From positions 434,001-498,000 of the forward strand of contig WLXD01000002.1 in the NCBI GenBank assembly GCA_012103255.1: DNA of 64,000 nucleotides. Direction: 5' to 3'. Below are positions 1-64,000 of the stretch, piece after piece. A program made the position numbers and the translations under genes. The notes below the pieces were generated by a model. The model worked only from the letters and a program-made list of their open reading frames with translations, was not told where the DNA came from and ran no database searches. The DNA is from Acidobacteriota bacterium. Its GTDB lineage: Bacteria > Acidobacteriota > UBA890 > WLXD01. How positions within the stretch are numbered: position 1 is the stretch's first letter; each line of letters begins with the position of its first letter.

Positions 1-16
1 GAGCATACCGCGCTGG

Positions 17-2735
17 CTATTCGGCGCGCATCGCCTTCACCGGATCAACCCGGACGGCCCGCCGGGCGGGCACCAGCGAAGCGCCCGCCGCCATGACAAG
101 CAGCACGGCAACAAGCGCCCCCAGCGTCGCCGCGTCCCAGGGACGCACCTCGTAAAGGATCTGCTCCAGCCGCGGCTGAAGCCACGCCGCCAGCACGAGC
201 CCGATCAGGGTCCCGGTCCCAACTTGAGCCAACGCCTGCCGCACCACCAGACCAGCCACCGAGCTGGCGTCCGCCCCGAGTGCGATGCGGGTACCAATCT
301 CAGCGCGGCGCCGCCCGACGGTCTGCGCCAGGACGCCGTAGAGCCCGACGCCAGCGAGCAGAATCGCAACGCCCCCGAGCAGCAGATAGAAGCTGCCGTG
401 CACGCGAAACCGCTGAGCACCGCGCCCTGCCAGAGATTCGACGGATTCGAACATGGAAACGGGCGCGCGATCATCGAGGCCCGCCACGATCCGGCGCAGA
501 GCACGCTCGACCTCGGCAGAGGAGCCGCGTGAGCGCAGGATCACGCGGTTGAACGACAGCGACAACGACGCCCCGTTGACGGTCGACTGTCGTAGCGGCA
601 CGTAGATCCCCTCCGGCTCTCGACCTCCAACCCCGTTCATTCGGAGATCTGGCACCACGCCCACGACGCGTAGCCAGGGACTGCTGTCGCCTGGTCGCCC
701 GAGCCGGAGCCGCTGGTTCAGCGCGCCGCTCGGGAAATACCGTGCGGCGAACGGCGCGTTGACCACAGCAACCAGATCCTGGTCCCGTTGACCAAAGATG
801 CGACCCGACAGCGCCGCAGCGCCCAGCACGTCGAAGTAGTTGTCCGCGACTGTTGCGTAACGCGCTGTGGGTATGTCGGCATCCGCGTCGGTCTCGACGA
901 GCGTGAATCGGGTGCGATGCGACCCGCTGACCGGCAGTGCGCTCCCGAGCGTGTGCGCCGCAACGTCGGGACTCGCATCGAGTGCGGTCGACAGCGCATC
1001 CCATAGCCCCAACCGCGACTCGAGATCGTCGTAGCGATGCTGGGTAGGCACGACACCGCCGGATCCGTCGAAGATCGTCGTGGTGGGCAGACTCACACGC
1101 GCCGCCTGAAGGCCGGCGAAGTCGAGCGACTGCGCCACTCCATCGAGATTGCTGTAGCTACGGACCACGAGTCCGGCGCTGATGACCAGCGCGGTGCACA
1201 AGGCCATCTCGCCGACGACTACCCAGTTGGCCCAGCGCCGCGAGGCTGGACTGCTCGCGGCTCCGCGTTGACTCCTGAGCACGCCGTGGAGATCCGCACG
1301 CCGGAGGTGCCAGAGGGGGGCGAGACCCGCGAGCAGAGCTGACACCAGGGTCACGGCGCCGCAGAACAGGACGACGGTCGAGTCGACCTGGAACGCCCAC
1401 CACGATGGCGCGTCCGGCCCATGCGGCAGCTGGAAGATGGTCGTCCCCGCCCAGAAGCGAGCGATGAGGCGCAAACCCAGTGCTGCCAACGCTAGCCCAG
1501 CGATCCCGCCCGCAGCGGTCAGCAGCACGGTTTCCACGAGGAGCTGCCGAGCGATGCGGATGCGCCCGGCTCCGAGCGCTACGCGAACGGCCAACTCCGC
1601 ACCGCGCGAGCTCGCCCTGGCAACCAACAGACTGGTGATGTTGAGACAGGACAGCGCGAGCACCATCACGGCGGCCAACAACATCGCCCAGACCCGGGCG
1701 GTGAACTCCTCGCCCACATACTCCTCGACGAAACTCCCAAGGCGCGGTTCAACTCCCTCATTGGTCTCCGGGAACTCTGCGGCCAGCGACGCTCCCACGG
1801 CCCCGATATCGGCCCGAGCCTGCTGAATCGACACGCCCGACCGGAGACGTCCGAAGGCATCCAGCCGCCCTCCGCCACGCTCGTGTTCGGCCAGGTCCAC
1901 ACGCAGAGGACGCCATAGCTGTTCGACCAATGGAAAACCGAACTCTGGCGGCATGATGCCGACCACCGTGGTTGGGAGCCCGTTGATCTGAACCTCCGAA
2001 CCAACGATCGCCGGATCGCTGCCAAACTCAGCCTGCCAGAGGCGATGCCCGAGGAGAACAACTTCCACGGCCCCGGCGAGCGCCTCATCAGCAACGAACG
2101 TACGCCCGTGCAGGGCTTCGACACCCAGAAGATCAAATGCCTGCGGTGTAATCGCCACGCCCCAGTGCTCGCGCGGGAATCCATCGGCGCTCTCGAGCAG
2201 AAAGAGCGCTTCGACATATGCCGCCAGATCGACGAACGTCGTCTGCCCCTCGCGCCATGCCACGAAGTCATGGGGGGGTAACGGCAAGTGAGTCGAACCC
2301 TTCGGCGCGGTTCGCGCGTTCGAAGTGAACCAGCTGTTCGGCGTGATCAAACGGGAGCCCGCGAAGAACCGTGCCGTACACCACGGCGAAGGCGACCGTG
2401 CTCAGGCCTGTGCCGAGCGCGAGCGCAACGGTTGCCACTCCGGTGGTGACCTTGTCTCGGTAGAGCAGTTTGAGCCCGAAACGGACGTCTTCACGCCAAC
2501 CCCCTCGGCCGCTCCCCTGTGCGCCGCGGCGTTCACGCCACACCGCGCTCCAGGTGTCTTCGATCAGGAGCCCAAGCAACCGAAGTCGATTGCAGCCTCG
2601 ATAGCGCGGGTCAGCCAGACGATCGCGCAACGACTCGATCATCGCGTCGCCGTTGCGGCGTCTGAATGAACGCGGGTAGAGATACAGAACCAGCCGGTAG
2701 GCCGACTCGACGATCCCGCCATCGCGCCCGTTCAC
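17..2735 (-). CDS. ADOP-type duplicated permease, frameshifted
   Basis: Inner-membrane MacB/FtsX-like permease of the acidobacterial duplicated orphan class. An N-terminal cytoplasmic prefix (LYPRSFRRRNGDAM) precedes the first membrane helix (TGVATVALALGTGLSTVAF); two periplasmic domains alternate with two FtsX membrane blocks, the first near residue 350 of the restored protein. It ends in the family signature PARRAVRVDPVKAMRAE. The reading frame breaks at the G7 run 2272-2278 (C7 on the coding strand): the upstream frame ends ...AVTPP-stop and the downstream frame resumes HDFVAWREG. Removing one C restores about 905 residues. It starts with GTG overlapping the stop of the upstream PadR by 4 bp, so the two are probably translationally coupled. 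Substrate unknown; no ATPase gene lies nearby. A sequencing error or a pseudogene are both possible. Confidence 0.88.
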
Positions 2736-3052
2736 TGCAGCAGGGCCTTGGCCCGCAGCATCTCAACATCGGCCGCCATACGTTCGGCCTCACGACGCAA
2801 CAGGCTCTCACCGGCCATCGTGAGGCGGTAGACGCGGCGTCGCCCCTGGCCGTCCGCGGTGTCCTCGCGAATGAGCTCCAGTTCCACGAGCCGCGCCAGC
2901 GTGCCGTACAGCGTTCCGGGGCCCATGCGCACGCGGTTCTCTGTCCGCGCCTCAACGGCCTGGGCAATGGCGTATCCATGGCCGGGGCCGTCTGCCAATG
3001 TCAGCAGGGTGTGGAACACGGCGGGCGTTAGCGGCAAGAGATCTTCCGACAC
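2732..3052 (-). CDS. PadR-family transcriptional regulator
   Basis: 106-residue winged-helix repressor of the PadR type. Visible family marks are HGYAIAQAVE in the first helix region, GTLYGTLARLVELELI in the recognition helix, the RRRVYRLTMAG wing and a C-terminal dimerisation helix. The GTG start at 3052 has an AGGAG ribosome site about 7 bases upstream. Its stop overlaps the start of the following ADOP (GTGA), so it is expected to regulate that operon and itself. The upstream region 3074-3127 is full of CGTT/AACG dyads, the likely operator. Small PadR proteins paired with ADOPs recur through this window. The inducing ligand is unknown. Confidence 0.93.
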   Translation of the reverse strand: MSEDLLPLTPAVFHTLLTLADGPGHGYAIAQAVEARTENRVRMGPGTLYGTLARLVELELIREDTADGQGRRRVYRLTMAGESLLRREAERMAADVEMLRAKALLQ

Positions 3053-3073
3053 CTCGGACTCCTGGACTCGTTT

Positions 3074-3127
3074 ATAACGTCAATCGTTGCAACGACAACC
3101 GTTACAACGGTTATCGTTATATACGTT
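3074..3127. promoter_or_regulatory. Divergent promoter with CGTT/AACG dyads (PadR operator candidate)
   Basis: Between the divergent PadR (minus) and XRE-ADOP (plus) genes lies an AT-richer stretch with a perfect 10-bp palindrome CGTTGCAACG (3085-3094) and a second dyad CCGTT-AC-AACGG (3099-3110), flanked by further CGTT half-sites. TATA-like hexamers lie at both ends. Several half-sites in about 50 bp suggest cooperative binding by the PadR at 2732-3052, and possibly by the XRE domain of the gene starting at 3275. Binding is inferred from symmetry only. Confidence 0.55.
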
Positions 3128-3274
3128 GCACACCCTCCATCACAAGGCCATGCAGGCTGGAATCCTTGGCTGCGAGGGTGTGAACGGTTAGCGTGAACAC
3201 TTCTCGCGTGGTGGCCATAGCCAGGTCGTCGCAGGTGCGCCACTCTGGATCTCGACGTCCACAACCTGATTGCA

Positions 3275-5920
3275 ATGCGGTATCGACTTCGAGCCGACAG
3301 ACTTCAACGCGAACTTGCCAGGCGCAGGATCAGCCAGAATCGCTGGGCGCAGATCCTGGGATTGAGCAAGTCGCACCTGTCCATGTTGGTCAATGGTCAG
3401 CGTCCGTATCCCGAGGAGACGACGCGCCGCAAGTTGCAAGAGGGACTGGGCGTCCGGCTCGAAGATCTCTTCGAACTCGAACCCGACGCGCACTCCCCGC
3501 CCGAGAACAACCTCATGGAATCGCTACTCCAGGATCTCCGACACGCCTGGCGCGCTCTGCGAGCGCGGCCTGCCTTCGTTGCCATCATCGTGGTCACGCT
3601 TGCCCTTGGTGTCGGCGCCACGACGGCGATGTACAGCGTCATCGACGCCACTGTTCTGCGGCCGCTGCCGTTCGATGAACCCGAGGGCATCGTGCGCCTG
3701 TTCGGCGTGAGCCCGCAGTACGGCGTCACCCGAGGACAACTGTCGCTGCCGAACACACTCGACTGGCGCGAGCGCACTCGAGTGTTCGAGTCGATCGCGC
3801 TATACCGAGGTCGAACGTTCAACGTTTCCGGAACAGGCGAACCGGAGCGCACTCTTTCGTTGCTGATTTCCGACCAATATCTGGAGCTACTGGGGATCGC
3901 TCCACAGCTGGGGCGCGGATTCTCTCTGGACGAACATCGCTCCGACGGTCCTGACGTGGCCATGATCAGCGACACGATGTGGCGCACGCGCTTCGATAGC
4001 GCGCCCGGGGTTCTCGGCCGGACCGTGCGCGTCGACACGACGGAACACGTGATCGTCGGGGTTCTGCCGCCCTCCTTTGATGACACGCGACTCACGCTTG
4101 GCTGGGATGTCGCTCCTCAACTCGTGCTCCCGCTCGGGCTCGATAGCGAGGAACGCAGTGCATTCTTCCTGCTGGGCATCGGTCGGCTGGCTGAGGGAGG
4201 CTCGCTCGCAGAGGCGACCGCGGAGGCTGATGAATTCGGGGAATGGCTGCGCACTACGTACCCGGAAGAGACGAGCAGCCACTACCTCGCGGCGGTGCCG
4301 CTCCACGAAGTCGTAGCAGGGGGTCTCGAAACGCGACTGACTCTCTTTCTTGGCGCGGCAGCCCTTGTCCTCCTCGTCGGGTGCATCAACGTGGCGAACC
4401 TCATGCTGGCCTATGCCACGTCGCGCCGCCGCGAAGTTGCGGTCCGCAAGGCCCTCGGCGCAAGCAAGGCACGCCTGATCCGCCTCACACTCGTGGAAAG
4501 CTTGCTTCTGTCCGCAATGGGCGGGCTAGGTGGAGCTGTCCTGGCCGCGTTCGCTCTGGCGGCCGCGGCACCAATGCTGCCGAACTACCTGCCCCGCCAC
4601 GACCTGGTCGGACTCGACGGTCGAGTCCTGGTTTTCGCGTTCGCAGTCAGTGCCGCGACCGCGGTGATCTTCGGACTTCTACCCGGGCTTGGCATGGCAC
4701 GTACCAGCGCACGCGATGAACTCGTAGCTGGCGTCGTCGGACACGCGGGGAAACAGCGCATGCACCTGCTCCGCGGTCTCGCGGTAGCGCAGATCGCCAT
4801 GGCTGGCCTGCTGGCGATTGGCTCGGGGCTCGTCGTGAAGAGCTATTCGAGTCTGGTGAGCGTCGACCCAGGCTTCCAGGCCGAAGGCCTGCTGACCTTC
4901 TACACGATCCCGCGCTACAGCTTTGGTACGAGGGATGAGGGGCATGATTTCGTTGCTGCCCTCGAACAACGGCTCGCCGCACTGCCTGGAGTGAGCTCCG
5001 CCGGCGAAATCAACTTCCTGCCATTCTCGGACAACGAAGCCGGGCAAGGGATCGACATCGAAGGTCGCGACAATCCGGAAGGCGTCGTCGACATCGTGCA
5101 GTATCGGGCGGCGTCAGCCGGGTTCTTCGGCACGCTGGGCGCAGAGCTGGTCGCGGGTCGCGACTTCAACAACGCCGATATGTCCAACACCGAGGTGGTG
5201 ATCGTCGACCAGACGATGGCCGATCGATTCTGGCCCGCCGGTGACGCAGTCGGGCAGCGATTCAGAGCCGGCGGCGAAACGCTCTATCGAGTGATCGGCG
5301 TTGTCGAGGACACCAAGTGGCATGGCTACGACGACGAGGCCCTGCCCCACATGTTCGTTCCGTATCGTGAGGATCCTTGGAGCAGCACACGCGGATTCGT
5401 CCTTCGTGCCGCCGGCGATCCGACGCAGCTCGCGGCAGCCGTGCGTGCCGCGGTGCAGGAGCTCAGCCCGAATCAGTCGATCTACGACCTGCAGACCATG
5501 CAGCAACGCATGACCACCTCAGCCGCAGGCACGAGATTCTCGCTAACGATGCTGGTGGCCTTCGGCGCCACCGCGCTCCTGCTGGCGGTCGTCGGCACCT
5601 ACGGCGTATTTGCCTATTCGATCGGCCAACGACGGGCCGAGATCGGCATTCGTCTCGCCCTCGGCGCAGAAGCCGGCCGCGTGCAACGTAGCGTGCTGAC
5701 GCAGAGCCTAGGCGTGGCCGCAGTGGGGGTCATCATCGCGATCATCGGCTCGCGCTTCTTCACGGGAACGGTCTCCAACATGCTCTTCGAGGTCGGGCCC
5801 AACGACATCGGAGTCATCGCAACGGCCGGCCTTGTGATGTTGGCAGCCGGCCTCGTCGCAGCCTGGCTCCCCGCCCGACGCGCCGCCCAGGTCGACCCGG
5901 CCCGCGCCCTCCGAACTTAG
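3275..5920 (+). CDS. ADOP-type permease with N-terminal XRE/Cro helix-turn-helix
   Basis: 881-residue fusion. Residues about 10-66 form a Cro/CI-type HTH (RRISQNRWAQILGLSKSHLS, then MLVNGQRPYP), with the expected helix 2-turn-helix 3 pattern. The ADOP core then starts at MESLLQDLRHAWRALRARP: first membrane helix near residues 102-125, first FtsX block from about 350 (RREVAVRKALGASKARLI), second from about 755 (RRAEIGIRLALGAEAGRVQR), ending PARRAAQVDPARALRT. The HTH sits where the other ADOPs here have their LYPR-type prefix, and no separate PadR precedes it. The gene is intact and divergent from a PadR/ADOP pair. The ribosome site at the ATG is weak. It may be a membrane-tethered regulator or an autoregulated permease; that role is inference. 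Confidence 0.9.
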   Translation: MRYRLRADRLQRELARRRISQNRWAQILGLSKSHLSMLVNGQRPYPEETTRRKLQEGLGVRLEDLFELEPDAHSPPENNLMESLLQDLRHAWRALRARPAFVAIIVVTLALGVGATTAMYSVIDATVLRPLPFDEPEGIVRLFGVSPQYGVTRGQLSLPNTLDWRERTRVFESIALYRGRTFNVSGTGEPERTLSLLISDQYLELLGIAPQLGRGFSLDEHRSDGPDVAMISDTMWRTRFDSAPGVLGRTVRVDTTEHVIVGVLPPSFDDTRLTLGWDVAPQLVLPLGLDSEERSAFFLLGIGRLAEGGSLAEATAEADEFGEWLRTTYPEETSSHYLAAVPLHEVVAGGLETRLTLFLGAAALVLLVGCINVANLMLAYATSRRREVAVRKALGASKARLIRLTLVESLLLSAMGGLGGAVLAAFALAAAAPMLPNYLPRHDLVGLDGRVLVFAFAVSAATAVIFGLLPGLGMARTSARDELVAGVVGHAGKQRMHLLRGLAVAQIAMAGLLAIGSGLVVKSYSSLVSVDPGFQAEGLLTFYTIPRYSFGTRDEGHDFVAALEQRLAALPGVSSAGEINFLPFSDNEAGQGIDIEGRDNPEGVVDIVQYRAASAGFFGTLGAELVAGRDFNNADMSNTEVVIVDQTMADRFWPAGDAVGQRFRAGGETLYRVIGVVEDTKWHGYDDEALPHMFVPYREDPWSSTRGFVLRAAGDPTQLAAAVRAAVQELSPNQSIYDLQTMQQRMTTSAAGTRFSLTMLVAFGATALLLAVVGTYGVFAYSIGQRRAEIGIRLALGAEAGRVQRSVLTQSLGVAAVGVIIAIIGSRFFTGTVSNMLFEVGPNDIGVIATAGLVMLAAGLVAAWLPARRAAQVDPARALRT

Positions 5921-5988
5921 AGCGTCGGCAAACGACACGCCGAAGGGTTCTAGACTTCGAGGCAGATACTCGAAGATTGGAGTTCGCG

Positions 5989-7206
5989 ATGCGCAAACCA
6001 CTCGCCGGATGCGTCTTGCTGGCGTCGGCATGCTCCGGGAGTGCGGTGTTGCCGCGCGAGCCGACCATCGAACTGATCGACGGAGTGCGCACGGTAACGA
6101 ATCACGAGCCTGCTTGGCCCGCGGGCAAGGAGTGGCGTATCTCGCATACGCCACTCCTCGAGATCGGTGTTGATGAAGGTGCGGCGGGCGAGATGCTCAC
6201 CAGGCCGCGTGGCGTGGCCGCATTGCCGAGCAGCGAAACCCTCGTCGCCGACGGTTCCAAGCAACTGCGCGTTTTCGACGACCGGGGCAGGTTCATTCGC
6301 GCGTTCGGGCGGCCAGGCGACGGGCCGTGCGAGTTCAACGAGATCGGAGTCCCCTACGTCGCCGACGACGGTTCGGTCGCCGTGCCTGACTGGCGCACAC
6401 GCAAGGTTGCCGTATTCGATTCTGCTGGTGACTGCCTCGTAGAACATTCGCTCCAGCACGCCGGCGAAGGCATGACCGATCTTGCCGGACGGCTCGGCGG
6501 AGGAGATCTCGTCCTTACAAACGCGCAGTGGGCTTGGGGCACGCCGAGGGCCGAAATTTCCTGGGTGGAGGCGGACATCCTGAGCATCGCGCCCGGGAGT
6601 CCCGACGTCACCCACCTGAGCCGCGTGCGGCAGTTGGAGTGGAATGGGGCCTTCGAAAACCTGAAAGGCGCTTCGTTCGGCTCTGCGGTAGCTCGGGGCG
6701 CGAATGTGTACTTCACGGACGGCGAGGACTACACGATCACGCGCTACGACACGACGGGTCGGCTGGAGGTACGTATGCGGCTCGTCATCCAGCCCGAGCC
6801 GATAACGGACGATGACATCGCGACCTACAGGCGAGCCGCACTCAGCTGGCACGAACGCCGTCGATCTCCGCGGCCGCCAGTAGAGATCGTCGACTCGTGG
6901 CACTACGCGAGCTCCTACCCCGCCTACCGGACCATATTGATCGACGAACTGGGCCACGTCTGGGCAGCGCGCCAGGGTGGATTCGACGAGTGGATCTGGC
7001 ACTTTCGCGATGAACTTCCCGATCTCGAACTCGCCGCGAGCAACACGTGGGACATCTATGCTCCGGACGGTGTTTGGCTCGGGAGCCTCCTTTTGTCATA
7101 CGACAGATCTCCTCGGCTAGTGCGCGGCAACCGCGTCTACTTCATTGGTGAATCGGAGGCTGGCGAGGCGCGGATTTTCGTGCACGAACTCTCCCGGCCG
7201 TCGTAA
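5989..7206 (+). CDS. Six-bladed beta-propeller (NHL-like) probable lipoprotein
   Basis: About 405 residues from the ATG at 5989 (MRKPLAGCVLL); a TTG 12 bases upstream is also in frame. A short hydrophobic leader ends in ASAC, a weak lipobox, so outer-membrane or periplasmic location is likely. The body shows propeller-type repeats (RPRGVAALPSSETLVADGS, QLRVFDDRGRFIRAFGRPGDGPCEF, VAVPDWRTRKVAVFDSAG) typical of the six-bladed propeller proteins of Bacteroidota and Acidobacteriota. No catalytic motif is seen. It follows the XRE-ADOP by 68 bp on the same strand and precedes the TPR-thioredoxin gene, so the three may share a transcript. Function unknown. Confidence 0.75.
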   Translation: MRKPLAGCVLLASACSGSAVLPREPTIELIDGVRTVTNHEPAWPAGKEWRISHTPLLEIGVDEGAAGEMLTRPRGVAALPSSETLVADGSKQLRVFDDRGRFIRAFGRPGDGPCEFNEIGVPYVADDGSVAVPDWRTRKVAVFDSAGDCLVEHSLQHAGEGMTDLAGRLGGGDLVLTNAQWAWGTPRAEISWVEADILSIAPGSPDVTHLSRVRQLEWNGAFENLKGASFGSAVARGANVYFTDGEDYTITRYDTTGRLEVRMRLVIQPEPITDDDIATYRRAALSWHERRRSPRPPVEIVDSWHYASSYPAYRTILIDELGHVWAARQGGFDEWIWHFRDELPDLELAASNTWDIYAPDGVWLGSLLLSYDRSPRLVRGNRVYFIGESEAGEARIFVHELSRPS

Positions 7207-7289
7207 ACCTCGACACTCCACGGTTCTAACAGTCATATCGCCGGACGGATACCGCGCGACTCCTGACATCCCCGCTGGAGAGTCCGATC

Positions 7290-9453
7290 GTGTACCGACG
7301 TGCTGCCGCTGCAGTCCTTGCCTTGAGTCTTCTGGCCCCAGGAACCGTTGCAGCGCAGAACAGCGCGCAGGAGGCGGCCGACGAGGTGCGAACTCTCGTT
7401 CGCGCTCTCGATCCGCATACCGCCTATCGGATTGGAGAGAAGTCGCTCCACCAGTTCCCCGATTCCGCCCAGTTGAGGGCCTGGTGGATCACGGCAGGCG
7501 CACGGGCGGGCCGCGAGGCGGAAAGCCTCAAAGCGGCCCGCGCGTTCGTCGACTCCTTCCCGGAACAAGGGTGGGCGTGGTTCGCGCTCGCCGCGACGGA
7601 ACTCGAAGCTCTTGACCTACGCTCGGGCGCGGTCAACAGCTCCGCTCGCGCCATGGACGCGCTCGGCACGCACCCGGACGTCGTCCGTTTGCACTCCCGT
7701 GCCATGCTCTTCAGCGGGCGTCCCGACGAGGCGATCACTATCATCGAGAAGGCAGCGGCCGAGAGCGGGCCTGTTCCTGGGCTACTTCAGATCCAGGCAA
7801 GCGCTGAATTCGCGATCTCAAGGAACGATCCCTCGTACCTCGAGCGCGCGATCGCAACCGCGCGATCCGCGATAGATCTCGGGCGTGACGAAGTCGATGT
7901 GATCGTCGGCGCCGCAGAGATGCTTCAACGGGCCGGAGAACCGACGGTGGCTGTGGAGCTATTCGCCCGTGCCGAACGCCTCGCGCCCCGGTCGATTTCA
8001 GTCCGCCAAGCCGTTTGGAGTGGCAACCGCCGACGTGACGATCTCACCGCGGACCAGAAACTGGCCGTCATTCTCGAGGACGCGGAACAGCTGATTGCGA
8101 TGCATGAACGAGCCCCGGCCGCGCTGTACAGCGCCTGGCGGGAGCTCGATGGGACCGCGGCCTCGGACCATGTCGAACCGTTTGCGGAAGAGATTCTCAG
8201 CGAATATCCGGACTCCCGCGAAGCCGAGGGTGTCCTTGTTGGGAGATATCGCGCGCTCGGACGGCAGCTTCGCAGCGCAGGCCTGTCCCCGGACCAGCCG
8301 ATATCGGACACCCACCTTGAGACTCTGCGCCGCTATCGAGAGGCTCTCAACGCCTTCCTGAGTCGTCCAAGCTTCCACCGACCCGTGTTCATCGGCGATG
8401 CGTATCAGAACCTCTTTCAGGTTTCAGAGCTGGGAATACCTCCGTCGGATAAGGAACTACTCAGATGTTGTGGACGGGATGGTGGAGCACGAGCTGATGA
8501 ATCCTCACATCACGTTTCCCGCAGCCGCGATCGCGCTCGCTGAGCGGACCCGCTTCTATGACCGCGCGGAGGCGATTGCGCGCGAGGGCCTTGAATCAGT
8601 GGACGCGTACCTTGAACGGTGGCGCGGGTTGTACCCGACTCAGGCCGAGCGCGACCGCTCAGCAGACTTTCTCAGAGCGCTGATGCGCGACGCGCTGGGG
8701 TGGGTCTTCTTCCAATCGGATCGGATTGAAGAAGCCGAAGCGGAACTCCTTGCCTCCTACGAGTTGAACCCTGCCTCGTGGCTGAATCTCCACCATCTCG
8801 GGGAACTCTACGAGTACAACGGCGACCGGCCTTCGGCGGAGCGTTTCTACGTACAAGGCATGAACGTCGACACACTCGCTGCGAACCCGAACCAGGCGGC
8901 CCTGGAGCGACTCTACGAGCGCGACCGCGGCTCGCTGCAAGGGTTCGATCAGTATCTGGAAACCATCGCCGCCGCGGACGCCGAGTCGCGCCACGAAGAA
9001 ATACTAGGCTCGAAGCTCGAGGAGTTGCGCGCCGCCCCATCCTTTGAGTTGGCCACACTCAAAGGCGGGACGATCGATCTCGACAATCTGCGAGGTCGCA
9101 TAGTCGTCATCAACTACTGGGGTCTCTGGTGCTACTGGTGTCTTGCGGAGATGGAAGATGTCGAAGCGCTACATCGACGCTACGCGGATGACCCCGACGT
9201 CGTGATTCTTACGATCAACAACGACTCGGACATTGAAGAGGTCATCGAGTGGATGACAGGCAGAGAGTTCACGTTCCCAGTGCTACGTGACGACGGATAC
9301 GTGGGCGGTGCCGGAATCAACGCGTTTCCGACGACATGGTTCCTCGACACCGAGGGCAGAATCGTTTTCGAGAAGACCGGTTGGAGCCAGGAAGTCGCAC
9401 AAGAGTTCTCCTGGCGCGTCGAAGCGATTCGCGAAGGGTCGCCGCCACAGTAG
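7290..9453 (+). CDS. Secreted TPR protein with C-terminal thioredoxin-like (TlpA-type) domain, frameshifted
   Basis: Two overlapping frames read as one protein of about 720 residues once a surplus base near AAGG 8451-8454 is removed: the first frame (7290-8543) loses sense after IPPSDKE and the second takes up at NYSDVVDGMVEHEL. It starts with GTG after a GGAGAG site and has a signal peptide (AAAAVLALSLLAPGTVAAQ). The middle is helical repeats of TPR character (FVDSFPEQGWAWFALAATEL, LNLHHLGELYEYNGDRPSAE). The last 140 residues form a TlpA/AhpC-like thioredoxin fold with the active-site pair in WGLWCYWC near residue 614 and the cis-Pro segment INAFPTTWFLD. A periplasmic thiol-disulfide role is likely. 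Whether the break is an error or a pseudogene is open. Confidence 0.8.
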
Positions 9454-9537
9454 AGCCGCAGGTCCGTCGTCGGCGATTGCCCCGGCGTCCAGACCGCGGG
9501 ACACCACTCGCCAAACGACCCAAATCACGTCTGGCTT

Positions 9538-9583
9538 GTTTTTCTCACACATGAGATTTAATATTCTCCGAGACGAGAAAAAC
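9538..9583. promoter_or_regulatory. Nested dyad upstream of PadR (operator candidate)
   Basis: Perfect 9-bp inverted repeat GTTTTTCTC (9538-9546) / GAGAAAAAC (9575-9583) encloses a smaller dyad CTCA-CACA-TGAG and an AT-rich ATTTAATATT core. It lies just before the GGAGG ribosome site of the PadR at 9600, the usual position of a PadR autoregulatory site. Assignment rests on symmetry and position. Confidence 0.45.
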
Positions 9584-9599
9584 CTTCCGGAGGTTTCCT

Positions 9600-9902
9600 T
9601 TGAACGAAACGATGTATCGGGTGTTGCTGGCGCTGCGATCGAGCGACCAGCAGGCATCCGACATCCTCGACGGGCTGCGTGACGCCGGTGGCGAGGTTCC
9701 CTCGCTTGCGGCGTTCTACCGCAGCCTGAAGAGCGGCCTCGATGAGGGCTGGCTCGAGATCAGCGGCAATGACGCCAGTGGTCCGGGTCGACCCCGTCAG
9801 ATCTATCGACTGACATCCTTTGGCGGCCGCGCCGTCGACAAGGAAGCCCGCCGACTGCAGGCGCTAGCTTCCCTGGCGCTGAGCGGCACGGCCGGGAACT
9901 GA
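9600..9902 (+). CDS. PadR-like winged-helix regulator
   Basis: 100 residues from a TTG start with GGAGG at 9589-9593. It has the PadR wing and recognition helix (SLAAFYRSLKSGLDEGWLEI, GRPRQIYRLTSFGGRAVDKE) but the first helix lacks the usual HGYAI motif (LRSSDQQASDILDGLRDAGG), so it is a divergent member. The C-terminal helix is short. It is followed after 14 bp by the split ADOP at 9917/10082, which it presumably controls. Confidence 0.85.
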   Translation: MNETMYRVLLALRSSDQQASDILDGLRDAGGEVPSLAAFYRSLKSGLDEGWLEISGNDASGPGRPRQIYRLTSFGGRAVDKEARRLQALASLALSGTAGN

Positions 9903-9916
9903 CCGGAGCACGGAAC

Positions 9917-10078
9917 ATGTCGGGCAGGATGGCGTGGCTGGAGCGCGCTCTGCGTTTCGCCTGCATGCTCTATCCGCGTAAGTTCCGCACTCTGCTCGCC
10001 GCAGATATGGCGACGCTGTATGTGCGGGAAACGCAACGAATCGCCGCCAACGCCGGCGCGGGACATGCCTACGTCTAA
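9917..10078 (+). CDS. ADOP N-terminal prefix fragment (53 aa)
   Basis: Short frame reading MSGRMAWLERALRFACMLYP then RKFRTLLAADMATLYVRETQ, the cytoplasmic LYPR-type prefix that begins most ADOPs here. An in-frame TAA at 10076-10078 separates it from the permease body, which continues in the same frame from the GTG at 10082. Either one substitution has broken an originally continuous gene, or the prefix is made as a separate 53-residue peptide with re-initiation 3 bases after the stop. Both pieces are kept intact apart from the stop, which suggests the change is recent or tolerated. Confidence 0.6.
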   Translation: MSGRMAWLERALRFACMLYPRKFRTLLAADMATLYVRETQRIAANAGAGHAYV

Positions 10079-10081
10079 GCG

Positions 10082-12580
10082 GTGACGACTTTGTTCGGCA
10101 CGCTGTTCGGCGCGATTCCGGCCTGGCTGAAGGATGTCCCCGGCCCGGGGAAACAAATGGACAGCTTCTTTCAGGACGTACGGTTCGCGTGTCGCAGTCT
10201 CGCCAAGAGTCCGGCCTTCACAGCGGTGGCAGTTGCCTCCTTGGCGCTTGGCATCGGGGCCAACACTGCGATCTTCTCGGTCGTCAACACGGTGTTGCTG
10301 CGCGGTCTGCCCTACCCCGGCGCCGACCGTCTCGTGGTGATCTGGGAATCGAACGATACCGTCGGTGTGGAACGCACCGGGCCTTCTGGTGCGACCTTCC
10401 TCGACTGGCGCGAGCGCGCCGAGTCCTTCGAAGAAATGGTGCTATTCCAGGCGGGGTCTACCACGGTCACCGATCTGTCCGAACCTGAGCAGGTTCCCGC
10501 GATGCGGGTAACCGTGAACTTCTTCGATCTCCTCGGCGTAGACGCCGCCCACGGCCGCGGATTCCTCCCCGCGGAAGGCTCTGGCGGCCGTGTCGCGTCC
10601 GTAGTGGCGACCGATGGGTTCTGGCAACGCGCCTATGGCGGCAACCCAAAGGCGATCGGCGACGAGTTCCAGGGCGACCACCTCCCGCTTACGCTTGTGG
10701 GTGTGTTGCCGCGCCATTTCTGGTATCCGCTCAAGAGCGACTTGTTCGTGCCGTGGGACGAGGACGAACTGCGCAGCCAGAATCGGGCGCGCCGGGAGTA
10801 CGGCGTGCTGGCTCGGCTCCGCCCGGACGTCACTCTGGAGCAAGCTCGGGCGGAGATGCGCGCCCTGAGCAAGCAACTGGCGGCCGAGCATCCGGAAATG
10901 CAGGGCTGGGGGACATACATGGCAATGGCCGAGGAAGAGGCGAGCGGTTTCCTCCGGCCGGCCCTGCTAGTTCTCTTCGGCGCGGTGGGATTCGTGCTGT
11001 TGATCGCGTGCGCAAACGTGGCCAACCTCATGTTGGCCCGAGCGAGTGATCGTCAGCGCGAGATCGCCGTGCGCGCCGCGACCGGAGCGTCGCGGGCGCG
11101 CCTTCTGCGCCAGCTCCTCACGGAGAGCCTACTCCTGGCCGCCGGAGGTGGAATCGCCGGACTCGCGCTGGGCTACGCGGGCGTCGAAGCCCTGCGGCTC
11201 ATCGTGCCCGCGGAGATCCCGTTGCCAAACGGTGGCACCACCGTGCTGGTCCCACAGTTGACCGTCGCCCCGATTGTCATGGCCTTCTCGGCTATCGCAG
11301 CTTTGGCTACCGGCCTGATCTTCGGGCTCGTGCCGGCGTGGCACACCTCACTGATCGAACTATCCGATGTTTTGCGCGGGGGCGATCGTGGCAACACGGC
11401 ATCCAAACGCGCATCCGCAGCGCGCCGCATCCTGGTCGCCGGGGAGATCGCGATGTCAGTGGTGCTCGTGACCGGCGCGTTCCTGATGATCGAGACCTTC
11501 TGGAACCTGAGTCAGGTCGATCCGGGGTTCCGTGCGGCCAACCTGCTCACGCTGCAGCTCGAACTACCTACAGACTCTCGCTACGAGACCAATTCCGAAC
11601 GCGCCGACTTCTACAAACTCATGATGCGCGAGCTCAGAGCGATACCTGGCGTGGAGACAGCAGGACTCAGCGAGGTGCTGCCGCTCGACAACACGATGAG
11701 AATGATCGAGTTCCGTCGGTTGGACGACAATCTCGCTGCCGGCGACGAGGGCATCAGCGTGGATTACAACCTCGCCGATGCCGGCTACTTCCAGTCCCTG
11801 GGCGTACCTCTTGTGCGCGGCCGCATGTTCGAGGCGATCGACAATCAGGACGTTCGTGCCGTGGCCCTGGTGGACACCGAGTTCGCCGATGCCTTCTTTC
11901 CACAGGGCGCCGTGGGTGAACGTTTCACAGCGTGGGGTGGAATCTTCGAGATCATCGGGGTGGTCGGTGCGGTGCGGAACGCCGGATTGTCTGAGCGGCC
12001 GCGGCCGATGTTCTATCTGCACACGGGCCAGTCCGCCGACGACATGATGAGTGTTGTACTTCGCAGCCGTGGAGACATCGGCGCTCTTGCCCAGGCCGCC
12101 AAGGAAGCGGTGTGGCGTGTGGACCCCGAACAGCCGGTGTTCAACGTGCGTCGAATGGAAGATGTGGTTGCGCAAGGCACCTCCTCGCACCGACTCACGT
12201 TGACTCTCCTCGGTATCTTCGGGCTCCTCGCCGTATTCATGGCAGCTCTAGGCGTGTACGGGGTGATGTCTTACTCGGTCGGGCAACGAACCCGGGAACT
12301 CGGCCTGCGACGTGCTCTTGGAGCGGGCTCGAACCAGCTGTTGCAAATGATCGTCGCCGAGGCCACTCGCGTCGCGGCCGCCGGAGTGGCGATCGGCGTG
12401 GCTGCAGCGCTGGTTGTCGGTCGCGTCATGTCGTCGATGCTCTACGGCGTGAGTTCCGCCCAGCCGCTGGCCTTCCTGCTCGTTGCAGCCGTGTTGATGA
12501 GCGTCGCCGCGCTGGCAGCGCTGGTTCCGGCACGGCGGGCCGCCGGCGTCGACCCCATGATCGCGCTCCGTTCCGGCTAG
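10082..12580 (+). CDS. ADOP-type duplicated permease (body, split from its prefix)
   Basis: 832-residue permease body. The ADOP core begins at MDSFFQDVRFACRSLAKSP (internal ATG 10157 is an alternative start), with first membrane helix [20 protein letters not shown], first FtsX block from about residue 293 (QREIAVRAATGASRARLLRQ), second periplasmic domain, and second FtsX block from about 706 (TRELGLRRALGAGSNQLLQM). It ends PARRAAGVDPMIALRSG. Upstream and in frame, across a TAA, lies the prefix at 9917. Preceded by the PadR at 9600 in the same operon. Membrane transport or envelope role by family; substrate and energy source unknown. Confidence 0.92.
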   Translation: MTTLFGTLFGAIPAWLKDVPGPGKQMDSFFQDVRFACRSLAKSPAFTAVAVASLALGIGANTAIFSVVNTVLLRGLPYPGADRLVVIWESNDTVGVERTGPSGATFLDWRERAESFEEMVLFQAGSTTVTDLSEPEQVPAMRVTVNFFDLLGVDAAHGRGFLPAEGSGGRVASVVATDGFWQRAYGGNPKAIGDEFQGDHLPLTLVGVLPRHFWYPLKSDLFVPWDEDELRSQNRARREYGVLARLRPDVTLEQARAEMRALSKQLAAEHPEMQGWGTYMAMAEEEASGFLRPALLVLFGAVGFVLLIACANVANLMLARASDRQREIAVRAATGASRARLLRQLLTESLLLAAGGGIAGLALGYAGVEALRLIVPAEIPLPNGGTTVLVPQLTVAPIVMAFSAIAALATGLIFGLVPAWHTSLIELSDVLRGGDRGNTASKRASAARRILVAGEIAMSVVLVTGAFLMIETFWNLSQVDPGFRAANLLTLQLELPTDSRYETNSERADFYKLMMRELRAIPGVETAGLSEVLPLDNTMRMIEFRRLDDNLAAGDEGISVDYNLADAGYFQSLGVPLVRGRMFEAIDNQDVRAVALVDTEFADAFFPQGAVGERFTAWGGIFEIIGVVGAVRNAGLSERPRPMFYLHTGQSADDMMSVVLRSRGDIGALAQAAKEAVWRVDPEQPVFNVRRMEDVVAQGTSSHRLTLTLLGIFGLLAVFMAALGVYGVMSYSVGQRTRELGLRRALGAGSNQLLQMIVAEATRVAAAGVAIGVAAALVVGRVMSSMLYGVSSAQPLAFLLVAAVLMSVAALAALVPARRAAGVDPMIALRSG

Positions 12581-12613
12581 CGGATCGCCGGTTGTCATAG
12601 ACACGCGCTCTCT

Positions 12614-12651
12614 AATAGCGCTAAGTTAGCTATATACGACTTAGCGCTATT
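12614..12651. promoter_or_regulatory. Perfect 13-bp inverted repeat upstream of PadR (operator)
   Basis: Arms AATAGCGCTAAGT (12614-12626) and ACTTAGCGCTATT (12639-12651) are exact reverse complements with a 12-bp spacer containing TATATA. Each arm carries an AGCGCT palindrome. The element sits immediately before AAGGAG (12653-12658) and the ATG of the PadR at 12667, so bound repressor would cover the promoter and ribosome site. Its sequence is unlike the other PadR dyads in the window. Confidence 0.65.
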
Positions 12652-12666
12652 TAAGGAGCCGGCCTG

Positions 12667-13038
12667 ATGACGCTTACGCCCGAAGTTGCTGAACAGCTTC
12701 CGCTCGCTGGAATGGCCTTCCAGGTGCTGCTGGTGCTCGCCGCTGGCACCAACCACGGCTACGGCATCGCCAAGGAAGTTGAAGACCGCACGCGCGGGCG
12801 AACGCGTGTTGGCACCGGCTCGCTCTATCTGTCGATGGCGAAACTGGCGGATCAGGGACTGATCGAACAGTGCCAGCCGCCGGCCGGGCGCACCGACCGG
12901 CGGCGGCGCTACTACGAGCTCACCGACTTCGGCCGCGAGGTGGCGATTGCCGAGGCTAGCCGCCTGGCCGAGCTGGAGCAGGTTGCGGGAGAGCGCAACC
13001 TGCTCCGACCCGGTGCGCTGGGCGCGATGGAGGCGTGA
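12667..13038 (+). CDS. PadR-family transcriptional regulator
   Basis: 123-residue PadR repressor. Family marks: NHGYGIAKEVEDRTRGRTRV, then GTGSLYLSMAKLADQGLIEQ, and the wing RRRRYYELTDFGREVAIAEA. The ATG has AAGGAG 8 bases upstream and a strong dyad operator before it. Unlike its siblings here, the gene 6 bp downstream is not a complete ADOP but an ADOP-like prefix joined to a TonB domain, so this PadR is inferred to control an energy-transducing protein. Confidence 0.93.
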   Translation: MTLTPEVAEQLPLAGMAFQVLLVLAAGTNHGYGIAKEVEDRTRGRTRVGTGSLYLSMAKLADQGLIEQCQPPAGRTDRRRRYYELTDFGREVAIAEASRLAELEQVAGERNLLRPGALGAMEA

Positions 13039-13044
13039 ACTGAC

Positions 13045-13948
13045 ATGGGCACCCCTATGCCTCCCGCGCCCGGCGTCAACTGGGCCGCCACGTTGTTCCG
13101 CATGCTGGCTCGACTGCTGCCGGGATGGCTCCGTCGCGAATGGGGCGACGATCTGGTCACCACAGCCTCGCGGCGTGTTGCCGACGCTCGCTGCGAAGGC
13201 CATCTGGCGCTCGTCGCGGCATTGGCCACCGAGTCGATCTCGATACTTCGCGCGGCGCTGCAGTCGCGCGCCTACTCGCCCGAGTTCATCAACGGGAGGA
13301 AAGCGATGTACGAAGAAGACAACCGAACCCCTACGCACGGCGTGGTTGGCAGCTCTGGTGATCCACTTCATCGCATTCACCGCTGTGATCCCGATCGGGC
13401 CCGGAGGACTCGAGGCTACGCCGGAGGAGGAGTACACCGTGGTGAAGATCTATCGCCCGCCGCCACCGCCTCCCGAAACGCCGGAGCGACGCGTGGTGAA
13501 GCGGCGCGTGAACCCGGTACCGATTCCAGACCAGACGCCGGACGAGCCCGAACCGTACGTGGACGAGGAGTACGTCTACGAGACGACGGCTCCGGAAGTC
13601 GCTGACGTCGAATTCACGATGGCAGGGCCCGCGGGCCCGCCACCTCAGGAACAGAGCGTGTACCGCGTCGGCCCCAACGTGCAGCGCCCGGAACTGATCG
13701 AACGCGTGCTCCCGGAGTACCCCGAGCTCGCAAAACGTGCACGTCTGGAGTGCGTGGTAATCATGGAGGCGCGCATCGACCGGGAAGGGAACGTGGTCGA
13801 CCTGGAGGTGCTCCGCCCCTGTGGCCTCGGTCTCACGGAATCAGCCCTTGATGCGGTGCGGCAGTGGAAGTATGCCCCGACCATGGTCGACGGCCGGCCC
13901 GTCGAGATTGTGCTTACAGCAACGGTGACATTCCGCCTCACAAAGTAG
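13045..13948 (+). CDS. ADOP-like prefix joined to TonB C-terminal domain protein, frameshifted
   Basis: The first 87 residues match the cytoplasmic prefix of ADOPs (LFRMLARLLPGWLRREWGDD). An internal ATG at 13306 with GGGAGG upstream starts MYEEDNRT. At the C4 run 13328-13331 the frame must lose one base to continue into RTAWLAALVIHFIAFTAVI (membrane helix), a proline-rich periplasmic linker (RPPPPPPETPERR) and a classic TonB C-terminal domain (LPEYPELAKRARLECVVIME, then ALDAVRQWKYAPTMVDGRPV). Restored length is about 300 residues, or about 213 if translation starts at 13306. TonB proteins carry proton-motive energy to outer-membrane receptors; no receptor gene is seen here. The prefix-TonB linkage is unusual. 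Alternatively these are two overlapping genes. Confidence 0.7.
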
Positions 13949-13996
13949 GCCGGGGCGGTCCTCGCAGCCCGCCTGGAGATCTGTTCTACTTGCTGC

Positions 13997-16189
13997 ATGT
14001 CCCCTGCCCTCTCGAGGAGCAGCAACTTGCAGTACCCCAGGCGCGTCGCTTGCCTAGGTGTCGTCTTGGCGCTGATGCAACTGGCAACAGCATCGGCCAC
14101 TCCACAGGCGCAGTTCGGAACCTCAACCGAGGTGCTGCGCATCCAGGTGGGGATCGTTGACGCCGAAGGCAACCCGGTTACCGGACTCCAGAAAGAAGAC
14201 CTCCAGCTGCTGATCGGAGGCCAGCCGCGCCAGATTCTCGACCTGTACGAGGTGGACGCCTCGGAGCTGGGCATCTCGGCGGACGCTTTGGCCCATGAGG
14301 CCCCTCCGCCTCCGGTTGACGGGCTGCAGAGCACCACGCTCAGGCCCACAACGGGCGCCGAACTCCCCTCCGCGGCACGGCGACGCTTCCTGCTGTTCTT
14401 CGACCTCGGGTTCATGAGTCGCCGCGGTCTCGGCTACGCGCGTGGCGCCGCCGAGTCCTTTCTCAAAGACGTTGCCCAGGGCGGCGACCTCGTGGGTATG
14501 GCGACCTACAGCGCCTTCCGCGGACTGCAGTACCACGTGCCGTTCACCTCCGACCGCGACCAGATCCTCGCCGCCGTCGAACGCCTGAACGTGGGGCGAT
14601 CTAGCGAGGCGATCGAGCAGGACAACGCGGCGCTCGACCTGCAGGGGCTCGCACTCATTCTCGCCAACAGTCCGCTGGGCGACGCCGGCGGCAGCGATGC
14701 CAGCATTGCCGCCGAACTCGCCTCCACCCGGCAAGCACTGGAGGGCGGTCGCGTGATCATGGCGCTCGAGCGCCTGGCAGAGGAGGTCGCGCCGATCCAG
14801 GGGCGCAAACACATCGTGTACTTCTCCCAGGGAATTCCTGACGCACTGATGACGGGTTTGGAGGATGGCTCGGCCCTCCTGCAAGACATGATGATCGCCA
14901 TGGAGTCGGCGCGGCGGTCCGATGTGGTCATCCACTCCTTCATGCCAGCGGCGATGCCCGATTCCGGCGTCCACGATATTAGGGAGATGACACCGCAAGG
15001 CGGAGGTGGGAACTTCCGGGTGCTTGGCGACCGTTCCTACCTCAACTATGCCGCCGGTGAGACTGGGGGCTTCTCGGTCTACTTCCGGCACCAGTTGCGA
15101 CGCGGACTGAACGCAATGGAAGAGGCTACGCGCTCGTACTACGTTCTCTCCTTCCCGCTCGCGCCATCCGACCGTGAAGCCGTAGATCTTCGCGTGGTGC
15201 CGCAGCGAGCGGGCGTATCGGTGGCGTGGGCTCCGGCGCGGCTCTCCGTCCCCGACTGGCAAGAGCATTCGGTAGCCACCCGCCAGCTGCAGATCGCCGA
15301 CGCCCTGGAAATTGGCAACGACGCTCGCTCCATGGCTCTCGACGTGATGGCGATCCGCACCGACCGGCGCAACGGCTATGGTCGCGTTGCCGTCGCGGGC
15401 GAGATCCCGGCGCAGCAACTCCGCGACCTGGTCGAAGAGCGTGGCGATGACTCACTGGATCTTGAGGTCCTCGGCCTCGCTCTCCGCCCGAACGGTGAAG
15501 TCGCCGACTACTTCCGCACTCACATCAACCTGGACGAAGTCGGTGCGCAGCTCGAGCGTGTGAGCATCCCACTGCGGTACCAGAACATTCTGGTGGTGGA
15601 GCCCGGCGCCTACTTCGTAAAGGTCCTCGTGCGGGAGGGCAGTGTGAGTCGCCTGGCATCTCGCAGTCTGCGCGTCGAGATTCCGGCGTCGGACCCCGAC
15701 GGCATGAACATCTCGACTCCGCTCGTCGTGACGCCTGCCAGCAACGGCCGCGTCATCCAGGGAGTCGACCCGGCGAACCCGCCATCGCACCGGATGCACC
15801 TGCCGCTCGACTACCCGTTCGTGGTCGGCGCGCAGGAGCTGGTACCGGCTATCCACCCCGCTTCCGTGGCCGGCGCGGACATCGACGTCTACGTGACCGT
15901 CCAGAACCCGAGCAGGCACCCGTTCACCGGCGACACGGACATCCTTGCGGAGACCTGGCTGCAGGACGCCGACGGCAACCGTTTCGTGCTGAGCGACTTC
16001 CGCCCTCTGGCCTCGACCTTCGATGAGACCACGAGCAACTTGCGCATGCTGCTGCGGCTGTCGCTCTCGCCCAGCTTGCCGAGCGGCGCCTACTTCTTGG
16101 TCGTGCAGACGCACGACCGCATCTCGGGAGAAGCCGTCGGCTCGTACGCCGATCTGGTAATCGAGCCCGCGTTCGAGGCGGTCCGCTAA
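13997..16189 (+). CDS. Secreted VWFA-related protein
   Basis: 730 residues with an N-terminal hydrophobic leader (RVACLGVVLALMQLATASAT) followed by IQVGIVDAEGNPVTGLQKED, the Ig-like opening typical of the acidobacterial VWFA-related family. The von Willebrand A region spans roughly residues 130-390: core strand RRFLLFFDLGFMSRRGLGYA and the later strand RKHIVYFSQGIPDAL. The metal site is degenerate (DLGFMS instead of DxSxS). The C-terminal half is beta-rich and has no recognised domain. Probably periplasmic or surface protein binding. The ATG at 13997 was chosen because it precedes the leader; the ribosome site is weak. Its stop overlaps that of the convergent MscS gene by 4 bp. Confidence 0.8.
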   Translation: MSPALSRSSNLQYPRRVACLGVVLALMQLATASATPQAQFGTSTEVLRIQVGIVDAEGNPVTGLQKEDLQLLIGGQPRQILDLYEVDASELGISADALAHEAPPPPVDGLQSTTLRPTTGAELPSAARRRFLLFFDLGFMSRRGLGYARGAAESFLKDVAQGGDLVGMATYSAFRGLQYHVPFTSDRDQILAAVERLNVGRSSEAIEQDNAALDLQGLALILANSPLGDAGGSDASIAAELASTRQALEGGRVIMALERLAEEVAPIQGRKHIVYFSQGIPDALMTGLEDGSALLQDMMIAMESARRSDVVIHSFMPAAMPDSGVHDIREMTPQGGGGNFRVLGDRSYLNYAAGETGGFSVYFRHQLRRGLNAMEEATRSYYVLSFPLAPSDREAVDLRVVPQRAGVSVAWAPARLSVPDWQEHSVATRQLQIADALEIGNDARSMALDVMAIRTDRRNGYGRVAVAGEIPAQQLRDLVEERGDDSLDLEVLGLALRPNGEVADYFRTHINLDEVGAQLERVSIPLRYQNILVVEPGAYFVKVLVREGSVSRLASRSLRVEIPASDPDGMNISTPLVVTPASNGRVIQGVDPANPPSHRMHLPLDYPFVVGAQELVPAIHPASVAGADIDVYVTVQNPSRHPFTGDTDILAETWLQDADGNRFVLSDFRPLASTFDETTSNLRMLLRLSLSPSLPSGAYFLVVQTHDRISGEAVGSYADLVIEPAFEAVR

Positions 16190-17256
16190 GCCGTCGGAGG
16201 AGTCCCGGCGAGTTCGATCGTCTGTGTCGGGAACGCCATCGAAAGCCCGGCCTCGTTGAACTGACTCAAGATCGCCATATTCACCGCGGTCTGTGTGCCG
16301 ACGATGTCGGCCTCCGGTGCGATGTAGTAGATGAACAGCAGGTTCATCGAGAAGTCACCGAAACCAGCGAATCCGATGACCGGCTCCTCCACGGTGTTCT
16401 CGCCCTGAGCCGCTTCGATCGAAGCCAGAATATCCATCGCCTGCTGCATTCCGTCCGGCGGCGTGTCGTAGGTCAGACCGAGGGTCATCACAACCTTGCG
16501 GTAGGGCTCGCTCGTGATGTTTTCAATCGGCGAGTTGGCCATGTCCGCGTTCGGGATGGTGACCATCCGACCTTCGAGCGTACGCAATCGCGTGCTGCGC
16601 ACGCCGATCTCTTCCACCTTGCCGTCGAAGCCACTCACTTGAACGCGGTCGTTCAGCTTGAACGGCTGATCGGTGAAGATCGTGAAACCGCCGAACACGT
16701 TCTTCACGGTGTCCTGTGCCGCCATGGCGAGCGCCAGGCCACCAATCCCGAGACCGGCGATCAGGGCGGCCACGTCGTAGCCGGCGTTGTTGAGCGCCAT
16801 GATGATGCCGATGGCCCAGAGCGCGGTCTTGCCGCCACGCCGGATGATCGGAAGCAGCTGGTCGTCGAGATCACTCTCCGACTCTTCGACGAACGGGGCC
16901 AGGTAGTGCACCACCAATGAGTCGAAGATCCGCACCACCAGCCAGGCAATGGAAACCACGAGCAGACCGCGGAACGCGTTCGCGAAGAACACGTCGGCCC
17001 CCGCCGGAAGCGACAACGTGCCAAAGGCGAGCTGCAGGCCCACGGCGGTGACACCAAGCACCACGGGCTCGTTGAGCAGCTCAATCGCGATGTCGTCGAG
17101 GTCGGTCTCGGTGCGCGAGGCTGCGCGGCGCAGCACTCCGCCGAAGACCCAGTAGAGGATCTTGCCTGCGAGCACGGCGCCCAGAGCGATGCCGAAGGCA
17201 AGGCCCCATTCCAAGACCGTATTGCCGTAGTACGTCTGAGCTAGCGCGTCCTGCAT
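16186..17256 (-). CDS. Small-conductance mechanosensitive channel (MscS family)
   Basis: 356 residues with three predicted N-terminal membrane helices, then the pore helix rich in Gly/Ala (GLGIGGLALAMAAQDTVKNV), followed by the cytoplasmic beta domain (TDQPFKLNDRVQVSGFDGKV, then RLRTLEGRMVTIPNADMANS) and an alpha/beta C-terminal vestibule. It is longer than E. coli MscS because of an extra first helix region. It opens on membrane tension to release solutes under hypo-osmotic shock. Monocistronic by context; it is convergent with the VWFA-like gene. Confidence 0.93.
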   Translation of the reverse strand: MQDALAQTYYGNTVLEWGLAFGIALGAVLAGKILYWVFGGVLRRAASRTETDLDDIAIELLNEPVVLGVTAVGLQLAFGTLSLPAGADVFFANAFRGLLVVSIAWLVVRIFDSLVVHYLAPFVEESESDLDDQLLPIIRRGGKTALWAIGIIMALNNAGYDVAALIAGLGIGGLALAMAAQDTVKNVFGGFTIFTDQPFKLNDRVQVSGFDGKVEEIGVRSTRLRTLEGRMVTIPNADMANSPIENITSEPYRKVVMTLGLTYDTPPDGMQQAMDILASIEAAQGENTVEEPVIGFAGFGDFSMNLLFIYYIAPEADIVGTQTAVNMAILSQFNEAGLSMAFPTQTIELAGTPPTA

Positions 17257-17334
17257 GAGTTCCCTCGGTCAGCCAGTTCGAAATGCAACCATGGTGTTTA
17301 CCACGAACGAGGTCGGTCGGCCTTGCGCGTGCCC

Positions 17335-18306
17335 CTAGCGACTCTCGGTCAACCAGGCAATGACGTTCAGTAGGAATCGCGCGTTGTGCGGCGCGTCCGG
17401 ATCGTTCATCCCCATGGGGAAGCGCTCGCCATTGCGCACCTGCACTTGTGCGGAGAATGCCGCCGCTTCACCGAAGGCGGCCACGCGGCCGCCACCATGA
17501 CGAATCAAGGTGCCCTGTGTCATGCCGTCCGCCGGGATCCGCGGTGTGGCTTCGGTGAACTCCCAGGCCACCGATGGCAGCAGGATGTAGGAGCCGTGCG
17601 GCATCAGGAGCAACGGCGTGGCGTCGACGTCCGAGGCCACGCGGAACGCCTGGCCCGTGAAAGTGGTCACCACGTCGATCGGGTGCTCGGCCGTCCCTGA
17701 CGTCACCGCGTGCTCGGCCAACGTCCCTTCCGCCCGACGAAAACTCATCCGCCCACTACCCTCTGCGAGGTAGGCGAAGCCGTCATGAAAGTAGAGGCCG
17801 AAGGCTTCCGCTAGATCAGCCACCGCCCCGGGCATGGGCATGTGGTCGGCGATCAGCAGCAGGTTGCCGCCGGACTCGACCCATTTCTCCAGAGCCGCGA
17901 TCTCGTCGGGAGTGAACGCGCTGACGTTGGGCAGGATCCAGTCCTGCACCCGACTCTCAGCCAGCGCGTTCGAGATCACGAGCAGATCGAGTTCGGCCAG
18001 CACCTCGGCCGACACGGTCGAGGCGAAGCCGTCCACGGTGTAGCCGTCGCGGCGCAGCAACTCGGCGAAGGACCGATAGCGCCCGTCGACTGTGTGGAAA
18101 TTGCCGTGCGCCTCATCGATAGCGACCCGTGGGCCCATGCCCGCAGCGAACGCGGGCGGCCCGGTCGGCGGCAACTCGAAGTCAGCGACGCCCTGCTGGA
18201 CGTCGGTGCTGGGAGGAGGCCCGCTCGCGCACGCGCCAAGGCCCAGTGCACCGAGGAGCAGAACTACGACACGGCCGAACGACTGAGTGCTTCTTGAAAA
18301 TGACAT
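17335..18306 (-). CDS. DUF4350-like lipoprotein
   Basis: 323 residues with a clear lipoprotein signal (GRVVVLLLGALGLGAC, lipobox LGAC). The body begins PRVAIDEAHGNFHTVDGRYR and contains FAELLRRDGYTVDGF, ALEKWVESGGNLLLIADHMP and RHGGGRVAAFGEAAAF, the pattern of the glutamine-amidotransferase-like DUF4350 fold, in which the protein senses or binds rather than hydrolyses. No catalytic Cys is visible. The only suitable start is the ATG at 18306, which lies inside a strong hairpin (18302-18339) and has no ribosome site. Periplasmic, membrane-anchored; function unknown. Confidence 0.75.
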   Translation of the reverse strand: MSFSRSTQSFGRVVVLLLGALGLGACASGPPPSTDVQQGVADFELPPTGPPAFAAGMGPRVAIDEAHGNFHTVDGRYRSFAELLRRDGYTVDGFASTVSAEVLAELDLLVISNALAESRVQDWILPNVSAFTPDEIAALEKWVESGGNLLLIADHMPMPGAVADLAEAFGLYFHDGFAYLAEGSGRMSFRRAEGTLAEHAVTSGTAEHPIDVVTTFTGQAFRVASDVDATPLLLMPHGSYILLPSVAWEFTEATPRIPADGMTQGTLIRHGGGRVAAFGEAAAFSAQVQVRNGERFPMGMNDPDAPHNARFLLNVIAWLTESR

Positions 18307-18339
18307 CGCCGGCCGACGTTAGCGCCGGCCGGCGATGTC
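18302..18339 (-). terminator. 13-bp perfect stem-loop after ADOP, containing the next start codon
   Basis: GACATCGCCGGCC (18302-18314) and GGCCGGCGATGTC (18327-18339) pair perfectly with a 12-base loop. On the minus strand it follows the ADOP stop at 18363 by 23 bp and is trailed by ATTTTC, so it can act as a weak intrinsic terminator. The ATG of the downstream lipoprotein (18306-18304) is inside the distal arm, so the same hairpin would hide that start codon. Confidence 0.5.
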
Positions 18340-18362
18340 TTGCAAGGCAAAGCCTTCGCGCC

Positions 18363-21065
18363 CTACTCCGCGCGCATTGCGTCGAGCGGGTCAACCCGCA
18401 CAGCGCGCCGCGCCGGGAAGTAGCAGGCCGCGAGCCCTGCAAGAGAAAGAACAAGCAGAATGCTACCGATCACGACGGGGTCCGTCGGCGACACGTCGAC
18501 AAAGAATGGCGCCAATCCGTTGGCCAGCAGTACGGCAAGACCGAGACCGATCCCCAGGCCGACAGCCATCTGTCGGAAACCTTGGCCGATGATCAAGCGC
18601 CACACATGGCGGGGCGTCGCTCCCAGCGCCATCCGCAGGCCGACCTCCTGTTTCCTCTGCGCCACGGAGAACGAGAGGACGCCATACAGGCCGATCGTGG
18701 CGAGGAACAGAGCTGCGGCTCCAAACACCGCGAAGAGCGCGGCGAATATGTTGAGGAACGCGTTGGACTGCGCCAACGATCCATCCATCGAGTTCGAGTT
18801 AGCAATCGGCAGATCCGGATCCACGCGAGCAATCGCGTCTTTCACAGAGCGCGTTATTTCGAGCGGGTCATCCCCATCGACTTTCGCGATCAGGAGCAAT
18901 CCCGTCGTGGGTCGTTGCTGGATCGGTACGTAGATCGCTTCTGCCGCCAGGCCCACGAACGGCGACTCGAGATAGAGACTCGGGGCCAGACCCACGATCG
19001 TGAAGAACATCGAGTCATTCCGGTCGGACGTTCCGACCTGCGATAGGCCTCGAATCGCGATCCGCCTGCCTATCGGCGACTCGCCTCGGAAGTACAAGTC
19101 CGCCCAGTTCTGGTCGACGATCGCAACGGGCTCACTGTCCGCCGTATCTGCTGACGTGAAATCCCGCCCGGAGACCATCGAGGCACCCAGCGTGCCGAAG
19201 TACTCCTCATCGACGGTAACCACACGGGCACTTGGGTAGTCGCTGTCGACTTGGTAGATGTTGCCTTCGATCTCAAAGCGCCCGTTGGTGAAACCCACGA
19301 CGGGAGGGTCGGTGGCGATCGACGCCTTGGTGACGCCCGGGATCGCTCGGAGCACCGGTCCGAGCTCGTTGTAGAACTGGCGCCGTGACTCAGCGTCCGG
19401 GTATGTGTCCGCAGGGAGTGCGAGACCAGTCAGAAACAACCCGCCCGTCTCGAACGCATATTCCTGAGTGAGCGAGTTGGTCACACTCTTGACCATAAGG
19501 CCCGCCGCGATCAGCAATGCGCACGATGCCGCGACCTCGACCATCACCAACATCCGACTCAGTCGGCCGATCTGCATGCTTGAGCCGCCGCGCGTCGAAT
19601 CCTTCAGAACGTCGTTAGGGTTTGTCCCCGAAGCCTTGAAGGCGGGAATCACGCCCGAAAACATGCACGCTCCGATCGTCAGCAGGACGACGAAACCCAC
19701 CACTGTGGGATCCAGACCAATCGTGAACCAGAATGGCGGCCCCCCCGGGAACGCGGCCAAGGCTGCATTGAACTGATCGGCTCCGAACTTGGCGATCCCG
19801 AGCCCCAACGTGGCGCCGACGGCAGCGATGATTGCCGCTTCCGAGAGCAGCTGGAAGAACACCCGACTCCGACGGGCCCCGAGCGCGGAGCTGATCGCCA
19901 CTTCGCGCGTTCGCTGACTCGCCCGTGCGAGCAGCAGATTGGCGACATTGGCGCAAGCGATGATCAGCACCATCGACACGGCGGCCAACATCGTGTACAG
20001 CATCGCGGGGATCTGAGCCGGAAGAACCTCCGTTATGTAGGGCTGCGACAGCATCGCCATTCCCTCGTTGCTGTCCGGGAACTCCTTGCCCAGTTGAGCC
20101 ATGATCCGGTGAATATCCGCTTGGCCTTGCGGCACCGACACGCCGTCGTCGAGCCGGCCGAGGAACATCAGCGCGGGGCTCTCACCTCGGTTCGCAACGG
20201 GCTCGAACTGGAGTGGCTGCCAGACCTGCTGGTTGAACGGAAACCCGAAGCCCTCGGGCATGACGCCCACGATCTGCGATTCCACACCGTTGATGCGGAT
20301 CGTCCTACCGACGGCCGACGGATCAGCCTCGAGACGCTCGCGCCAGAATTGGTGGCCAATCATCGAGACCTTCGGCGCTCCCACCTCTTCAGCGCTCTTG
20401 TCGAAATACGCGCCGAGGAATGGAGATTCACCGAGAACCGTGAACATGTTCGCCGTGACGTACGCACCCTGGACGAGTTCGGGATCCGAACCGGGCGGGC
20501 TTACGTTGAAGGCAGCGCCCATGTCGATCGCAGCGATGCCCTCGAACGTCGTCTCGCGCTCCAGGATGTCCTCGTAGTCGGCATAGCGGCCGACCAGACG
20601 GCCCGACGGCTCGTCTTCGTGGTAGCGCCACATCACCATCAACTCGTGTGGCTCTTCGAAAGGCAGCCCCTGGATGATCGTGCCATTGACGATGCTGAAC
20701 ATCGTGGCCGTGAGACCGATGCCGAGAGCAATCGCGATCACGGCAATCGCGGCGGTGCCTGGCGTCCGAATCAAACGGCGCACGGCGTAACGGATATCGG
20801 AAGCGAGTGTAGACATCAGACGTGATCCCTCGGGGAGACGAACCAACCGACCCTGGCGGCCGAGGCCGTGGGTCCACCAAGCGCGTGGAAGTGAAAAGAC
20901 AACGTCGCGAAAGAGAATGGTGAGCAGACGAAGGCGACGCGGCCCTTCGGCATACAGCTCGCGCCAGCGTCCGTGCATCGCATCGAGCACGGCCTGGCCG
21001 TATTCGCGCCGGAAGCGCGGTGGATATAGCGCCAGCAAGGCGCGGAAGATTGCGGGTTCAGCCAC
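18363..21065 (-). CDS. ADOP-type duplicated permease
   Basis: Intact 900-residue permease. Prefix ALLALYPPRFRREYGQAVLD (about residues 8-80), first membrane helix IAVIAIALGIGLTATMFSIV, first FtsX block from about residue 355 (TREVAISSALGARRSRVFFQ), second from about 772 (KQEVGLRMALGATPRHVWRL), ending PARRAVRVDPLDAMRAE. The two halves are homologous, the hallmark of ADOP. It lies 3 bp after its PadR (21069-21395), so the pair form an operon. No ATPase motif is present in the protein or nearby. Confidence 0.95.
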   Translation of the reverse strand: MAEPAIFRALLALYPPRFRREYGQAVLDAMHGRWRELYAEGPRRLRLLTILFRDVVFSLPRAWWTHGLGRQGRLVRLPEGSRLMSTLASDIRYAVRRLIRTPGTAAIAVIAIALGIGLTATMFSIVNGTIIQGLPFEEPHELMVMWRYHEDEPSGRLVGRYADYEDILERETTFEGIAAIDMGAAFNVSPPGSDPELVQGAYVTANMFTVLGESPFLGAYFDKSAEEVGAPKVSMIGHQFWRERLEADPSAVGRTIRINGVESQIVGVMPEGFGFPFNQQVWQPLQFEPVANRGESPALMFLGRLDDGVSVPQGQADIHRIMAQLGKEFPDSNEGMAMLSQPYITEVLPAQIPAMLYTMLAAVSMVLIIACANVANLLLARASQRTREVAISSALGARRSRVFFQLLSEAAIIAAVGATLGLGIAKFGADQFNAALAAFPGGPPFWFTIGLDPTVVGFVVLLTIGACMFSGVIPAFKASGTNPNDVLKDSTRGGSSMQIGRLSRMLVMVEVAASCALLIAAGLMVKSVTNSLTQEYAFETGGLFLTGLALPADTYPDAESRRQFYNELGPVLRAIPGVTKASIATDPPVVGFTNGRFEIEGNIYQVDSDYPSARVVTVDEEYFGTLGASMVSGRDFTSADTADSEPVAIVDQNWADLYFRGESPIGRRIAIRGLSQVGTSDRNDSMFFTIVGLAPSLYLESPFVGLAAEAIYVPIQQRPTTGLLLIAKVDGDDPLEITRSVKDAIARVDPDLPIANSNSMDGSLAQSNAFLNIFAALFAVFGAAALFLATIGLYGVLSFSVAQRKQEVGLRMALGATPRHVWRLIIGQGFRQMAVGLGIGLGLAVLLANGLAPFFVDVSPTDPVVIGSILLVLSLAGLAACYFPARRAVRVDPLDAMRAE

Positions 21066-21068
21066 GAC

Positions 21069-21395
21069 TCAGATGACCTGCTTGTCCTTGGCGAAGCTGA
21101 GTACGCGCGAAAGCGTCTCGGTTTCGCGTTCCAGGACCTCGCGGCCGACGTCGGTCAGCCGGTAATAACGCCGCCGGCCCTCACGGGAGTTGTCCTCGGG
21201 CGCACGCGTCTCCTCGATATACCCAACGTCGCACAGGCGCGATAGCGACCAGTAGAGCGACCCCGGGCCCAGCTCGATGGAGCCGTCGGAACGATCCTCG
21301 ACCTCTTTGGCCATGGCATAGCCGTGCTTGTCGCCATCAACCAGCGTGAGCAACAGGAAGAAGAAAGCGGGCGTAATCCGGACGTTCTTTCCCAA
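21069..21395 (-). CDS. PadR-family transcriptional regulator
   Basis: 108 residues from a TTG start (MGKNVRITPAFFFLLLTLVD) with AGGAG about 7 bases upstream. PadR marks: KHGYAMAKEVEDRSDGSIEL, GPGSLYWSLSRLCDVGYIEE and the wing GRRRYYRLTDVGREVLERET. It is followed 3 bp later by its ADOP. The imperfect dyad at 21404-21435 overlaps the ribosome site and is the likely autoregulatory operator. Confidence 0.93.
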   Translation of the reverse strand: MGKNVRITPAFFFLLLTLVDGDKHGYAMAKEVEDRSDGSIELGPGSLYWSLSRLCDVGYIEETRAPEDNSREGRRRYYRLTDVGREVLERETETLSRVLSFAKDKQVI

Positions 21396-21403
21396 AGCGA
21401 ACT

Positions 21404-21435
21404 CCTACAAGAACCAATACATCGGTTTCTGTAGG
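21404..21435. promoter_or_regulatory. Imperfect 12-bp dyad upstream of PadR (operator candidate)
   Basis: CCTACAAGAACC (21404-21415) and GGTTTCTGTAGG (21424-21435) match as an inverted repeat at 10 of 12 positions with an 8-bp spacer. It overlaps the ribosome site of the PadR that starts at 21395. Confidence 0.45.
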
Positions 21436-21474
21436 TATTACGCCAGAGAATCCAGTTGGTTTCACGTCGCTGGA

Positions 21475-21513
21475 CAAAAAAAGACGCCCCCGACACGGGC
21501 CCCGTGTCGGGGG
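21475..21513 (-). terminator. Intrinsic terminator (minus strand)
   Basis: On the minus strand a GC-rich stem (CCCGACACGGG pairing with CCCGTGTCGGG) is followed by GTC and a run of seven T. It lies between the PadR/ADOP operon ending at 18363 and the ADOP ending at 21538, and ends transcription of the latter. Confidence 0.8.
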
Positions 21514-21537
21514 GCTAGGGCCGTTGTTCGAGTCAGC

Positions 21538-24252
21538 TCAATCCGAACGCAGCGCCACCTGCGGATCCAATCGAGCAGCCTTGCGCGCAGGCGCCCAGCA
21601 CGCCATCACTGCGACACCGGCCAGGGTCAGCAGCACACCGGCATATGTCCAAGGGTCTAGCGGACTCACCTCGTGCAAGAGCCCTGATAGTGCTCTCCCG
21701 ACCGCGAAGGAGAGTACCGTCCCTAGCACCAGGCCGCCGAGCACCGGCAGCATTCCCTGACGGACCACCATCTGGACTACCTGGCGCGGTTGAGCCCCAA
21801 GAGCCTTGCGAATGCCAATCTCACGCGTCCTCTGAGCGATGGAATACGCCAGCACCCCGTAGATCCCGGACGCCCCCAGAAACAGAGCGACAGCGGCGAA
21901 GACGGTCAATAGCTGCGTGGTAAATCGATCGTCGGCCACGGTATCCGCAACCGTCTGCTGCATCGGCTCCGCGGCAATTAGCGGCAAGGTCGAGTCCAAT
22001 TCCCCGACGAGTGTGCGCAGGGAGGGCACCAACGCTGCCGGGTCGCCCTCGGTCTTCAGCACCACGGCTGTGAATCGCGGCACGAAGTCGGCCGTAGCGG
22101 GCGCCTGAACGAGCGGTGAGTAGTACGTCGGCGATGGGGCCTGGCCCAGCGACCCGGCCCGGATGTTCTCCACAACACCCACGATGGTCATCCACGGAAG
22201 TGGATCCTCCGCGCTGGATCGCACACGAATCCTCTCTCCCACGGGGTCCTCGCCGGCGAAGAACCGAGCGACCAACTCCTCATTGACGAGGGTCACGTGC
22301 ATCGCTTCTGCAGTGTCCGCCGCGGTGAATGCCCGTCCCGCACGCACACGAGTACCGATCAGATCGAGGAAACCAGGCGCGATCGGCGCAAAGTTCCCGT
22401 TGTACGCGAGTTCGTTGTCGACTCGGTATTCCTTGCCCTCGATCTCGAAGTCCCAGCTTCCGGCCGTGTAGTACATCGGCACCGCAGCGGAAAGAGCCGC
22501 GCCCTCCACACCCGGTAGTTGTGCGGCGCGACGCTCGAGCTCGCGGGTGAATGCCGTGACGTCGCCGGCCTCTGGATAATTGGAAGCGGGCAGCGACACA
22601 CCAGCGACGAGCAAGCCCTCCGGGTCAAATCCCGGATCGATCCGAGTTATCTCGCCGAACGAGCGGATCATGAGGCCCGCGCCTAGCACCAGTGCGAAGC
22701 TCAGGGCGACCTCGACGGTCACGAGTGCTCGTCGTGCGAGGAGCCGGCTCGAACTCGCACTGGCTCGCCGGTCTCCTTCGAGGAGGTGTTGACGAGGCGC
22801 CGCCGAGGACGCCTGCCATGCGGGCACCAGCGAGAACAACACGGCCGTCAACATGGTCGTTACGGCGGCGAAGCCGAGCACGGTCAGGTCGATACCGACT
22901 TCGTCCACTCGCGGAATCGCCCCCGCCTGTGTGGAGGTCAGCAGGCGAACGCCGCTCCAGGCCAGGCTGATTCCTAGCGCGCACCCCAATCCCGACAGCA
23001 ACAGACTCTCGCCAAGCACCAGTTGGGCCAGGCGAATTCGACCTGCGCCCACGGCACGCCGAATGGCCATTTCGCGACCTCGGCCCTCCCCACGAGCCAG
23101 CATGATCGATGCAACGTTCGCGCAGACGATCAAGAGCACGAACCCCGATGCTCCCAGAAGCACCAGAAGCGCAGGGCGCGCGTTGCGAACCGTGTCCTCT
23201 TGGAGTGGCCGCAGGTACAAGTAGTGCCCGACGTGAATCTCGGGAAACTCCTCCGCCCACGCAGCCATCAGCGACTCGATCTCGGCGGTCGCCGACGCCA
23301 TGGTGGCACCGTCTGCCAATCGGCCGACGCTGTTGACAAAGTGCGACTGTCTATTGCCGGGGTTTTCGGGATCCACGCGCAGCGGAATCCATAGCTGTAC
23401 CCGCGAATCCGGGAACGCGAACGTATCCGGCAATACCCCCACAACGGTGTGGTTTCGACCGTCGATTGTGATCTCACGACCCAGGATCTGCGGATCGCCC
23501 GCATATCGAGCGTGCCAGTAGCCCCGGCGGAGCAGAACGACGCCATCCGCATCCGGCAATCCTTCCGATTCCGCAAACAACCTCCCCATGAGTGGGGTCT
23601 CGCCGAGCAACTCGAAGAGATTCGGTGTGACGGCTCCAGCGATCACTCTCTCGGCGACCTCGCCGTCGCCGGTGACGCTCGCTCCTCGAGTCGAGTAGAG
23701 AGCCACGTCGCCCATTTCGCGCGACTGCGCCCGATAGTCGATGTATTCAGGGAGCGACAAGGGGAATCGCGCGAAGTCGAAACCGCTCTCCGGCTCGAAA
23801 ACACCGAGAACTCGTACGAGGCCTTCAGGCTCCTCGAACGGGAGCGGCCTCAGCACCACTCCGTAGACGACGGTGAAGATCGCCGTGTTCGCGCCAATGC
23901 CGACTCCAAGAGTACCGACGACGAGCGCCGTAAAGAGCGGCCTTTTGAAAGCTGCGCCGAGCGCGCTTCTGAAATCGTAGAGGAACGTCCGCATGCGGCC
24001 GTCTCCGGAACGGGGGGAAGGTGATGGACCATCGGATCGAAGGAAAGACGAGCGCCGCCTCTCGGCCAACGCAGTGCGGATGAGATCGAGACTGGATCGA
24101 ACCGTGAAGGTGATCGAGCACAACAGCCCGCCCGCGCGGGCCTCCGCGTAGTGCTGCGCGTACACGGCGCTCATGTCTGCCTCGAAATGAGCATGGAAAC
24201 GCCGCGGCAACAACCGCATCCCTAGACGAATCGGCGCCGGAATCGACTTCAT
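21538..24252 (-). CDS. ADOP-type duplicated permease
   Basis: Intact 904-residue permease. Prefix RLGMRLLPRRFHAHFEADMS, first membrane helix LVVGTLGVGIGANTAIFTVV, first FtsX block from about residue 354 (GREMAIRRAVGAGRIRLAQL), second from about 774 (TREIGIRKALGAQPRQVVQM), ending PARKAARLDPQVALRSD. The start overlaps the stop of its PadR by 4 bp, so translation is coupled. A strong terminator follows at 21475-21513. Substrate unknown; no ATPase nearby. Confidence 0.95.
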   Translation of the reverse strand: MKSIPAPIRLGMRLLPRRFHAHFEADMSAVYAQHYAEARAGGLLCSITFTVRSSLDLIRTALAERRRSSFLRSDGPSPSPRSGDGRMRTFLYDFRSALGAAFKRPLFTALVVGTLGVGIGANTAIFTVVYGVVLRPLPFEEPEGLVRVLGVFEPESGFDFARFPLSLPEYIDYRAQSREMGDVALYSTRGASVTGDGEVAERVIAGAVTPNLFELLGETPLMGRLFAESEGLPDADGVVLLRRGYWHARYAGDPQILGREITIDGRNHTVVGVLPDTFAFPDSRVQLWIPLRVDPENPGNRQSHFVNSVGRLADGATMASATAEIESLMAAWAEEFPEIHVGHYLYLRPLQEDTVRNARPALLVLLGASGFVLLIVCANVASIMLARGEGRGREMAIRRAVGAGRIRLAQLVLGESLLLSGLGCALGISLAWSGVRLLTSTQAGAIPRVDEVGIDLTVLGFAAVTTMLTAVLFSLVPAWQASSAAPRQHLLEGDRRASASSSRLLARRALVTVEVALSFALVLGAGLMIRSFGEITRIDPGFDPEGLLVAGVSLPASNYPEAGDVTAFTRELERRAAQLPGVEGAALSAAVPMYYTAGSWDFEIEGKEYRVDNELAYNGNFAPIAPGFLDLIGTRVRAGRAFTAADTAEAMHVTLVNEELVARFFAGEDPVGERIRVRSSAEDPLPWMTIVGVVENIRAGSLGQAPSPTYYSPLVQAPATADFVPRFTAVVLKTEGDPAALVPSLRTLVGELDSTLPLIAAEPMQQTVADTVADDRFTTQLLTVFAAVALFLGASGIYGVLAYSIAQRTREIGIRKALGAQPRQVVQMVVRQGMLPVLGGLVLGTVLSFAVGRALSGLLHEVSPLDPWTYAGVLLTLAGVAVMACWAPARKAARLDPQVALRSD

Positions 24253-24605
24253 GAATGACCACCCGGCAAGATGGCCCGATCCCTCGCCATCGCGACAACT
24301 GCTTCCAGTCGCTCGGCCTCCGCTCGGGCGACGGCACGCCCGAACGCAGTCAGGGCATACGCACGACGAGTCTGGTTCTGGGGACCGGGTTCCGTGACCT
24401 CTGCCTCCTCCAGAATCCCATCTGAGTGCAGACGGTTGAGCGTCCGATACAGCGATCCAATCTCAAGGCGCACGCCACCAGGCTCGTTGTTCGGGGTCGC
24501 CTTGCTTATGCCGTACGCATGCATGGGACCACTCGTGAGCACCATCAAGATCTGGAAGTCGGCCGGCCGGAGCGGCAATCGGGCTTGAATCGAGTCGGTC
24601 ATCAC
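24249..24605 (-). CDS. PadR-family transcriptional regulator
   Basis: 118 residues (MMTDSIQARLPLRPADFQIL). PadR marks: MHAYGISKATPNNEPGGVRL, IGSLYRTLNRLHSDGILEEA and the wing QTRRAYALTAFGRAVARAEA. The tyrosine/histidine motif is HAYG rather than HGYA. It is divergent from another PadR at 24826, with 220 bp between them that carry one perfect palindrome near each gene. It overlaps its own ADOP by 4 bp. Confidence 0.93.
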   Translation of the reverse strand: MMTDSIQARLPLRPADFQILMVLTSGPMHAYGISKATPNNEPGGVRLEIGSLYRTLNRLHSDGILEEAEVTEPGPQNQTRRAYALTAFGRAVARAEAERLEAVVAMARDRAILPGGHS

Positions 24606-24658
24606 GTGGTTCGTACTGTGAGAGGAGTTAACGTCGTTTCATCGGCGTATCTGCAGAT

Positions 24659-24678
24659 TACAGATACCGGTATCTGTA
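24659..24678. promoter_or_regulatory. 20-bp perfect palindrome (operator of the minus-strand PadR)
   Basis: TACAGATACC and GGTATCTGTA form an uninterrupted 20-bp palindrome 54 bp upstream of the PadR that starts at 24605. A second partial copy of the arm (GTATCTGCAG) lies just toward the gene at 24648. The sequence resembles no other PadR dyad in the window. Confidence 0.65.
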
Positions 24679-24774
24679 GTCAACAGACACAGAGTCACCC
24701 ATAGGGCGCACCGACGCCCGCGGCGGTTTGGCAGAAGAAATTGAAACCTCGCCGGGCGACTTGACGTCTATGTA

Positions 24775-24802
24775 TGCGTTACGCATATATATGCGTAACG
24801 CA
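24775..24802. promoter_or_regulatory. 28-bp perfect palindrome (operator of the plus-strand PadR)
   Basis: Half-site TGCGTTACGCATAT followed exactly by its reverse complement gives a 28-bp uninterrupted palindrome, ending 23 bp before the TTG of the PadR at 24826. It covers a TATATAT core that could be the -10 element, so repressor binding would block transcription. Long perfect symmetry suggests a dimer of dimers or two overlapping sites. Confidence 0.7.
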
Positions 24803-24825
24803 CATATCGAACCGCGAGCGCTAGA

Positions 24826-25185
24826 TTGAGCAAAGAGCAACCAGCCGCCACACCCCTCCGACCGATCGAGTTCTACGTCCTGCTCGGACTTGTCCAGGGC
24901 GAGCTGCACGGCTACGCCATCATCCAGCGCACCGCGGAGCAGTCGAACGGCCGAGTTCGCCTCGACCCGGGCACGCTCTATCGCGCCATCGCACGCCTGA
25001 GACAGGCAGGCCTGCTCGAGGAAGCCGAGCGCAAGCCTGCTGAGGACGCCGCGGGGCGGCCGCGCCGCTACTACGCGCTCACGCGCGAGGGCCGCAATGT
25101 GGCCGAGATCGAGGCGCGACGGCTGGCTGATCTCACGCGCGACGCCGTGGCAGCCGGACTGCTCGACAAGGCGGAGTTGGGCTGA
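24826..25185 (+). CDS. PadR-family transcriptional regulator
   Basis: 119 residues from a TTG start (MSKEQPAATPLRPIEFYVLL). PadR marks: LHGYAIIQRTAEQSNGRVRL, PGTLYRAIARLRQAGLLEEA and the wing RPRRYYALTREGRNVAEIEA. The stop and the next ATG share a base (TGATG), so the ADOP is translationally coupled. The 28-bp palindrome at 24775-24802 is the likely operator. No clear Shine-Dalgarno is visible before the TTG. Confidence 0.93.
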   Translation: MSKEQPAATPLRPIEFYVLLGLVQGELHGYAIIQRTAEQSNGRVRLDPGTLYRAIARLRQAGLLEEAERKPAEDAAGRPRRYYALTREGRNVAEIEARRLADLTRDAVAAGLLDKAELG

Positions 25186-27902
25186 TGATGCGCGCGCTGA
25201 TCTTCGGAGCTTTGCGCCGGGCGCATGCGGCAACACTGTGGCTGTATCCACGCGACTTCCGTCGAGCCTACGCCCAGGACATGGACGAGACGTTCTTCGA
25301 CCTGTGTGCGACCGAGACGCAGCTGCGCTCGACACATGGATTGGCGGCGTCGGGGTCGTGGTACCTGATCCGCGCGGTTGGCAACGGCCTTGGAGCTCGC
25401 TTCAGAGGCACCGGACGCTCTTCCTTCTCGATCTCCCCGCGCTTCGATCCCCCTTCGCGACCTGGAGAGACTCTGGTGACGAACCTGCTCCAAGACCTAC
25501 GTTTCGCCTTCCGGACGGTGACCAAGAATCCCGGATTCAGTCTGATTGTGGTTGGCCTTCTCGCGGTCGGAGTAGGTGCCAACACGGCCATCTACAGCAT
25601 CTTCAACAGTATCTATCTGAACCCGGTGCCCTACGCCGAGCCGCATCGCCTTGTCCAGATCGACGAAACGGCACCCGAGCTCAATCTGGTTTCGGTCGGC
25701 ATTTCACCCGCGGACTTCCTCGCCTGGCAGGACGGGCAGCAGTCGCTGGAGTCGATCGCGGTGTACGACGGTTCGGCGATGAACCTGCTGGCCGGAGACG
25801 AGGCCACACGGGTCTCGACCATGGCAGTTACCTGGCAGATGGCAGCGGTGTTGGGCACGCCACCCTTGATAGGCCGGGACTTCACCGCCGACGATGACAC
25901 CGATGAAGCTCAGCCGGTGACGTTGCTGACCCACTCCATGTGGCAGGAACGCTTCGGTGGCGACCGCGACGTGATTGGTTCGACACTTCGGCTGGATGAA
26001 CTCGAGTTCACCGTGATCGGCGTTCTGCCGCCGGACGCAGTGATGCCGTATGTCGAGACCGACCTGTGGGTACCCCTCCATCAGACCGATCGATGCTGCG
26101 ATGACCCGAACCGCAATGCTTCGTCGTTCTGGCTCTCGGGGATCGGACGGATCGCTGATGGGGTCACCCTCGATCAGGTTCGCGAGGATCTAAAGCGGGT
26201 GCACGCACCGCTTGTTGAGACACTCGGTGATTCCCGCGAGACGATCACGCCCGTTGCGTTCCCGTACCTTGAGGCGACGTTTGGCGATACGCGTCCGGTC
26301 GCCATGCTGCTCTTTGCCGCGGTCGGCATCCTTCTGCTCGTCGCTTGCGCCAACGTGGGCGGCTTGCTGCTTGCTCGGGCCACGGACCGCCAGCGCGAGG
26401 TGGGCCTCCGCATCGCGATCGGGGCCGGACGCGGTCGCATCATCCGTCAGCTACTTACTGAGAGCGCCCTGCTTGCGGGAATCGGGGGCACGGTAGGCAT
26501 GTTGCTTGGCTACCTTGGCTTTCGCGGACTGCTCCGCATCCTTCCCGAAAGCGACTTCGGCTGGGTGTCCGCTAGCGTGGACTGGCGCTTCGCGGTCTTC
26601 AGCGTCGCAGTGTCGGCCCTCGCCGCGCTGCTGTTCGGGCTCGCGCCAGCGTTCAGCGCGTCCCGTGTTTCTCCACAGCAAGCCTTGCGTGATGGTGGGC
26701 AGCGAACCAGCGCGGGGCCAGGCAAGCGGCGCACGCTCAAGAGCCTCGTAGTCGCGGAGATCGCTCTGGCCGCGGTGCTGCTGGTCGGCTCTGGGCTGCT
26801 GTTGCGAGCTCTGCAGCACCTCAATGATGTCGAGCCTGGTTTCGCCACTGACCGCTACACCGTGGGTCTGGCACTACCAGCGCTCGGGTACGAGGATCGC
26901 GACGCGCGTACCGATTTCTACGATGCAGTCAAGACTCGAATCGAGAGTCTGCCCGGCGTGGAGAGTGTAGGTCTGACGACGCGGCTACCGATGGAAGGAC
27001 ACAACGGCAACTTCTTCGACGTGGACGGTGGCGAACCGCCTGAGGACAACGCCAACCCCGTCATCCTCACGCGCACGGCCACCCCTGACTACTTCGAGGC
27101 CATCGGTATCCAGTTTCTGGCCGGGAGTGCTTTCGACGCCAATGACGGCCGCGACGGCGTGGCGCAGACCATCGTCGTGAACGAGGCCTTCGCTCAACAC
27201 TTCTGGAACCGCACGGATGTGGTCGGCGAACGGGTGCGGCCCAGCGGCACCGAGGATTGGCTCACTATCGTGGGCGTGAATCGAGACACCAAGCACTACG
27301 GACTCGATGAGCCGATGCGCCCGGGTGTATTTCTCCCCTACCGCGACCACTTGCAGGCGCTGCCAAGCATCGCGATTGCGGTCGCGGGCCCAGGCGCCAC
27401 CGTCGAGATCACGCCGGCGATTCGCGAGATCGTCCGCGAACTCGATTCCGGCGTGCCGTTGGTGCGCCCTCGAATCATCGCCGACCTTGTGCAGTCCTCG
27501 TTCTACGAACGCAGAGTATTCACGGCGTTGCTCGGGATCTTCGCCACGGTCGCCGTCCTGCTCGCAGTCACCGGGCTCTACAGCACGTTGTCCTACACGG
27601 TGGGACAGCGACGTCACGAGATCGGCGTCCGCATGGCGCTGGGCGCCCGGAGCGCAGAAGTGCAGCGAGCGATCCTGCGTGACGGTGCGGCCGTGGCCGG
27701 ACTCGGCCTGGTTATCGGCCTCGTTCTCTCCGCGTTCGCGACCCAGGCGATGTCGAGCGTGCTGTTCGGGATTCAGCCGCTCGACGCCGTCACCTATGCA
27801 AGTGTCGTGGCTGTTCTGGCCACCGCAGCAGTGCTCGCGAACTGGCTACCGGCTCGGCGCGCCTCCCGCACAGATCCGACTAGCGCGCTGCGAGCCGAGT
27901 AG
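25185..27902 (+). CDS. ADOP-type duplicated permease
   Basis: Intact 905-residue permease. Prefix AATLWLYPRDFRRAYAQDMD, core start VTNLLQDLRFAFRTVTKNPG, first membrane helix near residues 125-150, first FtsX block from about 368 (QREVGLRIAIGAGRGRIIRQ), second from about 775 (RHEIGVRMALGARSAEVQRA), ending PARRASRTDPTSALRAE. Its PadR immediately precedes it with a 1-base overlap. Convergent with the NHL/Fn3 gene 11 bp downstream. Confidence 0.95.
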   Translation: MMRALIFGALRRAHAATLWLYPRDFRRAYAQDMDETFFDLCATETQLRSTHGLAASGSWYLIRAVGNGLGARFRGTGRSSFSISPRFDPPSRPGETLVTNLLQDLRFAFRTVTKNPGFSLIVVGLLAVGVGANTAIYSIFNSIYLNPVPYAEPHRLVQIDETAPELNLVSVGISPADFLAWQDGQQSLESIAVYDGSAMNLLAGDEATRVSTMAVTWQMAAVLGTPPLIGRDFTADDDTDEAQPVTLLTHSMWQERFGGDRDVIGSTLRLDELEFTVIGVLPPDAVMPYVETDLWVPLHQTDRCCDDPNRNASSFWLSGIGRIADGVTLDQVREDLKRVHAPLVETLGDSRETITPVAFPYLEATFGDTRPVAMLLFAAVGILLLVACANVGGLLLARATDRQREVGLRIAIGAGRGRIIRQLLTESALLAGIGGTVGMLLGYLGFRGLLRILPESDFGWVSASVDWRFAVFSVAVSALAALLFGLAPAFSASRVSPQQALRDGGQRTSAGPGKRRTLKSLVVAEIALAAVLLVGSGLLLRALQHLNDVEPGFATDRYTVGLALPALGYEDRDARTDFYDAVKTRIESLPGVESVGLTTRLPMEGHNGNFFDVDGGEPPEDNANPVILTRTATPDYFEAIGIQFLAGSAFDANDGRDGVAQTIVVNEAFAQHFWNRTDVVGERVRPSGTEDWLTIVGVNRDTKHYGLDEPMRPGVFLPYRDHLQALPSIAIAVAGPGATVEITPAIREIVRELDSGVPLVRPRIIADLVQSSFYERRVFTALLGIFATVAVLLAVTGLYSTLSYTVGQRRHEIGVRMALGARSAEVQRAILRDGAAVAGLGLVIGLVLSAFATQAMSSVLFGIQPLDAVTYASVVAVLATAAVLANWLPARRASRTDPTSALRAE

Positions 27903-27913
27903 CGAGGCCCCGA

Positions 27914-29116
27914 TCACAAGCCGGAGGACCGATCGGGGACGCGATACCGGACCTTCTTTGACGGACGAGACTCGGCGGTCCCATTGGCCGCCACGATACG
28001 GAACTGGTAGAGGGTCGCTGCGCTGAGACCATCGATGATGGTGGACGTGGTGTTCCAGGGAACCCTCGCCACGGTGACAAAGTCGCCGCGGCGCCCCTCT
28101 GCCTGCTGCACGAGGAAACCTTCTTCGCGGCGGTCTCTGTCGCCCCAACGCAGTTCGACGCTGCCGGTGCCGGCCGCAACCGCACGAACCTTGTTCGGCT
28201 TACCCGGACGGCGCAACTCGAGGTTGATGGCGCGAATCAAGCCGCCGGCCTGGTTCACATAGAGCGTGTCGCCGATGGCGTTGCGCGCGATGCCGTTTGG
28301 AAGCTGCAGTGATGCAGCGTTCGCCGCACCATCGGTTGCCCCCGGCACGCCTGACCCGGCGAAGGCGGTCACCTTGTACGCGGCGCCCTCTCTACGTGGC
28401 AACTCCACGCGGTACACCCGATGGCCGGCACGGTCGGTGATGTAGAGCGACCCCGCGACGTACACGAGGTGACCGTTGCCCGAAGTGGGAATCGTGGCCA
28501 CGTCGGTCGTCGTTCCATCGGGCTGCAGTCTGACCACGATGCCGTTGTTGAAACTCACGATGTAGAGGTCACCGATGTCGTCGAACGCGATGCCATTGGG
28601 GCAGTTGAACGAAGAGCTGGCGGCAAACGGCAACGCCGTACCAGTTTGGTCTACCCGCCAAACCTGATTCGCGTTGCACATCGCAACAAAAAGCGTGTCC
28701 GCAGGATCAATGGCAATGCCGACTGGGCCGTTGAGCCCCGTCGCGAACGTCGATTGCGTGCCCTTCGAGTTCACCCGAACGATCGTGTCCGGCGCCCCTG
28801 GGTTCGCCTGATCTTGATAGTTCGACTGGTAGTAGCGACCGCGTGAGTCAAAGGCGTTGCCTGACGGCGTGAACAGCCCCTGAGCAAAAACCGATATGGC
28901 GCCCCCAGGAGTGATCCGGAAGGTCACGGTGCCGTCGAAGTCGGCCGAGCAGAGGTTGCCGTCGGCATCTACAGCGATGCCACCCGGAGTGTTGGTCGCA
29001 CCCGGTGGTGTCACCACTGTGATCACCTGAACGGCCGCCGCAACGGTTCCGGCGACCAATAGCATCACCGTGCATACGCCAAACGTGGTCCAGCCGTAGC
29101 GCCGTGCAGCCCGCAT
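27914..29116 (-). CDS. Secreted NHL-repeat protein with C-terminal fibronectin type III domain
   Basis: 400 residues from the ATG at 29116, chosen because it follows GGGGGAG and precedes a signal peptide (GVCTVMLLVAGTVAAA); the frame is open further upstream. Four to six NHL/SMP-30-like blades follow (NTPGGIAVDADGNLCSADFD, GLNGPVGIAIDPADTLFVAM, CPNGIAFDDIGDLYIVSFNN, LPNGIARNAIGDTLYVNQAG). The last 85 residues are an Fn3 domain (VRAVAAGTGSVELRWGDRDR to LYQFRIVAANGTAESRPS). Extracellular or periplasmic binding protein; ligand unknown. Confidence 0.82.
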   Translation of the reverse strand: MRAARRYGWTTFGVCTVMLLVAGTVAAAVQVITVVTPPGATNTPGGIAVDADGNLCSADFDGTVTFRITPGGAISVFAQGLFTPSGNAFDSRGRYYQSNYQDQANPGAPDTIVRVNSKGTQSTFATGLNGPVGIAIDPADTLFVAMCNANQVWRVDQTGTALPFAASSSFNCPNGIAFDDIGDLYIVSFNNGIVVRLQPDGTTTDVATIPTSGNGHLVYVAGSLYITDRAGHRVYRVELPRREGAAYKVTAFAGSGVPGATDGAANAASLQLPNGIARNAIGDTLYVNQAGGLIRAINLELRRPGKPNKVRAVAAGTGSVELRWGDRDRREEGFLVQQAEGRRGDFVTVARVPWNTTSTIIDGLSAATLYQFRIVAANGTAESRPSKKVRYRVPDRSSGL

Positions 29117-29281
29117 TCCGCTCCCCCGGCAGCACAGCTCGCGCTGCGCCGCTATCACCAGGGGGTTTAGATTTCGCTGACGCGCCTGCAAGCAACGTCG
29201 CGCACGGACCGTGCCCCACTCGATCCGATGGGTGGTGGCCGCTCGCCGCGCGAGCGTAATCCGGCTCACACCACCGTTGCT

Positions 29282-29752
29282 CTAGTCGGCAGGTTCCTCT
29301 GCCGCAATCGCCTCGACGGTTGCGATCGCTTCATCGTCGTAACCGAAGTCACGCAAACCGCTCGTGACGAGCCCCAGATACGACGCCGACGGCGCGCGAT
29401 ACACCTTGGGCGCCGGAACCTCGTAGAGCTGCGCGCGGAGGTATCCGCCGTCGTCCGTGCGTAGACGCACGGTGCTGCGGATGCCCCGACCCGCCGCGTT
29501 CATCGCACTCTCCAGTTCGACCTCGTCCAGCAGCGCGATCTGATCGTGGCTTATCGCGTAGGCCCCGCCCAGGACCCTCTTCCCCGCCGCGGGCTGGACG
29601 ATCGCGCCGCCACCACCCTCGGACTCGACCTCGCCGGAGAACCGCAACTCGTAGTCCTCGAGATAGGCGGAGCGGTGGTTGCTCCACTCACCCAGGCGCT
29701 CCTTGAAACGAGCGTGATTCAAGTTGGAGCCGTATGCGAAGTACCAGATCAT
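29282..29752 (-). CDS. Gamma-glutamylcyclotransferase-like protein
   Basis: 156 residues of the GGCT/AIG2 fold. The substrate-binding loop FAYGSNLNHARF is at residues 5-16 and the acidic active-site region LLDEVELES is near 74-82. Such enzymes release 5-oxoproline from gamma-glutamyl peptides or amines. Last gene of an apparent operon with a racemase 5 bp upstream and an ankyrin protein before that. The exact substrate is not predictable. Confidence 0.85.
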   Translation of the reverse strand: MIWYFAYGSNLNHARFKERLGEWSNHRSAYLEDYELRFSGEVESEGGGGAIVQPAAGKRVLGGAYAISHDQIALLDEVELESAMNAAGRGIRSTVRLRTDDGGYLRAQLYEVPAPKVYRAPSASYLGLVTSGLRDFGYDDEAIATVEAIAAEEPAD

Positions 29753-29757
29753 GTGAC

Positions 29758-30447
29758 TTACTCCGCCGCTCTTCGAATGACCGCATCGGCCAGCAACTGA
29801 GCGGGGTTGATGAGATCGGCCGCGTCAGAGCCGTCGCCAAGCACCAGGGGAATCTCGGTGCACCCCAGGATCGTCGCATCTACGCCCTGATCGCGCACCG
29901 CGTTCACCGCTGCCCAGCCAGCCGCGGTGTGTTCCGCTGTGTTGCGGCCTTCCATGAGTCGAAGGATGCCGTCATCGAGAGCGTCCACCTGCTCTGCCGA
30001 CGGGGTCACCACTTCGAACCGCTCCTCGGCCAGCCGCTGCGCGTACACCTTCGGAATCCCGAGACCGGTGAGGCCGACACGCGAGACGTCCCGCCGCCGC
30101 AACTCGGCGACGGTCACATCAATGATGCTCACCATTTCGCACCCTGACGCTTCGCGCATCTCGTCGAGAAAGAAGTGCGGCGTATTCGACGGACACACGA
30201 GCAGATCCGCCCAGTCGCCAAACCGGCGCACGATTTCCAGGAAACGCGGGTCGAGGGTCAACGGATCGCTGGGCTTACCGTTGTCGCCTACGACAACCGG
30301 CGCGTGGCGCACGTACACGGTCACCACAGGCGGGTAGCCTTCGTTCACATGGATCGGCAATAGCGCCTGAGCGCTGCGGTGAAGACGGCGTTCGAAATCG
30401 ATCGTCGCCTGCGGCCCCATTCCACCGAGAACGCCGATCGTTCGCAT
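29758..30447 (-). CDS. Aspartate/glutamate racemase family protein
   Basis: 229 residues. N-terminal GVLGGMGPQATIDFERRL and the two catalytic cysteines of the family are present: Cys85 in LLVCPSNTPH and Cys196 in ILGCTEIPLV, one for each proton-transfer direction. Cytoplasmic enzyme that interconverts L and D forms of aspartate, glutamate or a related acid. It lies 3 bp after the ankyrin gene and 5 bp before the GGCT-like gene. D-glutamate supply for peptidoglycan is possible, but the sequence looks closer to broad aspartate racemases than to MurI. Confidence 0.88.
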   Translation of the reverse strand: MRTIGVLGGMGPQATIDFERRLHRSAQALLPIHVNEGYPPVVTVYVRHAPVVVGDNGKPSDPLTLDPRFLEIVRRFGDWADLLVCPSNTPHFFLDEMREASGCEMVSIIDVTVAELRRRDVSRVGLTGLGIPKVYAQRLAEERFEVVTPSAEQVDALDDGILRLMEGRNTAEHTAAGWAAVNAVRDQGVDATILGCTEIPLVLGDGSDAADLINPAQLLADAVIRRAAE

Positions 30448-30450
30448 TGC

Positions 30451-31249
30451 CTACCTCCGGGTCGCCGTGGCGATCACCTCCGGGTCGAGGATCGTCACGG
30501 TCGTGGCGCGATTGGCCTCCACCGTAAACCGGATCCGCACGGCCGGCGCACCCACCGGCGCGAACTGATGCTCGCCTTGGTAAACGATGGTTCTCGCTGC
30601 GCCACCGGGGCGTCCTATCTGAAGGCCGAAACGCTCGTGGATGACGACTTCGAGCTCGTCGTCGGTGCCGAGTCGATAGCGCCCGGCATAGATCGAGCGA
30701 TCTGATTCCGGGAGATCCTGGCGAGGGGCCGATTCGTTGGCTGTGCCGAGTGCCTCCAGATACGCGAGGACCTCCGCCGCCGGATCACCGCCGAACCGCG
30801 CGTTCATCAACAGCGTGAACCCGTGAGGACCGTGGATTCGTTCCACACCTGGTGCCGCCTCCACGAAGGCCCGGACCACCCCAAGCTGACCGAGCATCGC
30901 CGCCGAGAACAGGGTTGGTCGGGCACCGTGTTCGATCAGGTATTCAGCAATGTCACGATTGCCGGTGTGTGAGGCCGCACCCAGCGCGCTTTCCCAGTCG
31001 CCAAATCCCCAATCGACGCTCGCCTTGGGCGAGGGCAGGGCTGCCATCCACGAGCTCGCGGACGCGATCGAAGTTCCCATGCGCTACGCCTACGGTCTCG
31101 CGCACGCGCGCCGGATCCTGCGCCGGGAATGTGTCGTAGTCGTCGGCGGGGCGCGTACCGATCGGTGCCGCTGCGAGCTCCCGCCAACTGAGCGCGCCGA
31201 GGGCCGGAACCGCTGCAAGCAGATAACGGCGAGGTATCAGTGAGGCCAT
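30451..31249 (-). CDS. Exported ankyrin-repeat protein, frameshifted
   Basis: Two frames read as one 265-residue protein when one base is removed from the run at 31027-31029. The upstream frame (from 31249) gives a Tat- or Sec-like leader (IPRRYLLAAVPALGALSW) and a first repeat ending DGSPALA; the downstream frame continues with the well conserved ankyrin stretch ASVDWGFGDWESALGAASHT then NRDIAEYLIEHGARPTLFSA. The C-terminal 90 residues form a beta-rich domain (YAGRYRLGTDDELEVVIHER) without a recognised name. Periplasmic by leader. First gene of the racemase/GGCT operon, divergent from PadR 31366. Confidence 0.78.
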
Positions 31250-31317
31250 GAGTTCCTTGAGTCTGGGGAGTTCGGGAATAGTTGAGAACGCTCTCTCAAT
31301 CGCTTGATACTATTGAT

Positions 31318-31330
31318 CTGTATAATACAG
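31318..31330. promoter_or_regulatory. Short dyad in AT-rich PadR promoter
   Basis: CTGTAT-A-ATACAG is a perfect 6-bp dyad around one base, in the AT-rich gap between the ankyrin gene (minus) and the PadR at 31366. TATAAT at 31321-31326 within it matches a -10 element, so a repressor bound here would block the PadR/ADOP promoter. Confidence 0.5.
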
Positions 31331-31365
31331 TTCTATATCAAACAAGTCCCGGGAGATGCCAGCAC

Positions 31366-31701
31366 GTGAGCTCGCTCAAAACACACGCCTTCCACATCCT
31401 CGCCGTCCTGGCCGAGGGCGACGGACACGGCAGCGGCATTCAGCGCCGTGTTCGCGAGACCACCGATGGCGACGTTCAGCTCTGGCCGGTGACGCTCTAT
31501 CGGACGCTCGATGAGTTGGTCGACAGCGGGCTCATCGCCGAACTCGCATCGGCGGAGGACCGGCCTGCGGGTGCGAGCCGGCGGCGACGCTACTACCGAC
31601 TGACCGACCTCGGCGCCACAAGACTCGCGGACGAAGCCCGCCGCCTCGAAACGCTTGCTCGAACTGCGCGACGCAATGTCGAAGCGGGTCCATGGCACTA
31701 G
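31366..31701 (+). CDS. PadR-family transcriptional regulator
   Basis: 111 residues from the GTG at 31366 (MSSLKTHAFHILAVLAEGDG), chosen because GGGAG lies 10 bases upstream; the frame is open for 28 more codons. PadR marks: GHGSGIQRRVRETTDGDVQL, PVTLYRTLDELVDSGLIAEL and the wing SRRRRYYRLTDLGATRLADE. The following ADOP starts inside its last codons (10-bp overlap). Confidence 0.92.
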   Translation: MSSLKTHAFHILAVLAEGDGHGSGIQRRVRETTDGDVQLWPVTLYRTLDELVDSGLIAELASAEDRPAGASRRRRYYRLTDLGATRLADEARRLETLARTARRNVEAGPWH

Positions 31702-34364
31702 TCGCCACGCCTCTTCCCTACCGGGCCCTGTTTCGACTCTCGCCGCGTAGCTTCCGCGAGCGACACGGGCAAGCGATCCGCACCAGTCTCGGGCGACGCC
31801 TGGTGCAACGGCTCCGGCACGACGGAAGCGCCGTCGGGTTCTGGCTCAGAGCCTGCGGAGAACTTGCGGCTGCACTCCCATCACTCTGGCTTACCGAGGT
31901 TCGACAACGTCGCCCTCGCCAACTCACTCCCCACGAACACGAGACTCCTATGAACGGTCTGCTTCACGACATTCGATATGGTTGCCGCGGCCTCATGGCT
32001 CGACCGGGAGTGTCTGCGCTCTGCGTCCTCGCAATCGCACTGGGTATCGGCGCCAACACCACCGTCTTCTCCCTAGCGAACGAGATCTTTCTGCGGCCAC
32101 TCGCGGTGGAAGATCCCGCGGGACTCGTCGATCTTCACGTCGATCAGCCAGGCGCCAACAGTTTCGTTGGATTCTCGTTGCCGGAGTGGGAGGAACTTCG
32201 TGCGGCTGGCGGCCTGGCCGACATTGGAGCCTCCAGCGGCGCCAGGATGCGGTTCGGCGACGCAGCCGGCCCGCTCGTCTCCGGACAATTCAATACCGGC
32301 AACTACCTTGCCGTCCTCGGCCTGGAGCCCGCGATGGGACGCATCTTCAGCGAGGCCGAGGCTGGCCCTGGCGCGCCGTTGGTAGCCGTCGTGAGTCATG
32401 GATTCTGGCAGCGGCGACTCGGGGCCATTCCGGCCCCGGTAGGCACGGCGATTCAACTCGACGGACATGAAGCGACGGTGATTGGCGTGCTGCCGGCCGG
32501 GTTCAACGGCCGGTTCATCGGCTTCCCCTCGGAGATCTGGCTACCACTCGGCGCAATGGAAACCATGCGTCCTGGTGAGCCGCTCGGCGATCGAGCCAAC
32601 CAGTTCCTGGAAGCCATCGGCAGACTTGCTCCCGGCGCGACGCTCGAGTCCGCGACCGAATCGCTCAACGTGATCGCCGCGGCTCTCGAGGAGCAGCATC
32701 CCGACACACATCGCGACCGACGTGTAAGCCTCAGTGCGTTCACCGGTCTCGACGAGAGTCTGCGCGGAGGCGTGCTCGGGTTTGTCGCAGTGCTGGGCAC
32801 CTTGTCACTTCTCGTGCTCGCCGCCGCCTGCCTCAACGTCGGCAACCTGTTGCTCGCACGCGCGCAAGCACGTATGCCGGAGCTGGCGACGCGGCTGGCG
32901 CTTGGCGCGCCGCGTGGTCGGGTTGTACGGCAACTCGTCACCGAGACGCTCGTGCTGTTCGCCGGAGGAGCCGCCGCAGCCGTCCTCCTCGCGCTTCAAC
33001 TGCGCGGACTTCTGCGCTCGCTGATCGGTGGAGCGATTCCGCTCGGGCTCGAATTTACGTTTGATCTCCGCGTGCTCGGAACGACCGCGCTCATTGCGCT
33101 GGTTACCGCGCTGATCACCGGGATACAGCCAGCATTGACCAGCACGCGAGACTCGCAGACGAGTGCGCTGCGCAGCAGCCGCGGCGCCACGCGCGCCGGA
33201 CGTCGAACGCGCGCTGTCATGGTGGGCGCGCAGGTGGCGGTCTCGGTGGTGTTGCTCGTGGTTGCGGGACTCTTTCTCCGAGCCCTCCAGGAGGGACGCA
33301 ACCTCGATCCCGGGTTCCCGGTGGAGAACCTGCAGCTCGCCGGCGTCACGCTCGATGCGCGGGCGAGTACAACAATGGAGGCGACGCGCTTCTTCGAACA
33401 GCTCACGGCCGGGTTGGACGGCGTGGCTGAAATCCAGGGTGTTGGTCTGGGTTCGCAAACCCCCGTCGGCGTTGCGAACACACCGGTGCCGATCAATGTT
33501 GCCGGCGTGATGCCGCCTGAGGGACAGGACGCGTTCTTCGTTGATGCTCACATCGTGGACCCGGGCTACTTCGGAACCACAGGGATTCCGCTGCTGCAGG
33601 GACGGGTGATCGAGAGAACGGACAACGCGGAGTCGCTCGACGTGGCGATGATCAACGAGACGATGGCTCGGCAGCTATGGCCCGGCACCAGTCCTCTTGG
33701 CGAACAACTCGACTTCAACGGACGGCAACTGCTGGTCGTCGGCCTTGTCAGCGACACCCAGCATCTCGTGCAGACTCGCACACGCGGCCCGCTGCTGTAC
33801 TTACCGCTCGCCCAGCACCCCCGACACGTGATGACGCTGGCGCTCCGCACGACGATGCCGGGCGCTACGCTTTCCCAACTCGTGCAGGGGCAGGTTACCG
33901 CGCTCGATCCCGATGCTCGCCTGGGAGGACTTCGGCCGCAGCGAGAACTCCTCGACGGATTCTTGCTCGCGCAATCGGTCGCCAGCCAGGTGGCAGGAGG
34001 CCTCGGCGGAGTTGGGCTGGTGCTCGCACTCACGGGCGTCTACGGAATGGTGGCCTTCACTGTGACGTCGCGGCGCCGTGAGATGGGAATCCGTATGGCG
34101 CTCGGGGCCGGCCCGCGATCGACTCTGCGCCTCGTGCTCCGCTCGGCCGTCGGACTCGTGGCAGGCGGCGCAGCTCTCGGGCTCGGCCTGAGCGCGGCCC
34201 TGGGCCCGCTGTTGACGACATTTCTCCTGGGCGTTTCGCCCTTCGATCCGGTTACGCTGGGTTCGGTCGTAGCCACCATGGTGGCAGCTGGGTGCGTGGC
34301 CGCATATCTCCCAGCGCGCCGCGTGGCGCGGATTGATCCAGCAGACACGCTGCGGCGCGACTAG
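31692..34364 (+). CDS. ADOP-type duplicated permease
   Basis: Intact 890-residue permease. Prefix RALFRLSPRSFRERHGQAIR, core start MNGLLHDIRYGCRGLMARPG, first membrane helix LCVLAIALGIGANTTVFSLA, first FtsX block from about residue 356 (MPELATRLALGAPRGRVVRQ), second from about 756 ([20 protein letters not shown]), ending PARRVARIDPADTLRRD. Overlaps its PadR by 10 bp. No ATPase nearby; substrate unknown. Confidence 0.95.
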   Translation: MALVATPLPYRALFRLSPRSFRERHGQAIRTSLGRRLVQRLRHDGSAVGFWLRACGELAAALPSLWLTEVRQRRPRQLTPHEHETPMNGLLHDIRYGCRGLMARPGVSALCVLAIALGIGANTTVFSLANEIFLRPLAVEDPAGLVDLHVDQPGANSFVGFSLPEWEELRAAGGLADIGASSGARMRFGDAAGPLVSGQFNTGNYLAVLGLEPAMGRIFSEAEAGPGAPLVAVVSHGFWQRRLGAIPAPVGTAIQLDGHEATVIGVLPAGFNGRFIGFPSEIWLPLGAMETMRPGEPLGDRANQFLEAIGRLAPGATLESATESLNVIAAALEEQHPDTHRDRRVSLSAFTGLDESLRGGVLGFVAVLGTLSLLVLAAACLNVGNLLLARAQARMPELATRLALGAPRGRVVRQLVTETLVLFAGGAAAAVLLALQLRGLLRSLIGGAIPLGLEFTFDLRVLGTTALIALVTALITGIQPALTSTRDSQTSALRSSRGATRAGRRTRAVMVGAQVAVSVVLLVVAGLFLRALQEGRNLDPGFPVENLQLAGVTLDARASTTMEATRFFEQLTAGLDGVAEIQGVGLGSQTPVGVANTPVPINVAGVMPPEGQDAFFVDAHIVDPGYFGTTGIPLLQGRVIERTDNAESLDVAMINETMARQLWPGTSPLGEQLDFNGRQLLVVGLVSDTQHLVQTRTRGPLLYLPLAQHPRHVMTLALRTTMPGATLSQLVQGQVTALDPDARLGGLRPQRELLDGFLLAQSVASQVAGGLGGVGLVLALTGVYGMVAFTVTSRRREMGIRMALGAGPRSTLRLVLRSAVGLVAGGAALGLGLSAALGPLLTTFLLGVSPFDPVTLGSVVATMVAAGCVAAYLPARRVARIDPADTLRRD

Positions 34365-34640
34365 AACGCGAGCCGCGTCCGCGACAGCGCCCGACCGGCA
34401 GTGCTCCGCACGCCTGTTCTAGGTGGAAGTGCGCCCCGAGCGCGGCTGGCGTCACGAATTGGGTGGTCTGGACACGACATGAGTTGCTTATGCTGACTTT
34501 TAGTAACTAATTCTTTGTTTAAAAATGATTTTCTGGCTTTTATACTCTTGTGCAACTTATTTATGCTTCGGTTCAGGAAACGAACGGGTGGGCTTGGTAC
34601 CCGTCAATCAACGTGAACCGTCACACAGGAGTCGCCCTCG
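34365..34640 (+). promoter_or_regulatory. AT-rich promoter region of the sugar operon
   Basis: 276 bp without a gene. From about 34484 to 34570 the sequence is far more AT-rich than its surroundings. It holds CTTATGC and ACTTTT followed by AGTAAC (34487-34507), then TTGTGCAAC (34548-34556) and TTTATGC. The same blocks recur in the promoter between the MerR-like gene and the small gene near 61300-61344. CAGGAG at about 34626 is the ribosome site of the epimerase. No terminator for the preceding ADOP was recognised. Confidence 0.55.
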
Positions 34641-35648
34641 ATGTCTTCGACCTCCGCGCGATCAGTCGACCGCGTTCTGGTTACGGGCGCCGCCGGCTAC
34701 GTTGGCTCCGTGCTCGTGCGTCGATTGCTCGCGGCCGGCATCAGCGTGGTTGGCGTCGATCGCCTGGATTTCGGGAGTCACGCGGTTGACGATCTGACGT
34801 CGCGCCCCGACTTCGATCTCCTCATCGGCGACGTCCGCGACGTCGGACTCTGGGAACCTGCGCTGGCCAAGTCAGACGCGGTGATCCATCTGGCCGCGAT
34901 CGTTGGAGATCCGGCCTGCAAGCAGCAGCCGGACGAAGCAGTTTCCGTCAACGTCAACGGCTCGCTGGCCCTGTTCCAGTACGCAGTCGAGGCCTCTCGG
35001 CCGCAGCGCTTTGTTTTCGCCTCCACTTGCAGCAACTACGGGCGCCACCCCGACTTCGAATACTGCGATGAAGGATCTGCACTTCGCCCGCTGTCGCTGT
35101 ACGCCGAAACGAAGGTTCAGGTCGAGGAAACGGTGCTCGGACATGACGGCGGTAGCGCCATCGTCCCGACCTGCCTGCGTTTCGCCACTGCTTTTGGTCT
35201 GTCCCCTCGGATGCGGTTCGACCTGACAGTCAACGAGTTCGCCCGCGAAATGTTCGATGGCCGCACGCTGGAGGTCTACGGCGAGCAGTTCTGGCGGCCC
35301 TACTGCCATACCGAAGACATTGCTGATGCGTGCCTGGCCGCCCTCCGAGCGCCGGCCAGCGCCGTCGCCAACAGAGCCTTCAACATCGGCTCGACGGCCA
35401 ACAACCACACGAAGGCTGAGATCGTCGGCCTGCTGCAGGAGCGACTACCCAAGGCGCCTGTGCAGTACGTCCGCAAAGACGACGACCCGCGGAGCTACAA
35501 GGTTGACTGCACCCGGGCGCAGGACGAGCTGGGATTCCGACCCCAGCGAACTGTCGCCGATGGGATCGATGAGATTCTCGACGCGCTCGCCAACACCCGA
35601 TTCGCAGGTATCCCCGATGCCCGGCTGCGAAACACGGTAGCGGCCTGA
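34641..35648 (+). CDS. NAD-dependent nucleotide-sugar epimerase/dehydratase
   Basis: 335 residues of the extended short-chain dehydrogenase type. NAD-binding GAAGYVG is in VLVTGAAGYVGSVLVRRLLA near residue 15, the catalytic Tyr154/Lys158 are in LYAETKVQVEE, and the C-terminal half carries the sugar-binding region (FWRPYCHTEDIADACLAAL). It probably epimerises or dehydrates an NDP-sugar. First gene of a five-gene operon; its stop shares a base with the next ATG (TGATG). The substrate cannot be told from sequence. Confidence 0.9.
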   Translation: MSSTSARSVDRVLVTGAAGYVGSVLVRRLLAAGISVVGVDRLDFGSHAVDDLTSRPDFDLLIGDVRDVGLWEPALAKSDAVIHLAAIVGDPACKQQPDEAVSVNVNGSLALFQYAVEASRPQRFVFASTCSNYGRHPDFEYCDEGSALRPLSLYAETKVQVEETVLGHDGGSAIVPTCLRFATAFGLSPRMRFDLTVNEFAREMFDGRTLEVYGEQFWRPYCHTEDIADACLAALRAPASAVANRAFNIGSTANNHTKAEIVGLLQERLPKAPVQYVRKDDDPRSYKVDCTRAQDELGFRPQRTVADGIDEILDALANTRFAGIPDARLRNTVAA

Positions 35649-36380
35649 TGGACGCCGTCGTGCTGGTCGGAGGTTTGGGGCTGCGTCTGCGGCCACTAAC
35701 CGAGACCACGCCGAAGCCACTGCTCCCTATTGGCAATAGCTGCAGCCTCGACATCGCGCTCCATCGGCTCGCCGACGCGGGTGCCGAGCGAGTCTTTCTG
35801 GCGGCCGGCTATCGCGCCTCATCAATCGAGAAGTTCGTCGGCGACGGGTCCCGCTGGGGGCTCCAGATTCAGATCGCCACAGAGACACAGCCACTGGGCA
35901 CTGCCGGAGCGATCGCACAGTTCGCCGCAGCTTGGTGGCCCGTGCCTTGCGATGAACGGCGACATCCTCACCGATCTCGATCTCGGCGAATTCTATGAAA
36001 AGGCGGTCACGACTCCGGCAGCTCTGACCGCGGTCACTACCGAAGTGGAGTGGACGTCGCCGTTTGGCGAAGTGCGCGGCACGGGCGATCGCATCGACCT
36101 GGTGGACGAGAAGCCTGTCCGTCGAGTCGAAATCCTGGCCGGCATCTATTTGCTCGAACTGTCGGCGCTTGCGGCGGTCCCACGCGACACGCTCTACGGA
36201 ATCGACCAGCTCATCACGGAACTCGTGACCCGAGGTCTGGACGTGCGACGCAGCCTGACCCGCCGCTACTGGCGCGACATCGGCAGGCCTGCAGACTACG
36301 AGGCGGCCGCAAAGGAGTACGCGGAGCGCTTCGGGCATCTCGGTATCCGAACTGTGGGAGACGCGAATGCCGCCGCGTGA
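35648..36380 (+). CDS. Sugar-phosphate nucleotidyltransferase, frameshifted
   Basis: About 243 residues after removing one C from 35939-35941. The first frame has the signature VVLVGGLGLRLRPLT followed by TTPKPLLPIG, the NTP-binding and catalytic loop; it loses sense after FAAAWW. The second frame resumes PCLAMNGDILTDLDLGEFYE, which holds the metal-binding aspartates, and ends LTRRYWRDIGRPADYEAA. Such enzymes activate a sugar-1-phosphate as NDP-sugar in the cytoplasm. The flanking operon genes are intact and overlapping, so a base-calling error is the likeliest cause of the break. Overlaps the next gene by 14 bp. Confidence 0.82.
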
Positions 36381-37518
36381 GATTCCGCTCACCGATCTCG
36401 TTCTTGGCGATGAAGAGATTAACGCCGTCGCCGAAGTATTGCGGTCGGGCTGGCTGACATCCGGTGCGCGCACCCGTGCATTCGAGGAGCGTTTCGCCGA
36501 GTTAACGGGCGCTGCCCATGCGTACGCTGTGAGTAGCTGCACCGCGGCCCTTCACCTGGTTTTCGCCGGGCTGGACCTGGGACCCGGCGACGAGGTGATC
36601 TGCCCCGACCTGACCTTCGTAGCGACCGCCAACGCCGTCCGATACACGGGCGCCGAGCCCGTTCTGGCCGCACCTCTTTCGCGTACCGATCTGACGCTCG
36701 ACCCTGCCGACGTTGCGGCTCGGATCACACCGAACACCCGCGGCATCTGCCTGATGCACTACGGCGGCTACGCCTGCGACCTCGACGCCTTCGAAGAACT
36801 CGCGCGCGAGCACGGGCTTTGGATCGTCGAGGACTGCGCTCACGCCCCCCTCGGTCACGGCCGACTGGCAGGCTCGCGGAAGCCGCTCGGACGATTCGGC
36901 GTCGCCGGCTGCTTCAGCCTGTTCGGCACCAAGAACGTCTCCACTGGCGAAGGCGGTCTTGTCATCACCGATGATCCGGAACTCGGCGAGCGGATCGACC
37001 GGATGCGCACTCACGGCGTCACCGTGCCGACGTACGACCGACACCGGAAACCTATCTTCGGCTACTCGGTGCAGGACCTCGGCTTCAACTATCGATTTGA
37101 CGACCTGCGGGCCGCGGTCGGGATCTGCCAGCTCGATCGGCTCGAAACGATCAATGCTCAACGCCGTGCCCTGGTGGACGGCTACCGCGACGCCCTTGGT
37201 CAGATCGCGGGCATCGAGGTGCCGTTCAGCGATCGATGTCTCGAAGACTCCGCTGCCCACCGGATGACGGTCCAGGTGCCCTACCCCGACACCGTCCGAG
37301 CCGTACTCCGCGAGCGCGGCATACAGACGAGCAAGCATTACGACCCGGTGAGCAGCTTCGCCACCTATGGCGGCCGACCCGACGGGCCTGCCGCTGCCGC
37401 CGCTCGCGACCTCGTGACGTTGCCGCTTGGCCCGCACATGACCGGTGCCGACGTTGAGCATGTGGCTGTCGAGTTGAAACAAACGCTGGCCGCCCTCGCC
37501 CGACGGAACGCGGCATGA
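36367..37518 (+). CDS. DegT/DnrJ/EryC1-type sugar aminotransferase
   Basis: 383 residues, typical length for the family. It begins IPLTDLVLGDEEINAVAEVL and holds SCTAALHLVFAGLDLGPGDE for cofactor phosphate contacts, the ring-stacking VEDCAHAPLG, and the PLP lysine Lys189 in LFGTKNVSTGEGGLVI. These enzymes transaminate a keto sugar (usually UDP- or TDP-linked), giving an amino sugar. Together with the epimerase and nucleotidyltransferase upstream this indicates synthesis of an activated amino sugar. The stop overlaps the next start (ATGA). Confidence 0.93.
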   Translation: MPPREIPLTDLVLGDEEINAVAEVLRSGWLTSGARTRAFEERFAELTGAAHAYAVSSCTAALHLVFAGLDLGPGDEVICPDLTFVATANAVRYTGAEPVLAAPLSRTDLTLDPADVAARITPNTRGICLMHYGGYACDLDAFEELAREHGLWIVEDCAHAPLGHGRLAGSRKPLGRFGVAGCFSLFGTKNVSTGEGGLVITDDPELGERIDRMRTHGVTVPTYDRHRKPIFGYSVQDLGFNYRFDDLRAAVGICQLDRLETINAQRRALVDGYRDALGQIAGIEVPFSDRCLEDSAAHRMTVQVPYPDTVRAVLRERGIQTSKHYDPVSSFATYGGRPDGPAAAAARDLVTLPLGPHMTGADVEHVAVELKQTLAALARRNAA

Positions 37519-38219
37519 GCGCGACACCTTCAAGCCTCACGACGATCGTGCCGGTCTACAACGAGGCAGTCGGGGTACAGGCGGCGATCGAACACATTCA
37601 TGCCGAGGCCCGCCTCCGTTTCGCCGATCACCAACTCTTGATTATCGAGAGCGGTAGTACTGACGGCTCAGCGGAGATCTGCGACCAACTCGCGGGGCGA
37701 CTCGAGGGCGTCGAGGTGATTCATCAGGCGGCGCGCGAGGGGTTCGGCTCCGCCCTTCGACTTGGCTTCGCCGCAGCACGGAAAGACCTGGTCTGGGTTG
37801 TGTCTTCGGACCTGCCCTTCCCGCTCGACGCAATCGACCAGGCGATTCCACTGGTTGCCGAACACGATTGCGTCCTCAGCTACCGCTGCGATGACGACCG
37901 CACGCTATTCCGCAAGGGACAGTCCTGGGCCTACAACACGCTGGCCCGTACGGTGTTATCGCTTGGCGCCCGACACGTGAACTCGCAGTCCAAGCTCTAT
38001 CGGAGAGCCACGATCCAATCTCTGCCGATCGTTTCCGACGGCTGGCTGATCGATACCGAGATCGTCTACCGACTGCAGCGAGCAAACGCGCGATGTTCGG
38101 AGATCCCCGTGCCGCTCACCGAACGGACGACTGGGGAGTCCACACTCGTACCGACACAACCGCTGATCAGCTTGCGAGAGCTTCTTTCGTTCGCCTGGTC
38201 GGAGCGGACTGCGGCATGA
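37515..38219 (+). CDS. Family 2 glycosyltransferase
   Basis: 234-residue GT-A fold (TTIVPVYNEAVGVQAAIEHI). The usual D-x-G-S-x-D is seen as IESGSTDGSAEI and the DxD-like site as VSSDLPFP, so both motifs are somewhat degenerate. No C-terminal membrane helices, unlike ArnC or DPM-type polyprenyl-phosphate transferases, although the NE..gs.ALR pattern is of that group. Probably transfers the amino sugar made by the operon. ATGA overlaps on both sides. Confidence 0.85.
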   Translation: MSATPSSLTTIVPVYNEAVGVQAAIEHIHAEARLRFADHQLLIIESGSTDGSAEICDQLAGRLEGVEVIHQAAREGFGSALRLGFAAARKDLVWVVSSDLPFPLDAIDQAIPLVAEHDCVLSYRCDDDRTLFRKGQSWAYNTLARTVLSLGARHVNSQSKLYRRATIQSLPIVSDGWLIDTEIVYRLQRANARCSEIPVPLTERTTGESTLVPTQPLISLRELLSFAWSERTAA

Positions 38220-39202
38220 AGCGCGTTCTGCTCAACGCGGACGACTTCGGCCTGGCGCCCGCGATCAACGAGGCCGTGCTCATCGCGGCGCACGCGGGCC
38301 TGATCAGAAGCACGTCGTTGAGCGTCAATCACTGCGCGGCCGAGCCAGCCGGCCACGTCGCGGCCGCTCTTCCGGACCTCGGAGTTGGACTGCACATAAC
38401 GCTGGTCGAGGAGCACCCTGTCGTGGCTCCGGCAGAGGTGCCCACACTGGCGGATCATCGTGGGCTCTTGCCGAAATCGGGATCGCTCTTCGCCGCGCGC
38501 TGGGCGGCGGGCCGAATCTCGGCCAAGGATGTCCGGCGCGAAGTTGCCGCGCAGTGGGACCGGCTGGAAGATTTCGGTATCTGCGCGACCCACTTCGATT
38601 CGCACGACCACGTCCATGTGCTGCCCGGCATCTTCGAGCTCTGTCTCGATGAGGCCGCTCGACGAGGCGTGCGTCGAGTACGCATTCCTCTGGAGGCCAG
38701 CGCCCCGGAGCCGGTCGGTCTACGCCGTCGCTGCGAGAACGTCGCGTTGTCCAGATTCGCACGGCGCGCTGCACGCGTAGCGACGGCCCGCGGGTTTACA
38801 TTCCCGGACTCATTCATGGGCTTCTTCGGCGCGGGACAGCTCGATGCGAGCGCTCTGGAACGGCGTGTTCGCCTTTGCGGCTCAGGGACTACCGAGATCG
38901 CTATGCACCCCGCCATGAGGAACCCGCCCCGGGACGATATGGCGGGATGGGGCTACAACTGGCGCGCGGAATTCGACGCGCTGCGCTCACCCCTCGTGCG
39001 CGGCGCCTTCGATGACTCCACCGCCACGCTCACCGGATACTCGGACCTCGAGTCCGCCCGGCCCTTCGCCGAGCCTCCTGACGGCTGGCGATCTAGAAGC
39101 CGTAGGCGACGCGCAGATTCAGGAAGCTGTCCTGGCGGAAGAGTGCGAGGTTGTTGGTCGATGCGACGTTCACAAAGAACCGACCGTCGACCTCGAGTTT
39201 GA
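38216..39202 (+). CDS. YdjC/ChbG-type carbohydrate deacetylase
   Basis: Metal-dependent deacetylase, 328 residues as read. The metal ligands are in LLNADDFGLAPAINEA (Asp9, Asp10) and HFDSHDHVHVLPG; the fold continues to IAMHPAMRNPP. Family members remove acetyl from N-acetylated sugars, so it fits as the last step of an amino-sugar operon. The last 37 or so codons (from 39093) overlap the convergent barrel gene and look non-native; a one-base removal in the C-rich stretch at about 39058-39064 would give a stop at 39079-39081 and remove the overlap. Start overlaps the glycosyltransferase stop (ATGA). Confidence 0.85.
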   Translation: MKRVLLNADDFGLAPAINEAVLIAAHAGLIRSTSLSVNHCAAEPAGHVAAALPDLGVGLHITLVEEHPVVAPAEVPTLADHRGLLPKSGSLFAARWAAGRISAKDVRREVAAQWDRLEDFGICATHFDSHDHVHVLPGIFELCLDEAARRGVRRVRIPLEASAPEPVGLRRRCENVALSRFARRAARVATARGFTFPDSFMGFFGAGQLDASALERRVRLCGSGTTEIAMHPAMRNPPRDDMAGWGYNWRAEFDALRSPLVRGAFDDSTATLTGYSDLESARPFAEPPDGWRSRSRRRRADSGSCPGGRVRGCWSMRRSQRTDRRPRV

Positions 39203-40313
39203 GTCGATTGCTTATGCGGCGCTCCACTTCGAGGCGCGCGGCGATCGAACCGTCGCGCAGATCGACGACGGCTCCTGCCAGGGCCTGGGTGTCCCAGACG
39301 TCGTTGAGCGCGAGTCGTGTGCCCACGAAGATGTCGCGGTCGAAGAGAGTCACGGCCGCAGAGTCATCGCGGCCATCCACAAGAAACTCGGTGAGCAGTC
39401 CCAGATCAGCCGAGCCGAACGCCTGAAACAGCGTGTATTCTACGCCAGCCACGGCCGCGCCAAACGTGCGCCCATCGCCTTCACGCACGAGGCCCTCGAA
39501 TTTCCATAGCCAGGCGTTCTGCGTCCACTGAACGTCAACGCCGACCTGACTGATCTCCCGGTACACGGCCTGGGTACGCGGCATACGATCTGGCCGCTCT
39601 CCTGGCACAACGCGAAACGAGGCCTCCCGATTGGTGCCTCGGAAGACATGGACGCCGAGATCGAAGTCGCCGATGTAGTGCGAGTAGCGAAGCGCGAAGT
39701 CGACATCTCGCCGGCCGTCCGGGTAGTAGGCCTCGTCGACGACCTTGAGCGGCAAGCCAAGACGTCCGTCCGCGCCCGGGAGTGTCATTTGACGGAAACC
39801 GAGGAGAACGAAGCCGTCGAGCCGGCCCCAGTCGCGTTGCCAGCCCACCTGGATCATTCCCTGCCCGAGCTTGTCCTCTCCGTCCACGTCCTCCACGAAG
39901 TCGATTTGATTGATGACGTCCACGAGGTGCCTTGACTCGGCCACGCCCCAGAACACGGTGTTCATCCCCACGAGCACTTCAACGTCGCCGGTCGTGACCC
40001 GCCAGAAGGCCTCGCGGAGATCGAAGTGCGTCCTCTCGGAGTCGCGGCTATCGACCCGGACGAACGGCGTCACTCTGAACTGGTGACGTCGATCCGAAGT
40101 GCGGAACCGGAATTCCGGCTGAAATGCGAGAGATGCCTGGACCCCGTTGAACTGAGAGGTTGATGCGGGCTCCTCGAGAAAAGCGCGAGCTTCTCCGGCC
40201 AGGAAGCCGGCGACGTCGAATCCCTGCGCGAGCGCCGCGCCTGGCGCGACGACGGCGAATGCCGCCACCGCGCCGAGACGGAGCCCCAGCCGAGGGCCGA
40301 GCACCAGGTTCAT
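39093..40313 (-). CDS. Outer-membrane beta-barrel partner of the RND exporter
   Basis: 406 residues with a signal peptide (LGAVAAFAVVAPGAALAQGF) and then alternating amphipathic strands to a C-terminal aromatic residue (LNLRVAYGF), the signature of outer-membrane barrels. Segments such as VGMNTVFWGVAESRHLVDVI and NQIDFVEDVDGEDKLGQGMI resemble DUF1302-like porins. Its start overlaps the RND gene stop by 4 bp (ATGA), so the two are co-translated. It probably provides the outer-membrane leg or a receptor for the exporter substrate. Confidence 0.75.
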   Translation of the reverse strand: MNLVLGPRLGLRLGAVAAFAVVAPGAALAQGFDVAGFLAGEARAFLEEPASTSQFNGVQASLAFQPEFRFRTSDRRHQFRVTPFVRVDSRDSERTHFDLREAFWRVTTGDVEVLVGMNTVFWGVAESRHLVDVINQIDFVEDVDGEDKLGQGMIQVGWQRDWGRLDGFVLLGFRQMTLPGADGRLGLPLKVVDEAYYPDGRRDVDFALRYSHYIGDFDLGVHVFRGTNREASFRVVPGERPDRMPRTQAVYREISQVGVDVQWTQNAWLWKFEGLVREGDGRTFGAAVAGVEYTLFQAFGSADLGLLTEFLVDGRDDSAAVTLFDRDIFVGTRLALNDVWDTQALAGAVVDLRDGSIAARLEVERRISNRLKLEVDGRFFVNVASTNNLALFRQDSFLNLRVAYGF

Positions 40314-43300
40314 CGCGCGCGCTCCAGGGCTCCGCGCTCGAAGTCCCGATCGCCTAGGCCGGCGTCAAACTCGTAGTCACCGTACACGAGGTCGGTCGAC
40401 TTCCCGGTCTGATGGTTGCGCATTTCCATCCGCTGCGGCCGCCAGAAGCTGCCGTCGTACTGGCGATAGTCCACGAGCTCCAGAGTCTTGAGCAGATCCC
40501 CGCGGCGATCGTAGAAGTCCACCCGACGAACCTGGAAGTCTCGCTGGTCGACCCACGACTCCTGTCGGCTGTAGCCGCTGTGCTCATATCGAGGCGTCCG
40601 CTCCACCACGTCGCACACGAGGTCGCCGCAGGCTTCCTCGCGCAGCCACCGGTAGTCGTACTTGCCGAGCTCGAGAGCAGTGAAATCCTCGAACGCAAAC
40701 TCGCTACCCACGAAGGGACCCGACTTGTTCACAGACGAGATGCGCTTCACGCGCTTGAGGGCTGGTAAGTAGAGCCACTGATCATCCGGGTCGAGAATCT
40801 TGGCGTGCGACAGCAACGCCGTGCCCTCGATATCCCGTGGCGAATCGAAGATCACGACGCTGCGATCGCCAAGATCCTCGTCAATCACCTCGAGCGTACG
40901 TATGACGAGTTCGCGCGTGCTCTCGGCGCCGGCCGCGTTTCGCAGGAGCATCTTCAGAGCCACGATGCTGTCGCTGAACCCTCTGTCGCTGAAGTCACTC
41001 CGAGCAGCGATGGCGCGACCCTTCTTCACCGGATCGACCTCTTCGAGGTAGGACGCGGGAGATGTCGTCTGCGCCATTGCCGTCGGCGAGAACGCCGCCA
41101 GGCCGATCAAACCGGCCAGCAATACGGACGTAGCTTTACCAAGTTGCAGTTTCATCGAATCGATCTCCGTGGATCGCGAGCGGTGACCCACCATGAGCAG
41201 GGCCGGCAGCAGGAACAGATCAACGGCCAGGGCGAGGACGATCGCGATGGTCGTCAGCAACCCCATCTGCGCGTTGATCCGGAAAGTCGAGAACGCCAAC
41301 ACCGCGAACCCAAACGCCAGGATCACGGTCGTCGAGACAAGTGCGGTGCCCACCGTGTCGAAGGCGTAGCGAATGGCTTCCGGGCGGTCCAGTTGCTCCT
41401 CGCGACGGGCGCGGAGGTACTTCGTTAGGAAATGGACGGTGTCGTCCACGACAATGCCGAGCGAAGTCGCCGAAACCGTCGCGGCCGCCATTCCCACCTC
41501 GCGCACCAGCAGCGCCCATACACCGAACGTCATGAGGATCGGCACGGCATTGGGAATGAGACTCAGCGCGCCGATGGCGAAGCTACGCAGCGCGATCATC
41601 ATCACGCCGGCGATCAAGATGATCGCGATGACGTTGCCCCCCAACATGCTCTCGATGTTGCGCTGTGAGATGTACGCGAACATCACAGCGGCCCCGGTGG
41701 GCGCGGTGTACATGTAGTCGGGGGCTTCGGAGCCCAGCCACAGCTGCGCGCGGTCGAGGAAGGCTCGAACCTCGCTGGTAGGCATCCCGCTCAACGTCGC
41801 GGTAACCCGTGTCGAGGACTTGTCGATGCTGATCCGATCGTTCAGGTCGAGGCCATAAGGCAGTGACAGCTCGTACAGGAGTAGGTACTGCGCCGCCAGG
41901 TCCCTCTCGGCCGGCAGTGCGTACCACTCGTCGGAGTCGCCATGCATGTTGCGGTTCAGCCGCTTGATGACATCCGAGTACGAGTAAACGTGATCCACCT
42001 CGGGCTGCGTCCGCAGCCAACTCGCGAAGCGATCGAGGCCGTCAAGATACGCGGGTTCGCTGATTCCTTCGGCGCTCTCCGCGGGAACCGAGAACTCGAT
42101 CAAGTAGATCCCCGTGAGGTTCTCCATTCCCCACTCGGCATCACCGCGGAAGTCGACCCGGTGGTCGAAGTACTTGACGAACTGATCCTCGAGCTGGATC
42201 GCGGGCAGCCACGCGATCAGAACGATCGCGATGGTCCCCGACACGGCCAGCACGAGCCGGTGGCGGGTCGTGACCAGATCGGCCATGCGCATCAGCACAC
42301 CGTGCAGGCGCGCCCCGGAATCCACACGTTTGGGGGCGCGGAGCGGGGTCAGGCTCAGGAACGCCGGCAGGAACACCACCGAGTAACCGAGCGCCGCGGT
42401 GATTCCGACGGCCGTGATGTTGCCGAGCTCACGGAACGGCGGCGCATCGGAGAAGTTCAGACTCAGGAAACCGATCACGGTCGTGACGCTCGTGATCGCA
42501 ACCGGCAACAGGTTGATCCGCAGGGCCTCCCGGATGGCCGAAATCTTATCGGCGCCATCGCGCATCTTGTGCAACGCGCTCACCAGCAGATGCACCGAGT
42601 CGGCGATCCCGAGGGTCATGATGATGACGGGCGCTGTGAGGTTAATCGGATTGAGCTTGATGCCGAGATACCCGGCCACGCCAAGTGCGGTGAGCGAGGA
42701 AAAGGCGATCACCAGCAGGGTCCCGATGGTTCCGGCCGCGCTTCGCAGCACGACGGTCATCAACACCACCAGGGCAAGGAACATCCCGGGCATCAGAGTC
42801 GTGGCATCGGTTTGCCCGGCCTCAGCGAAGGCGTTATTGAGCATCGACACTCCTGTCAGCCCAACCCTGAGCCCGGGGAACCTCTGCCGCATCTGGTCGG
42901 CGAGGTCACGCGCGTGCCCGACTGCCGCGGGCACCTCCGCGAGGCTTTCCTCGGGATACTGGAGCGTGACGTTGACCCCTGTTGTGCGCGCGTCTGGCGC
43001 GATCAAGTTGCCGACGAGCAACGGTTCGGCCAAAGCCACGTCACGCCGCTCCGCCAGGTAGGCGGACGTCCTCGACGCGGCGTTGCGTGCGAGATCTTCC
43101 ACAGTGAGGTCATCACCGTCGGCCCAGCTATGCTGGAAATTCGTGATCGAATCGACGCGGATGGCGAACGGAATCCGCCACGCCTCCGCCGTGAGCCACT
43201 CGATGCCTTCCAGTAGCTCAGGGTCGAAGACATCACCTTCGGCCGGTTGCACGACGAACATGACGTTGTCGTTCTTCGTGTAGGTGTTCTGGAACTCGTC

Positions 43301-43492
43301 GAACGCCACCAGGTCAGGGTTCTCCGGCGAGAAGAACACCCGGTAGTTATTCGAGAACTCCAGGAACCGAACACCGCTGCCGGCGGCGGCCATCACTGCC
43401 AGCGCGAGCAATACCACCAACCAGGGGCGTGTCGTGGTGAATAGCCCCAGCGCTCTGGCGGTCCCGTCAGATTGCTTGCCTTTCGAAGTCAT
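40310..43492 (-). CDS. RND/MMPL transporter fused to LolA-like periplasmic domain
   Basis: 1060 residues. Residues 1-775 are an MMPL/HpnN-type RND pump: membrane helix 1 (PWLVVLLALAVMAAAGSGVR), two five-helix blocks starting near 230 (TLMPGMFLALVVLMTVVLRS, APVIIMTLGIADSVHLLVSA) and near 620 (ATSLGIVVDDTVHFLTKYLR). Residues 780-1060 are an outer-membrane lipoprotein-sorting (LolA-like) domain that begins with its own signal peptide (LLAGLIGLAAFSPTAMAQ). The internal ATG at 41155 has GGAG at 41165-41168, so the periplasmic protein may also be made alone. Proton-driven export of a hydrophobic molecule is inferred. Controlled by the upstream TetR. Confidence 0.87.
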   Translation of the reverse strand: MTSKGKQSDGTARALGLFTTTRPWLVVLLALAVMAAAGSGVRFLEFSNNYRVFFSPENPDLVAFDEFQNTYTKNDNVMFVVQPAEGDVFDPELLEGIEWLTAEAWRIPFAIRVDSITNFQHSWADGDDLTVEDLARNAASRTSAYLAERRDVALAEPLLVGNLIAPDARTTGVNVTLQYPEESLAEVPAAVGHARDLADQMRQRFPGLRVGLTGVSMLNNAFAEAGQTDATTLMPGMFLALVVLMTVVLRSAAGTIGTLLVIAFSSLTALGVAGYLGIKLNPINLTAPVIIMTLGIADSVHLLVSALHKMRDGADKISAIREALRINLLPVAITSVTTVIGFLSLNFSDAPPFRELGNITAVGITAALGYSVVFLPAFLSLTPLRAPKRVDSGARLHGVLMRMADLVTTRHRLVLAVSGTIAIVLIAWLPAIQLEDQFVKYFDHRVDFRGDAEWGMENLTGIYLIEFSVPAESAEGISEPAYLDGLDRFASWLRTQPEVDHVYSYSDVIKRLNRNMHGDSDEWYALPAERDLAAQYLLLYELSLPYGLDLNDRISIDKSSTRVTATLSGMPTSEVRAFLDRAQLWLGSEAPDYMYTAPTGAAVMFAYISQRNIESMLGGNVIAIILIAGVMMIALRSFAIGALSLIPNAVPILMTFGVWALLVREVGMAAATVSATSLGIVVDDTVHFLTKYLRARREEQLDRPEAIRYAFDTVGTALVSTTVILAFGFAVLAFSTFRINAQMGLLTTIAIVLALAVDLFLLPALLMVGHRSRSTEIDSMKLQLGKATSVLLAGLIGLAAFSPTAMAQTTSPASYLEEVDPVKKGRAIAARSDFSDRGFSDSIVALKMLLRNAAGAESTRELVIRTLEVIDEDLGDRSVVIFDSPRDIEGTALLSHAKILDPDDQWLYLPALKRVKRISSVNKSGPFVGSEFAFEDFTALELGKYDYRWLREEACGDLVCDVVERTPRYEHSGYSRQESWVDQRDFQVRRVDFYDRRGDLLKTLELVDYRQYDGSFWRPQRMEMRNHQTGKSTDLVYGDYEFDAGLGDRDFERGALERAR

Positions 43493-43538
43493 CGCCGCGT
43501 CTCCCGATTCAGTGAGTGTGTGTAGTGCTAGTTACTGG

Positions 43539-43564
43539 AAACATGGACCAAACGGTCCATGTTT
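43539..43564. promoter_or_regulatory. TetR operator before RND gene
   Basis: AAACATGGACC and GGTCCATGTTT form a perfect 11-bp inverted repeat with a 4-bp spacer, between the TetR stop and the RND start. Its core TGGACCGTTTGGTCCA (minus strand) matches the site before tetR at 12 of 16 positions, so one repressor probably acts at both. Confidence 0.7.
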
Positions 43565-43576
43565 GATCAAAAAAAA

Positions 43577-44167
43577 TCACGCCGCCGCCAGGGCCGCCCG
43601 CAATCCTCGGATCGCGGCGTGTCCGAATTCCAAATCGCGCTCAGCCTTCAGCAACAGCGCCGTTCCCTGAACCGTGCTGATCACCAAACTCGCCAAGGCC
43701 TCCACATCGGTGTCTGAGCGCAACTCACCGAGCTCGCGTGCTCGTTGCAACGCCTCAAGCACCGCCCCCCTGATTGTCGCGACACCTGCGCGGGCCATCG
43801 CCGCCACCTCATCGTCGCGTCCGCCAAGTTCGGCGATCGTGTTGCCCACCAGGCAACCGCAGTCGCAGTGCTCCTCGTCATTCTCCATCTCGTGCAGTAG
43901 CCGCTCGAGATTCGCCATCGGAGATCCGGGCGCTCGCAGCACCTCCCTCACGTAGGCGATACGACGAAGGCCGTATTCGCGCAGGGCGGTGAGGAAAAGT
44001 TCGCGCTTGTTGCCGAACGTGTCGTACATGCTCTGTCGGCCAATACCCATCGCCTCGAGCAGATCGGACACGCCGGTGGCCTCGTAGCCCTTCCGCCAGA
44101 ACAGCTCCAGCGCGGCCTCGAGCGCTCGCTCGCGATCGAATTGCTTGTCGGGTCCTCGGGGTGTCAT
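43577..44167 (-). CDS. TetR/AcrR-family repressor
   Basis: 196 residues from the ATG at 44167 (MTPRGPDKQFDRERALEAAL); a frame start at 44203 would overlap the operator and is less likely. N-terminal HTH: LFWRKGYEATGVSDLLEAMG, then IGRQSMYDTFGNKRELF. The C-terminal ligand domain has the CGCLVGNTIAELGG segment seen in many AcrR-like proteins that sense small hydrophobic compounds. It lies upstream of, and in line with, the RND/barrel operon and is expected to repress it. Confidence 0.92.
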   Translation of the reverse strand: MTPRGPDKQFDRERALEAALELFWRKGYEATGVSDLLEAMGIGRQSMYDTFGNKRELFLTALREYGLRRIAYVREVLRAPGSPMANLERLLHEMENDEEHCDCGCLVGNTIAELGGRDDEVAAMARAGVATIRGAVLEALQRARELGELRSDTDVEALASLVISTVQGTALLLKAERDLEFGHAAIRGLRAALAAA

Positions 44168-44186
44168 GAGCGCGACTGTAGCAAAC

Positions 44187-44202
44187 CTAGAACGATCGGT
44201 CA
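44187..44202. promoter_or_regulatory. TetR self-operator
   Basis: TAGAACGATCGGTCAA (minus strand TTGACCGATCGTTCTA) is an imperfect 16-bp dyad with a CGATCG centre, 20 bp before the TetR start. It shares the T-N-GACCG-N-T spacing of the 43539-43564 operator. Confidence 0.5.
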
Positions 44203-44310
44203 AGGAATCTGCCCGACGATCAAAGCCTCCCGACCAACCCTTTGCGAGCCGGCGGCATCTAATGTACCGTGTTCTATAGCACGCTTTGGAATAGATGGAG
44301 TTTGAACCTC

Positions 44311-44673
44311 ATGACAACTGAAGGCCCGCGCAAGCACTTGCCGCTTGCGCCACACGACTTCGAGATTCTGCTTTCACTCAGCCACGGCCCCATGCACGGC
44401 TACGCCACCATCACGGCGATTCGCGAACGCACGGGCGGTGACATGGTGCTCGGTACGAGCACCCTCTACGCAGCCGTCCGCCGTATGCGGCGTGCGGGCC
44501 TGATCGAGGAAGCCGGCGAACGTCCCGCGCAGTCCAACGGACCGCCACGGCGTTACTGGCGCATGACCGAGCGCGGTGACGAGGTGCTACGCCTCGAAGC
44601 CGACCGTATCCGACGTGCCGCGGCTGCAGCCGATTCGGTGCTGGGCGATTCCGCGGAGATGCGCAAGTCGTGA
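44311..44673 (+). CDS. PadR-family transcriptional regulator
   Basis: 120 residues from the ATG at 44311 (MTTEGPRKHLPLAPHDFEIL); the frame is open from 44269. PadR marks: MHGYATITAIRERTGGDMVL, STLYAAVRRMRRAGLIEEAG and the wing PPRRYWRMTERGDEVLRLEA. Its stop overlaps the GTG of the next ADOP (GTGA). No strong dyad was found upstream; only a weak CGTG-N8-CACG around a CTATAG. Confidence 0.92.
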   Translation: MTTEGPRKHLPLAPHDFEILLSLSHGPMHGYATITAIRERTGGDMVLGTSTLYAAVRRMRRAGLIEEAGERPAQSNGPPRRYWRMTERGDEVLRLEADRIRRAAAAADSVLGDSAEMRKS

Positions 44674-47468
44674 GTCCCGCCCTGCCCCGTATCGTCCGAC
44701 TGTACTGCGGCCTCAGCCGCACGCTACTGCCACACGACCTGTGGGCAGAGCACGGTCGCGACATGAACGAGGCCTTCTATGACCTCTACACGGAGGCGGC
44801 GAGCAAGCCGACGGTCAGCGAGAGAGCACGCCTAATAGGTCGCGAGCTCATCAGTCTTTTCTCGACAGCGATCGAAGAGCGGCGGTCGACGCGTCGTCAG
44901 CGTAGGCACCTGCTCGCGCTACGTGCGCGTCCACGAACTTCAGGCCACGGGCAGCCGCCCGACAACAATCCCCTTTCCGGTATCACCGACATGTTTGACT
45001 CCGTCCTCAGCGACGTTCGCTACACGCTCCGCACCCTACGCAAGAGCCCGGTGTTCGCTGTCGTTGCCATCGCGACGCTGGCCCTCGGCATCGGGGCCAA
45101 CGCCGCGGTCTTCTCGGTCATCAACTCGGTGCTCCTGCGGCCTCTGCCGTACGAAGCGCCCGAGGACCTCTACGTCGTCTGGACGAACTTCGGTCGAGAC
45201 CTGCCGCAGAACTGGCTCTCGGGTCCCGAGTTCGTGGAAATTCGCGACCTGAACACGAGATTCGAGGAAGTCGCGATTTACACGGGGGCGGCCTGATCCA
45301 TGACCTCGTCTGGAAGCGACCCCGCACGGGTGAACGGCGCCGCGGTCTCAGGCTCGTTCTTCGATCTACTAGGCGTCAGCGCGGCCCAGGGGCGGACCAT
45401 CAACGCGCAGGACGACGAGGGTGGCCAGCGCGTGGTCACGATCTCGCATGGCTTCTGGCAGGCGCGACTCGGCGGACGCGACGACGTGCTCGGCAGAGCT
45501 CTGACACTCGACGGCATGGACTTCGAAGTCGTGGGCGTCCTGCCTGAGGACTTCGGCGTCTACCACCCGAACGTGCCATCGCCCGACGTTGTGGGTCTGT
45601 TCGTCCCCTACCAGCCCACATACGGCGCGGAGTACGCCAGCATGTCGCGCGGCAGCCACTTCTTGCTCGGCTTTGCACGCGCCTCCAACGGCGTCAGCCC
45701 GGCTCAGGTGCAAGCCGACATGGACAATGTCGCGCTCGCGATGAACGAAACGGGGAACTACGACTTCGACGGCTGGGGCCTTACGAGCTACCGGCTGCAC
45801 GAGGATCTGGTCGAGGACTTCCAGGGCGCGCTTGTGATCCTTCTGGGAGCCGTGGCCTTCGTTCTGCTTATCGCGTGCCTCAACGTTGCGAACCTCCAGC
45901 TCACGCGAGCCTCCCAGCGCGGCCGCGAGATCGCGCTGCGAACTGCCGTGGGCGCCGCTCGCGGGCGTGTTCTTCGGCAGCTGCTCACCGAGGCTCTCGT
46001 CCTTGCCGCCGCCGGCGCCATCGCCGGGCTGGCCCTGGCCTCGTGGCTGATCGCGGCTCTGCAGGCCGTGATGCCTGACGGTCTCCCTCGAGCACAGGAG
46101 ATCGGGCTAGACGGCACGGTTCTTTCGTTCGCCGCCGTCGCCACACTTGCGACCGTGGCCCTCTTCGGCGTCCTCCCCGGCTTCCTCGCGACGCGGACGA
46201 ATCTCGCGGACACGCTTCGCGACTCTGGCCGGACGACGTCCGGTGGCCCGGGGGGCGGCAAGATTCGTTCGATTCTTGTCGTCGCGGAAGTCGCCGCCGC
46301 GCTCGTCTTGCTCGTAGGTGCTGGCCTGATGCTGCGCTCCTTCAACAGCCTCGTGAATACTGATCCGGGCTACCGGACCGATTCCATGCTGACGATGCGG
46401 GTGTCACTTCCGACTCCGAAGTACGACGCCGACACCGCGCAGATCTTCCAGGCGCAGCTACTCGAACGCACGCGGGCGCTCCCGGGCGTCATCTCCGCCG
46501 GCGGCGTCAGCGGGTTGCCGCTTTCGAACATCGCTGGATCGGGAACAACGCTCGCGGAGTTCAGCGAGGCGGAGGACGTCGACGAGTTCGGTGGCTACAA
46601 GTTCATCGAAGCGGACCGGCGTTCGGTCTCTCCCGGGTACTTCGAGGCAATGGGTGTAGAGCTTCTCGCTGGCAGGTTCTTCGACGAGACCGACACCGCC
46701 GACTCCATGCCCGTGGTCATTGTCGACGAGAGCTTCGCGCGCCGTTTCTGGGGCGAGAAGAACCCGATTGGGCAGCGCGCATCGATCAACTTCCGCAATG
46801 GGATGGATGGCGAAGGGACCGTGGTCACGTGGAGTGAGGTCGTGGGAGTGATCCGCCACGCGCGGACCCAGGATCTGGCCGAGGACGGTCGCGAACAGTT
46901 CTACGCGCCGTGGGCGCAGCGGGTACGCCTCGGCATGCACGTGGCGATTCGCACCGATGGAGATCCGACCCAGATAGCGGCGGCGGTGAACCAGGCGGTG
47001 TGGGATCTTGATCCCGACCAGCCCGTATCGGATATCGCCACTATGAGTGAGCGTGTGGATGCCGTGGTGGCCGGCCCTCGCTTCGTCTCAGTGCTTCTTG
47101 GTTCCTTCGCAGCCGCCGCGGTGGTGCTCGCTGCGATCGGCATCTACGGCGTCATCGCCTACTCGGTCGGTCAGCGAACGAACGAGATCGGCGTACGCAT
47201 GGCACTCGGAGCCTCCAAGAATCGGGTACGCCAGATGGTCCTGCGCGAGGGCATGGTGGTAGTGCTCCTCGGCGTGGGGCTCGGAGTCGCAGCTGCGCTC
47301 GGATTGACGCGCCTGATCTCGAACATGCTCTACGAGGTAACGAACACCGATCCGGCGACCTACGTTGGTGTCGTGGTCTTGCTCGTGGGTGTTGCGATCA
47401 CCGCATGCCTGGTGCCCGCACTTCGCGCAACTCGAATCGAGCCGGTCACCGCCCTGCGGGAAGAGTAG
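44670..47468 (+). CDS. ADOP-type duplicated permease interrupted by an in-frame TGA
   Basis: 932 codons in one frame. Prefix RLYCGLSRTLLPHDLWAEHG, core MFDSVLSDVRYTLRTLRKSP, first membrane helix [20 protein letters not shown]. An in-frame TGA at 45294-45296 falls in the first periplasmic domain (EEVAIYTGAA-stop-SMTSSGSDPARV), where sister proteins are continuous. The rest (45300-47468, 722 residues) is intact: FtsX blocks from about residues 385 (GREIALRTAVGAARGRVLRQ) and 803 (TNEIGVRMALGASKNRVRQM), ending PALRATRIEPVTALREE. A TGG-to-TGA change, readthrough or an error are all possible. A bidirectional terminator follows. Confidence 0.87.
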
Positions 47469-47489
47469 GCCCGAGTTCACAGAGAGAAA

Positions 47490-47520
47490 AAGGGCGCGAC
47501 CATGACGGTCGCGCCCTTCT
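47490..47520. terminator. Bidirectional intrinsic terminator
   Basis: AAGGGCGCGACC (47490-47501) pairs exactly with GGTCGCGCCCTT (47507-47518) around a 5-base loop. CTTCTTATT follows on the plus strand and TTTTCTCTCT on the minus strand, so it can serve both the ADOP (plus) and the microprotein gene (minus). Confidence 0.75.
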
Positions 47521-47536
47521 TATTGGGGTCACGTTG

Positions 47537-47641
47537 CTAGGCCAGGATCATTGCCTTCAAGAGAAGGCCGATCAGCAGAACAATCGGCGATAGAAGAAGC
47601 AGGAACGGGAGAGCTTCGATCCACTCGATGCCTTTGAGCAT
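47537..47641 (-). CDS. 34-residue single-helix membrane microprotein
   Basis: MLKGIEWIEALPFLLLLSPI followed by VLLIGLLLKAMILA: a short charged head and one strongly hydrophobic helix (residues about 11-33) bordered by Lys. The ATG at 47641 has AGGAG (47650-47654 on the opposite strand) 8 bases upstream, and a terminator lies just after the stop, so a complete miniature gene is visible. The frame extends upstream but the extension (MSNCHGSRAG...) has no ribosome site. Likely an inner-membrane peptide; function unknown. A toxin-like or subunit-like role would be guesswork. Confidence 0.6.
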   Translation of the reverse strand: MLKGIEWIEALPFLLLLSPIVLLIGLLLKAMILA

Positions 47642-47766
47642 GGCGGATGCTCCTGGAGCCAGGGAGTTGGTTGCCAGGGGGTAAGAATCCAGTGTGCCAG
47701 TCGCCCCTGCGCGGCTGCCATGACAATTCGACAACCGCGCTCCCGATCTGATTCCGCCTCGTCCGA

Positions 47767-50190
47767 CTACTCCTGCGACGTCGGCAGGATCGCCTTGAGG
47801 GCCGCGTCGTTACGGTTGCGCCATGCTGCCCATCCCGAGCCGTCGTTCGCCTCTCCGCCCTGCAACTCGAAGCCGAGTTCCTCGAAGGCTTCCCACCGCA
47901 ACACGGAGTCAGCACGGAGGTCCCAGGCTTCCTGCGGGTTCTGTACTCCGTAGACGCCCCAGTCCATGTACATCCGCAACGGACGTTCCGACGCCGGCTT
48001 GAGAAGAGGTGTCAATTGATCCCAGTCCGAAGTCAGGAAGAAGAAGCTCTGTGTGGCAAGGCCCGACGTCATCTCGGGATGCTCGAAGGCGATGAACGTG
48101 GCAACCACCGAGCCGAGACCTGCGCCCACCGCAACGCGTCCAGCGCCGGAGGCGATGGTTCGATAGCTCTCGTCGACCATCGGTACGAGCGTTTCCGCCC
48201 ACATCCCGGAGTAGAAGGGCCCTGGCGGCACAAAGACCTCGGAGAACACCGCGATCACCGGCTGCATGCCATCGGCGATCAGATTATCGAGCGACAGCGG
48301 AACCTGACTCAGATCTGCGGGAGTCTGCCCCTGGTAGTAGACCACCGGGTAGCGCGCATCCGAATCGCCGTAGCCCACAGGGAGATAAACCTGGTACGGG
48401 AACTCGCCTACGCCTTCGATCGGCACCGTGATGGTCTCGAGCGTGCCACGAGATGACCCTGCGGCAGGTTCACGCAGGTGTGACGGCAGCTCCCATTCGG
48501 GCATGCGGAAGTCCGAGTTCTCGATTGGAGGGCCGCCGAAGTTGAACTCACGATCGGCGTCGACGATCAGCACCTGGGTAACTAGCGGGTTGCGCGGGTC
48601 GGGGAAGGTCGCCGTGTCGCTCGCGAATGCATAGCTCGTGCGTGAATCCGGAAGCAGTTCGGCGGAGTAGTAGAAGAACTCGGTGTCACCGACGCGCACC
48701 ATAGGCGCTTCCTGCCGACTGCCGATGAAGTCGGCCTGGATCGCCATCGTGGCTTCCGGTCCGACATAGAAGAAGTGTGCGACGTCATTCTCGACGATGG
48801 GCGACTCAGGGTTGGTCGCGAGGAACTCCTCGATGGCCGAGCCCGGAGCGGGCGACGTCGCCAGCGCACTCACGAACGTGCCGAACGCGCCGCTGCCCGG
48901 CTCGACGCTGCGCGGCACGTTGAAGTTGACGTTCGACGCGTCGGCAATAGCCGTGTCCGCGGCGTTGAGATCGATCCGGACAACTTCGTCCAGACTCCGC
49001 GCGAAAAGATCTCCGTAGGCGACGCTCGGCGGCGACCAGGTGAGGTCGCTGAAGACCACGGCGCTGGCCCGCTCCTCATAACCCTCGGGCGTGGCCTTCG
49101 CCACATGAACCGAGCCATCCTTGGTGAGGATGACCATGTTGTCGCCGATCAGGGTGAGAAAGCCATCGCCGGGCTGACGCGATCGCCATTGCATCTCGCC
49201 TGTGGCGGCGTCCACGCACATCAGGATGCGCGCGCTGTACGCGTAGATATAGCCCTCGTGATGCACGGCGACCGTGTAGCTGTTACGGATCACCCTGTCC
49301 ATCCAGATCTGCTCCGCGCTCATCTCTTCGCCTTCGGCGACCACCTTGATCACCTGCGAGGCGTTGTCCGAGTGGGCCAGGAAGATCTGGTCATCCGCGA
49401 GTCCAACGGGCATCAGACTCCCCTGCCCGCGATAGCCGTCACCGCCGTGTTCGTACTCCCACACCACGGCGCCCGTCGAGGCCTCGATTCCGAAGACCGT
49501 CGCGGATCCCGCCGCCACAACCATGTTCGAGCCGGCGAGGGTCAGTGCAACGGGTGACTGCGCGTCGACAACCTCGTCACCGACCGTCCATCGCACTTCG
49601 CCCGTCGCCAGGTCGATGCCCAGCAGGGCACCTGCGCCCGGCCCGCCGTGAACCACCACGGTGTCGCCCACGATCAGCGGGTTACTGCCAAAGCCGTAGA
49701 CAGGGCGTGGTGCGCCCAGATCATCGGCGAGATGCAGCGACCAGGCGTCTTCGCCAGAGTCCACCTGCAGCGCAAACAAGCGCCCCCACGGCTCAAGACC
49801 AACAACCAGACCGCCCGCGGCAACCGGGGTCGCGATCGGCCCATTCCAGGAGCCATCACGGCCCGGGTAGGGATCCGCCACGCGGGTTCGCCAGAGCTCG
49901 GTTCCCGACTCCGCGTCGTAGGCGACCATTACCTGGTCGCCCTCTTCGAACATCGTGATGGCCTTGCCATCGACAACGGTGACTCCCGAGTACCCGATGC
50001 CGGCGGGAACTCGCCAGGCCACGGCCGGATTCAGAGTGTCAACGTCGAGACTTACCGACGCGACCCCCGCGCCGGTACGACCGCGGAAGCCGGGCCACTC
50101 GTCCTGGGCGAGAGCTGGCCCAGCGCAGGCTACGGCCGCGAGGGCGATCAGACATCGGACGGAGCAGGACGGAAGGGAGGCCAGGCGCAT
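47767..50190 (-). CDS. Secreted PQQ-type beta-propeller with C-terminal esterase-like domain (catalytic residues lost)
   Basis: 807 residues from the ATG at 50190 (MRLASLPSCSVRCLIALAAV), which opens a signal peptide; the frame is open from 50304. Residues about 30-420 are PQQ-like propeller blades (YDAESGTELWRTRVADPYPG, IDLATGEVRWTVGDEVVDAQ, CVDAATGEMQWRSRQPGDG). After a linker comes an enterochelin-esterase-like fold (FPYQVYLPVGYGDSDARYPV, then VVYYQGQTP). The nucleophile elbow reads VGAGLGSVV near residue 680, with Gly instead of Ser, and the usual HxW region reads GSGWAAWRN without His. So the domain is probably a binding module. Periplasmic or extracellular. Confidence 0.78.
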   Translation of the reverse strand: MRLASLPSCSVRCLIALAAVACAGPALAQDEWPGFRGRTGAGVASVSLDVDTLNPAVAWRVPAGIGYSGVTVVDGKAITMFEEGDQVMVAYDAESGTELWRTRVADPYPGRDGSWNGPIATPVAAGGLVVGLEPWGRLFALQVDSGEDAWSLHLADDLGAPRPVYGFGSNPLIVGDTVVVHGGPGAGALLGIDLATGEVRWTVGDEVVDAQSPVALTLAGSNMVVAAGSATVFGIEASTGAVVWEYEHGGDGYRGQGSLMPVGLADDQIFLAHSDNASQVIKVVAEGEEMSAEQIWMDRVIRNSYTVAVHHEGYIYAYSARILMCVDAATGEMQWRSRQPGDGFLTLIGDNMVILTKDGSVHVAKATPEGYEERASAVVFSDLTWSPPSVAYGDLFARSLDEVVRIDLNAADTAIADASNVNFNVPRSVEPGSGAFGTFVSALATSPAPGSAIEEFLATNPESPIVENDVAHFFYVGPEATMAIQADFIGSRQEAPMVRVGDTEFFYYSAELLPDSRTSYAFASDTATFPDPRNPLVTQVLIVDADREFNFGGPPIENSDFRMPEWELPSHLREPAAGSSRGTLETITVPIEGVGEFPYQVYLPVGYGDSDARYPVVYYQGQTPADLSQVPLSLDNLIADGMQPVIAVFSEVFVPPGPFYSGMWAETLVPMVDESYRTIASGAGRVAVGAGLGSVVATFIAFEHPEMTSGLATQSFFFLTSDWDQLTPLLKPASERPLRMYMDWGVYGVQNPQEAWDLRADSVLRWEAFEELGFELQGGEANDGSGWAAWRNRNDAALKAILPTSQE

Positions 50191-50314
50191 GGAAGTCTCT
50201 CCGGAGATAGCAGGGGCGAGCAGTTCAGCGCCCAAGGCTAGCTCACGATCCCGACCGGCACGAGCCCTCCCGTAGCGCATGCCGACTCCGTTTCCTCCAC
50301 GCATTCAGTGCAAA

Positions 50315-52768
50315 TCAGCCGTCGCGCAGAGCCACCATCGGATCGACACGCGTGGCGCGTCGCGCCGGAATGAAACACGCCAGGAGCGCAACGCCCAGCA
50401 AGAGCGCAGGCACCGCGATGAACGTGAGCAGATCGGTGGTCTCGACGGCGAAGAGCAACGAGGACATGAATCGGGTCACCCATATCGCCGCGGCCACGCC
50501 CAGCACCAGGCCCACACCGGCAATCCTCACCCCCTGCGACAACACCATCCGCATCACGCCGGAACGCTCCGCCCCCAGTGCCATCCGTATGCCCAGCTCA
50601 CGGTTCCGCTCTGCCACCGAGTACGACATCACGCCGTAGGTGCCGATCGCCGCGAGCGCCAGGGCCACCGCCCCGAAGATGCCGAGCAGAAGCGTGATGA
50701 ACCGTGGTCGAGCGACCGCGGAGTGCAGCACACTGCTCATCGCCTGCAGATCTGCGAGCGGCAGTTCAGGATCTAGCGACCACACCGTCTCGCGCACCTG
50801 CCCGGCGAGGGTTGCCGGCGGCACGCTGGTGCGCACCACGACGTTCATGCTGCGCGGCGCGAAGCCAGCGACCGCAGCCACCTGCGGCGTATAGAAATAC
50901 AGCTCAGTGCCAGTATCGGTATCGAGGCCACCCTGTTTGACGTCCTCGACCACGCCGACGATTGTCATCCACGGAAACTGGCCGCCGCAGCAACTACGAA
51001 GCCTTCGCCCGACGGGGTTCTCGCCGGGATAGAACACCTCGGCGAGGCGCTCGTTGATCACTGCGACCAACTGGGCCTCAGCGCCCATGTCCTGCGTTTC
51101 GAAGCCGCGGCCCTCAACGAGGTCGACGCCCATCGTCTCGAAGTAGCCGGCGGTCACCCACTGGTAGTAGTCGACGTCATGCGGCGGACCGTCTTCGGTG
51201 CGCTCGATCCCCTCGAACTCCGTGTCGTTGGCATTGACCGGCCGTTGCGGTGGCAAGCCCTGCATAGCCGTCGCCGAGGTGATCCCTGGCACGGCACCGA
51301 GCCGCTCCGTGAGCTGGTCGAAGAACGCCATCTGAGCTGCCGGCTCGGGATAGTCCGTGGACGACAGGTAGAGCCGGAACGTGAGCAGGCCGGACGGGTC
51401 AAAACCAGGATCAACATCTTGCAGAGCTGAGAAGCTGCGGATCATCAGACCAGCGCAGACAACGAGAACGACGGCGAGAGCGACCTCGGCCACCACCAAA
51501 GCGCGGCGCAGGCGCTGACGGGCCGACCCACTCGTCGATCGGTCGCCACCTTCGCGCAGCGAATTCGACAGGTTCTTGATACCCATGTGGAGCATCGGCG
51601 CCATGCCGAAGAGAACACCCGTGAAGATCGACACGCCAAGCGTGAAGATCAGCACAGTACTGTCCATCGAGATCTCGGCGACGCGCGGCAGTGAATCCGG
51701 GCTCGTTGCCAGAAGGACGCGCAGTCCCCAGGCGCCCATGAGCAGCCCTGCCACGCCGCCGATGAGGCCCAGCAGTACACTCTCTGTCAGGAACTGGCGC
51801 ATGAGCCGCGCCCGACCGGCGCCTAGCGCCGTACGAATGGCGATCTCCTTCTGACGCGCCTCAGCGCGAGCCAGCAAGAGGTTTCCGACGTTGGCGCACG
51901 CCACGAGGAGAACGCAACCCACGGCGGCGAGAAGCAGAAGCAGCGCGGGGCGCACATCGCCCACTGCCTCGTCCTGCAAGGCCCGAGCCTGCAGGTAGTG
52001 CGTCTCACCGTTGGGTACGTGGCCGTCGGGCACGCGGTCCCGCCACTGCCCATGCAAGCCCGCCAGCTGCGCACGCAGCGACTCGACGGTCGCGCCCGGT
52101 GCCAATCGGCCCACGGCAAGCAGGAAATGGTTCCCGCGCGGGTTGGGATTCGCCGTATCCATCCCCAGCGGCTGCCAAACCTCGGTGCCGTTGTCCTGAA
52201 TGTCGAAGCCTGGTGGCATCACGCCAACCACACGAGTCTGCGCACTATTCAGCTCGATCATCCCGCCGACGATCGACTGGTCCGCCCCGAAGGCACGGTT
52301 CCAGAGCTCCCACGACAGAAGCGCAACGGGCTCCGAGCCCGGCAGGTCCTCGTCGGCAGCGAAAAGGCGACCGTGCATGGGCTCCACACGCAACGTGTCA
52401 AAGAAGCTGCGCGTCGCCGAAACTCGATTCACGCGAAGCGGCTGCGAACTCGTGGTGACGCTGACCTGCCCGGTGACGAACGCGCCGATGCTCTCGAGCT
52501 GGTCGCCCCAATCCTGGTACTCCATGTACTCGGGCTGAGACATCCAGAAGTCGGTAAAGCCCATGGTCGGGAACGCCGCGTTCACGTAGAGGAGTGACTC
52601 GGGCTCGTCGTACGGCAACGGTTTCAGAACCACCCCGTTCACCACGGAGAAAATCGCCGAATTCGCACCGATTCCCAGAGCGAGCGTTAGAATCGCGACC
52701 AACGCAAAGCCGGGGGCCTGCACGAGAGCACGTACGGCGTACTTCAGGTCCTGAACGAGATCAGCCAT
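50315..52768 (-). CDS. ADOP-type duplicated permease, no prefix and no PadR
   Basis: 817 residues from the ATG at 52768 ([20 protein letters not shown]), chosen because it has AGGA 8-10 bases upstream and matches the core start of other ADOPs; an in-frame ATG at 52831 adds 21 unlike residues. First membrane helix [20 protein letters not shown], first FtsX block from about residue 273 ([20 protein letters not shown]), second from about 683 ([20 protein letters not shown]), ending [17 protein letters not shown]. It lacks the LYPR prefix and stands alone, divergent from the peroxiredoxin gene. Confidence 0.94.
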
Positions 52769-52894
52769 GGCGGTGTCCTGTTGGAGGGCGTCTGTCTTGA
52801 TGTGACGCTGTTTCGTGCGCAGAGGTTTCAAAAGCTACATCGTCTTCCCGAAGGATTCGCCGGCCTCACCGGTCGAGCGCACAGGAGTCAGGTC

Positions 52895-53362
52895 TTGCTT
52901 GAAGTCGGAGCGCCAGCCCCCGCGTTCACCCTTGCCGATCAAGATGGTCGGCCCGTAGGACTGGCTGACCTGGCCGGCAAATGGGTCGTCCTGTACTTCT
53001 ATCCGGAGGACGATACTCCCGGATGCACGATCGAGGCATGCGAGTTCACCGCATCGATCAAGGACTTCGAAGGGCTCGACGCGGTCGTCTATGGCTGTAG
53101 TCCTGACTCGCCCGCATCGCACCGCGCATTCATCGAAAAGCACCAGTTGAAGATCGACCTCTTGGCGGACGAAGACCACGCCATGATGGAGCTCTATGAG
53201 GCGTGGGGCGAGAAAGTGCTCTACGGCCGCAAGATGATCGGTGTGACCCGGTCTACGGTGATCATCGACCCCGACGGGAACGTCGCGCATCGCTGGAAAC
53301 GCGCCAACGCAAAGGGTCACGCCGCCAACGTCCACAAGCGGCTCACCAAGCTGCAGGGATAG
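52895..53362 (+). CDS. bcp: Thioredoxin-dependent peroxiredoxin (BCP/PrxQ type)
   Basis: 155 residues from the TTG at 52895 (MLEVGAPAPAFTLADQDGRP), chosen because AGGAG (52883-52887) lies 7 bases upstream; the longer frame from 52781 adds an unconserved leader. Peroxidatic Cys44 and resolving Cys49 are in DDTPGCTIEACEFTASIKDF, the exact PrxQ arrangement. Reduces peroxides in the cytoplasm using thioredoxin. Eight bases before a Cys/Met PLP enzyme, with which it probably forms an operon. Confidence 0.93.
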   Translation: MLEVGAPAPAFTLADQDGRPVGLADLAGKWVVLYFYPEDDTPGCTIEACEFTASIKDFEGLDAVVYGCSPDSPASHRAFIEKHQLKIDLLADEDHAMMELYEAWGEKVLYGRKMIGVTRSTVIIDPDGNVAHRWKRANAKGHAANVHKRLTKLQG

Positions 53363-53370
53363 AAAAAGCC

Positions 53371-54531
53371 ATGTCGAAGCCGAGCTACGGTCCCCACACC
53401 CGCGCGATCCACGCGGGCGAGCCTGACCCGCGCCCCGCTGGGGCAGCGGTAGCGCCGATCTTCCAGTCCTCCACCTTCCTCTTCGAAGGACACGACGCCG
53501 GCTACGAGGACGTCCACTACGCCCGGCTGAGCAATACCCCGACGCACGATGTGCTCCATGCCAAGCTCGCTGCCCTCGAGAACGCCGAGGCCGGGCTCGC
53601 CACGGCAAGTGGGATGGCCGCAATCTCGAGTTCGCTGCTGACCTTCCTCAAGCAGGGCGATCACCTGCTCGCACAGGACTCGCTCTATGGCGGCACGCAC
53701 ATGGTCGTGCACAAGGACCTCCCGGCCCTTGGCATTGAGGTGACGACCTACGATGCCGCCGCTCCCGAGGCCCTGCCGGCTCTGGTGCGGCCGAACACGA
53801 AGGTGATCTACGCGGAGACGATGACCAATCCACTCGTGCGGGTTGGTGAACTCGACGCGTTGGCCAGGTTCGGTGCGGAACACGGCCTAGTTTCGATGAT
53901 CGACAACACCTTCGCATCGCCAACGAACTTCCGACCCGCAGAGCACGGCTTCGACCTGGCTCTGCACTCAGCGACGAAGTACCTGAACGGTCACACCGAT
54001 CTCATTGCCGGCGCGGTCATGGGCAAGGCCGACCACGTGGAAGCGGTTCGGCACCGGTCCGGCCATCTGGGCGGCTCACTCGATGCCCATGCCTGCTTCC
54101 TGCTGCATCGCGGGATCAAAACCCTGCCGCTTCGCATGGAGCGTCACGCCTCCAATGCGCAGCACGTTGCCGAATTCCTGGCGGCTCAAGAGCAGGTCGT
54201 TGCGGTCAACTACCCCGGCCTGCCATCGAGCCCGAGTCACGCTGCAGCGAGTCGACTCCTCGACACGTGCAGCGGCATGCTCAGCTTCGAGGTCGCAGGT
54301 GGACGCGCCGCGGCGTATGCAGTGCAGGACGCTCTGCAGATCCCGCTGGTCGCTCCGAGTCTGGGTGGCCTCGAAACGCTCGTCACGCTGCCAGCGGAAA
54401 CATCCCATGTCGGGATGACCCCCGAAGAGCGTGAAGCCGCCGGCGTCGCCGACGGCTTGATCCGCGTCTCGATCGGGCTAGAGGACGCCGACGACCTCAT
54501 CGCGGACTTCGGCCAGGCGCTGGGTGCCTGA
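53371..54531 (+). CDS. Cystathionine gamma-synthase/lyase-type PLP enzyme
   Basis: 386 residues from the ATG at 53371 (MSKPSYGPHTRAIHAGEPDP); the frame is open upstream. PLP fold type I features: TRAIHAG opening, SSTFLFEGH, ASGMAAISSSLLTFLKQGDH, MIDNTFASP and the internal-aldimine Lys203 in HSATKYLNGHTDLIAG. The C-terminal LGGLETLVTLPAETSHVGM is usual for the gamma-family. It could be MetB, a gamma-lyase or MetC-like; these are not separable here. It acts in trans-sulfuration or sulfur amino acid metabolism. Operon partner of the peroxiredoxin. Confidence 0.9.
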   Translation: MSKPSYGPHTRAIHAGEPDPRPAGAAVAPIFQSSTFLFEGHDAGYEDVHYARLSNTPTHDVLHAKLAALENAEAGLATASGMAAISSSLLTFLKQGDHLLAQDSLYGGTHMVVHKDLPALGIEVTTYDAAAPEALPALVRPNTKVIYAETMTNPLVRVGELDALARFGAEHGLVSMIDNTFASPTNFRPAEHGFDLALHSATKYLNGHTDLIAGAVMGKADHVEAVRHRSGHLGGSLDAHACFLLHRGIKTLPLRMERHASNAQHVAEFLAAQEQVVAVNYPGLPSSPSHAAASRLLDTCSGMLSFEVAGGRAAAYAVQDALQIPLVAPSLGGLETLVTLPAETSHVGMTPEEREAAGVADGLIRVSIGLEDADDLIADFGQALGA

Positions 54532-54534
54532 GCC

Positions 54535-55005
54535 TCAGTGGGAACGGAGCTGGCGCAGGACCTCGTAGCAGCCGAGAGCGACGCAATTGGCCAGGTTCAA
54601 CGACCGGACGCCAGAGTCCAGAATTGGGAACCTGAGTAGCCGGTCGCGATGAGCCTCGCGGATCGCCGGTGCGAGTCCCACCGACTCCTTACCAAAGACC
54701 AGGACCGTGTCGGGAGCGAATTCCGCATCCCAGATCTCTCGCTCCGCCTCCGCAGAGAAGAACCACGGCTCGCCGAGCCCCGGTATCCGGGACTCGAACG
54801 TGCTCCAGTCCGGCCATACCTGCGGGGCCACGCGCTCCCAGTAGTCCAGGCCAGCCCGTCGCACCCGCGCGTCTGAGATCTCGAACCCGAGCGGCTCGAT
54901 CAGGTGCAACTGCGCCCCCGTCGCCAGGCAGGTACGCCCGGCGTTGCCAGTGTTGCCATGGATTTCGGGCTCGACCAGCGCAACGTGCAATCGTCGATCT
55001 TTCAT
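54535..55005 (-). CDS. trmL: tRNA (cytidine(34)-2'-O)-methyltransferase TrmL
   Basis: 156 residues from the ATG at 55005 (MKDRRLHVALVEPEIHGNTG), which overlaps the MATE stop by 4 bp (ATGA); the frame is open further upstream but that part lies inside the MATE gene. SPOUT knot motifs: PEIHGNTGNAGRTCLATGAQ, LVFGKESVGLAP and SLNLANCVALGCYEVLRQ, with the SAM-binding knot at the C-terminus. It methylates the wobble base of two leucine tRNAs. Length matches the family. Confidence 0.92.
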   Translation of the reverse strand: MKDRRLHVALVEPEIHGNTGNAGRTCLATGAQLHLIEPLGFEISDARVRRAGLDYWERVAPQVWPDWSTFESRIPGLGEPWFFSAEAEREIWDAEFAPDTVLVFGKESVGLAPAIREAHRDRLLRFPILDSGVRSLNLANCVALGCYEVLRQLRSH

Positions 55006-56339
55006 GCCACGCGTTCCATTGCCGCAAGCACCCGACGCTGCGCCAGCCAGAGGGTCAAGCAACGTCCCACCATGAACAGCGCCATGGCGGCCCACAACAG
55101 GTCATTGTTGCGCTGCCACAGCGCAAGCAGGGCGAGCGGCAAGTAGCAAACGATCGCACTGATCATCATCTGATCGCGCAACACCTTGCCCTCGGTGAGG
55201 CCGATGAAGAGGCCGTCATAGATGAACGCGACGGCGCCAAATAGCAGTACGGGAATCATCCACCCACTGTATCGCCAGGCGATCCCGGCCACGTCCTGGT
55301 GAGAGGTCATCAGGCCGTACAACGGGCCGGGAATCAGGAACATGGCACCCAACACGGGCACGGCGAAGGCAACCCCGGTGAACATCGCGAGGCGAAGAAG
55401 GTGTCGGAGCCCCTTCGTATCGCCGGAACCCTTGTAGATGCCGGCGAGACTCTCGGTGGCAAACGCTGCGCCATCGATCAGGTAAGACGCCACCATCTGC
55501 AACCGGAAAAGGATCGTATTCGCAGCCAGAATTCCCGTTCCCAGGAGCGCACTGAAATTCGTCGAGATCGCGAAGGTGGTCATCAGCACCATCGTGCGGA
55601 CCAGAATGTCGCGATTGAGTCGAACGAGCCCGACAATCCGCGCGCGGTCGAGAACCTGCTCGCGAACCGGCGCCACCACGTGACCGGCACGCAGCACGAG
55701 CACCACGGCGGTCGCAAGCATGAGGTACTGGCTGAGCGCGGTGGCGAGACCCGCCCCGCCGGCCGCCATCCCGAGACGCATGATAAAGAGATAGTCCAAG
55801 CCGACGTTGGCCAGATTGCCAACCAATGTCATCAGGAGCGCTTCGCGGGCGCGTTCGCGTCCGAGAAACCAGCCGAGGAGCACATAGTTGCTGAGCGTGG
55901 CCGGCGCCCCCCAGATACGGGCGAAGAAATAGTCGCGCCCCGCGGCTTCGACGGCTCCGTGCCCCGCAAGCACCGCAAACCCAAGCGCCGCGATGAGTCG
56001 CTGAGCGAGCAGCAGGACAGCAGCGATGAGCAGCGCGAGCACGAGAGCTCGGTAGAGGATCTGCCAGATCTCGGAAGTGTCGTCGCGACCAACGGCCTGC
56101 GCGGTGACCCCGGTCGTCCCCATCCGGAGGAAGCCGAACGACCAGTAGGCGTAGTCGAAGATCACCGCGCCCAGCGCCACCCCGGCCAGAAACGAGATGT
56201 CTGGCAGGTGGCCGAGCATCGCGGTGTCCACCAGGCCGACGAGCGGCACAGTGACATTCGAGATGATGTTCGGCACCGCAAGCCGGAAGAAGCGGCGCCT
56301 CAGTGGGAGCTGGGCCGTATGCATGGCGCCGGTATACAC
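55002..56339 (-). CDS. MATE-family efflux transporter (DinF type)
   Basis: 445 residues with about 12 membrane helices. Family pattern: FFRLAVPNIISNVTVPLVGL, VDTAMLGHLPDISFLAGVAL, and the second half QMVASYLIDGAAFATESLAG, typical of the DinF branch. An ATG six codons downstream is an equally good start. Antiport of cationic or planar compounds is the family role. Upstream of and overlapping trmL. Confidence 0.92.
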   Translation of the reverse strand: MYTGAMHTAQLPLRRRFFRLAVPNIISNVTVPLVGLVDTAMLGHLPDISFLAGVALGAVIFDYAYWSFGFLRMGTTGVTAQAVGRDDTSEIWQILYRALVLALLIAAVLLLAQRLIAALGFAVLAGHGAVEAAGRDYFFARIWGAPATLSNYVLLGWFLGRERAREALLMTLVGNLANVGLDYLFIMRLGMAAGGAGLATALSQYLMLATAVVLVLRAGHVVAPVREQVLDRARIVGLVRLNRDILVRTMVLMTTFAISTNFSALLGTGILAANTILFRLQMVASYLIDGAAFATESLAGIYKGSGDTKGLRHLLRLAMFTGVAFAVPVLGAMFLIPGPLYGLMTSHQDVAGIAWRYSGWMIPVLLFGAVAFIYDGLFIGLTEGKVLRDQMMISAIVCYLPLALLALWQRNNDLLWAAMALFMVGRCLTLWLAQRRVLAAMERVA

Positions 56340-56369
56340 CAGCCGGCGCGCCTCCGCGCGCGGACAGAG

Positions 56370-56406
56370 AAAGGGCCCCGATCGCCGGAGGATGCGACCG
56401 GGGCCC
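56370..56406 (-). terminator. GC-rich stem-loop after the Spy-like gene
   Basis: GGGCCCCG (56373-56380) pairs with CGGGGCCC (56399-56406); on the minus strand it follows the Spy-like gene stop at 56431 and is trailed by TTTCTC. The weak T-tract and 18-base loop make it a moderate candidate. Confidence 0.45.
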
Positions 56407-56430
56407 CGTCAGACGGGTGCGTACCGAGAG

Positions 56431-57363
56431 CTACAGCCCGATGGCCGTGCCTGCGGTTGATTCCTTGTCACCGTCGTCATCGTCTTCGTCGTGACCTTCG
56501 TGCTCTTCGCCGTGGAACCGCCACACGAACGGTTCGCCGTCCTCGGTGTGGAGGTCGAACGTCATGTCGCCAAAGTCGAAGTCACCGAACTCTCCCAGAT
56601 GAAGCCCTTCGAATACCTCATTGAGCTCGTGGCCCCAGGCGTCGGCACTGCCGTCGCGTCGGAACAGCACGCTCGGGCCGTCTCCGCGGAGCATGAACAT
56701 GTTGCCGCGGCTCTCCTCGAAGAGCTCCTTCTGCTCGGGCGTGAGCGAGTCCATGACCTGACGACCCAGTCGCATCTCGGCGATCTCCGCCTGCACGCGG
56801 AGCGTCGCGCGCTGCATCATCAGACCTTCGACGGCGTTCAGGTCCGCCGTACTCCGGTCCTCCATGAGCTCGTCGAGATCGAGATCAATCACCTCGACCT
56901 CGGCGTCGCGCTCGATCTCCGCGCGGCGATGGGCGCGGCGAGCCTGTCGAATCGAGTCACGCTGCTGATCCGTCAGCTCGAGTTCCTCACCCATGGCGAG
57001 AATGCGGTCAGCCGCACCACCGCCGAAGTAACGGCCGGAACGGAGCTCAATACGCGGCGCACGTGCAATACGACCCTGAGCCTGTCCAAGAGCTCGCATG
57101 CCTTCGAGGGCGCGCATCGTTCCGAGACTGCTGCGCAGGCGCGCGGTGCCGGCGAGTGCCTTGGCCGAGGCCAATCGCTTCTCGAGAAGCTCACGCCATT
57201 CGCCGCGGGCGCGCCGCTCCTTTTCTACCTTCTGCTCGTCCTCGGTCTGCTCCTGGCCTACAACGGCATGGACCGTCTCGACCGACGCGACCATGAGGCC
57301 GGCGACAGCCGCCAGGCCAAACAGCACAGCGGCGCCGCGGCCGCGAAGTAGCTTCAACAACAT
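56431..57363 (-). CDS. Spy/CpxP-like periplasmic protein with acidic His-rich tail
   Basis: 310 residues from the ATG at 57363 (MLLKLLRGRGAAVLFGLAAV), preceded by GGAGG; signal peptide or N-terminal anchor to about residue 35. The mature part is highly charged and helical with two LTxxQ motifs (ELELTDQQRDSIRQARRAHR and DSLTPEQKELFEESRGNMF), the mark of Spy/CpxP/ZraP envelope chaperones. The C-terminus is FHGEEHEGHDEDDDDGDKE, a plausible metal-binding tail. Role: envelope stress or metal buffering, by inference. Confidence 0.72.
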   Translation of the reverse strand: MLLKLLRGRGAAVLFGLAAVAGLMVASVETVHAVVGQEQTEDEQKVEKERRARGEWRELLEKRLASAKALAGTARLRSSLGTMRALEGMRALGQAQGRIARAPRIELRSGRYFGGGAADRILAMGEELELTDQQRDSIRQARRAHRRAEIERDAEVEVIDLDLDELMEDRSTADLNAVEGLMMQRATLRVQAEIAEMRLGRQVMDSLTPEQKELFEESRGNMFMLRGDGPSVLFRRDGSADAWGHELNEVFEGLHLGEFGDFDFGDMTFDLHTEDGEPFVWRFHGEEHEGHDEDDDDGDKESTAGTAIGL

Positions 57364-57453
57364 CTGATGACCTCCAAGGGTCGTGTTCGGGGGCACAGCC
57401 GCTTACTAGGGAGTTAGAGTCGCCGAGCCGCAGAAAAGTCGTATCCTCGGGCC

Positions 57454-58035
57454 ATGACCTCCCGTTTTCTTGTCGCAGCCGTCACGCTCCTGATCGCCAC
57501 AACGGGCTGGCCCCAGGACGATCGCGAACCGCTCGTCACAGTCAGCCTTGGCTCAGACGACTTCACCGTCGGGCGTCCCTACGCCTGGCGACAGGGAATC
57601 AGCGACGGGCCGGCCGTGCTGCAGCACTACATCGGCAGTGGCGACGGATTCCCGCATTTCACCGCGATGGCAGACGCCGACGCCGCACTCCCGAAGGACA
57701 CCAACTCCGCTCGGCTGCAGGATGCCGTGGAGGAACTGTTCGACACGCTCACGGCTAACGATGAAATCCATGAGACGGGTTGGACAGAGATCAACGACCT
57801 TCGGGTGCACTCTTCGTTGGCAACGCGATCGTCGGTGGCGGGCGCCATCACCCGCCGTCGTCTCGTCTTCACTCACGAGGGCGTTCCGTACGTGCTCGTC
57901 TGGGCCGACTATGCGAGCCGATACGACTCCATCGCCGAGCTCGTCGAAACTTGCGTGCAGAGCCTTGGGCGACCGCAGGGCAGCGTGGCCGACGCGGCGC
58001 CCGCCGCGAACGCGAGAGCACTGAGTGCTGAGTAG
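57454..58035 (+). CDS. Secreted protein of unknown function
   Basis: 193 residues with an N-terminal signal peptide (FLVAAVTLLIATTGWPQDD). The mature part is mixed alpha/beta (VTVSLGSDDFTVGRPYAW, FPHFTAMADADAALPKDTNS, RRRLVFTHEGVPYVLVWADY). I recognise no family. The end overlaps the GTG of the penicillin acylase gene by 11 bp, so the two are probably made together; it may assist or accompany the acylase. Confidence 0.7.
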   Translation: MTSRFLVAAVTLLIATTGWPQDDREPLVTVSLGSDDFTVGRPYAWRQGISDGPAVLQHYIGSGDGFPHFTAMADADAALPKDTNSARLQDAVEELFDTLTANDEIHETGWTEINDLRVHSSLATRSSVAGAITRRRLVFTHEGVPYVLVWADYASRYDSIAELVETCVQSLGRPQGSVADAAPAANARALSAE

Positions 58036-60394
58036 ACGCGGCCGCTGGATCCTCGCGAGCGCGTTGCTCATCTCGGTGGCGGGTGCCTGGTGGGTGGCGG
58101 CGTTCGTTCGCTCCGGTCTCCCGCAGCGCGAAGGACAGGCGCTCCTGAGGGAGCTCACGGGCGAAGTGACCGTGCACTTCGACGAGTGGGCCGTGCCACA
58201 CGTCCAGGCACAGAGCGTCGCAGACCTCGCCCGCGCAATCGGCTACCTGCATGCAAACGAAAGGCTGCTCCAGCTCGAACTCGGCCGTCGCATGGCCTCT
58301 GGTCGTCTCTCGGAAGTGGTTGGCGACATCGCCCTCCCATCCGACCGTTACTACGTTGGACTGGGCATGCGGCGCTATGCCCAGGCGCATCTCGCGAGCG
58401 CCGGAGCAGAAACTCGGCAAGTACTCGATGCCTACGCAGAGGGCGTCAACGCGTGGCTCGCGAGTCGCGATGGCGATCTGCCCCCGGAACTCCGCGTCCT
58501 GGGCGTCCGTCCGGCGCCCTGGAGGCCGATCGACAGCATTTATCTGCAGCTGCAACTCGCTCACGACCTGTCGTTCTTTCAGGGCATTCCCGAACTCGGT
58601 CGTCTGGAGCTGCTCGGAAGCCTGGGCCCTGAGCGCTTCGCCGATCTGACCGGACTCGGACCCGAGCACCAGCATCCAGCGCTGGCGACCCTTGAACTGG
58701 GAGGTGAAACTCCCGCTGGCCCATCACTGCCGCGGCTCGCAGCGCTGCCCTGGTTTCCCCCGATCGAGAGTCCGGGCTCCAATAACTGGGCGCTCGGTCG
58801 TACGCGGACCGCCGAGAGTCGAGCGATTGTCGCCAATGACCCGCACCTTCCACTCAGCCTACCCTCGGTCTGGTACCAAGTAAGCGCCCACGCGCCGGGC
58901 TATTCGGCGCAGGGTTTCACGCTCCCTGGCTTTCCAGTTGTTGTGCTCGGCCAGGGCCCCTATGTGGCCTGGGCTTTCACCAATGTGATGCTCGATGATC
59001 ACGACGTGTTTCTGGAAGACGTCAGCATCGACAGCACTCGCGTCCGGCGTGGCGACGCATGGCTCGAGGTCGAAAGCACCGAGGCGTCCATCGCCCGATC
59101 GGGGGCCGAACCGGAGGTTCTGACGGTTCGATTCACCGACGTCGGAGTGCTGCGAATGGCGGACCCCGAGCTGGGCGTCCCTGCCTATTCCCTCGCCTGG
59201 ACGGGAGCTGTCGGGGGCGACATGCTCGCCAGCGCCTTCGCCCGCGCGCGCGCGCGCACCGTGGACGACCTTTCCGGAAAGTTCGAGGGATGGATCGCGC
59301 CAGCCCAGAACGTCGTGGCGGCCGACCGATACGGTGACCTCTTCTTCACGGCGGCGGGGCGAGTTCCTGACCGGGCCGAGACCACCGGCCGCCTCCCTGC
59401 GCCCGGTTGGGACCCCGGTACACACTGGGCCGGGCTCTTGCCGCAGATCGGCAACCGCACGCGCGTACGGCCGGAGTCGGATTGGATCATCACCGCCAAC
59501 GCCGCTCTGGAAGGTTCGGTCGGCCCAGACCGGCAGCCGCTGCCGTCGGCCGACTTCGACACGTCGCACCGCATGCGGCGGATCGCTGAGTTGCTCGCCG
59601 AGCGCAGCGACTGGAGCTTGGCCGACATGCCCTCGGTTCAGATGGACGTCCGGTCGTCGTACGCCAGCGAAGTTCTCGATCTCGTAGCCGGCACATCGTT
59701 CGACGGCCGAGCGGCCGAAGGCTGGAGCATCCTGTCGACCTGGGATCGCACGATGCAAGGAACCGGTGGAGCGCTGCTCTTCACGCTGTTCGAACGACAC
59801 TTGCACGCGACGATTCTCGACGAAGTGGCCGCGGTGGACGTCGGCCGCATCGACATGAAGAAACGACTCCTTCGCATCCTGCGTGGCGTCGCGTCCGAGG
59901 AGTGGTTCGACGTGGTCGCGACTCCGACTACCGAGAGCCGCGAGGAAACGTTGCAGGTGACTCTAGCCGCAGCCTTTGACGAGGCCGTGCGACAGTGGGG
60001 AGACGACCCGAACGGCTGGGAATACGGAGCCATCCACCAGCTGCACCTACAGAACCCTCTCGGCACGTTGCCAGTGGTTGGCCGGCTGCTCAACCGCGGC
60101 CCGCTGCCGTGGCCAGGCTCCGACACCACGGTCGCAGCCTTCGGGACCGGCCGAGGAGACGACTGGCAGCAGATCGCGTTTGGCCCATCGATGCGCTGGA
60201 TCTCGGATCCCGCGGATCCTGACCGGAGTCTGGTGATACTGCCTGGAGGCCAGGCCGGCCACCCACGCGACGCCCACTACGCAGATCAACTCGATGCGTA
60301 TGGCAGGGGCGAAGTCCGGAGCGTGATCTGGAGTGCAGACCGGGCAGAACAAGAGGCCGCGTCTACGTTGCGTCTCGTGCCCGAGGGACGCTAG
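58025..60394 (+). CDS. Penicillin-acylase family Ntn hydrolase
   Basis: 789 residues from GTG. N-terminal anchor or signal (WILASALLISVAGAWWVAAF), alpha-chain region (VTVHFDEWAVPHVQAQSVAD, GYLHANERLLQLELGRRMAS), and the autocatalytic cleavage site PGSNNWALG, giving Ser252 as the new N-terminal nucleophile of the beta chain. Later segments ANDPHLPLSLPSVWYQVSAH and FPVVVLGQGPYVAWAFTNVM carry the substrate pocket and oxyanion Asn. Such enzymes hydrolyse acyl amides (penicillins, acyl-homoserine lactones or lipopeptides). Periplasmic. Its stop overlaps that of the convergent MerR-like gene. Confidence 0.92.
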   Translation: MLSRRGRWILASALLISVAGAWWVAAFVRSGLPQREGQALLRELTGEVTVHFDEWAVPHVQAQSVADLARAIGYLHANERLLQLELGRRMASGRLSEVVGDIALPSDRYYVGLGMRRYAQAHLASAGAETRQVLDAYAEGVNAWLASRDGDLPPELRVLGVRPAPWRPIDSIYLQLQLAHDLSFFQGIPELGRLELLGSLGPERFADLTGLGPEHQHPALATLELGGETPAGPSLPRLAALPWFPPIESPGSNNWALGRTRTAESRAIVANDPHLPLSLPSVWYQVSAHAPGYSAQGFTLPGFPVVVLGQGPYVAWAFTNVMLDDHDVFLEDVSIDSTRVRRGDAWLEVESTEASIARSGAEPEVLTVRFTDVGVLRMADPELGVPAYSLAWTGAVGGDMLASAFARARARTVDDLSGKFEGWIAPAQNVVAADRYGDLFFTAAGRVPDRAETTGRLPAPGWDPGTHWAGLLPQIGNRTRVRPESDWIITANAALEGSVGPDRQPLPSADFDTSHRMRRIAELLAERSDWSLADMPSVQMDVRSSYASEVLDLVAGTSFDGRAAEGWSILSTWDRTMQGTGGALLFTLFERHLHATILDEVAAVDVGRIDMKKRLLRILRGVASEEWFDVVATPTTESREETLQVTLAAAFDEAVRQWGDDPNGWEYGAIHQLHLQNPLGTLPVVGRLLNRGPLPWPGSDTTVAAFGTGRGDDWQQIAFGPSMRWISDPADPDRSLVILPGGQAGHPRDAHYADQLDAYGRGEVRSVIWSADRAEQEAASTLRLVPEGR

Positions 60395-61272
60395 CGCGCG
60401 ACCGATTCCTCGATTCGCTCGGCGGCAGCCACCAGTGACTGTGGCAGGTGCACGCCCGGAATCTGCGGGGCGTCGCGCCGGGTCAGCACGGAGCCACCAA
60501 CGAAGAGCTGCGACGGAAGTCGACTTGCGACGATCGCCCGAGCGCACCGGTTGACGTTCCCAGGGCTAGCCCGCCGGGTTCCCACGATCGCGATCGCATC
60601 GGGACTCAACTGCTTCGCGGCTTCGATCAGGCAGTGACAGTTCACTGACCGCCCCACGAAGTACACCTTGAGTTCCACGAGCCGCAGCAGGAGATTGAGC
60701 GCCATGGCGGCCAGGTCATACTCGTCGTCTTCGGAAGACGCCAGCAAGATCGTGCCCCGTGGCTGCTCGACCGGGCCCAGCTTTACCGTCTCTGCGGACA
60801 GCAGAGCGCGGACAGTCTCCATGGCATAGCGCATGTGTGCGATCGACAGGCGCGCCTCGCCCCAGTCACGGTTCAGACGCCGCATGCTCGGGAAGACGAC
60901 CCGTTCCATGGTCGGGGCCCAGCCACTCGAGAACACCGAGTCGCGCACAACCCGCACCATCCAGCCCTCATCGATGTCATGGGCCTTCTGCACGAACAGG
61001 TCGACAAGCGGGTTGGCGCGCTGAGGAGTAACCGGCTCCGGCCGCTGCTCGGGCCCCTCAGTGCTCGCCGCATCAGCGGCCTCGCCCGCAGACATGCCGG
61101 AATCGATCAGCGCAGACATCCGTCGAATGACGTAGAGATCGTCATCCGTGAACTTGCGATGACCACTGGCCGAACGGTTCGGCTGCGGAATTCCGTAGCG
61201 CCGCTCCCACGTCCTCAGGCGGCCTTCCGTGACGCCTGTGGCCATTGCGGCGGCCTTGATCGAGTACTGCAT
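60391..61272 (-). CDS. MerR-type regulator with B12-binding-like domain (CarH/LitR architecture)
   Basis: 293 residues from the ATG at 61272 (MQYSIKAAAMATGVTEGRLR). Residues 3-70 are the MerR winged helix (TWERRYGIPQPNRSASGHRK), about 85-165 a helical bundle, and about 172-288 a Rossmann-like cobalamin-binding fold. In CarH/LitR proteins the cofactor is held by DxHxxG and by Wx9EH. Here the first reads DEYDLA (Tyr185 for His, Ala188 for Gly), and after Trp137 the EH pair is not found. So B12 binding, and light sensing with it, is doubtful. Probably a repressor of its divergent neighbour. Possibly leaderless. Confidence 0.88.
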   Translation of the reverse strand: MQYSIKAAAMATGVTEGRLRTWERRYGIPQPNRSASGHRKFTDDDLYVIRRMSALIDSGMSAGEAADAASTEGPEQRPEPVTPQRANPLVDLFVQKAHDIDEGWMVRVVRDSVFSSGWAPTMERVVFPSMRRLNRDWGEARLSIAHMRYAMETVRALLSAETVKLGPVEQPRGTILLASSEDDEYDLAAMALNLLLRLVELKVYFVGRSVNCHCLIEAAKQLSPDAIAIVGTRRASPGNVNRCARAIVASRLPSQLFVGGSVLTRRDAPQIPGVHLPQSLVAAAERIEESVAR

Positions 61273-61389
61273 GGAGGAAAATATATTTCTTATCCAAAAA
61301 TTGCGCAACGGGGGTTGTTTTCTTATGCACAACTTTTGTATAACTACGTCAACCCATTCGGACAACAAACGAATAAGTGAGAGAGACCC
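61273..61389. promoter_or_regulatory. Divergent promoter region MerR-like / small gene
   Basis: 117 AT-rich bases. Minus strand: TTGCGC, 17 bases, TATATT, then 7 bases to the MerR ATG, which suggests a leaderless transcript. Plus strand: TTGTTT, 18 bases, TATAAC for the small gene. A TTGCGCAA palindrome sits between. CTTATGC and ACTTTT (61322-61336) repeat those at 34487-34502 before the sugar operon. Confidence 0.6.
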
Positions 61390-61743
61390 ATGGCCATGGC
61401 CACTTCCGACTTCTTGGACCGCTACGTGGATTTTGAGATCGACGGTCGCGAGACGGACTCCATCGAAGAGCATGACGTCGAGTCCTGCCGCCAGATGTAC
61501 CTGTCGATCATCGAACTGGCCGTGAACGACTATCGCTTCCTGCAGCGTATGGCCGGTCAGGAGCGCAAGCCCCGCTACGACCGTAAGAAGCTCCGCCAGA
61601 TGACCGAAGATGGTGATCCGCGCGAGTTCTTCGCCAGCCGCTGGTTCGAGGAAGTCTGCAACTACGTAGGTGTGCAGCCCCAGCTCATCCGTGAGCGCCT
61701 CGAGGACGAGAACGAAGAGCTCGCCCGCGAACTGGTGGCTTAA
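61390..61743 (+). CDS. Small acidic helical protein of unknown function
   Basis: 117 residues (MAMATSDFLDRYVDFEIDGR); an ATG two codons downstream is an alternative start. Mostly helical, rich in Glu/Arg, no signal or membrane helix, so cytoplasmic. The C-terminal segment SRWFEEVCNYVGVQPQLIRERL resembles a motif (Trp/Phe-x-x-x-Cys-x-x-x-Gly-x-x-Pro-x-x-x-Arg) found in small phage-associated proteins; this recollection is unverified. Divergent from the MerR-like regulator, followed by a strong terminator, so it is a monocistronic unit and the prime target of that regulator. Confidence 0.8.
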   Translation: MAMATSDFLDRYVDFEIDGRETDSIEEHDVESCRQMYLSIIELAVNDYRFLQRMAGQERKPRYDRKKLRQMTEDGDPREFFASRWFEEVCNYVGVQPQLIRERLEDENEELARELVA

Positions 61744-61761
61744 GCGCCGCTCTCCGCTAAG

Positions 61762-61796
61762 AGACCCCGTCGGCAGGCGCCGACGGGGTCTTTTTG
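61762..61796 (+). terminator. Strong intrinsic terminator
   Basis: GACCCCGTCGGC (61763-61774) and GCCGACGGGGTC (61779-61790) pair perfectly around AGGC, followed by TTTTTG. It closes the small gene at 61390-61743. Confidence 0.93.
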
Positions 61797-61835
61797 TTTG
61801 TCCGCTGTAATGAGTGTGCCGGGCTACCTAGTGCT

Positions 61836-62936
61836 TCACCCGCCCAGCAGGATCTCCTCGATCAGGTCCAGTGCACGCGGATCACCGGACTGCCCGAGCC
61901 AGAACAACGCCTGCTTCCGCACCTCCGGGTTGTCGTGCGTCCGCGCGATTCGAATAAGCAGCGGCACGCCTTCGTCGACAGGAAGCTGACTCAGCCCGAA
62001 CACCGCCGCGCGCTTGATCTCGGTATCGGGATCGTCGAGTGCGTTCTCCAGCGCTGCCGTCGCCCGTTCTCCGGCGCGATGTCCAAGCCACATCAACGCC
62101 GAGCGGCGCGTTGGGATCGACTCGTCCTGGCGGGCGATCTGGATCAACAAATCAACCGCCTCCGGCTGCTCGGAGATGTGCGCTGCGAACACGGCGCGAT
62201 CACGGATCGTGTCGTCGGGGTCGCTCCGCGCCAGCCGCGCAATGGTCGACCACCCCTCCTGACTGCGTTCCGCGCCGAGCCAGAAGATTGCCTGCTCGCG
62301 GAGCTTGCGGGGATGCCTGCCTTCCGCCCAGCCCACAACGCGGGCTAGTGCGGCCGGCCCCGCGTGCATCGCCACCGCGGCGACGGCCCCATCTTCGTGT
62401 TCTCCGCCGGTCTCCGCCACGTCGACCAACCACGCCAGGCTCTCGGCAGCGGCAACATCGTCCAACCAGGTTACGTTCTGTCCGGTCGCGTCGATCGTGC
62501 AGCTCGACTTGAACGTGGCAACACGGTCGAGCTCTCCTCCCTCGAAACGGAGCATGACGCGAATCGCCGCCGGGGGCTCGAGCACAACCGCATCGTCCTC
62601 GCGCGCCGTGTTCCAGTGAAAATTGCGCTCACGGTCCAGCGAACAAACGCCGCAAACCCGATCCCCATGATCGTCCTCGTGCATGCAGCACATGCCGCTG
62701 TCGGCGGACACGGCCGGAACGGAGTAGCCGACCCAGATCACGTCTGCGTTGCGCCTGATCCGCTGCAGGGCCGCGGGCAGATCAGAGCCCGAACTGCGGC
62801 TGACCGATCCGTTCTCGATGCCGTCCGGTCCGAGGAGCGGCCCGGCTTGCGGGATGGCGGCGTCGGCCACCATCCCGCCGCCCAGCAACAGCGCCAGGCC
62901 CACGACTCGTACCCATAGTGCTCGCGATGACGACAT
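61836..62936 (-). CDS. Exported HEAT-repeat protein with N-terminal Cys cluster
   Basis: 366 residues. Signal peptide VVGLALLLGGGMVADAA. A Cys-rich segment follows (MCCMHEDDHGDRVCGVCS, near residues 82-99), then from about residue 200 five or more HEAT repeats (REQAIFWLGAERSQEG, RDRAVFAAHISEQPEAVDLL, TRRSALMWLGHRAGERATAA, KRAAVFGLSQLPVDEGVPLL, RKQALFWLGQSGDPRALDLI). Periplasmic scaffold by pattern; the Cys/His cluster could bind metal. It starts 3 bp after the other HEAT gene ends, so the two are one operon. Function unknown. Confidence 0.8.
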   Translation of the reverse strand: MSSSRALWVRVVGLALLLGGGMVADAAIPQAGPLLGPDGIENGSVSRSSGSDLPAALQRIRRNADVIWVGYSVPAVSADSGMCCMHEDDHGDRVCGVCSLDRERNFHWNTAREDDAVVLEPPAAIRVMLRFEGGELDRVATFKSSCTIDATGQNVTWLDDVAAAESLAWLVDVAETGGEHEDGAVAAVAMHAGPAALARVVGWAEGRHPRKLREQAIFWLGAERSQEGWSTIARLARSDPDDTIRDRAVFAAHISEQPEAVDLLIQIARQDESIPTRRSALMWLGHRAGERATAALENALDDPDTEIKRAAVFGLSQLPVDEGVPLLIRIARTHDNPEVRKQALFWLGQSGDPRALDLIEEILLGG

Positions 62937-62939
62937 CGG

Positions 62940-64000
62940 CTACTGCTCGATGATGCGGATCAGGAAATCGACAGCTTCGTCACTGTCCACCATCGACAGC
63001 ATCTGAACGATCCGGCGCCGGTTGTCCACGTCTTCGGTCTGGTCGTATAGATCGATCAGGGCGGTCGCGTCGCCGCGCATCATGAACGCGCTCAGAATCG
63101 AGCCACGGATCTCCTGATCCTGATTGGCTCGATAGAGGTCGAGCAGCGCCGCCTGGACCTCCGCGTCATCTACGCCACCGTCCTCGTCGTGCTCGCCATG
63201 CACCATCCCAAGGCCCTGGATCGCCGTTCGCTTGAGTTCAATGTCCGGCTCGGTCCGAGCGATTTCGATCAGGCGGGACGAGTGCCCGGTCATGAACATG
63301 ACCCCGAGAATCGCCTTCCGCGCCTCGACCGACTCCTCAGCGTCGTACAGCTGCCAAAGCTCTTCGGCCCCGCCCGTCATCGCCAGATGCCGGATCGCGA
63401 GGACCCGCAACTCGTCATCGGCCTCGGTCCGAGCGATCTCGTAGAGCCGCTCAGCGTGCCCGCTCATCATGTAGCCCGAGATGATCGCGCCCTTCACCTC
63501 GCGGTCCGTCGTGCCCGCGTAGATCTCGTCCATCAGCCCCTGAACCCGATCGCCACCGAACATCCCTAGGTGCCGCAGTGCGTACATCTGCATCTCGGGA
63601 TCCGAGTCGTCCCGCGCGATCTCCGCGATCAGATCAACGGCGTTCTCACTGTGTCCCTGGAGGAGAATGAACAACGCCCGCTGCCGCATCTCGATGTCTT
63701 CGTCGGTGCGAATGATCCGCTCGAGCAATGGGAGCGCCCTTTCAGGCTCCACATGCAGGAGGGCGTTGAGCGCGTACAAGCGCATGTCCTCCGGCTCGTC
63801 GCTGCGCTCGACCTGACCACGCGCGCCTCGGATCTCGGCCGCGAGGTGGTCAGCGTCGTCAATCCACGCACTTTCCGGATAGGAGTTGCGTAGCTCCCCG
63901 ATCAACTCGAGGGCTTCGGCGGGGTTGCCGCGGCGTTCCTGGGCATAGGCCATCCAGTACATGGCCGCGGCCGCCCGGCTTCCACCACCCTCGACGACCT
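62940..64000 (-). CDS. HEAT-repeat protein, truncated by window edge
   Basis: The C-terminal 353 residues are visible; the frame stays open to 64000 (VVEGGGSRAAAAMYW...), so the start lies outside. The beginning looks TPR-like (MAYAQERRGNPAEALELIGE), the rest is HEAT repeats at about 31-residue spacing (MRLYALNALLHVEPERALPL, MRQRALFILLQGHSENAVDL, MQMYALRHLGMFGGDRVQGL, LRVLAIRHLAMTGGAEELWQ). Likely an envelope scaffold, given the exported partner. Same operon as the following HEAT protein. Confidence 0.8.
   Translation of the reverse strand, partial: VVEGGGSRAAAAMYWMAYAQERRGNPAEALELIGELRNSYPESAWIDDADHLAAEIRGARGQVERSDEPEDMRLYALNALLHVEPERALPLLERIIRTDEDIEMRQRALFILLQGHSENAVDLIAEIARDDSDPEMQMYALRHLGMFGGDRVQGLMDEIYAGTTDREVKGAIISGYMMSGHAERLYEIARTEADDELRVLAIRHLAMTGGAEELWQLYDAEESVEARKAILGVMFMTGHSSRLIEIARTEPDIELKRTAIQGLGMVHGEHDEDGGVDDAEVQAALLDLYRANQDQEIRGSILSAFMMRGDATALIDLYDQTEDVDNRRRIVQMLSMVDSDEAVDFLIRIIEQ

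Follow-up and report, generated by a model that had tools for sequence, protein, structure and literature searches.

HTH-ADOP, a helix-turn-helix fused to an FtsX/MacB-type permease in Acidobacteriota and a candidate membrane-embedded one-component autoregulator

An intact gene in a 4.8-Mb genome of the Acidobacteriota joins an N-terminal XRE (Cro/CI) helix-turn-helix (HTH) to a complete ADOP permease core. This fusion, HTH-ADOP, recurs in other genomes; its HTH is under purifying selection, PadR genes are absent in front of it, and a conserved, phased promoter element accompanies most copies. From these sequence features it appears probable, if short of secure, that in HTH-ADOP an FtsX/MacB-type permease forms the basis of a one-component autoregulator embedded in the membrane. 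Support for one-component regulation from the membrane is indirect and comes from the promoter element, the purifying selection on the HTH and the mutual exclusion with PadR. The gene lies in the window, by which we mean the whole stretch of 64,000 nucleotides analysed here (positions 434001-498000 of contig C2 of the genome labelled G000), and is organized as follows.

3275..5920, + strand: HTH-ADOP fusion gene, 881 aa (open reading frame, Pfam, TIGR03434, ortholog L021)
3275..3481, + strand: XRE (Cro/CI) helix-turn-helix, residues 1-69 (Pfam, alignment of 25 copies, AlphaFold, Foldseek)
3482..3514, + strand: short, poorly conserved linker, residues 70-80
3515..5917, + strand: ADOP core, about eight predicted transmembrane (TM) helices and two MacB-like periplasmic domains (TIGR03434, structure, hydropathy, Foldseek)

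The reading frame is single throughout and has no internal stop. NCBIfam TIGR03434 matches residues 84-881 with 791.6 bits (curated cut-off 622.3), so that the protein, like ordinary ADOPs, has the complete permease core, but it carries a DNA-binding domain instead of their prefix and has no PadR partner. Pfam places a Cro/CI HTH at residues 9-71 (HTH_26, E=7e-4; HTH_3, E=5e-3), with both matches slightly below their curated cut-offs; in two relatives, HTH_31 scores higher than its cut-off. The alignment of 25 fused copies shows conserved strands, RYRL and LFELE, on either side of the HTH. The original prediction of an N-terminal Cro/CI HTH and an in-frame ADOP core in one intact gene is thus confirmed by Pfam, TIGR03434 and the uninterrupted frame. 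Structure prediction, which it had proposed as a check, also returned an XRE fold: in the AlphaFold model of residues 1-86, pLDDT is 91-96 over residues 1-70, and the closest solved folds in Foldseek, CapH, CylR2, SinR and C.AhdI among them, are DNA-binding domains of the XRE type.

The model of the full-length protein, with a mean pLDDT of 72.6, is moderately reliable; Foldseek finds it similar to YbbAP, MacB, BceAB and LolCDE. Hydropathy and the model agree on about eight membrane helices, the first of which is preceded by RHAWRALRARP. The N-terminal HTH should be on the cytoplasmic side, because of these positive residues before TM1 and the topology of MacB, by which the N-terminus was oriented. 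Pfam detects no ATPase domain in the 881-aa protein, and none was noticed among its neighbors, some of which were family-searched; an ATPase partner may be encoded elsewhere in the genome.

A profile of the HTH was searched against 396 sampled genomes of Acidobacteriota, a survey that the original prediction had also suggested. Homologous fusions exist: 26 HTH copies score at least 103 bits, every one in a frame that continues into ADOP, and they are confined to 6 of the 396 genomes. The next-best matches reach at most 41 bits, most of them in short XRE frames, and the 396 genomes yielded no member of this HTH subfamily outside a fusion. Within the host's family (f1), each of the four genomes sampled has the fusion, with three copies in the window's genome and two, two and one in the others. 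A second family, f9, has 15 and 3 copies in two genomes of one genus, and HTH-ADOP is absent from the other sampled genomes of its order. A consensus HTH query gave no match in plasmids. In the window's genome, at least 150 ADOP-like loci are present in 4.8 Mb.

The chance that the HTH and the permease are separate genes joined through a sequencing or assembly error is practically negligible. Such an error is brought to mind by the frame-shifted look of the neighboring ADOP and of another fusion in the same genome, which also contains a kinase domain. However, 26 fused frames across six genomes contradict it, and the explanation was rejected on the recurrence of the frame in orthologs and paralogs. 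Chance and assembly are further excluded as the origin of the fusion because the closest ortholog, L021 (Acidobacteriota isolate OFTM137, contig JAJCXS010000162.1), keeps the same fused frame. A genuine fusion that forms a recurrent family is therefore well supported.

Comparison of the window gene with L021 gives 87% identity in the HTH and 66% in the core, and dN/dS of 0.08 and 0.20, respectively, while linker residues are the same at 5 of 10 codons. Four ortholog comparisons, including two further ortholog sets, give dN/dS of 0.05-0.17 for the HTH. HTH identity exceeds core identity in all 171 pairs of 19 HTH-ADOPs (median 52% versus 34%), as expected if all HTHs bind one operator, with no correlation between the two values (r=0.09). 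After the ortholog, the nearest relatives of the window's core are mostly ADOPs without an HTH, at 35-38%. The core tree requires 13-15 changes of the HTH label, versus about 19-21 when labels are shuffled, and at least three are forced by well-supported branches. These patterns would fit a history in which ADOP cores exchanged the HTH module, and the AU test also allows one origin (a single HTH-ADOP clade is not rejected, p=0.138).

Within 700 bp of the core, a co-directional PadR gene was seen for none of the 24 distinct HTH-ADOPs whose upstream sequence was long enough, versus 41 of 65 other ADOPs (Fisher p=1.3e-8). In PadR-linked ADOPs, the end of the PadR gene is 95-238 nt upstream of the core, so that the gene abuts the prefix or overlaps with it; most of the remaining ADOPs start near the core, with neither prefix nor PadR. 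Three arrangements thus exist: PadR with a prefix-ADOP, a short ADOP alone, and an HTH fused to ADOP. Because of the difference in PadR counts, the HTH appears to take the place of PadR plus the prefix. The suggestion that the HTH of the window gene occupies the usual position of the prefix, and that the gene has no PadR of its own, is well supported, as no co-directional PadR lies upstream. A PadR gene is present on the opposite strand, and the intervening region contains two candidate regulatory sequences.

2732..3052, - strand: divergent PadR regulator of the neighboring ADOP (PF03551, E=1e-15), given as context
3073..3122, no strand assigned: AACG-N5-CGTT array preceding PadR, probably its operator and outside the HTH-ADOP system
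3178..3203, + strand: candidate operator of the fused HTH, GTGTGAACGGTTAGCGTGAACACTTC, with two GTGAAC half-sites 13 bp apart

A dyad-rich promoter between HTH-ADOP and a divergent PadR/ADOP pair had been described, and binding of the HTH to 3074-3127 had been proposed. The divergent PadR and the dyad are both real, but the dyad is not conserved in L021, and HTH binding there was rejected as first choice for this reason. Because the array is missing in the ortholog and lies next to no other PadR examined, it is probably the operator of the divergent PadR and not of the HTH. The better candidate operator of HTH-ADOP, as judged from sequence conservation, is 3178-3203. L021 and the window have GAGGGTGTGAAC...T.GCGTGAACAC in common (about 3175-3201) within a poorly conserved upstream region, including the 13-bp spacing of the half-sites. 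Since L021 keeps this site, lacks the array and has no adjacent PadR, the site is tentatively assigned to HTH-ADOP and the array to PadR. Two PadR-linked ADOPs of the window appear to have disrupted frames. The divergent one (17-2735, - strand) seems split over two overlapping frames, 2268-2735 with the prefix and first TM helix and 17-2350 with the rest, as if frame-shifted. The other (44580-47468, + strand) has an in-frame TGA between 44580-45296 and 45297-47468 and is probably a pseudogene.

Alignment of the upstream regions revealed a new element common to most HTH-ADOP genes, TGAAC(A/G)nnTGnnAACACTTT, usually as two half-sites one helical turn apart. When each gene was left out in turn, the element was the best site of its own locus in 16 of 20 genes, versus 1-3 of 20 for random segments from the same loci. 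In f9, it usually lies 33-34 nt ahead of a TTGACa box: this is the distance from its start to TTGAC in 10 of 17 genes, and two others have 42-43 nt, one helical turn more. Its center is accordingly near -60 or one turn farther out. A matrix built from f9 alone ranks first in their loci the sites of three fusions that contain a kinase domain (L082, L084 and L023) and that of the window's ortholog (L021, also labelled L081). The spacing of the half-sites is 10 bp in most copies, 13 bp in the window and 11 bp in the L022 group, and because of these other spacings the sites of the window and the L022 group are not ranked first in their loci by a fixed-width matrix. No clear site with fixed spacing is seen in L064, L076 and, less distinctly, L079 and L069.

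For whole-genome searches, which scored the best 150 candidates per genome, a model of 45 positions (R1) covering the element and the -35 box was built from sites of the genomes G015 and G171, which makes its E-values in these two genomes to some extent circular. In G015 (5.6 Mb), all sites with E up to 0.17 are HTH-ADOP promoters, and the first other site has E 0.84. Among the best 150 candidates per genome in 19 fusion-free genomes, the top match has E 0.10 and 15.3 bits, versus up to 26.6 bits in G015. At other ADOPs examined the element scores a median of 4.9 bits, versus 14.2 for HTH-ADOPs. These figures bear on whether a soluble protein other than HTH-ADOP could regulate the HTH-ADOP genes through the element, with the HTH acting elsewhere. 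The pairing of HTH and element was made from sequence, which leaves room for such a regulator; however, the lack of comparable sites in fusion-free genomes and the lower scores at other ADOPs argue against it, and we regard it as improbable. It seems just as improbable that the XRE fold is a protein-interaction module without DNA binding. RodZ is a membrane-anchored HTH that acts in this way, and some XRE folds do not bind DNA, such as those in the phosphonate dioxygenases that Foldseek returned. Against this, the recognition-helix region HLSxLVNGKRPYP is conserved, and the promoter element travels with the fusion.

A regulon beyond the HTH-ADOP genes themselves was not found. A wider one in the window's genome was considered and rejected: the matches looked at outside HTH-ADOP promoters fall in or among long ORFs, and one is a coding coincidence inside a kinase gene. 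G015 contains fifteen HTH-ADOP paralogs (L063-L077), mostly with the same promoter element, and cross-regulation among them is therefore possible. At L071 (1910-7156), a short ADOP without prefix or PadR follows 43 nt after HTH-ADOP, and the two possibly form one operon.

A version with the order XRE - Pkinase - ADOP occurs in three genomes, namely at C1:1426491-1423111 of the window's genome and in two sister genomes (L082 and L084). The kinase domain (PF00069, E down to 6e-44) has the VAIK, HCD.KPEN and DFG motifs, and the three loci have gene neighbors in common. The copy of the window's genome (L023 5118-8510; G000:C1:1423111-1426491) is interrupted near the C-terminus, and its sister copies are intact. 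The long N-termini of three further loci, L125, L145 and L146, were set aside as likely spurious upstream extensions; L146 has neither a kinase nor an HTH domain.

Taken as a membrane-embedded autoregulator, HTH-ADOP would carry its XRE domain in the cytoplasm, at the N-terminus of a duplicated FtsX/MacB-type permease. The permease part may sense a periplasmic or membrane state and relay it through TM1 to the tethered HTH, which would bind the two-half-site operator (3178-3203) directly upstream of its own promoter. One chain would then do the job of two genes, PadR and the prefix-ADOP. Class I activator sites are centered near -60 or one turn further out. Because the element sits where such sites sit, class-I-like activation appears the likelier direction, and repression is also possible. 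A simpler mechanism would be autogenous feedback, in which the HTH acts on its own promoter to hold the amount of permease constant and the permease senses nothing. The sites are found only at the genes' own promoters, and the genes mostly stand alone among unrelated neighbors, as such feedback would have it; nevertheless, it leaves unexplained why the regulator is tethered to the membrane and why XRE-kinase-ADOP versions exist, and we hold it to be unlikely, though worth keeping in view.

As a membrane-embedded autoregulator, HTH-ADOP would be comparable to several known systems. ToxR and CadC are bitopic proteins with a winged HTH of the OmpR type and a single TM helix (review PMC5936718), whereas HTH-ADOP has an XRE domain and an FtsX/MacB-type permease with about eight TM helices. 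BceAB-BceS and FtsEX include MacB-superfamily permeases that pass signals (review PMC5985334), and the permease fold of HTH-ADOP is alike in Foldseek. These systems need an ATPase and signal via a separate kinase or periplasmic enzyme, whereas HTH-ADOP has its presumed output domain on the permease itself, with no ATPase seen among its neighbors, some of which were family-searched. The PadR-ADOP pairs of the same genomes also combine a transcription regulator with ADOP, but there the regulator has a gene to itself, whereas the HTH of HTH-ADOP is part of the permease chain and belongs to a different class. In the literature searched, which mostly excludes subscription journals, no paper on the function of ADOPs or on HTH-ADOP fusions was found; the architecture may already be in automatic domain databases without comment.

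ADOPs are very large families in Acidobacteriota and have no known function in the literature searched. A permease with its own DNA-binding domain and a predicted operator gives them a concrete, testable output, and with HTH-ADOP the possible one-component regulators of the membrane come to include a multi-pass permease. More tentatively, and with rather more doubt than confidence, ABC-superfamily permeases without an ATPase would be the sensors of membrane-tethered transcription factors, in a permease-based one-component family with 15 copies in one genome, most of them reading one shared operator, and with an additional Ser/Thr-kinase class. If this is true, sensing rather than transport may be the task of ADOPs as a whole, of which the window's genome has at least 150 loci.

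Follow-up and report, generated by a model that had tools for sequence, protein, structure and literature searches.

Among the closest described counterparts of the locus considered here is the HAAS-PadR dyad (Ravi et al. 2024; PMC11237479), which has been proposed to take the place of two-component systems. In such a dyad, a standalone PadR gene adjoins a membrane protein with an N-terminal cytoplasmic domain, which is helical (PF22564 HAAS, DUF1700). In the available text of that report, the membrane partners include FtsX/MacB permeases, and TonB is not named among them. In Listeria, LltR represses its own operon, which includes a DUF1700 membrane protein (PMC6624303). Three further families bear on the comparison: the ADOP permeases with padR_acidobact (TIGR03434, TIGR03433), built on a duplicated MacB/FtsX core; the permease prefix domains 1 and 2 (NF038403, NF038404), which occupy the ADOP prefix position and are PadR-linked; and the TonB energy transducers, with a transmembrane (TM) helix bearing a histidine, a proline-rich linker, and a TonB_C domain behind a short cytoplasmic tail.

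At the present locus, a PadR gene is followed by an ADOP-type cytoplasmic prefix, here called type A, and then by the parts of a TonB. As in the dyad, a standalone PadR gene is adjacent, both at this locus and in an intact relative (G008, below). Unlike the dyad, neither the type-A prefix nor its relatives gave a HAAS/DUF1700 match, although PF22564 was in the library, and no GxP motif is conserved: the single invariant proline column of the type-A alignment lies outside any such motif. Because of these two differences, membership in the dyad is not claimed; the unit is proposed, by analogy, to work like one. Searches of type A against Pfam, NCBIfam, and the PDB gave no credible match. It also falls below the cutoffs of NF038403 and NF038404, which examples of prefix types C and B do reach, and thus fits neither model; it pairs with another PadR clade as well. 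With the ADOP permeases the locus shares prefix type and PadR subfamily, but TonB takes the place of the permease core, and domain searches of the focal and G008 proteins found no ADOP units (two MacB_PCD plus FtsX). The core being absent, the gene is not an ADOP. Judged by its domain content, it is instead a TonB, one that differs from other transducers in carrying about 95–115 aa of cytoplasmic prefix and linker in place of a short tail, and in adjoining PadR rather than exbD. Literature searches found no PadR-TonB fusion.

Layout and reading frames of the locus

The whole stretch analyzed, hereafter the window, covers 64,000 nt of contig WLXD01000002.1 (GCA_012103255.1) from an Acidobacteriota bacterium; all positions follow its numbering. 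The features are:

12614–12651, no strand: candidate PadR operator, perfect palindrome AATAGCGCTAAGT-N12-ACTTAGCGCTATT (repeat search, shuffles)
12667–13038, + strand: PadR-family repressor, 123 aa (PF03551, 60.9 bits)
13045–13326, + strand: type-A prefix (ADOP-type, cytoplasmic) with linker, frame 1 (prefix HMM, 37.4 bits)
13295–13308, + strand: GGGAGG and ATG (13306) in the prefix frame (sequence)
13327–13331, + strand: frame break, one surplus base at ACCCC compared with the intact orthologue (frameshift-aware alignment)
13340–13396, + strand: TM helix AWLAALVIHFIAFTAVIPI, frame 2, with TonB-type histidine (hydropathy maximum)
13451–13660, + strand: proline-rich periplasmic linker of TonB (sequence)
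13712–13948, + strand: TonB C-terminal domain and stop codon (PF03544, E = 4.2e-18; TIGR01352)

The palindrome lies between the stop of the preceding ADOP and the start of PadR, 15 bp before the PadR ATG, and has 13-bp arms around a 12-bp spacer. It scores 13, whereas none of 300 shuffles exceeded 9, and the 11-bp core pair is found nowhere else in the 4.8-Mb genome. The initial annotation had called it a perfect operator. The inverted repeat is indeed perfect; that it serves PadR as an operator is likely. No strong counterpart was found 5′ of the G008 PadR. Among 45 upstream regions of PadR genes in the focal genome, a palindrome scoring at least 9 was present in 29%, versus 0.8% of shuffles. 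These repeats are perfect or near-perfect and differ in sequence from locus to locus. As a set, they resemble a large collection of insulated repressor–operator pairs.

The prefix begins at the ATG at 13045, 6 bases 3′ of the PadR stop, and residues 1–76 of this frame match the N-terminal prefix seen in ADOP permeases. The HMM was built from 33 ADOP prefixes of the same order; the G008 prefix scores 51.6 bits and the best of 4000 shuffles 14.1, against which the focal score listed above may be set. In trees, the focal PadR belongs to the clade of PadRs that accompany type-A prefixes. At the other end of the gene, the TonB C-terminal domain reaches 66 bits for PF03544 (cutoff 24.6) and 46.4 bits for TIGR01352, with 63.9 bits for the G008 protein. 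There is a single N-terminal TM helix, whose conserved histidine is common to the focal gene, the G008 protein, and the housekeeping TonBs, followed by the proline-rich linker. All of the parts that the initial annotation placed after PadR are present, but they do not form one continuous frame in this sequence. Frame 1, which encodes the prefix, stays open to 13605, TonB lies in frame 2, and a search of frame 2 for an ATG start near the TM helix found none. A frameshift-aware DNA alignment to the G008 protein placed the surplus base at ACCCC (13327–13331), and changing between two penalty settings did not move it. Upstream of the break, frame 1 has a GC3 of 0.79; downstream, frame 2 has one of 0.77. 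With coding-like values on either side, both halves look coding. The earlier suggestion that TonB starts separately at the ATG at 13306, behind GGGAGG, and that prefix and TonB are separate products is not supported, as this ATG is in the prefix frame and the matching ATG of G008 is out of the TonB frame.

The one-base break is either a sequence error or a recent mutation, and because of it the window copy of prefix-TonB may be silent or yield a product that stops after the prefix. Conceivably, the locus is decaying or misread, such that the prefix would be a soluble fragment of at most 186 aa and TonB would go untranslated here, function being retained in the intact relative. The break itself argues in this direction, as do interruptions in other ADOPs of the window. 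On the − strand, the ADOP at 17–2735 loses its reading frame at a homopolymer (C7) near 2271–2340, likely a sequence-length error or slippage. A type-A prefix at 9949–10082, which follows a PadR (9600–9902), is cut off from the ADOP at 10082–12580 by an in-frame TAA (10076–10078), and an ADOP with a type-A prefix at 44580–47468 is interrupted by an in-frame TGA (45294–45296). The two clean stops favor real decay in the ADOP gene family; the C7-run break favors homopolymer error as the cause at prefix-TonB. Against decay, homopolymer errors in the assembly could account for the break without any loss of function, and the coding-like codon-position GC on both sides implies that any mutation is recent. 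A decaying or misread locus is thus possible, though on balance we doubt it.

The intact relative and the origin of the TonB part

The gene order recurs in G008 (contig JADFNY010000157.1), a genome of the same order and another family. There, PadR is followed by prefix, TM helix, linker, and TonB in one continuous frame of 325 codons. Within the order, the focal PadR finds its best match in the PadR in front of this gene, at 57% identity, the next reaching 45–49%; the two are each other's closest, and the remaining close PadRs examined are located before a prefix and an ADOP. An intact frame beside an orthologous PadR shows that the prefix-TonB fusion is genuine. Together with the HMM match, it also upholds the view of the initial annotation that the prefix is common to permeases and a TonB protein, and the check proposed there, a search for prefix-TonB proteins in relatives, yielded this one intact case. 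Had TonB possessed an ATG of its own in relatives, this would have spoken against a fusion; the focal/G008 pair shows no such arrangement, although a prefix-less sister TonB occurs in G005.

Further cases are scarce. A search of the phylum, covering 396 genomes with the best five candidates scored in each, returned no third prefix-TonB, which does not prove that none exists. In named genomes, TonB alone as query gave no close orthologues, and the fused prefix-TonB alignment gave one match, JADFNY010000157.1, the same contig as that of G008. The TonBs of the genus and family genomes are all prefix-less. The members found number two, of which the window one is frame-broken. Among most of the listed short-frame cases away from contig ends, no second TonB partner was found for the type-A prefixes of the order; those checked are broken ADOPs, with one exception. 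In that exception (L253; G008:C203), the frame that holds the type-A prefix is 239 aa long, and the stretch examined gave no ADOP match. At another locus (L251; G000:C9:76300–79700), the type-A prefix frame overruns the ADOP core out of frame, and the core starts with an ATG of its own where the two meet. This is possibly a split prefix, and its layout resembles that of the focal gene.

In the TonB tree, the focal and G008 halves are sisters (97/69), and next to them comes the prefix-less TonB of G005, beside exbD-linked housekeeping TonBs, one of them from the focal genome itself. No exbBD lies beside the focal gene; an exbD-tonB operon is present elsewhere in the genome. Since the G008 fusion is intact, the PadRs are orthologous, and the TonB halves are sisters, the fusion is taken to be real, to have arisen from a duplicated TonB, and to be common to the two families. 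The G005 sister (G005:C724, L182, about 6400–6500) and an ABC transporter operon are divergently oriented, and the palindrome GTGATATATACATATATATCAC lies between them. Another TonB clade is repeatedly found near an acidobacterial VWA-domain gene of the TIGR03436 type (L004, L009, L015, L035), and a VWA-domain gene also lies 48 bp downstream of the focal TonB (13997–16189). The latter was considered as part of the PadR-prefix-TonB unit and set aside, as it is not conserved in the stretch of the G008 contig examined.

PadR–prefix matching among ADOP permeases

A wider context comes from 67 ADOP hits in the focal genome, whose 5′ regions comprise 66 distinct upstream regions. Four types can be distinguished among the PadR-adjacent prefixes: B (NF038404), C (NF038403), D, and the focal type A, for which Pfam and NCBIfam have no model. 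When mapped onto a tree of 37 PadRs, these types match four PadR clades perfectly, requiring 3 changes, the minimum; the mean for shuffled labels is 16.3, and 0 of 200 shuffles went as low. With PadRs of seven further genomes included, one being distant, the count is still 3, versus 19.2 for shuffled labels. The tree of full ADOP cores behaves otherwise: the prefix labels need 17 changes versus 16.5 when shuffled, and 156 of 200 shuffles are as low. Some supported branches unite different prefix types. This core tree is poorly resolved, so that the apparent randomness in part reflects lack of signal; the contrast is suggestive, and swapping is not proven by it.

Presence and absence follow the same line, in tables counted by hand from listings. 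In the focal genome, none of 8 prefix-less ADOPs has a PadR upstream, versus 42 of 58 others (Fisher p 0.0001); in a distant genome (G367), the figures are 0 of 25 versus 3 of 5 (p 0.002). Three focal-genome ADOPs have a Cro/C1-type helix-turn-helix (HTH) in the prefix position (window 3275–5920; L085; L215, C1 near 1425000), and all three lack an upstream PadR of their own. The HTH of the first scores 24.4 bits for PF13443, over the cutoff, and in L215 the N-terminal HTH is followed by a Ser/Thr-kinase-like domain. These proteins are, in effect, membrane-bound transcription factors in the prefix slot. An HTH in this slot without its own PadR is consistent with a link to transcription through the N-terminus.

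The main rival to a signaling mechanism is linkage of the adjacent genes. The match of PadR and prefix would then reflect mere neighborhood and co-copying: the two genes are directly adjacent, about 0–100 bp apart, and both would be carried along by recombination at the conserved beginning of the permease core. The prefix might serve, for example, in membrane targeting or dimerization, with PadR sensing a soluble ligand in the classical manner. Such linkage fits less readily with the absence of any re-pairing in the 37 focal-genome pairs, despite many apparent re-pairings of prefix and core, with the absence of PadR wherever the prefix is absent, and with the ADOPs that hold a DNA-binding domain in the prefix position. 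We consider it rather unlikely. Instead, the data say that PadR goes with the N-terminal prefix rather than with the permease, in at least four matched PadR-prefix pairings, and so bear out the link between prefix and PadR that the initial annotation had surmised. As prefix type matches PadR clade and not core, and ADOPs without a prefix lack PadR, PadR and prefix behave as a cassette, which suggests one put on differing membrane partners, TonB among them. A programmed +1 frameshift at ACC-CCT-A, joining prefix and TonB into a small, regulated amount of fusion, would suit a break in a C4 run at a domain junction between frames not separated by an in-frame stop, but it is most improbable, given that the prefix-frame codons ACC CCT are to our knowledge not among known slippery proline sites, that the G008 fusion needs no shift, and that homopolymer breaks occur elsewhere in the focal assembly.

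Proposed mechanism and its meaning

The reading we favor, and think reasonably probable, is a two-gene autoregulated unit, PadR followed by a TonB with an ADOP-derived type-A prefix, in which PadR and prefix form a portable cassette. PadR would most likely repress its own promoter at the palindrome (12614–12651), and the type-A prefix would most likely bind its PadR subfamily at the membrane. The HAAS-PadR dyad (PMC11237479) and the autoregulated Listeria PadRs (PMC6624303) are the models for the proposed self-repression and prefix capture. A change of state in the fused membrane part, here TonB, would alter the capture or release of PadR and hence gene expression. The TonB part would presumably work with ExbB/ExbD and outer-membrane receptors. 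Many permease cores would have received the cassette, as would, on one occasion, a TonB that arose by duplication of the housekeeping gene. A bolder extension, which we advance only tentatively and regard as doubtful, is that TonB acts as a transmembrane sensor, signaling receptor engagement or its energized state inward through the PadR-binding prefix, alongside dozens of insulated PadR-prefix-operator cassettes in Acidobacteriota, available for any membrane protein.

ADOP permeases, which lack an ATPase and for which no signal is known, occur by the dozen in Acidobacteriota genomes. A prefix on TonB means that the cassette is not bound to permeases, and the role of the prefixes and their PadRs can now be reduced to a binding test with built-in specificity controls. 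If confirmed, the proposed unit would link a TonB directly to a transcription factor.
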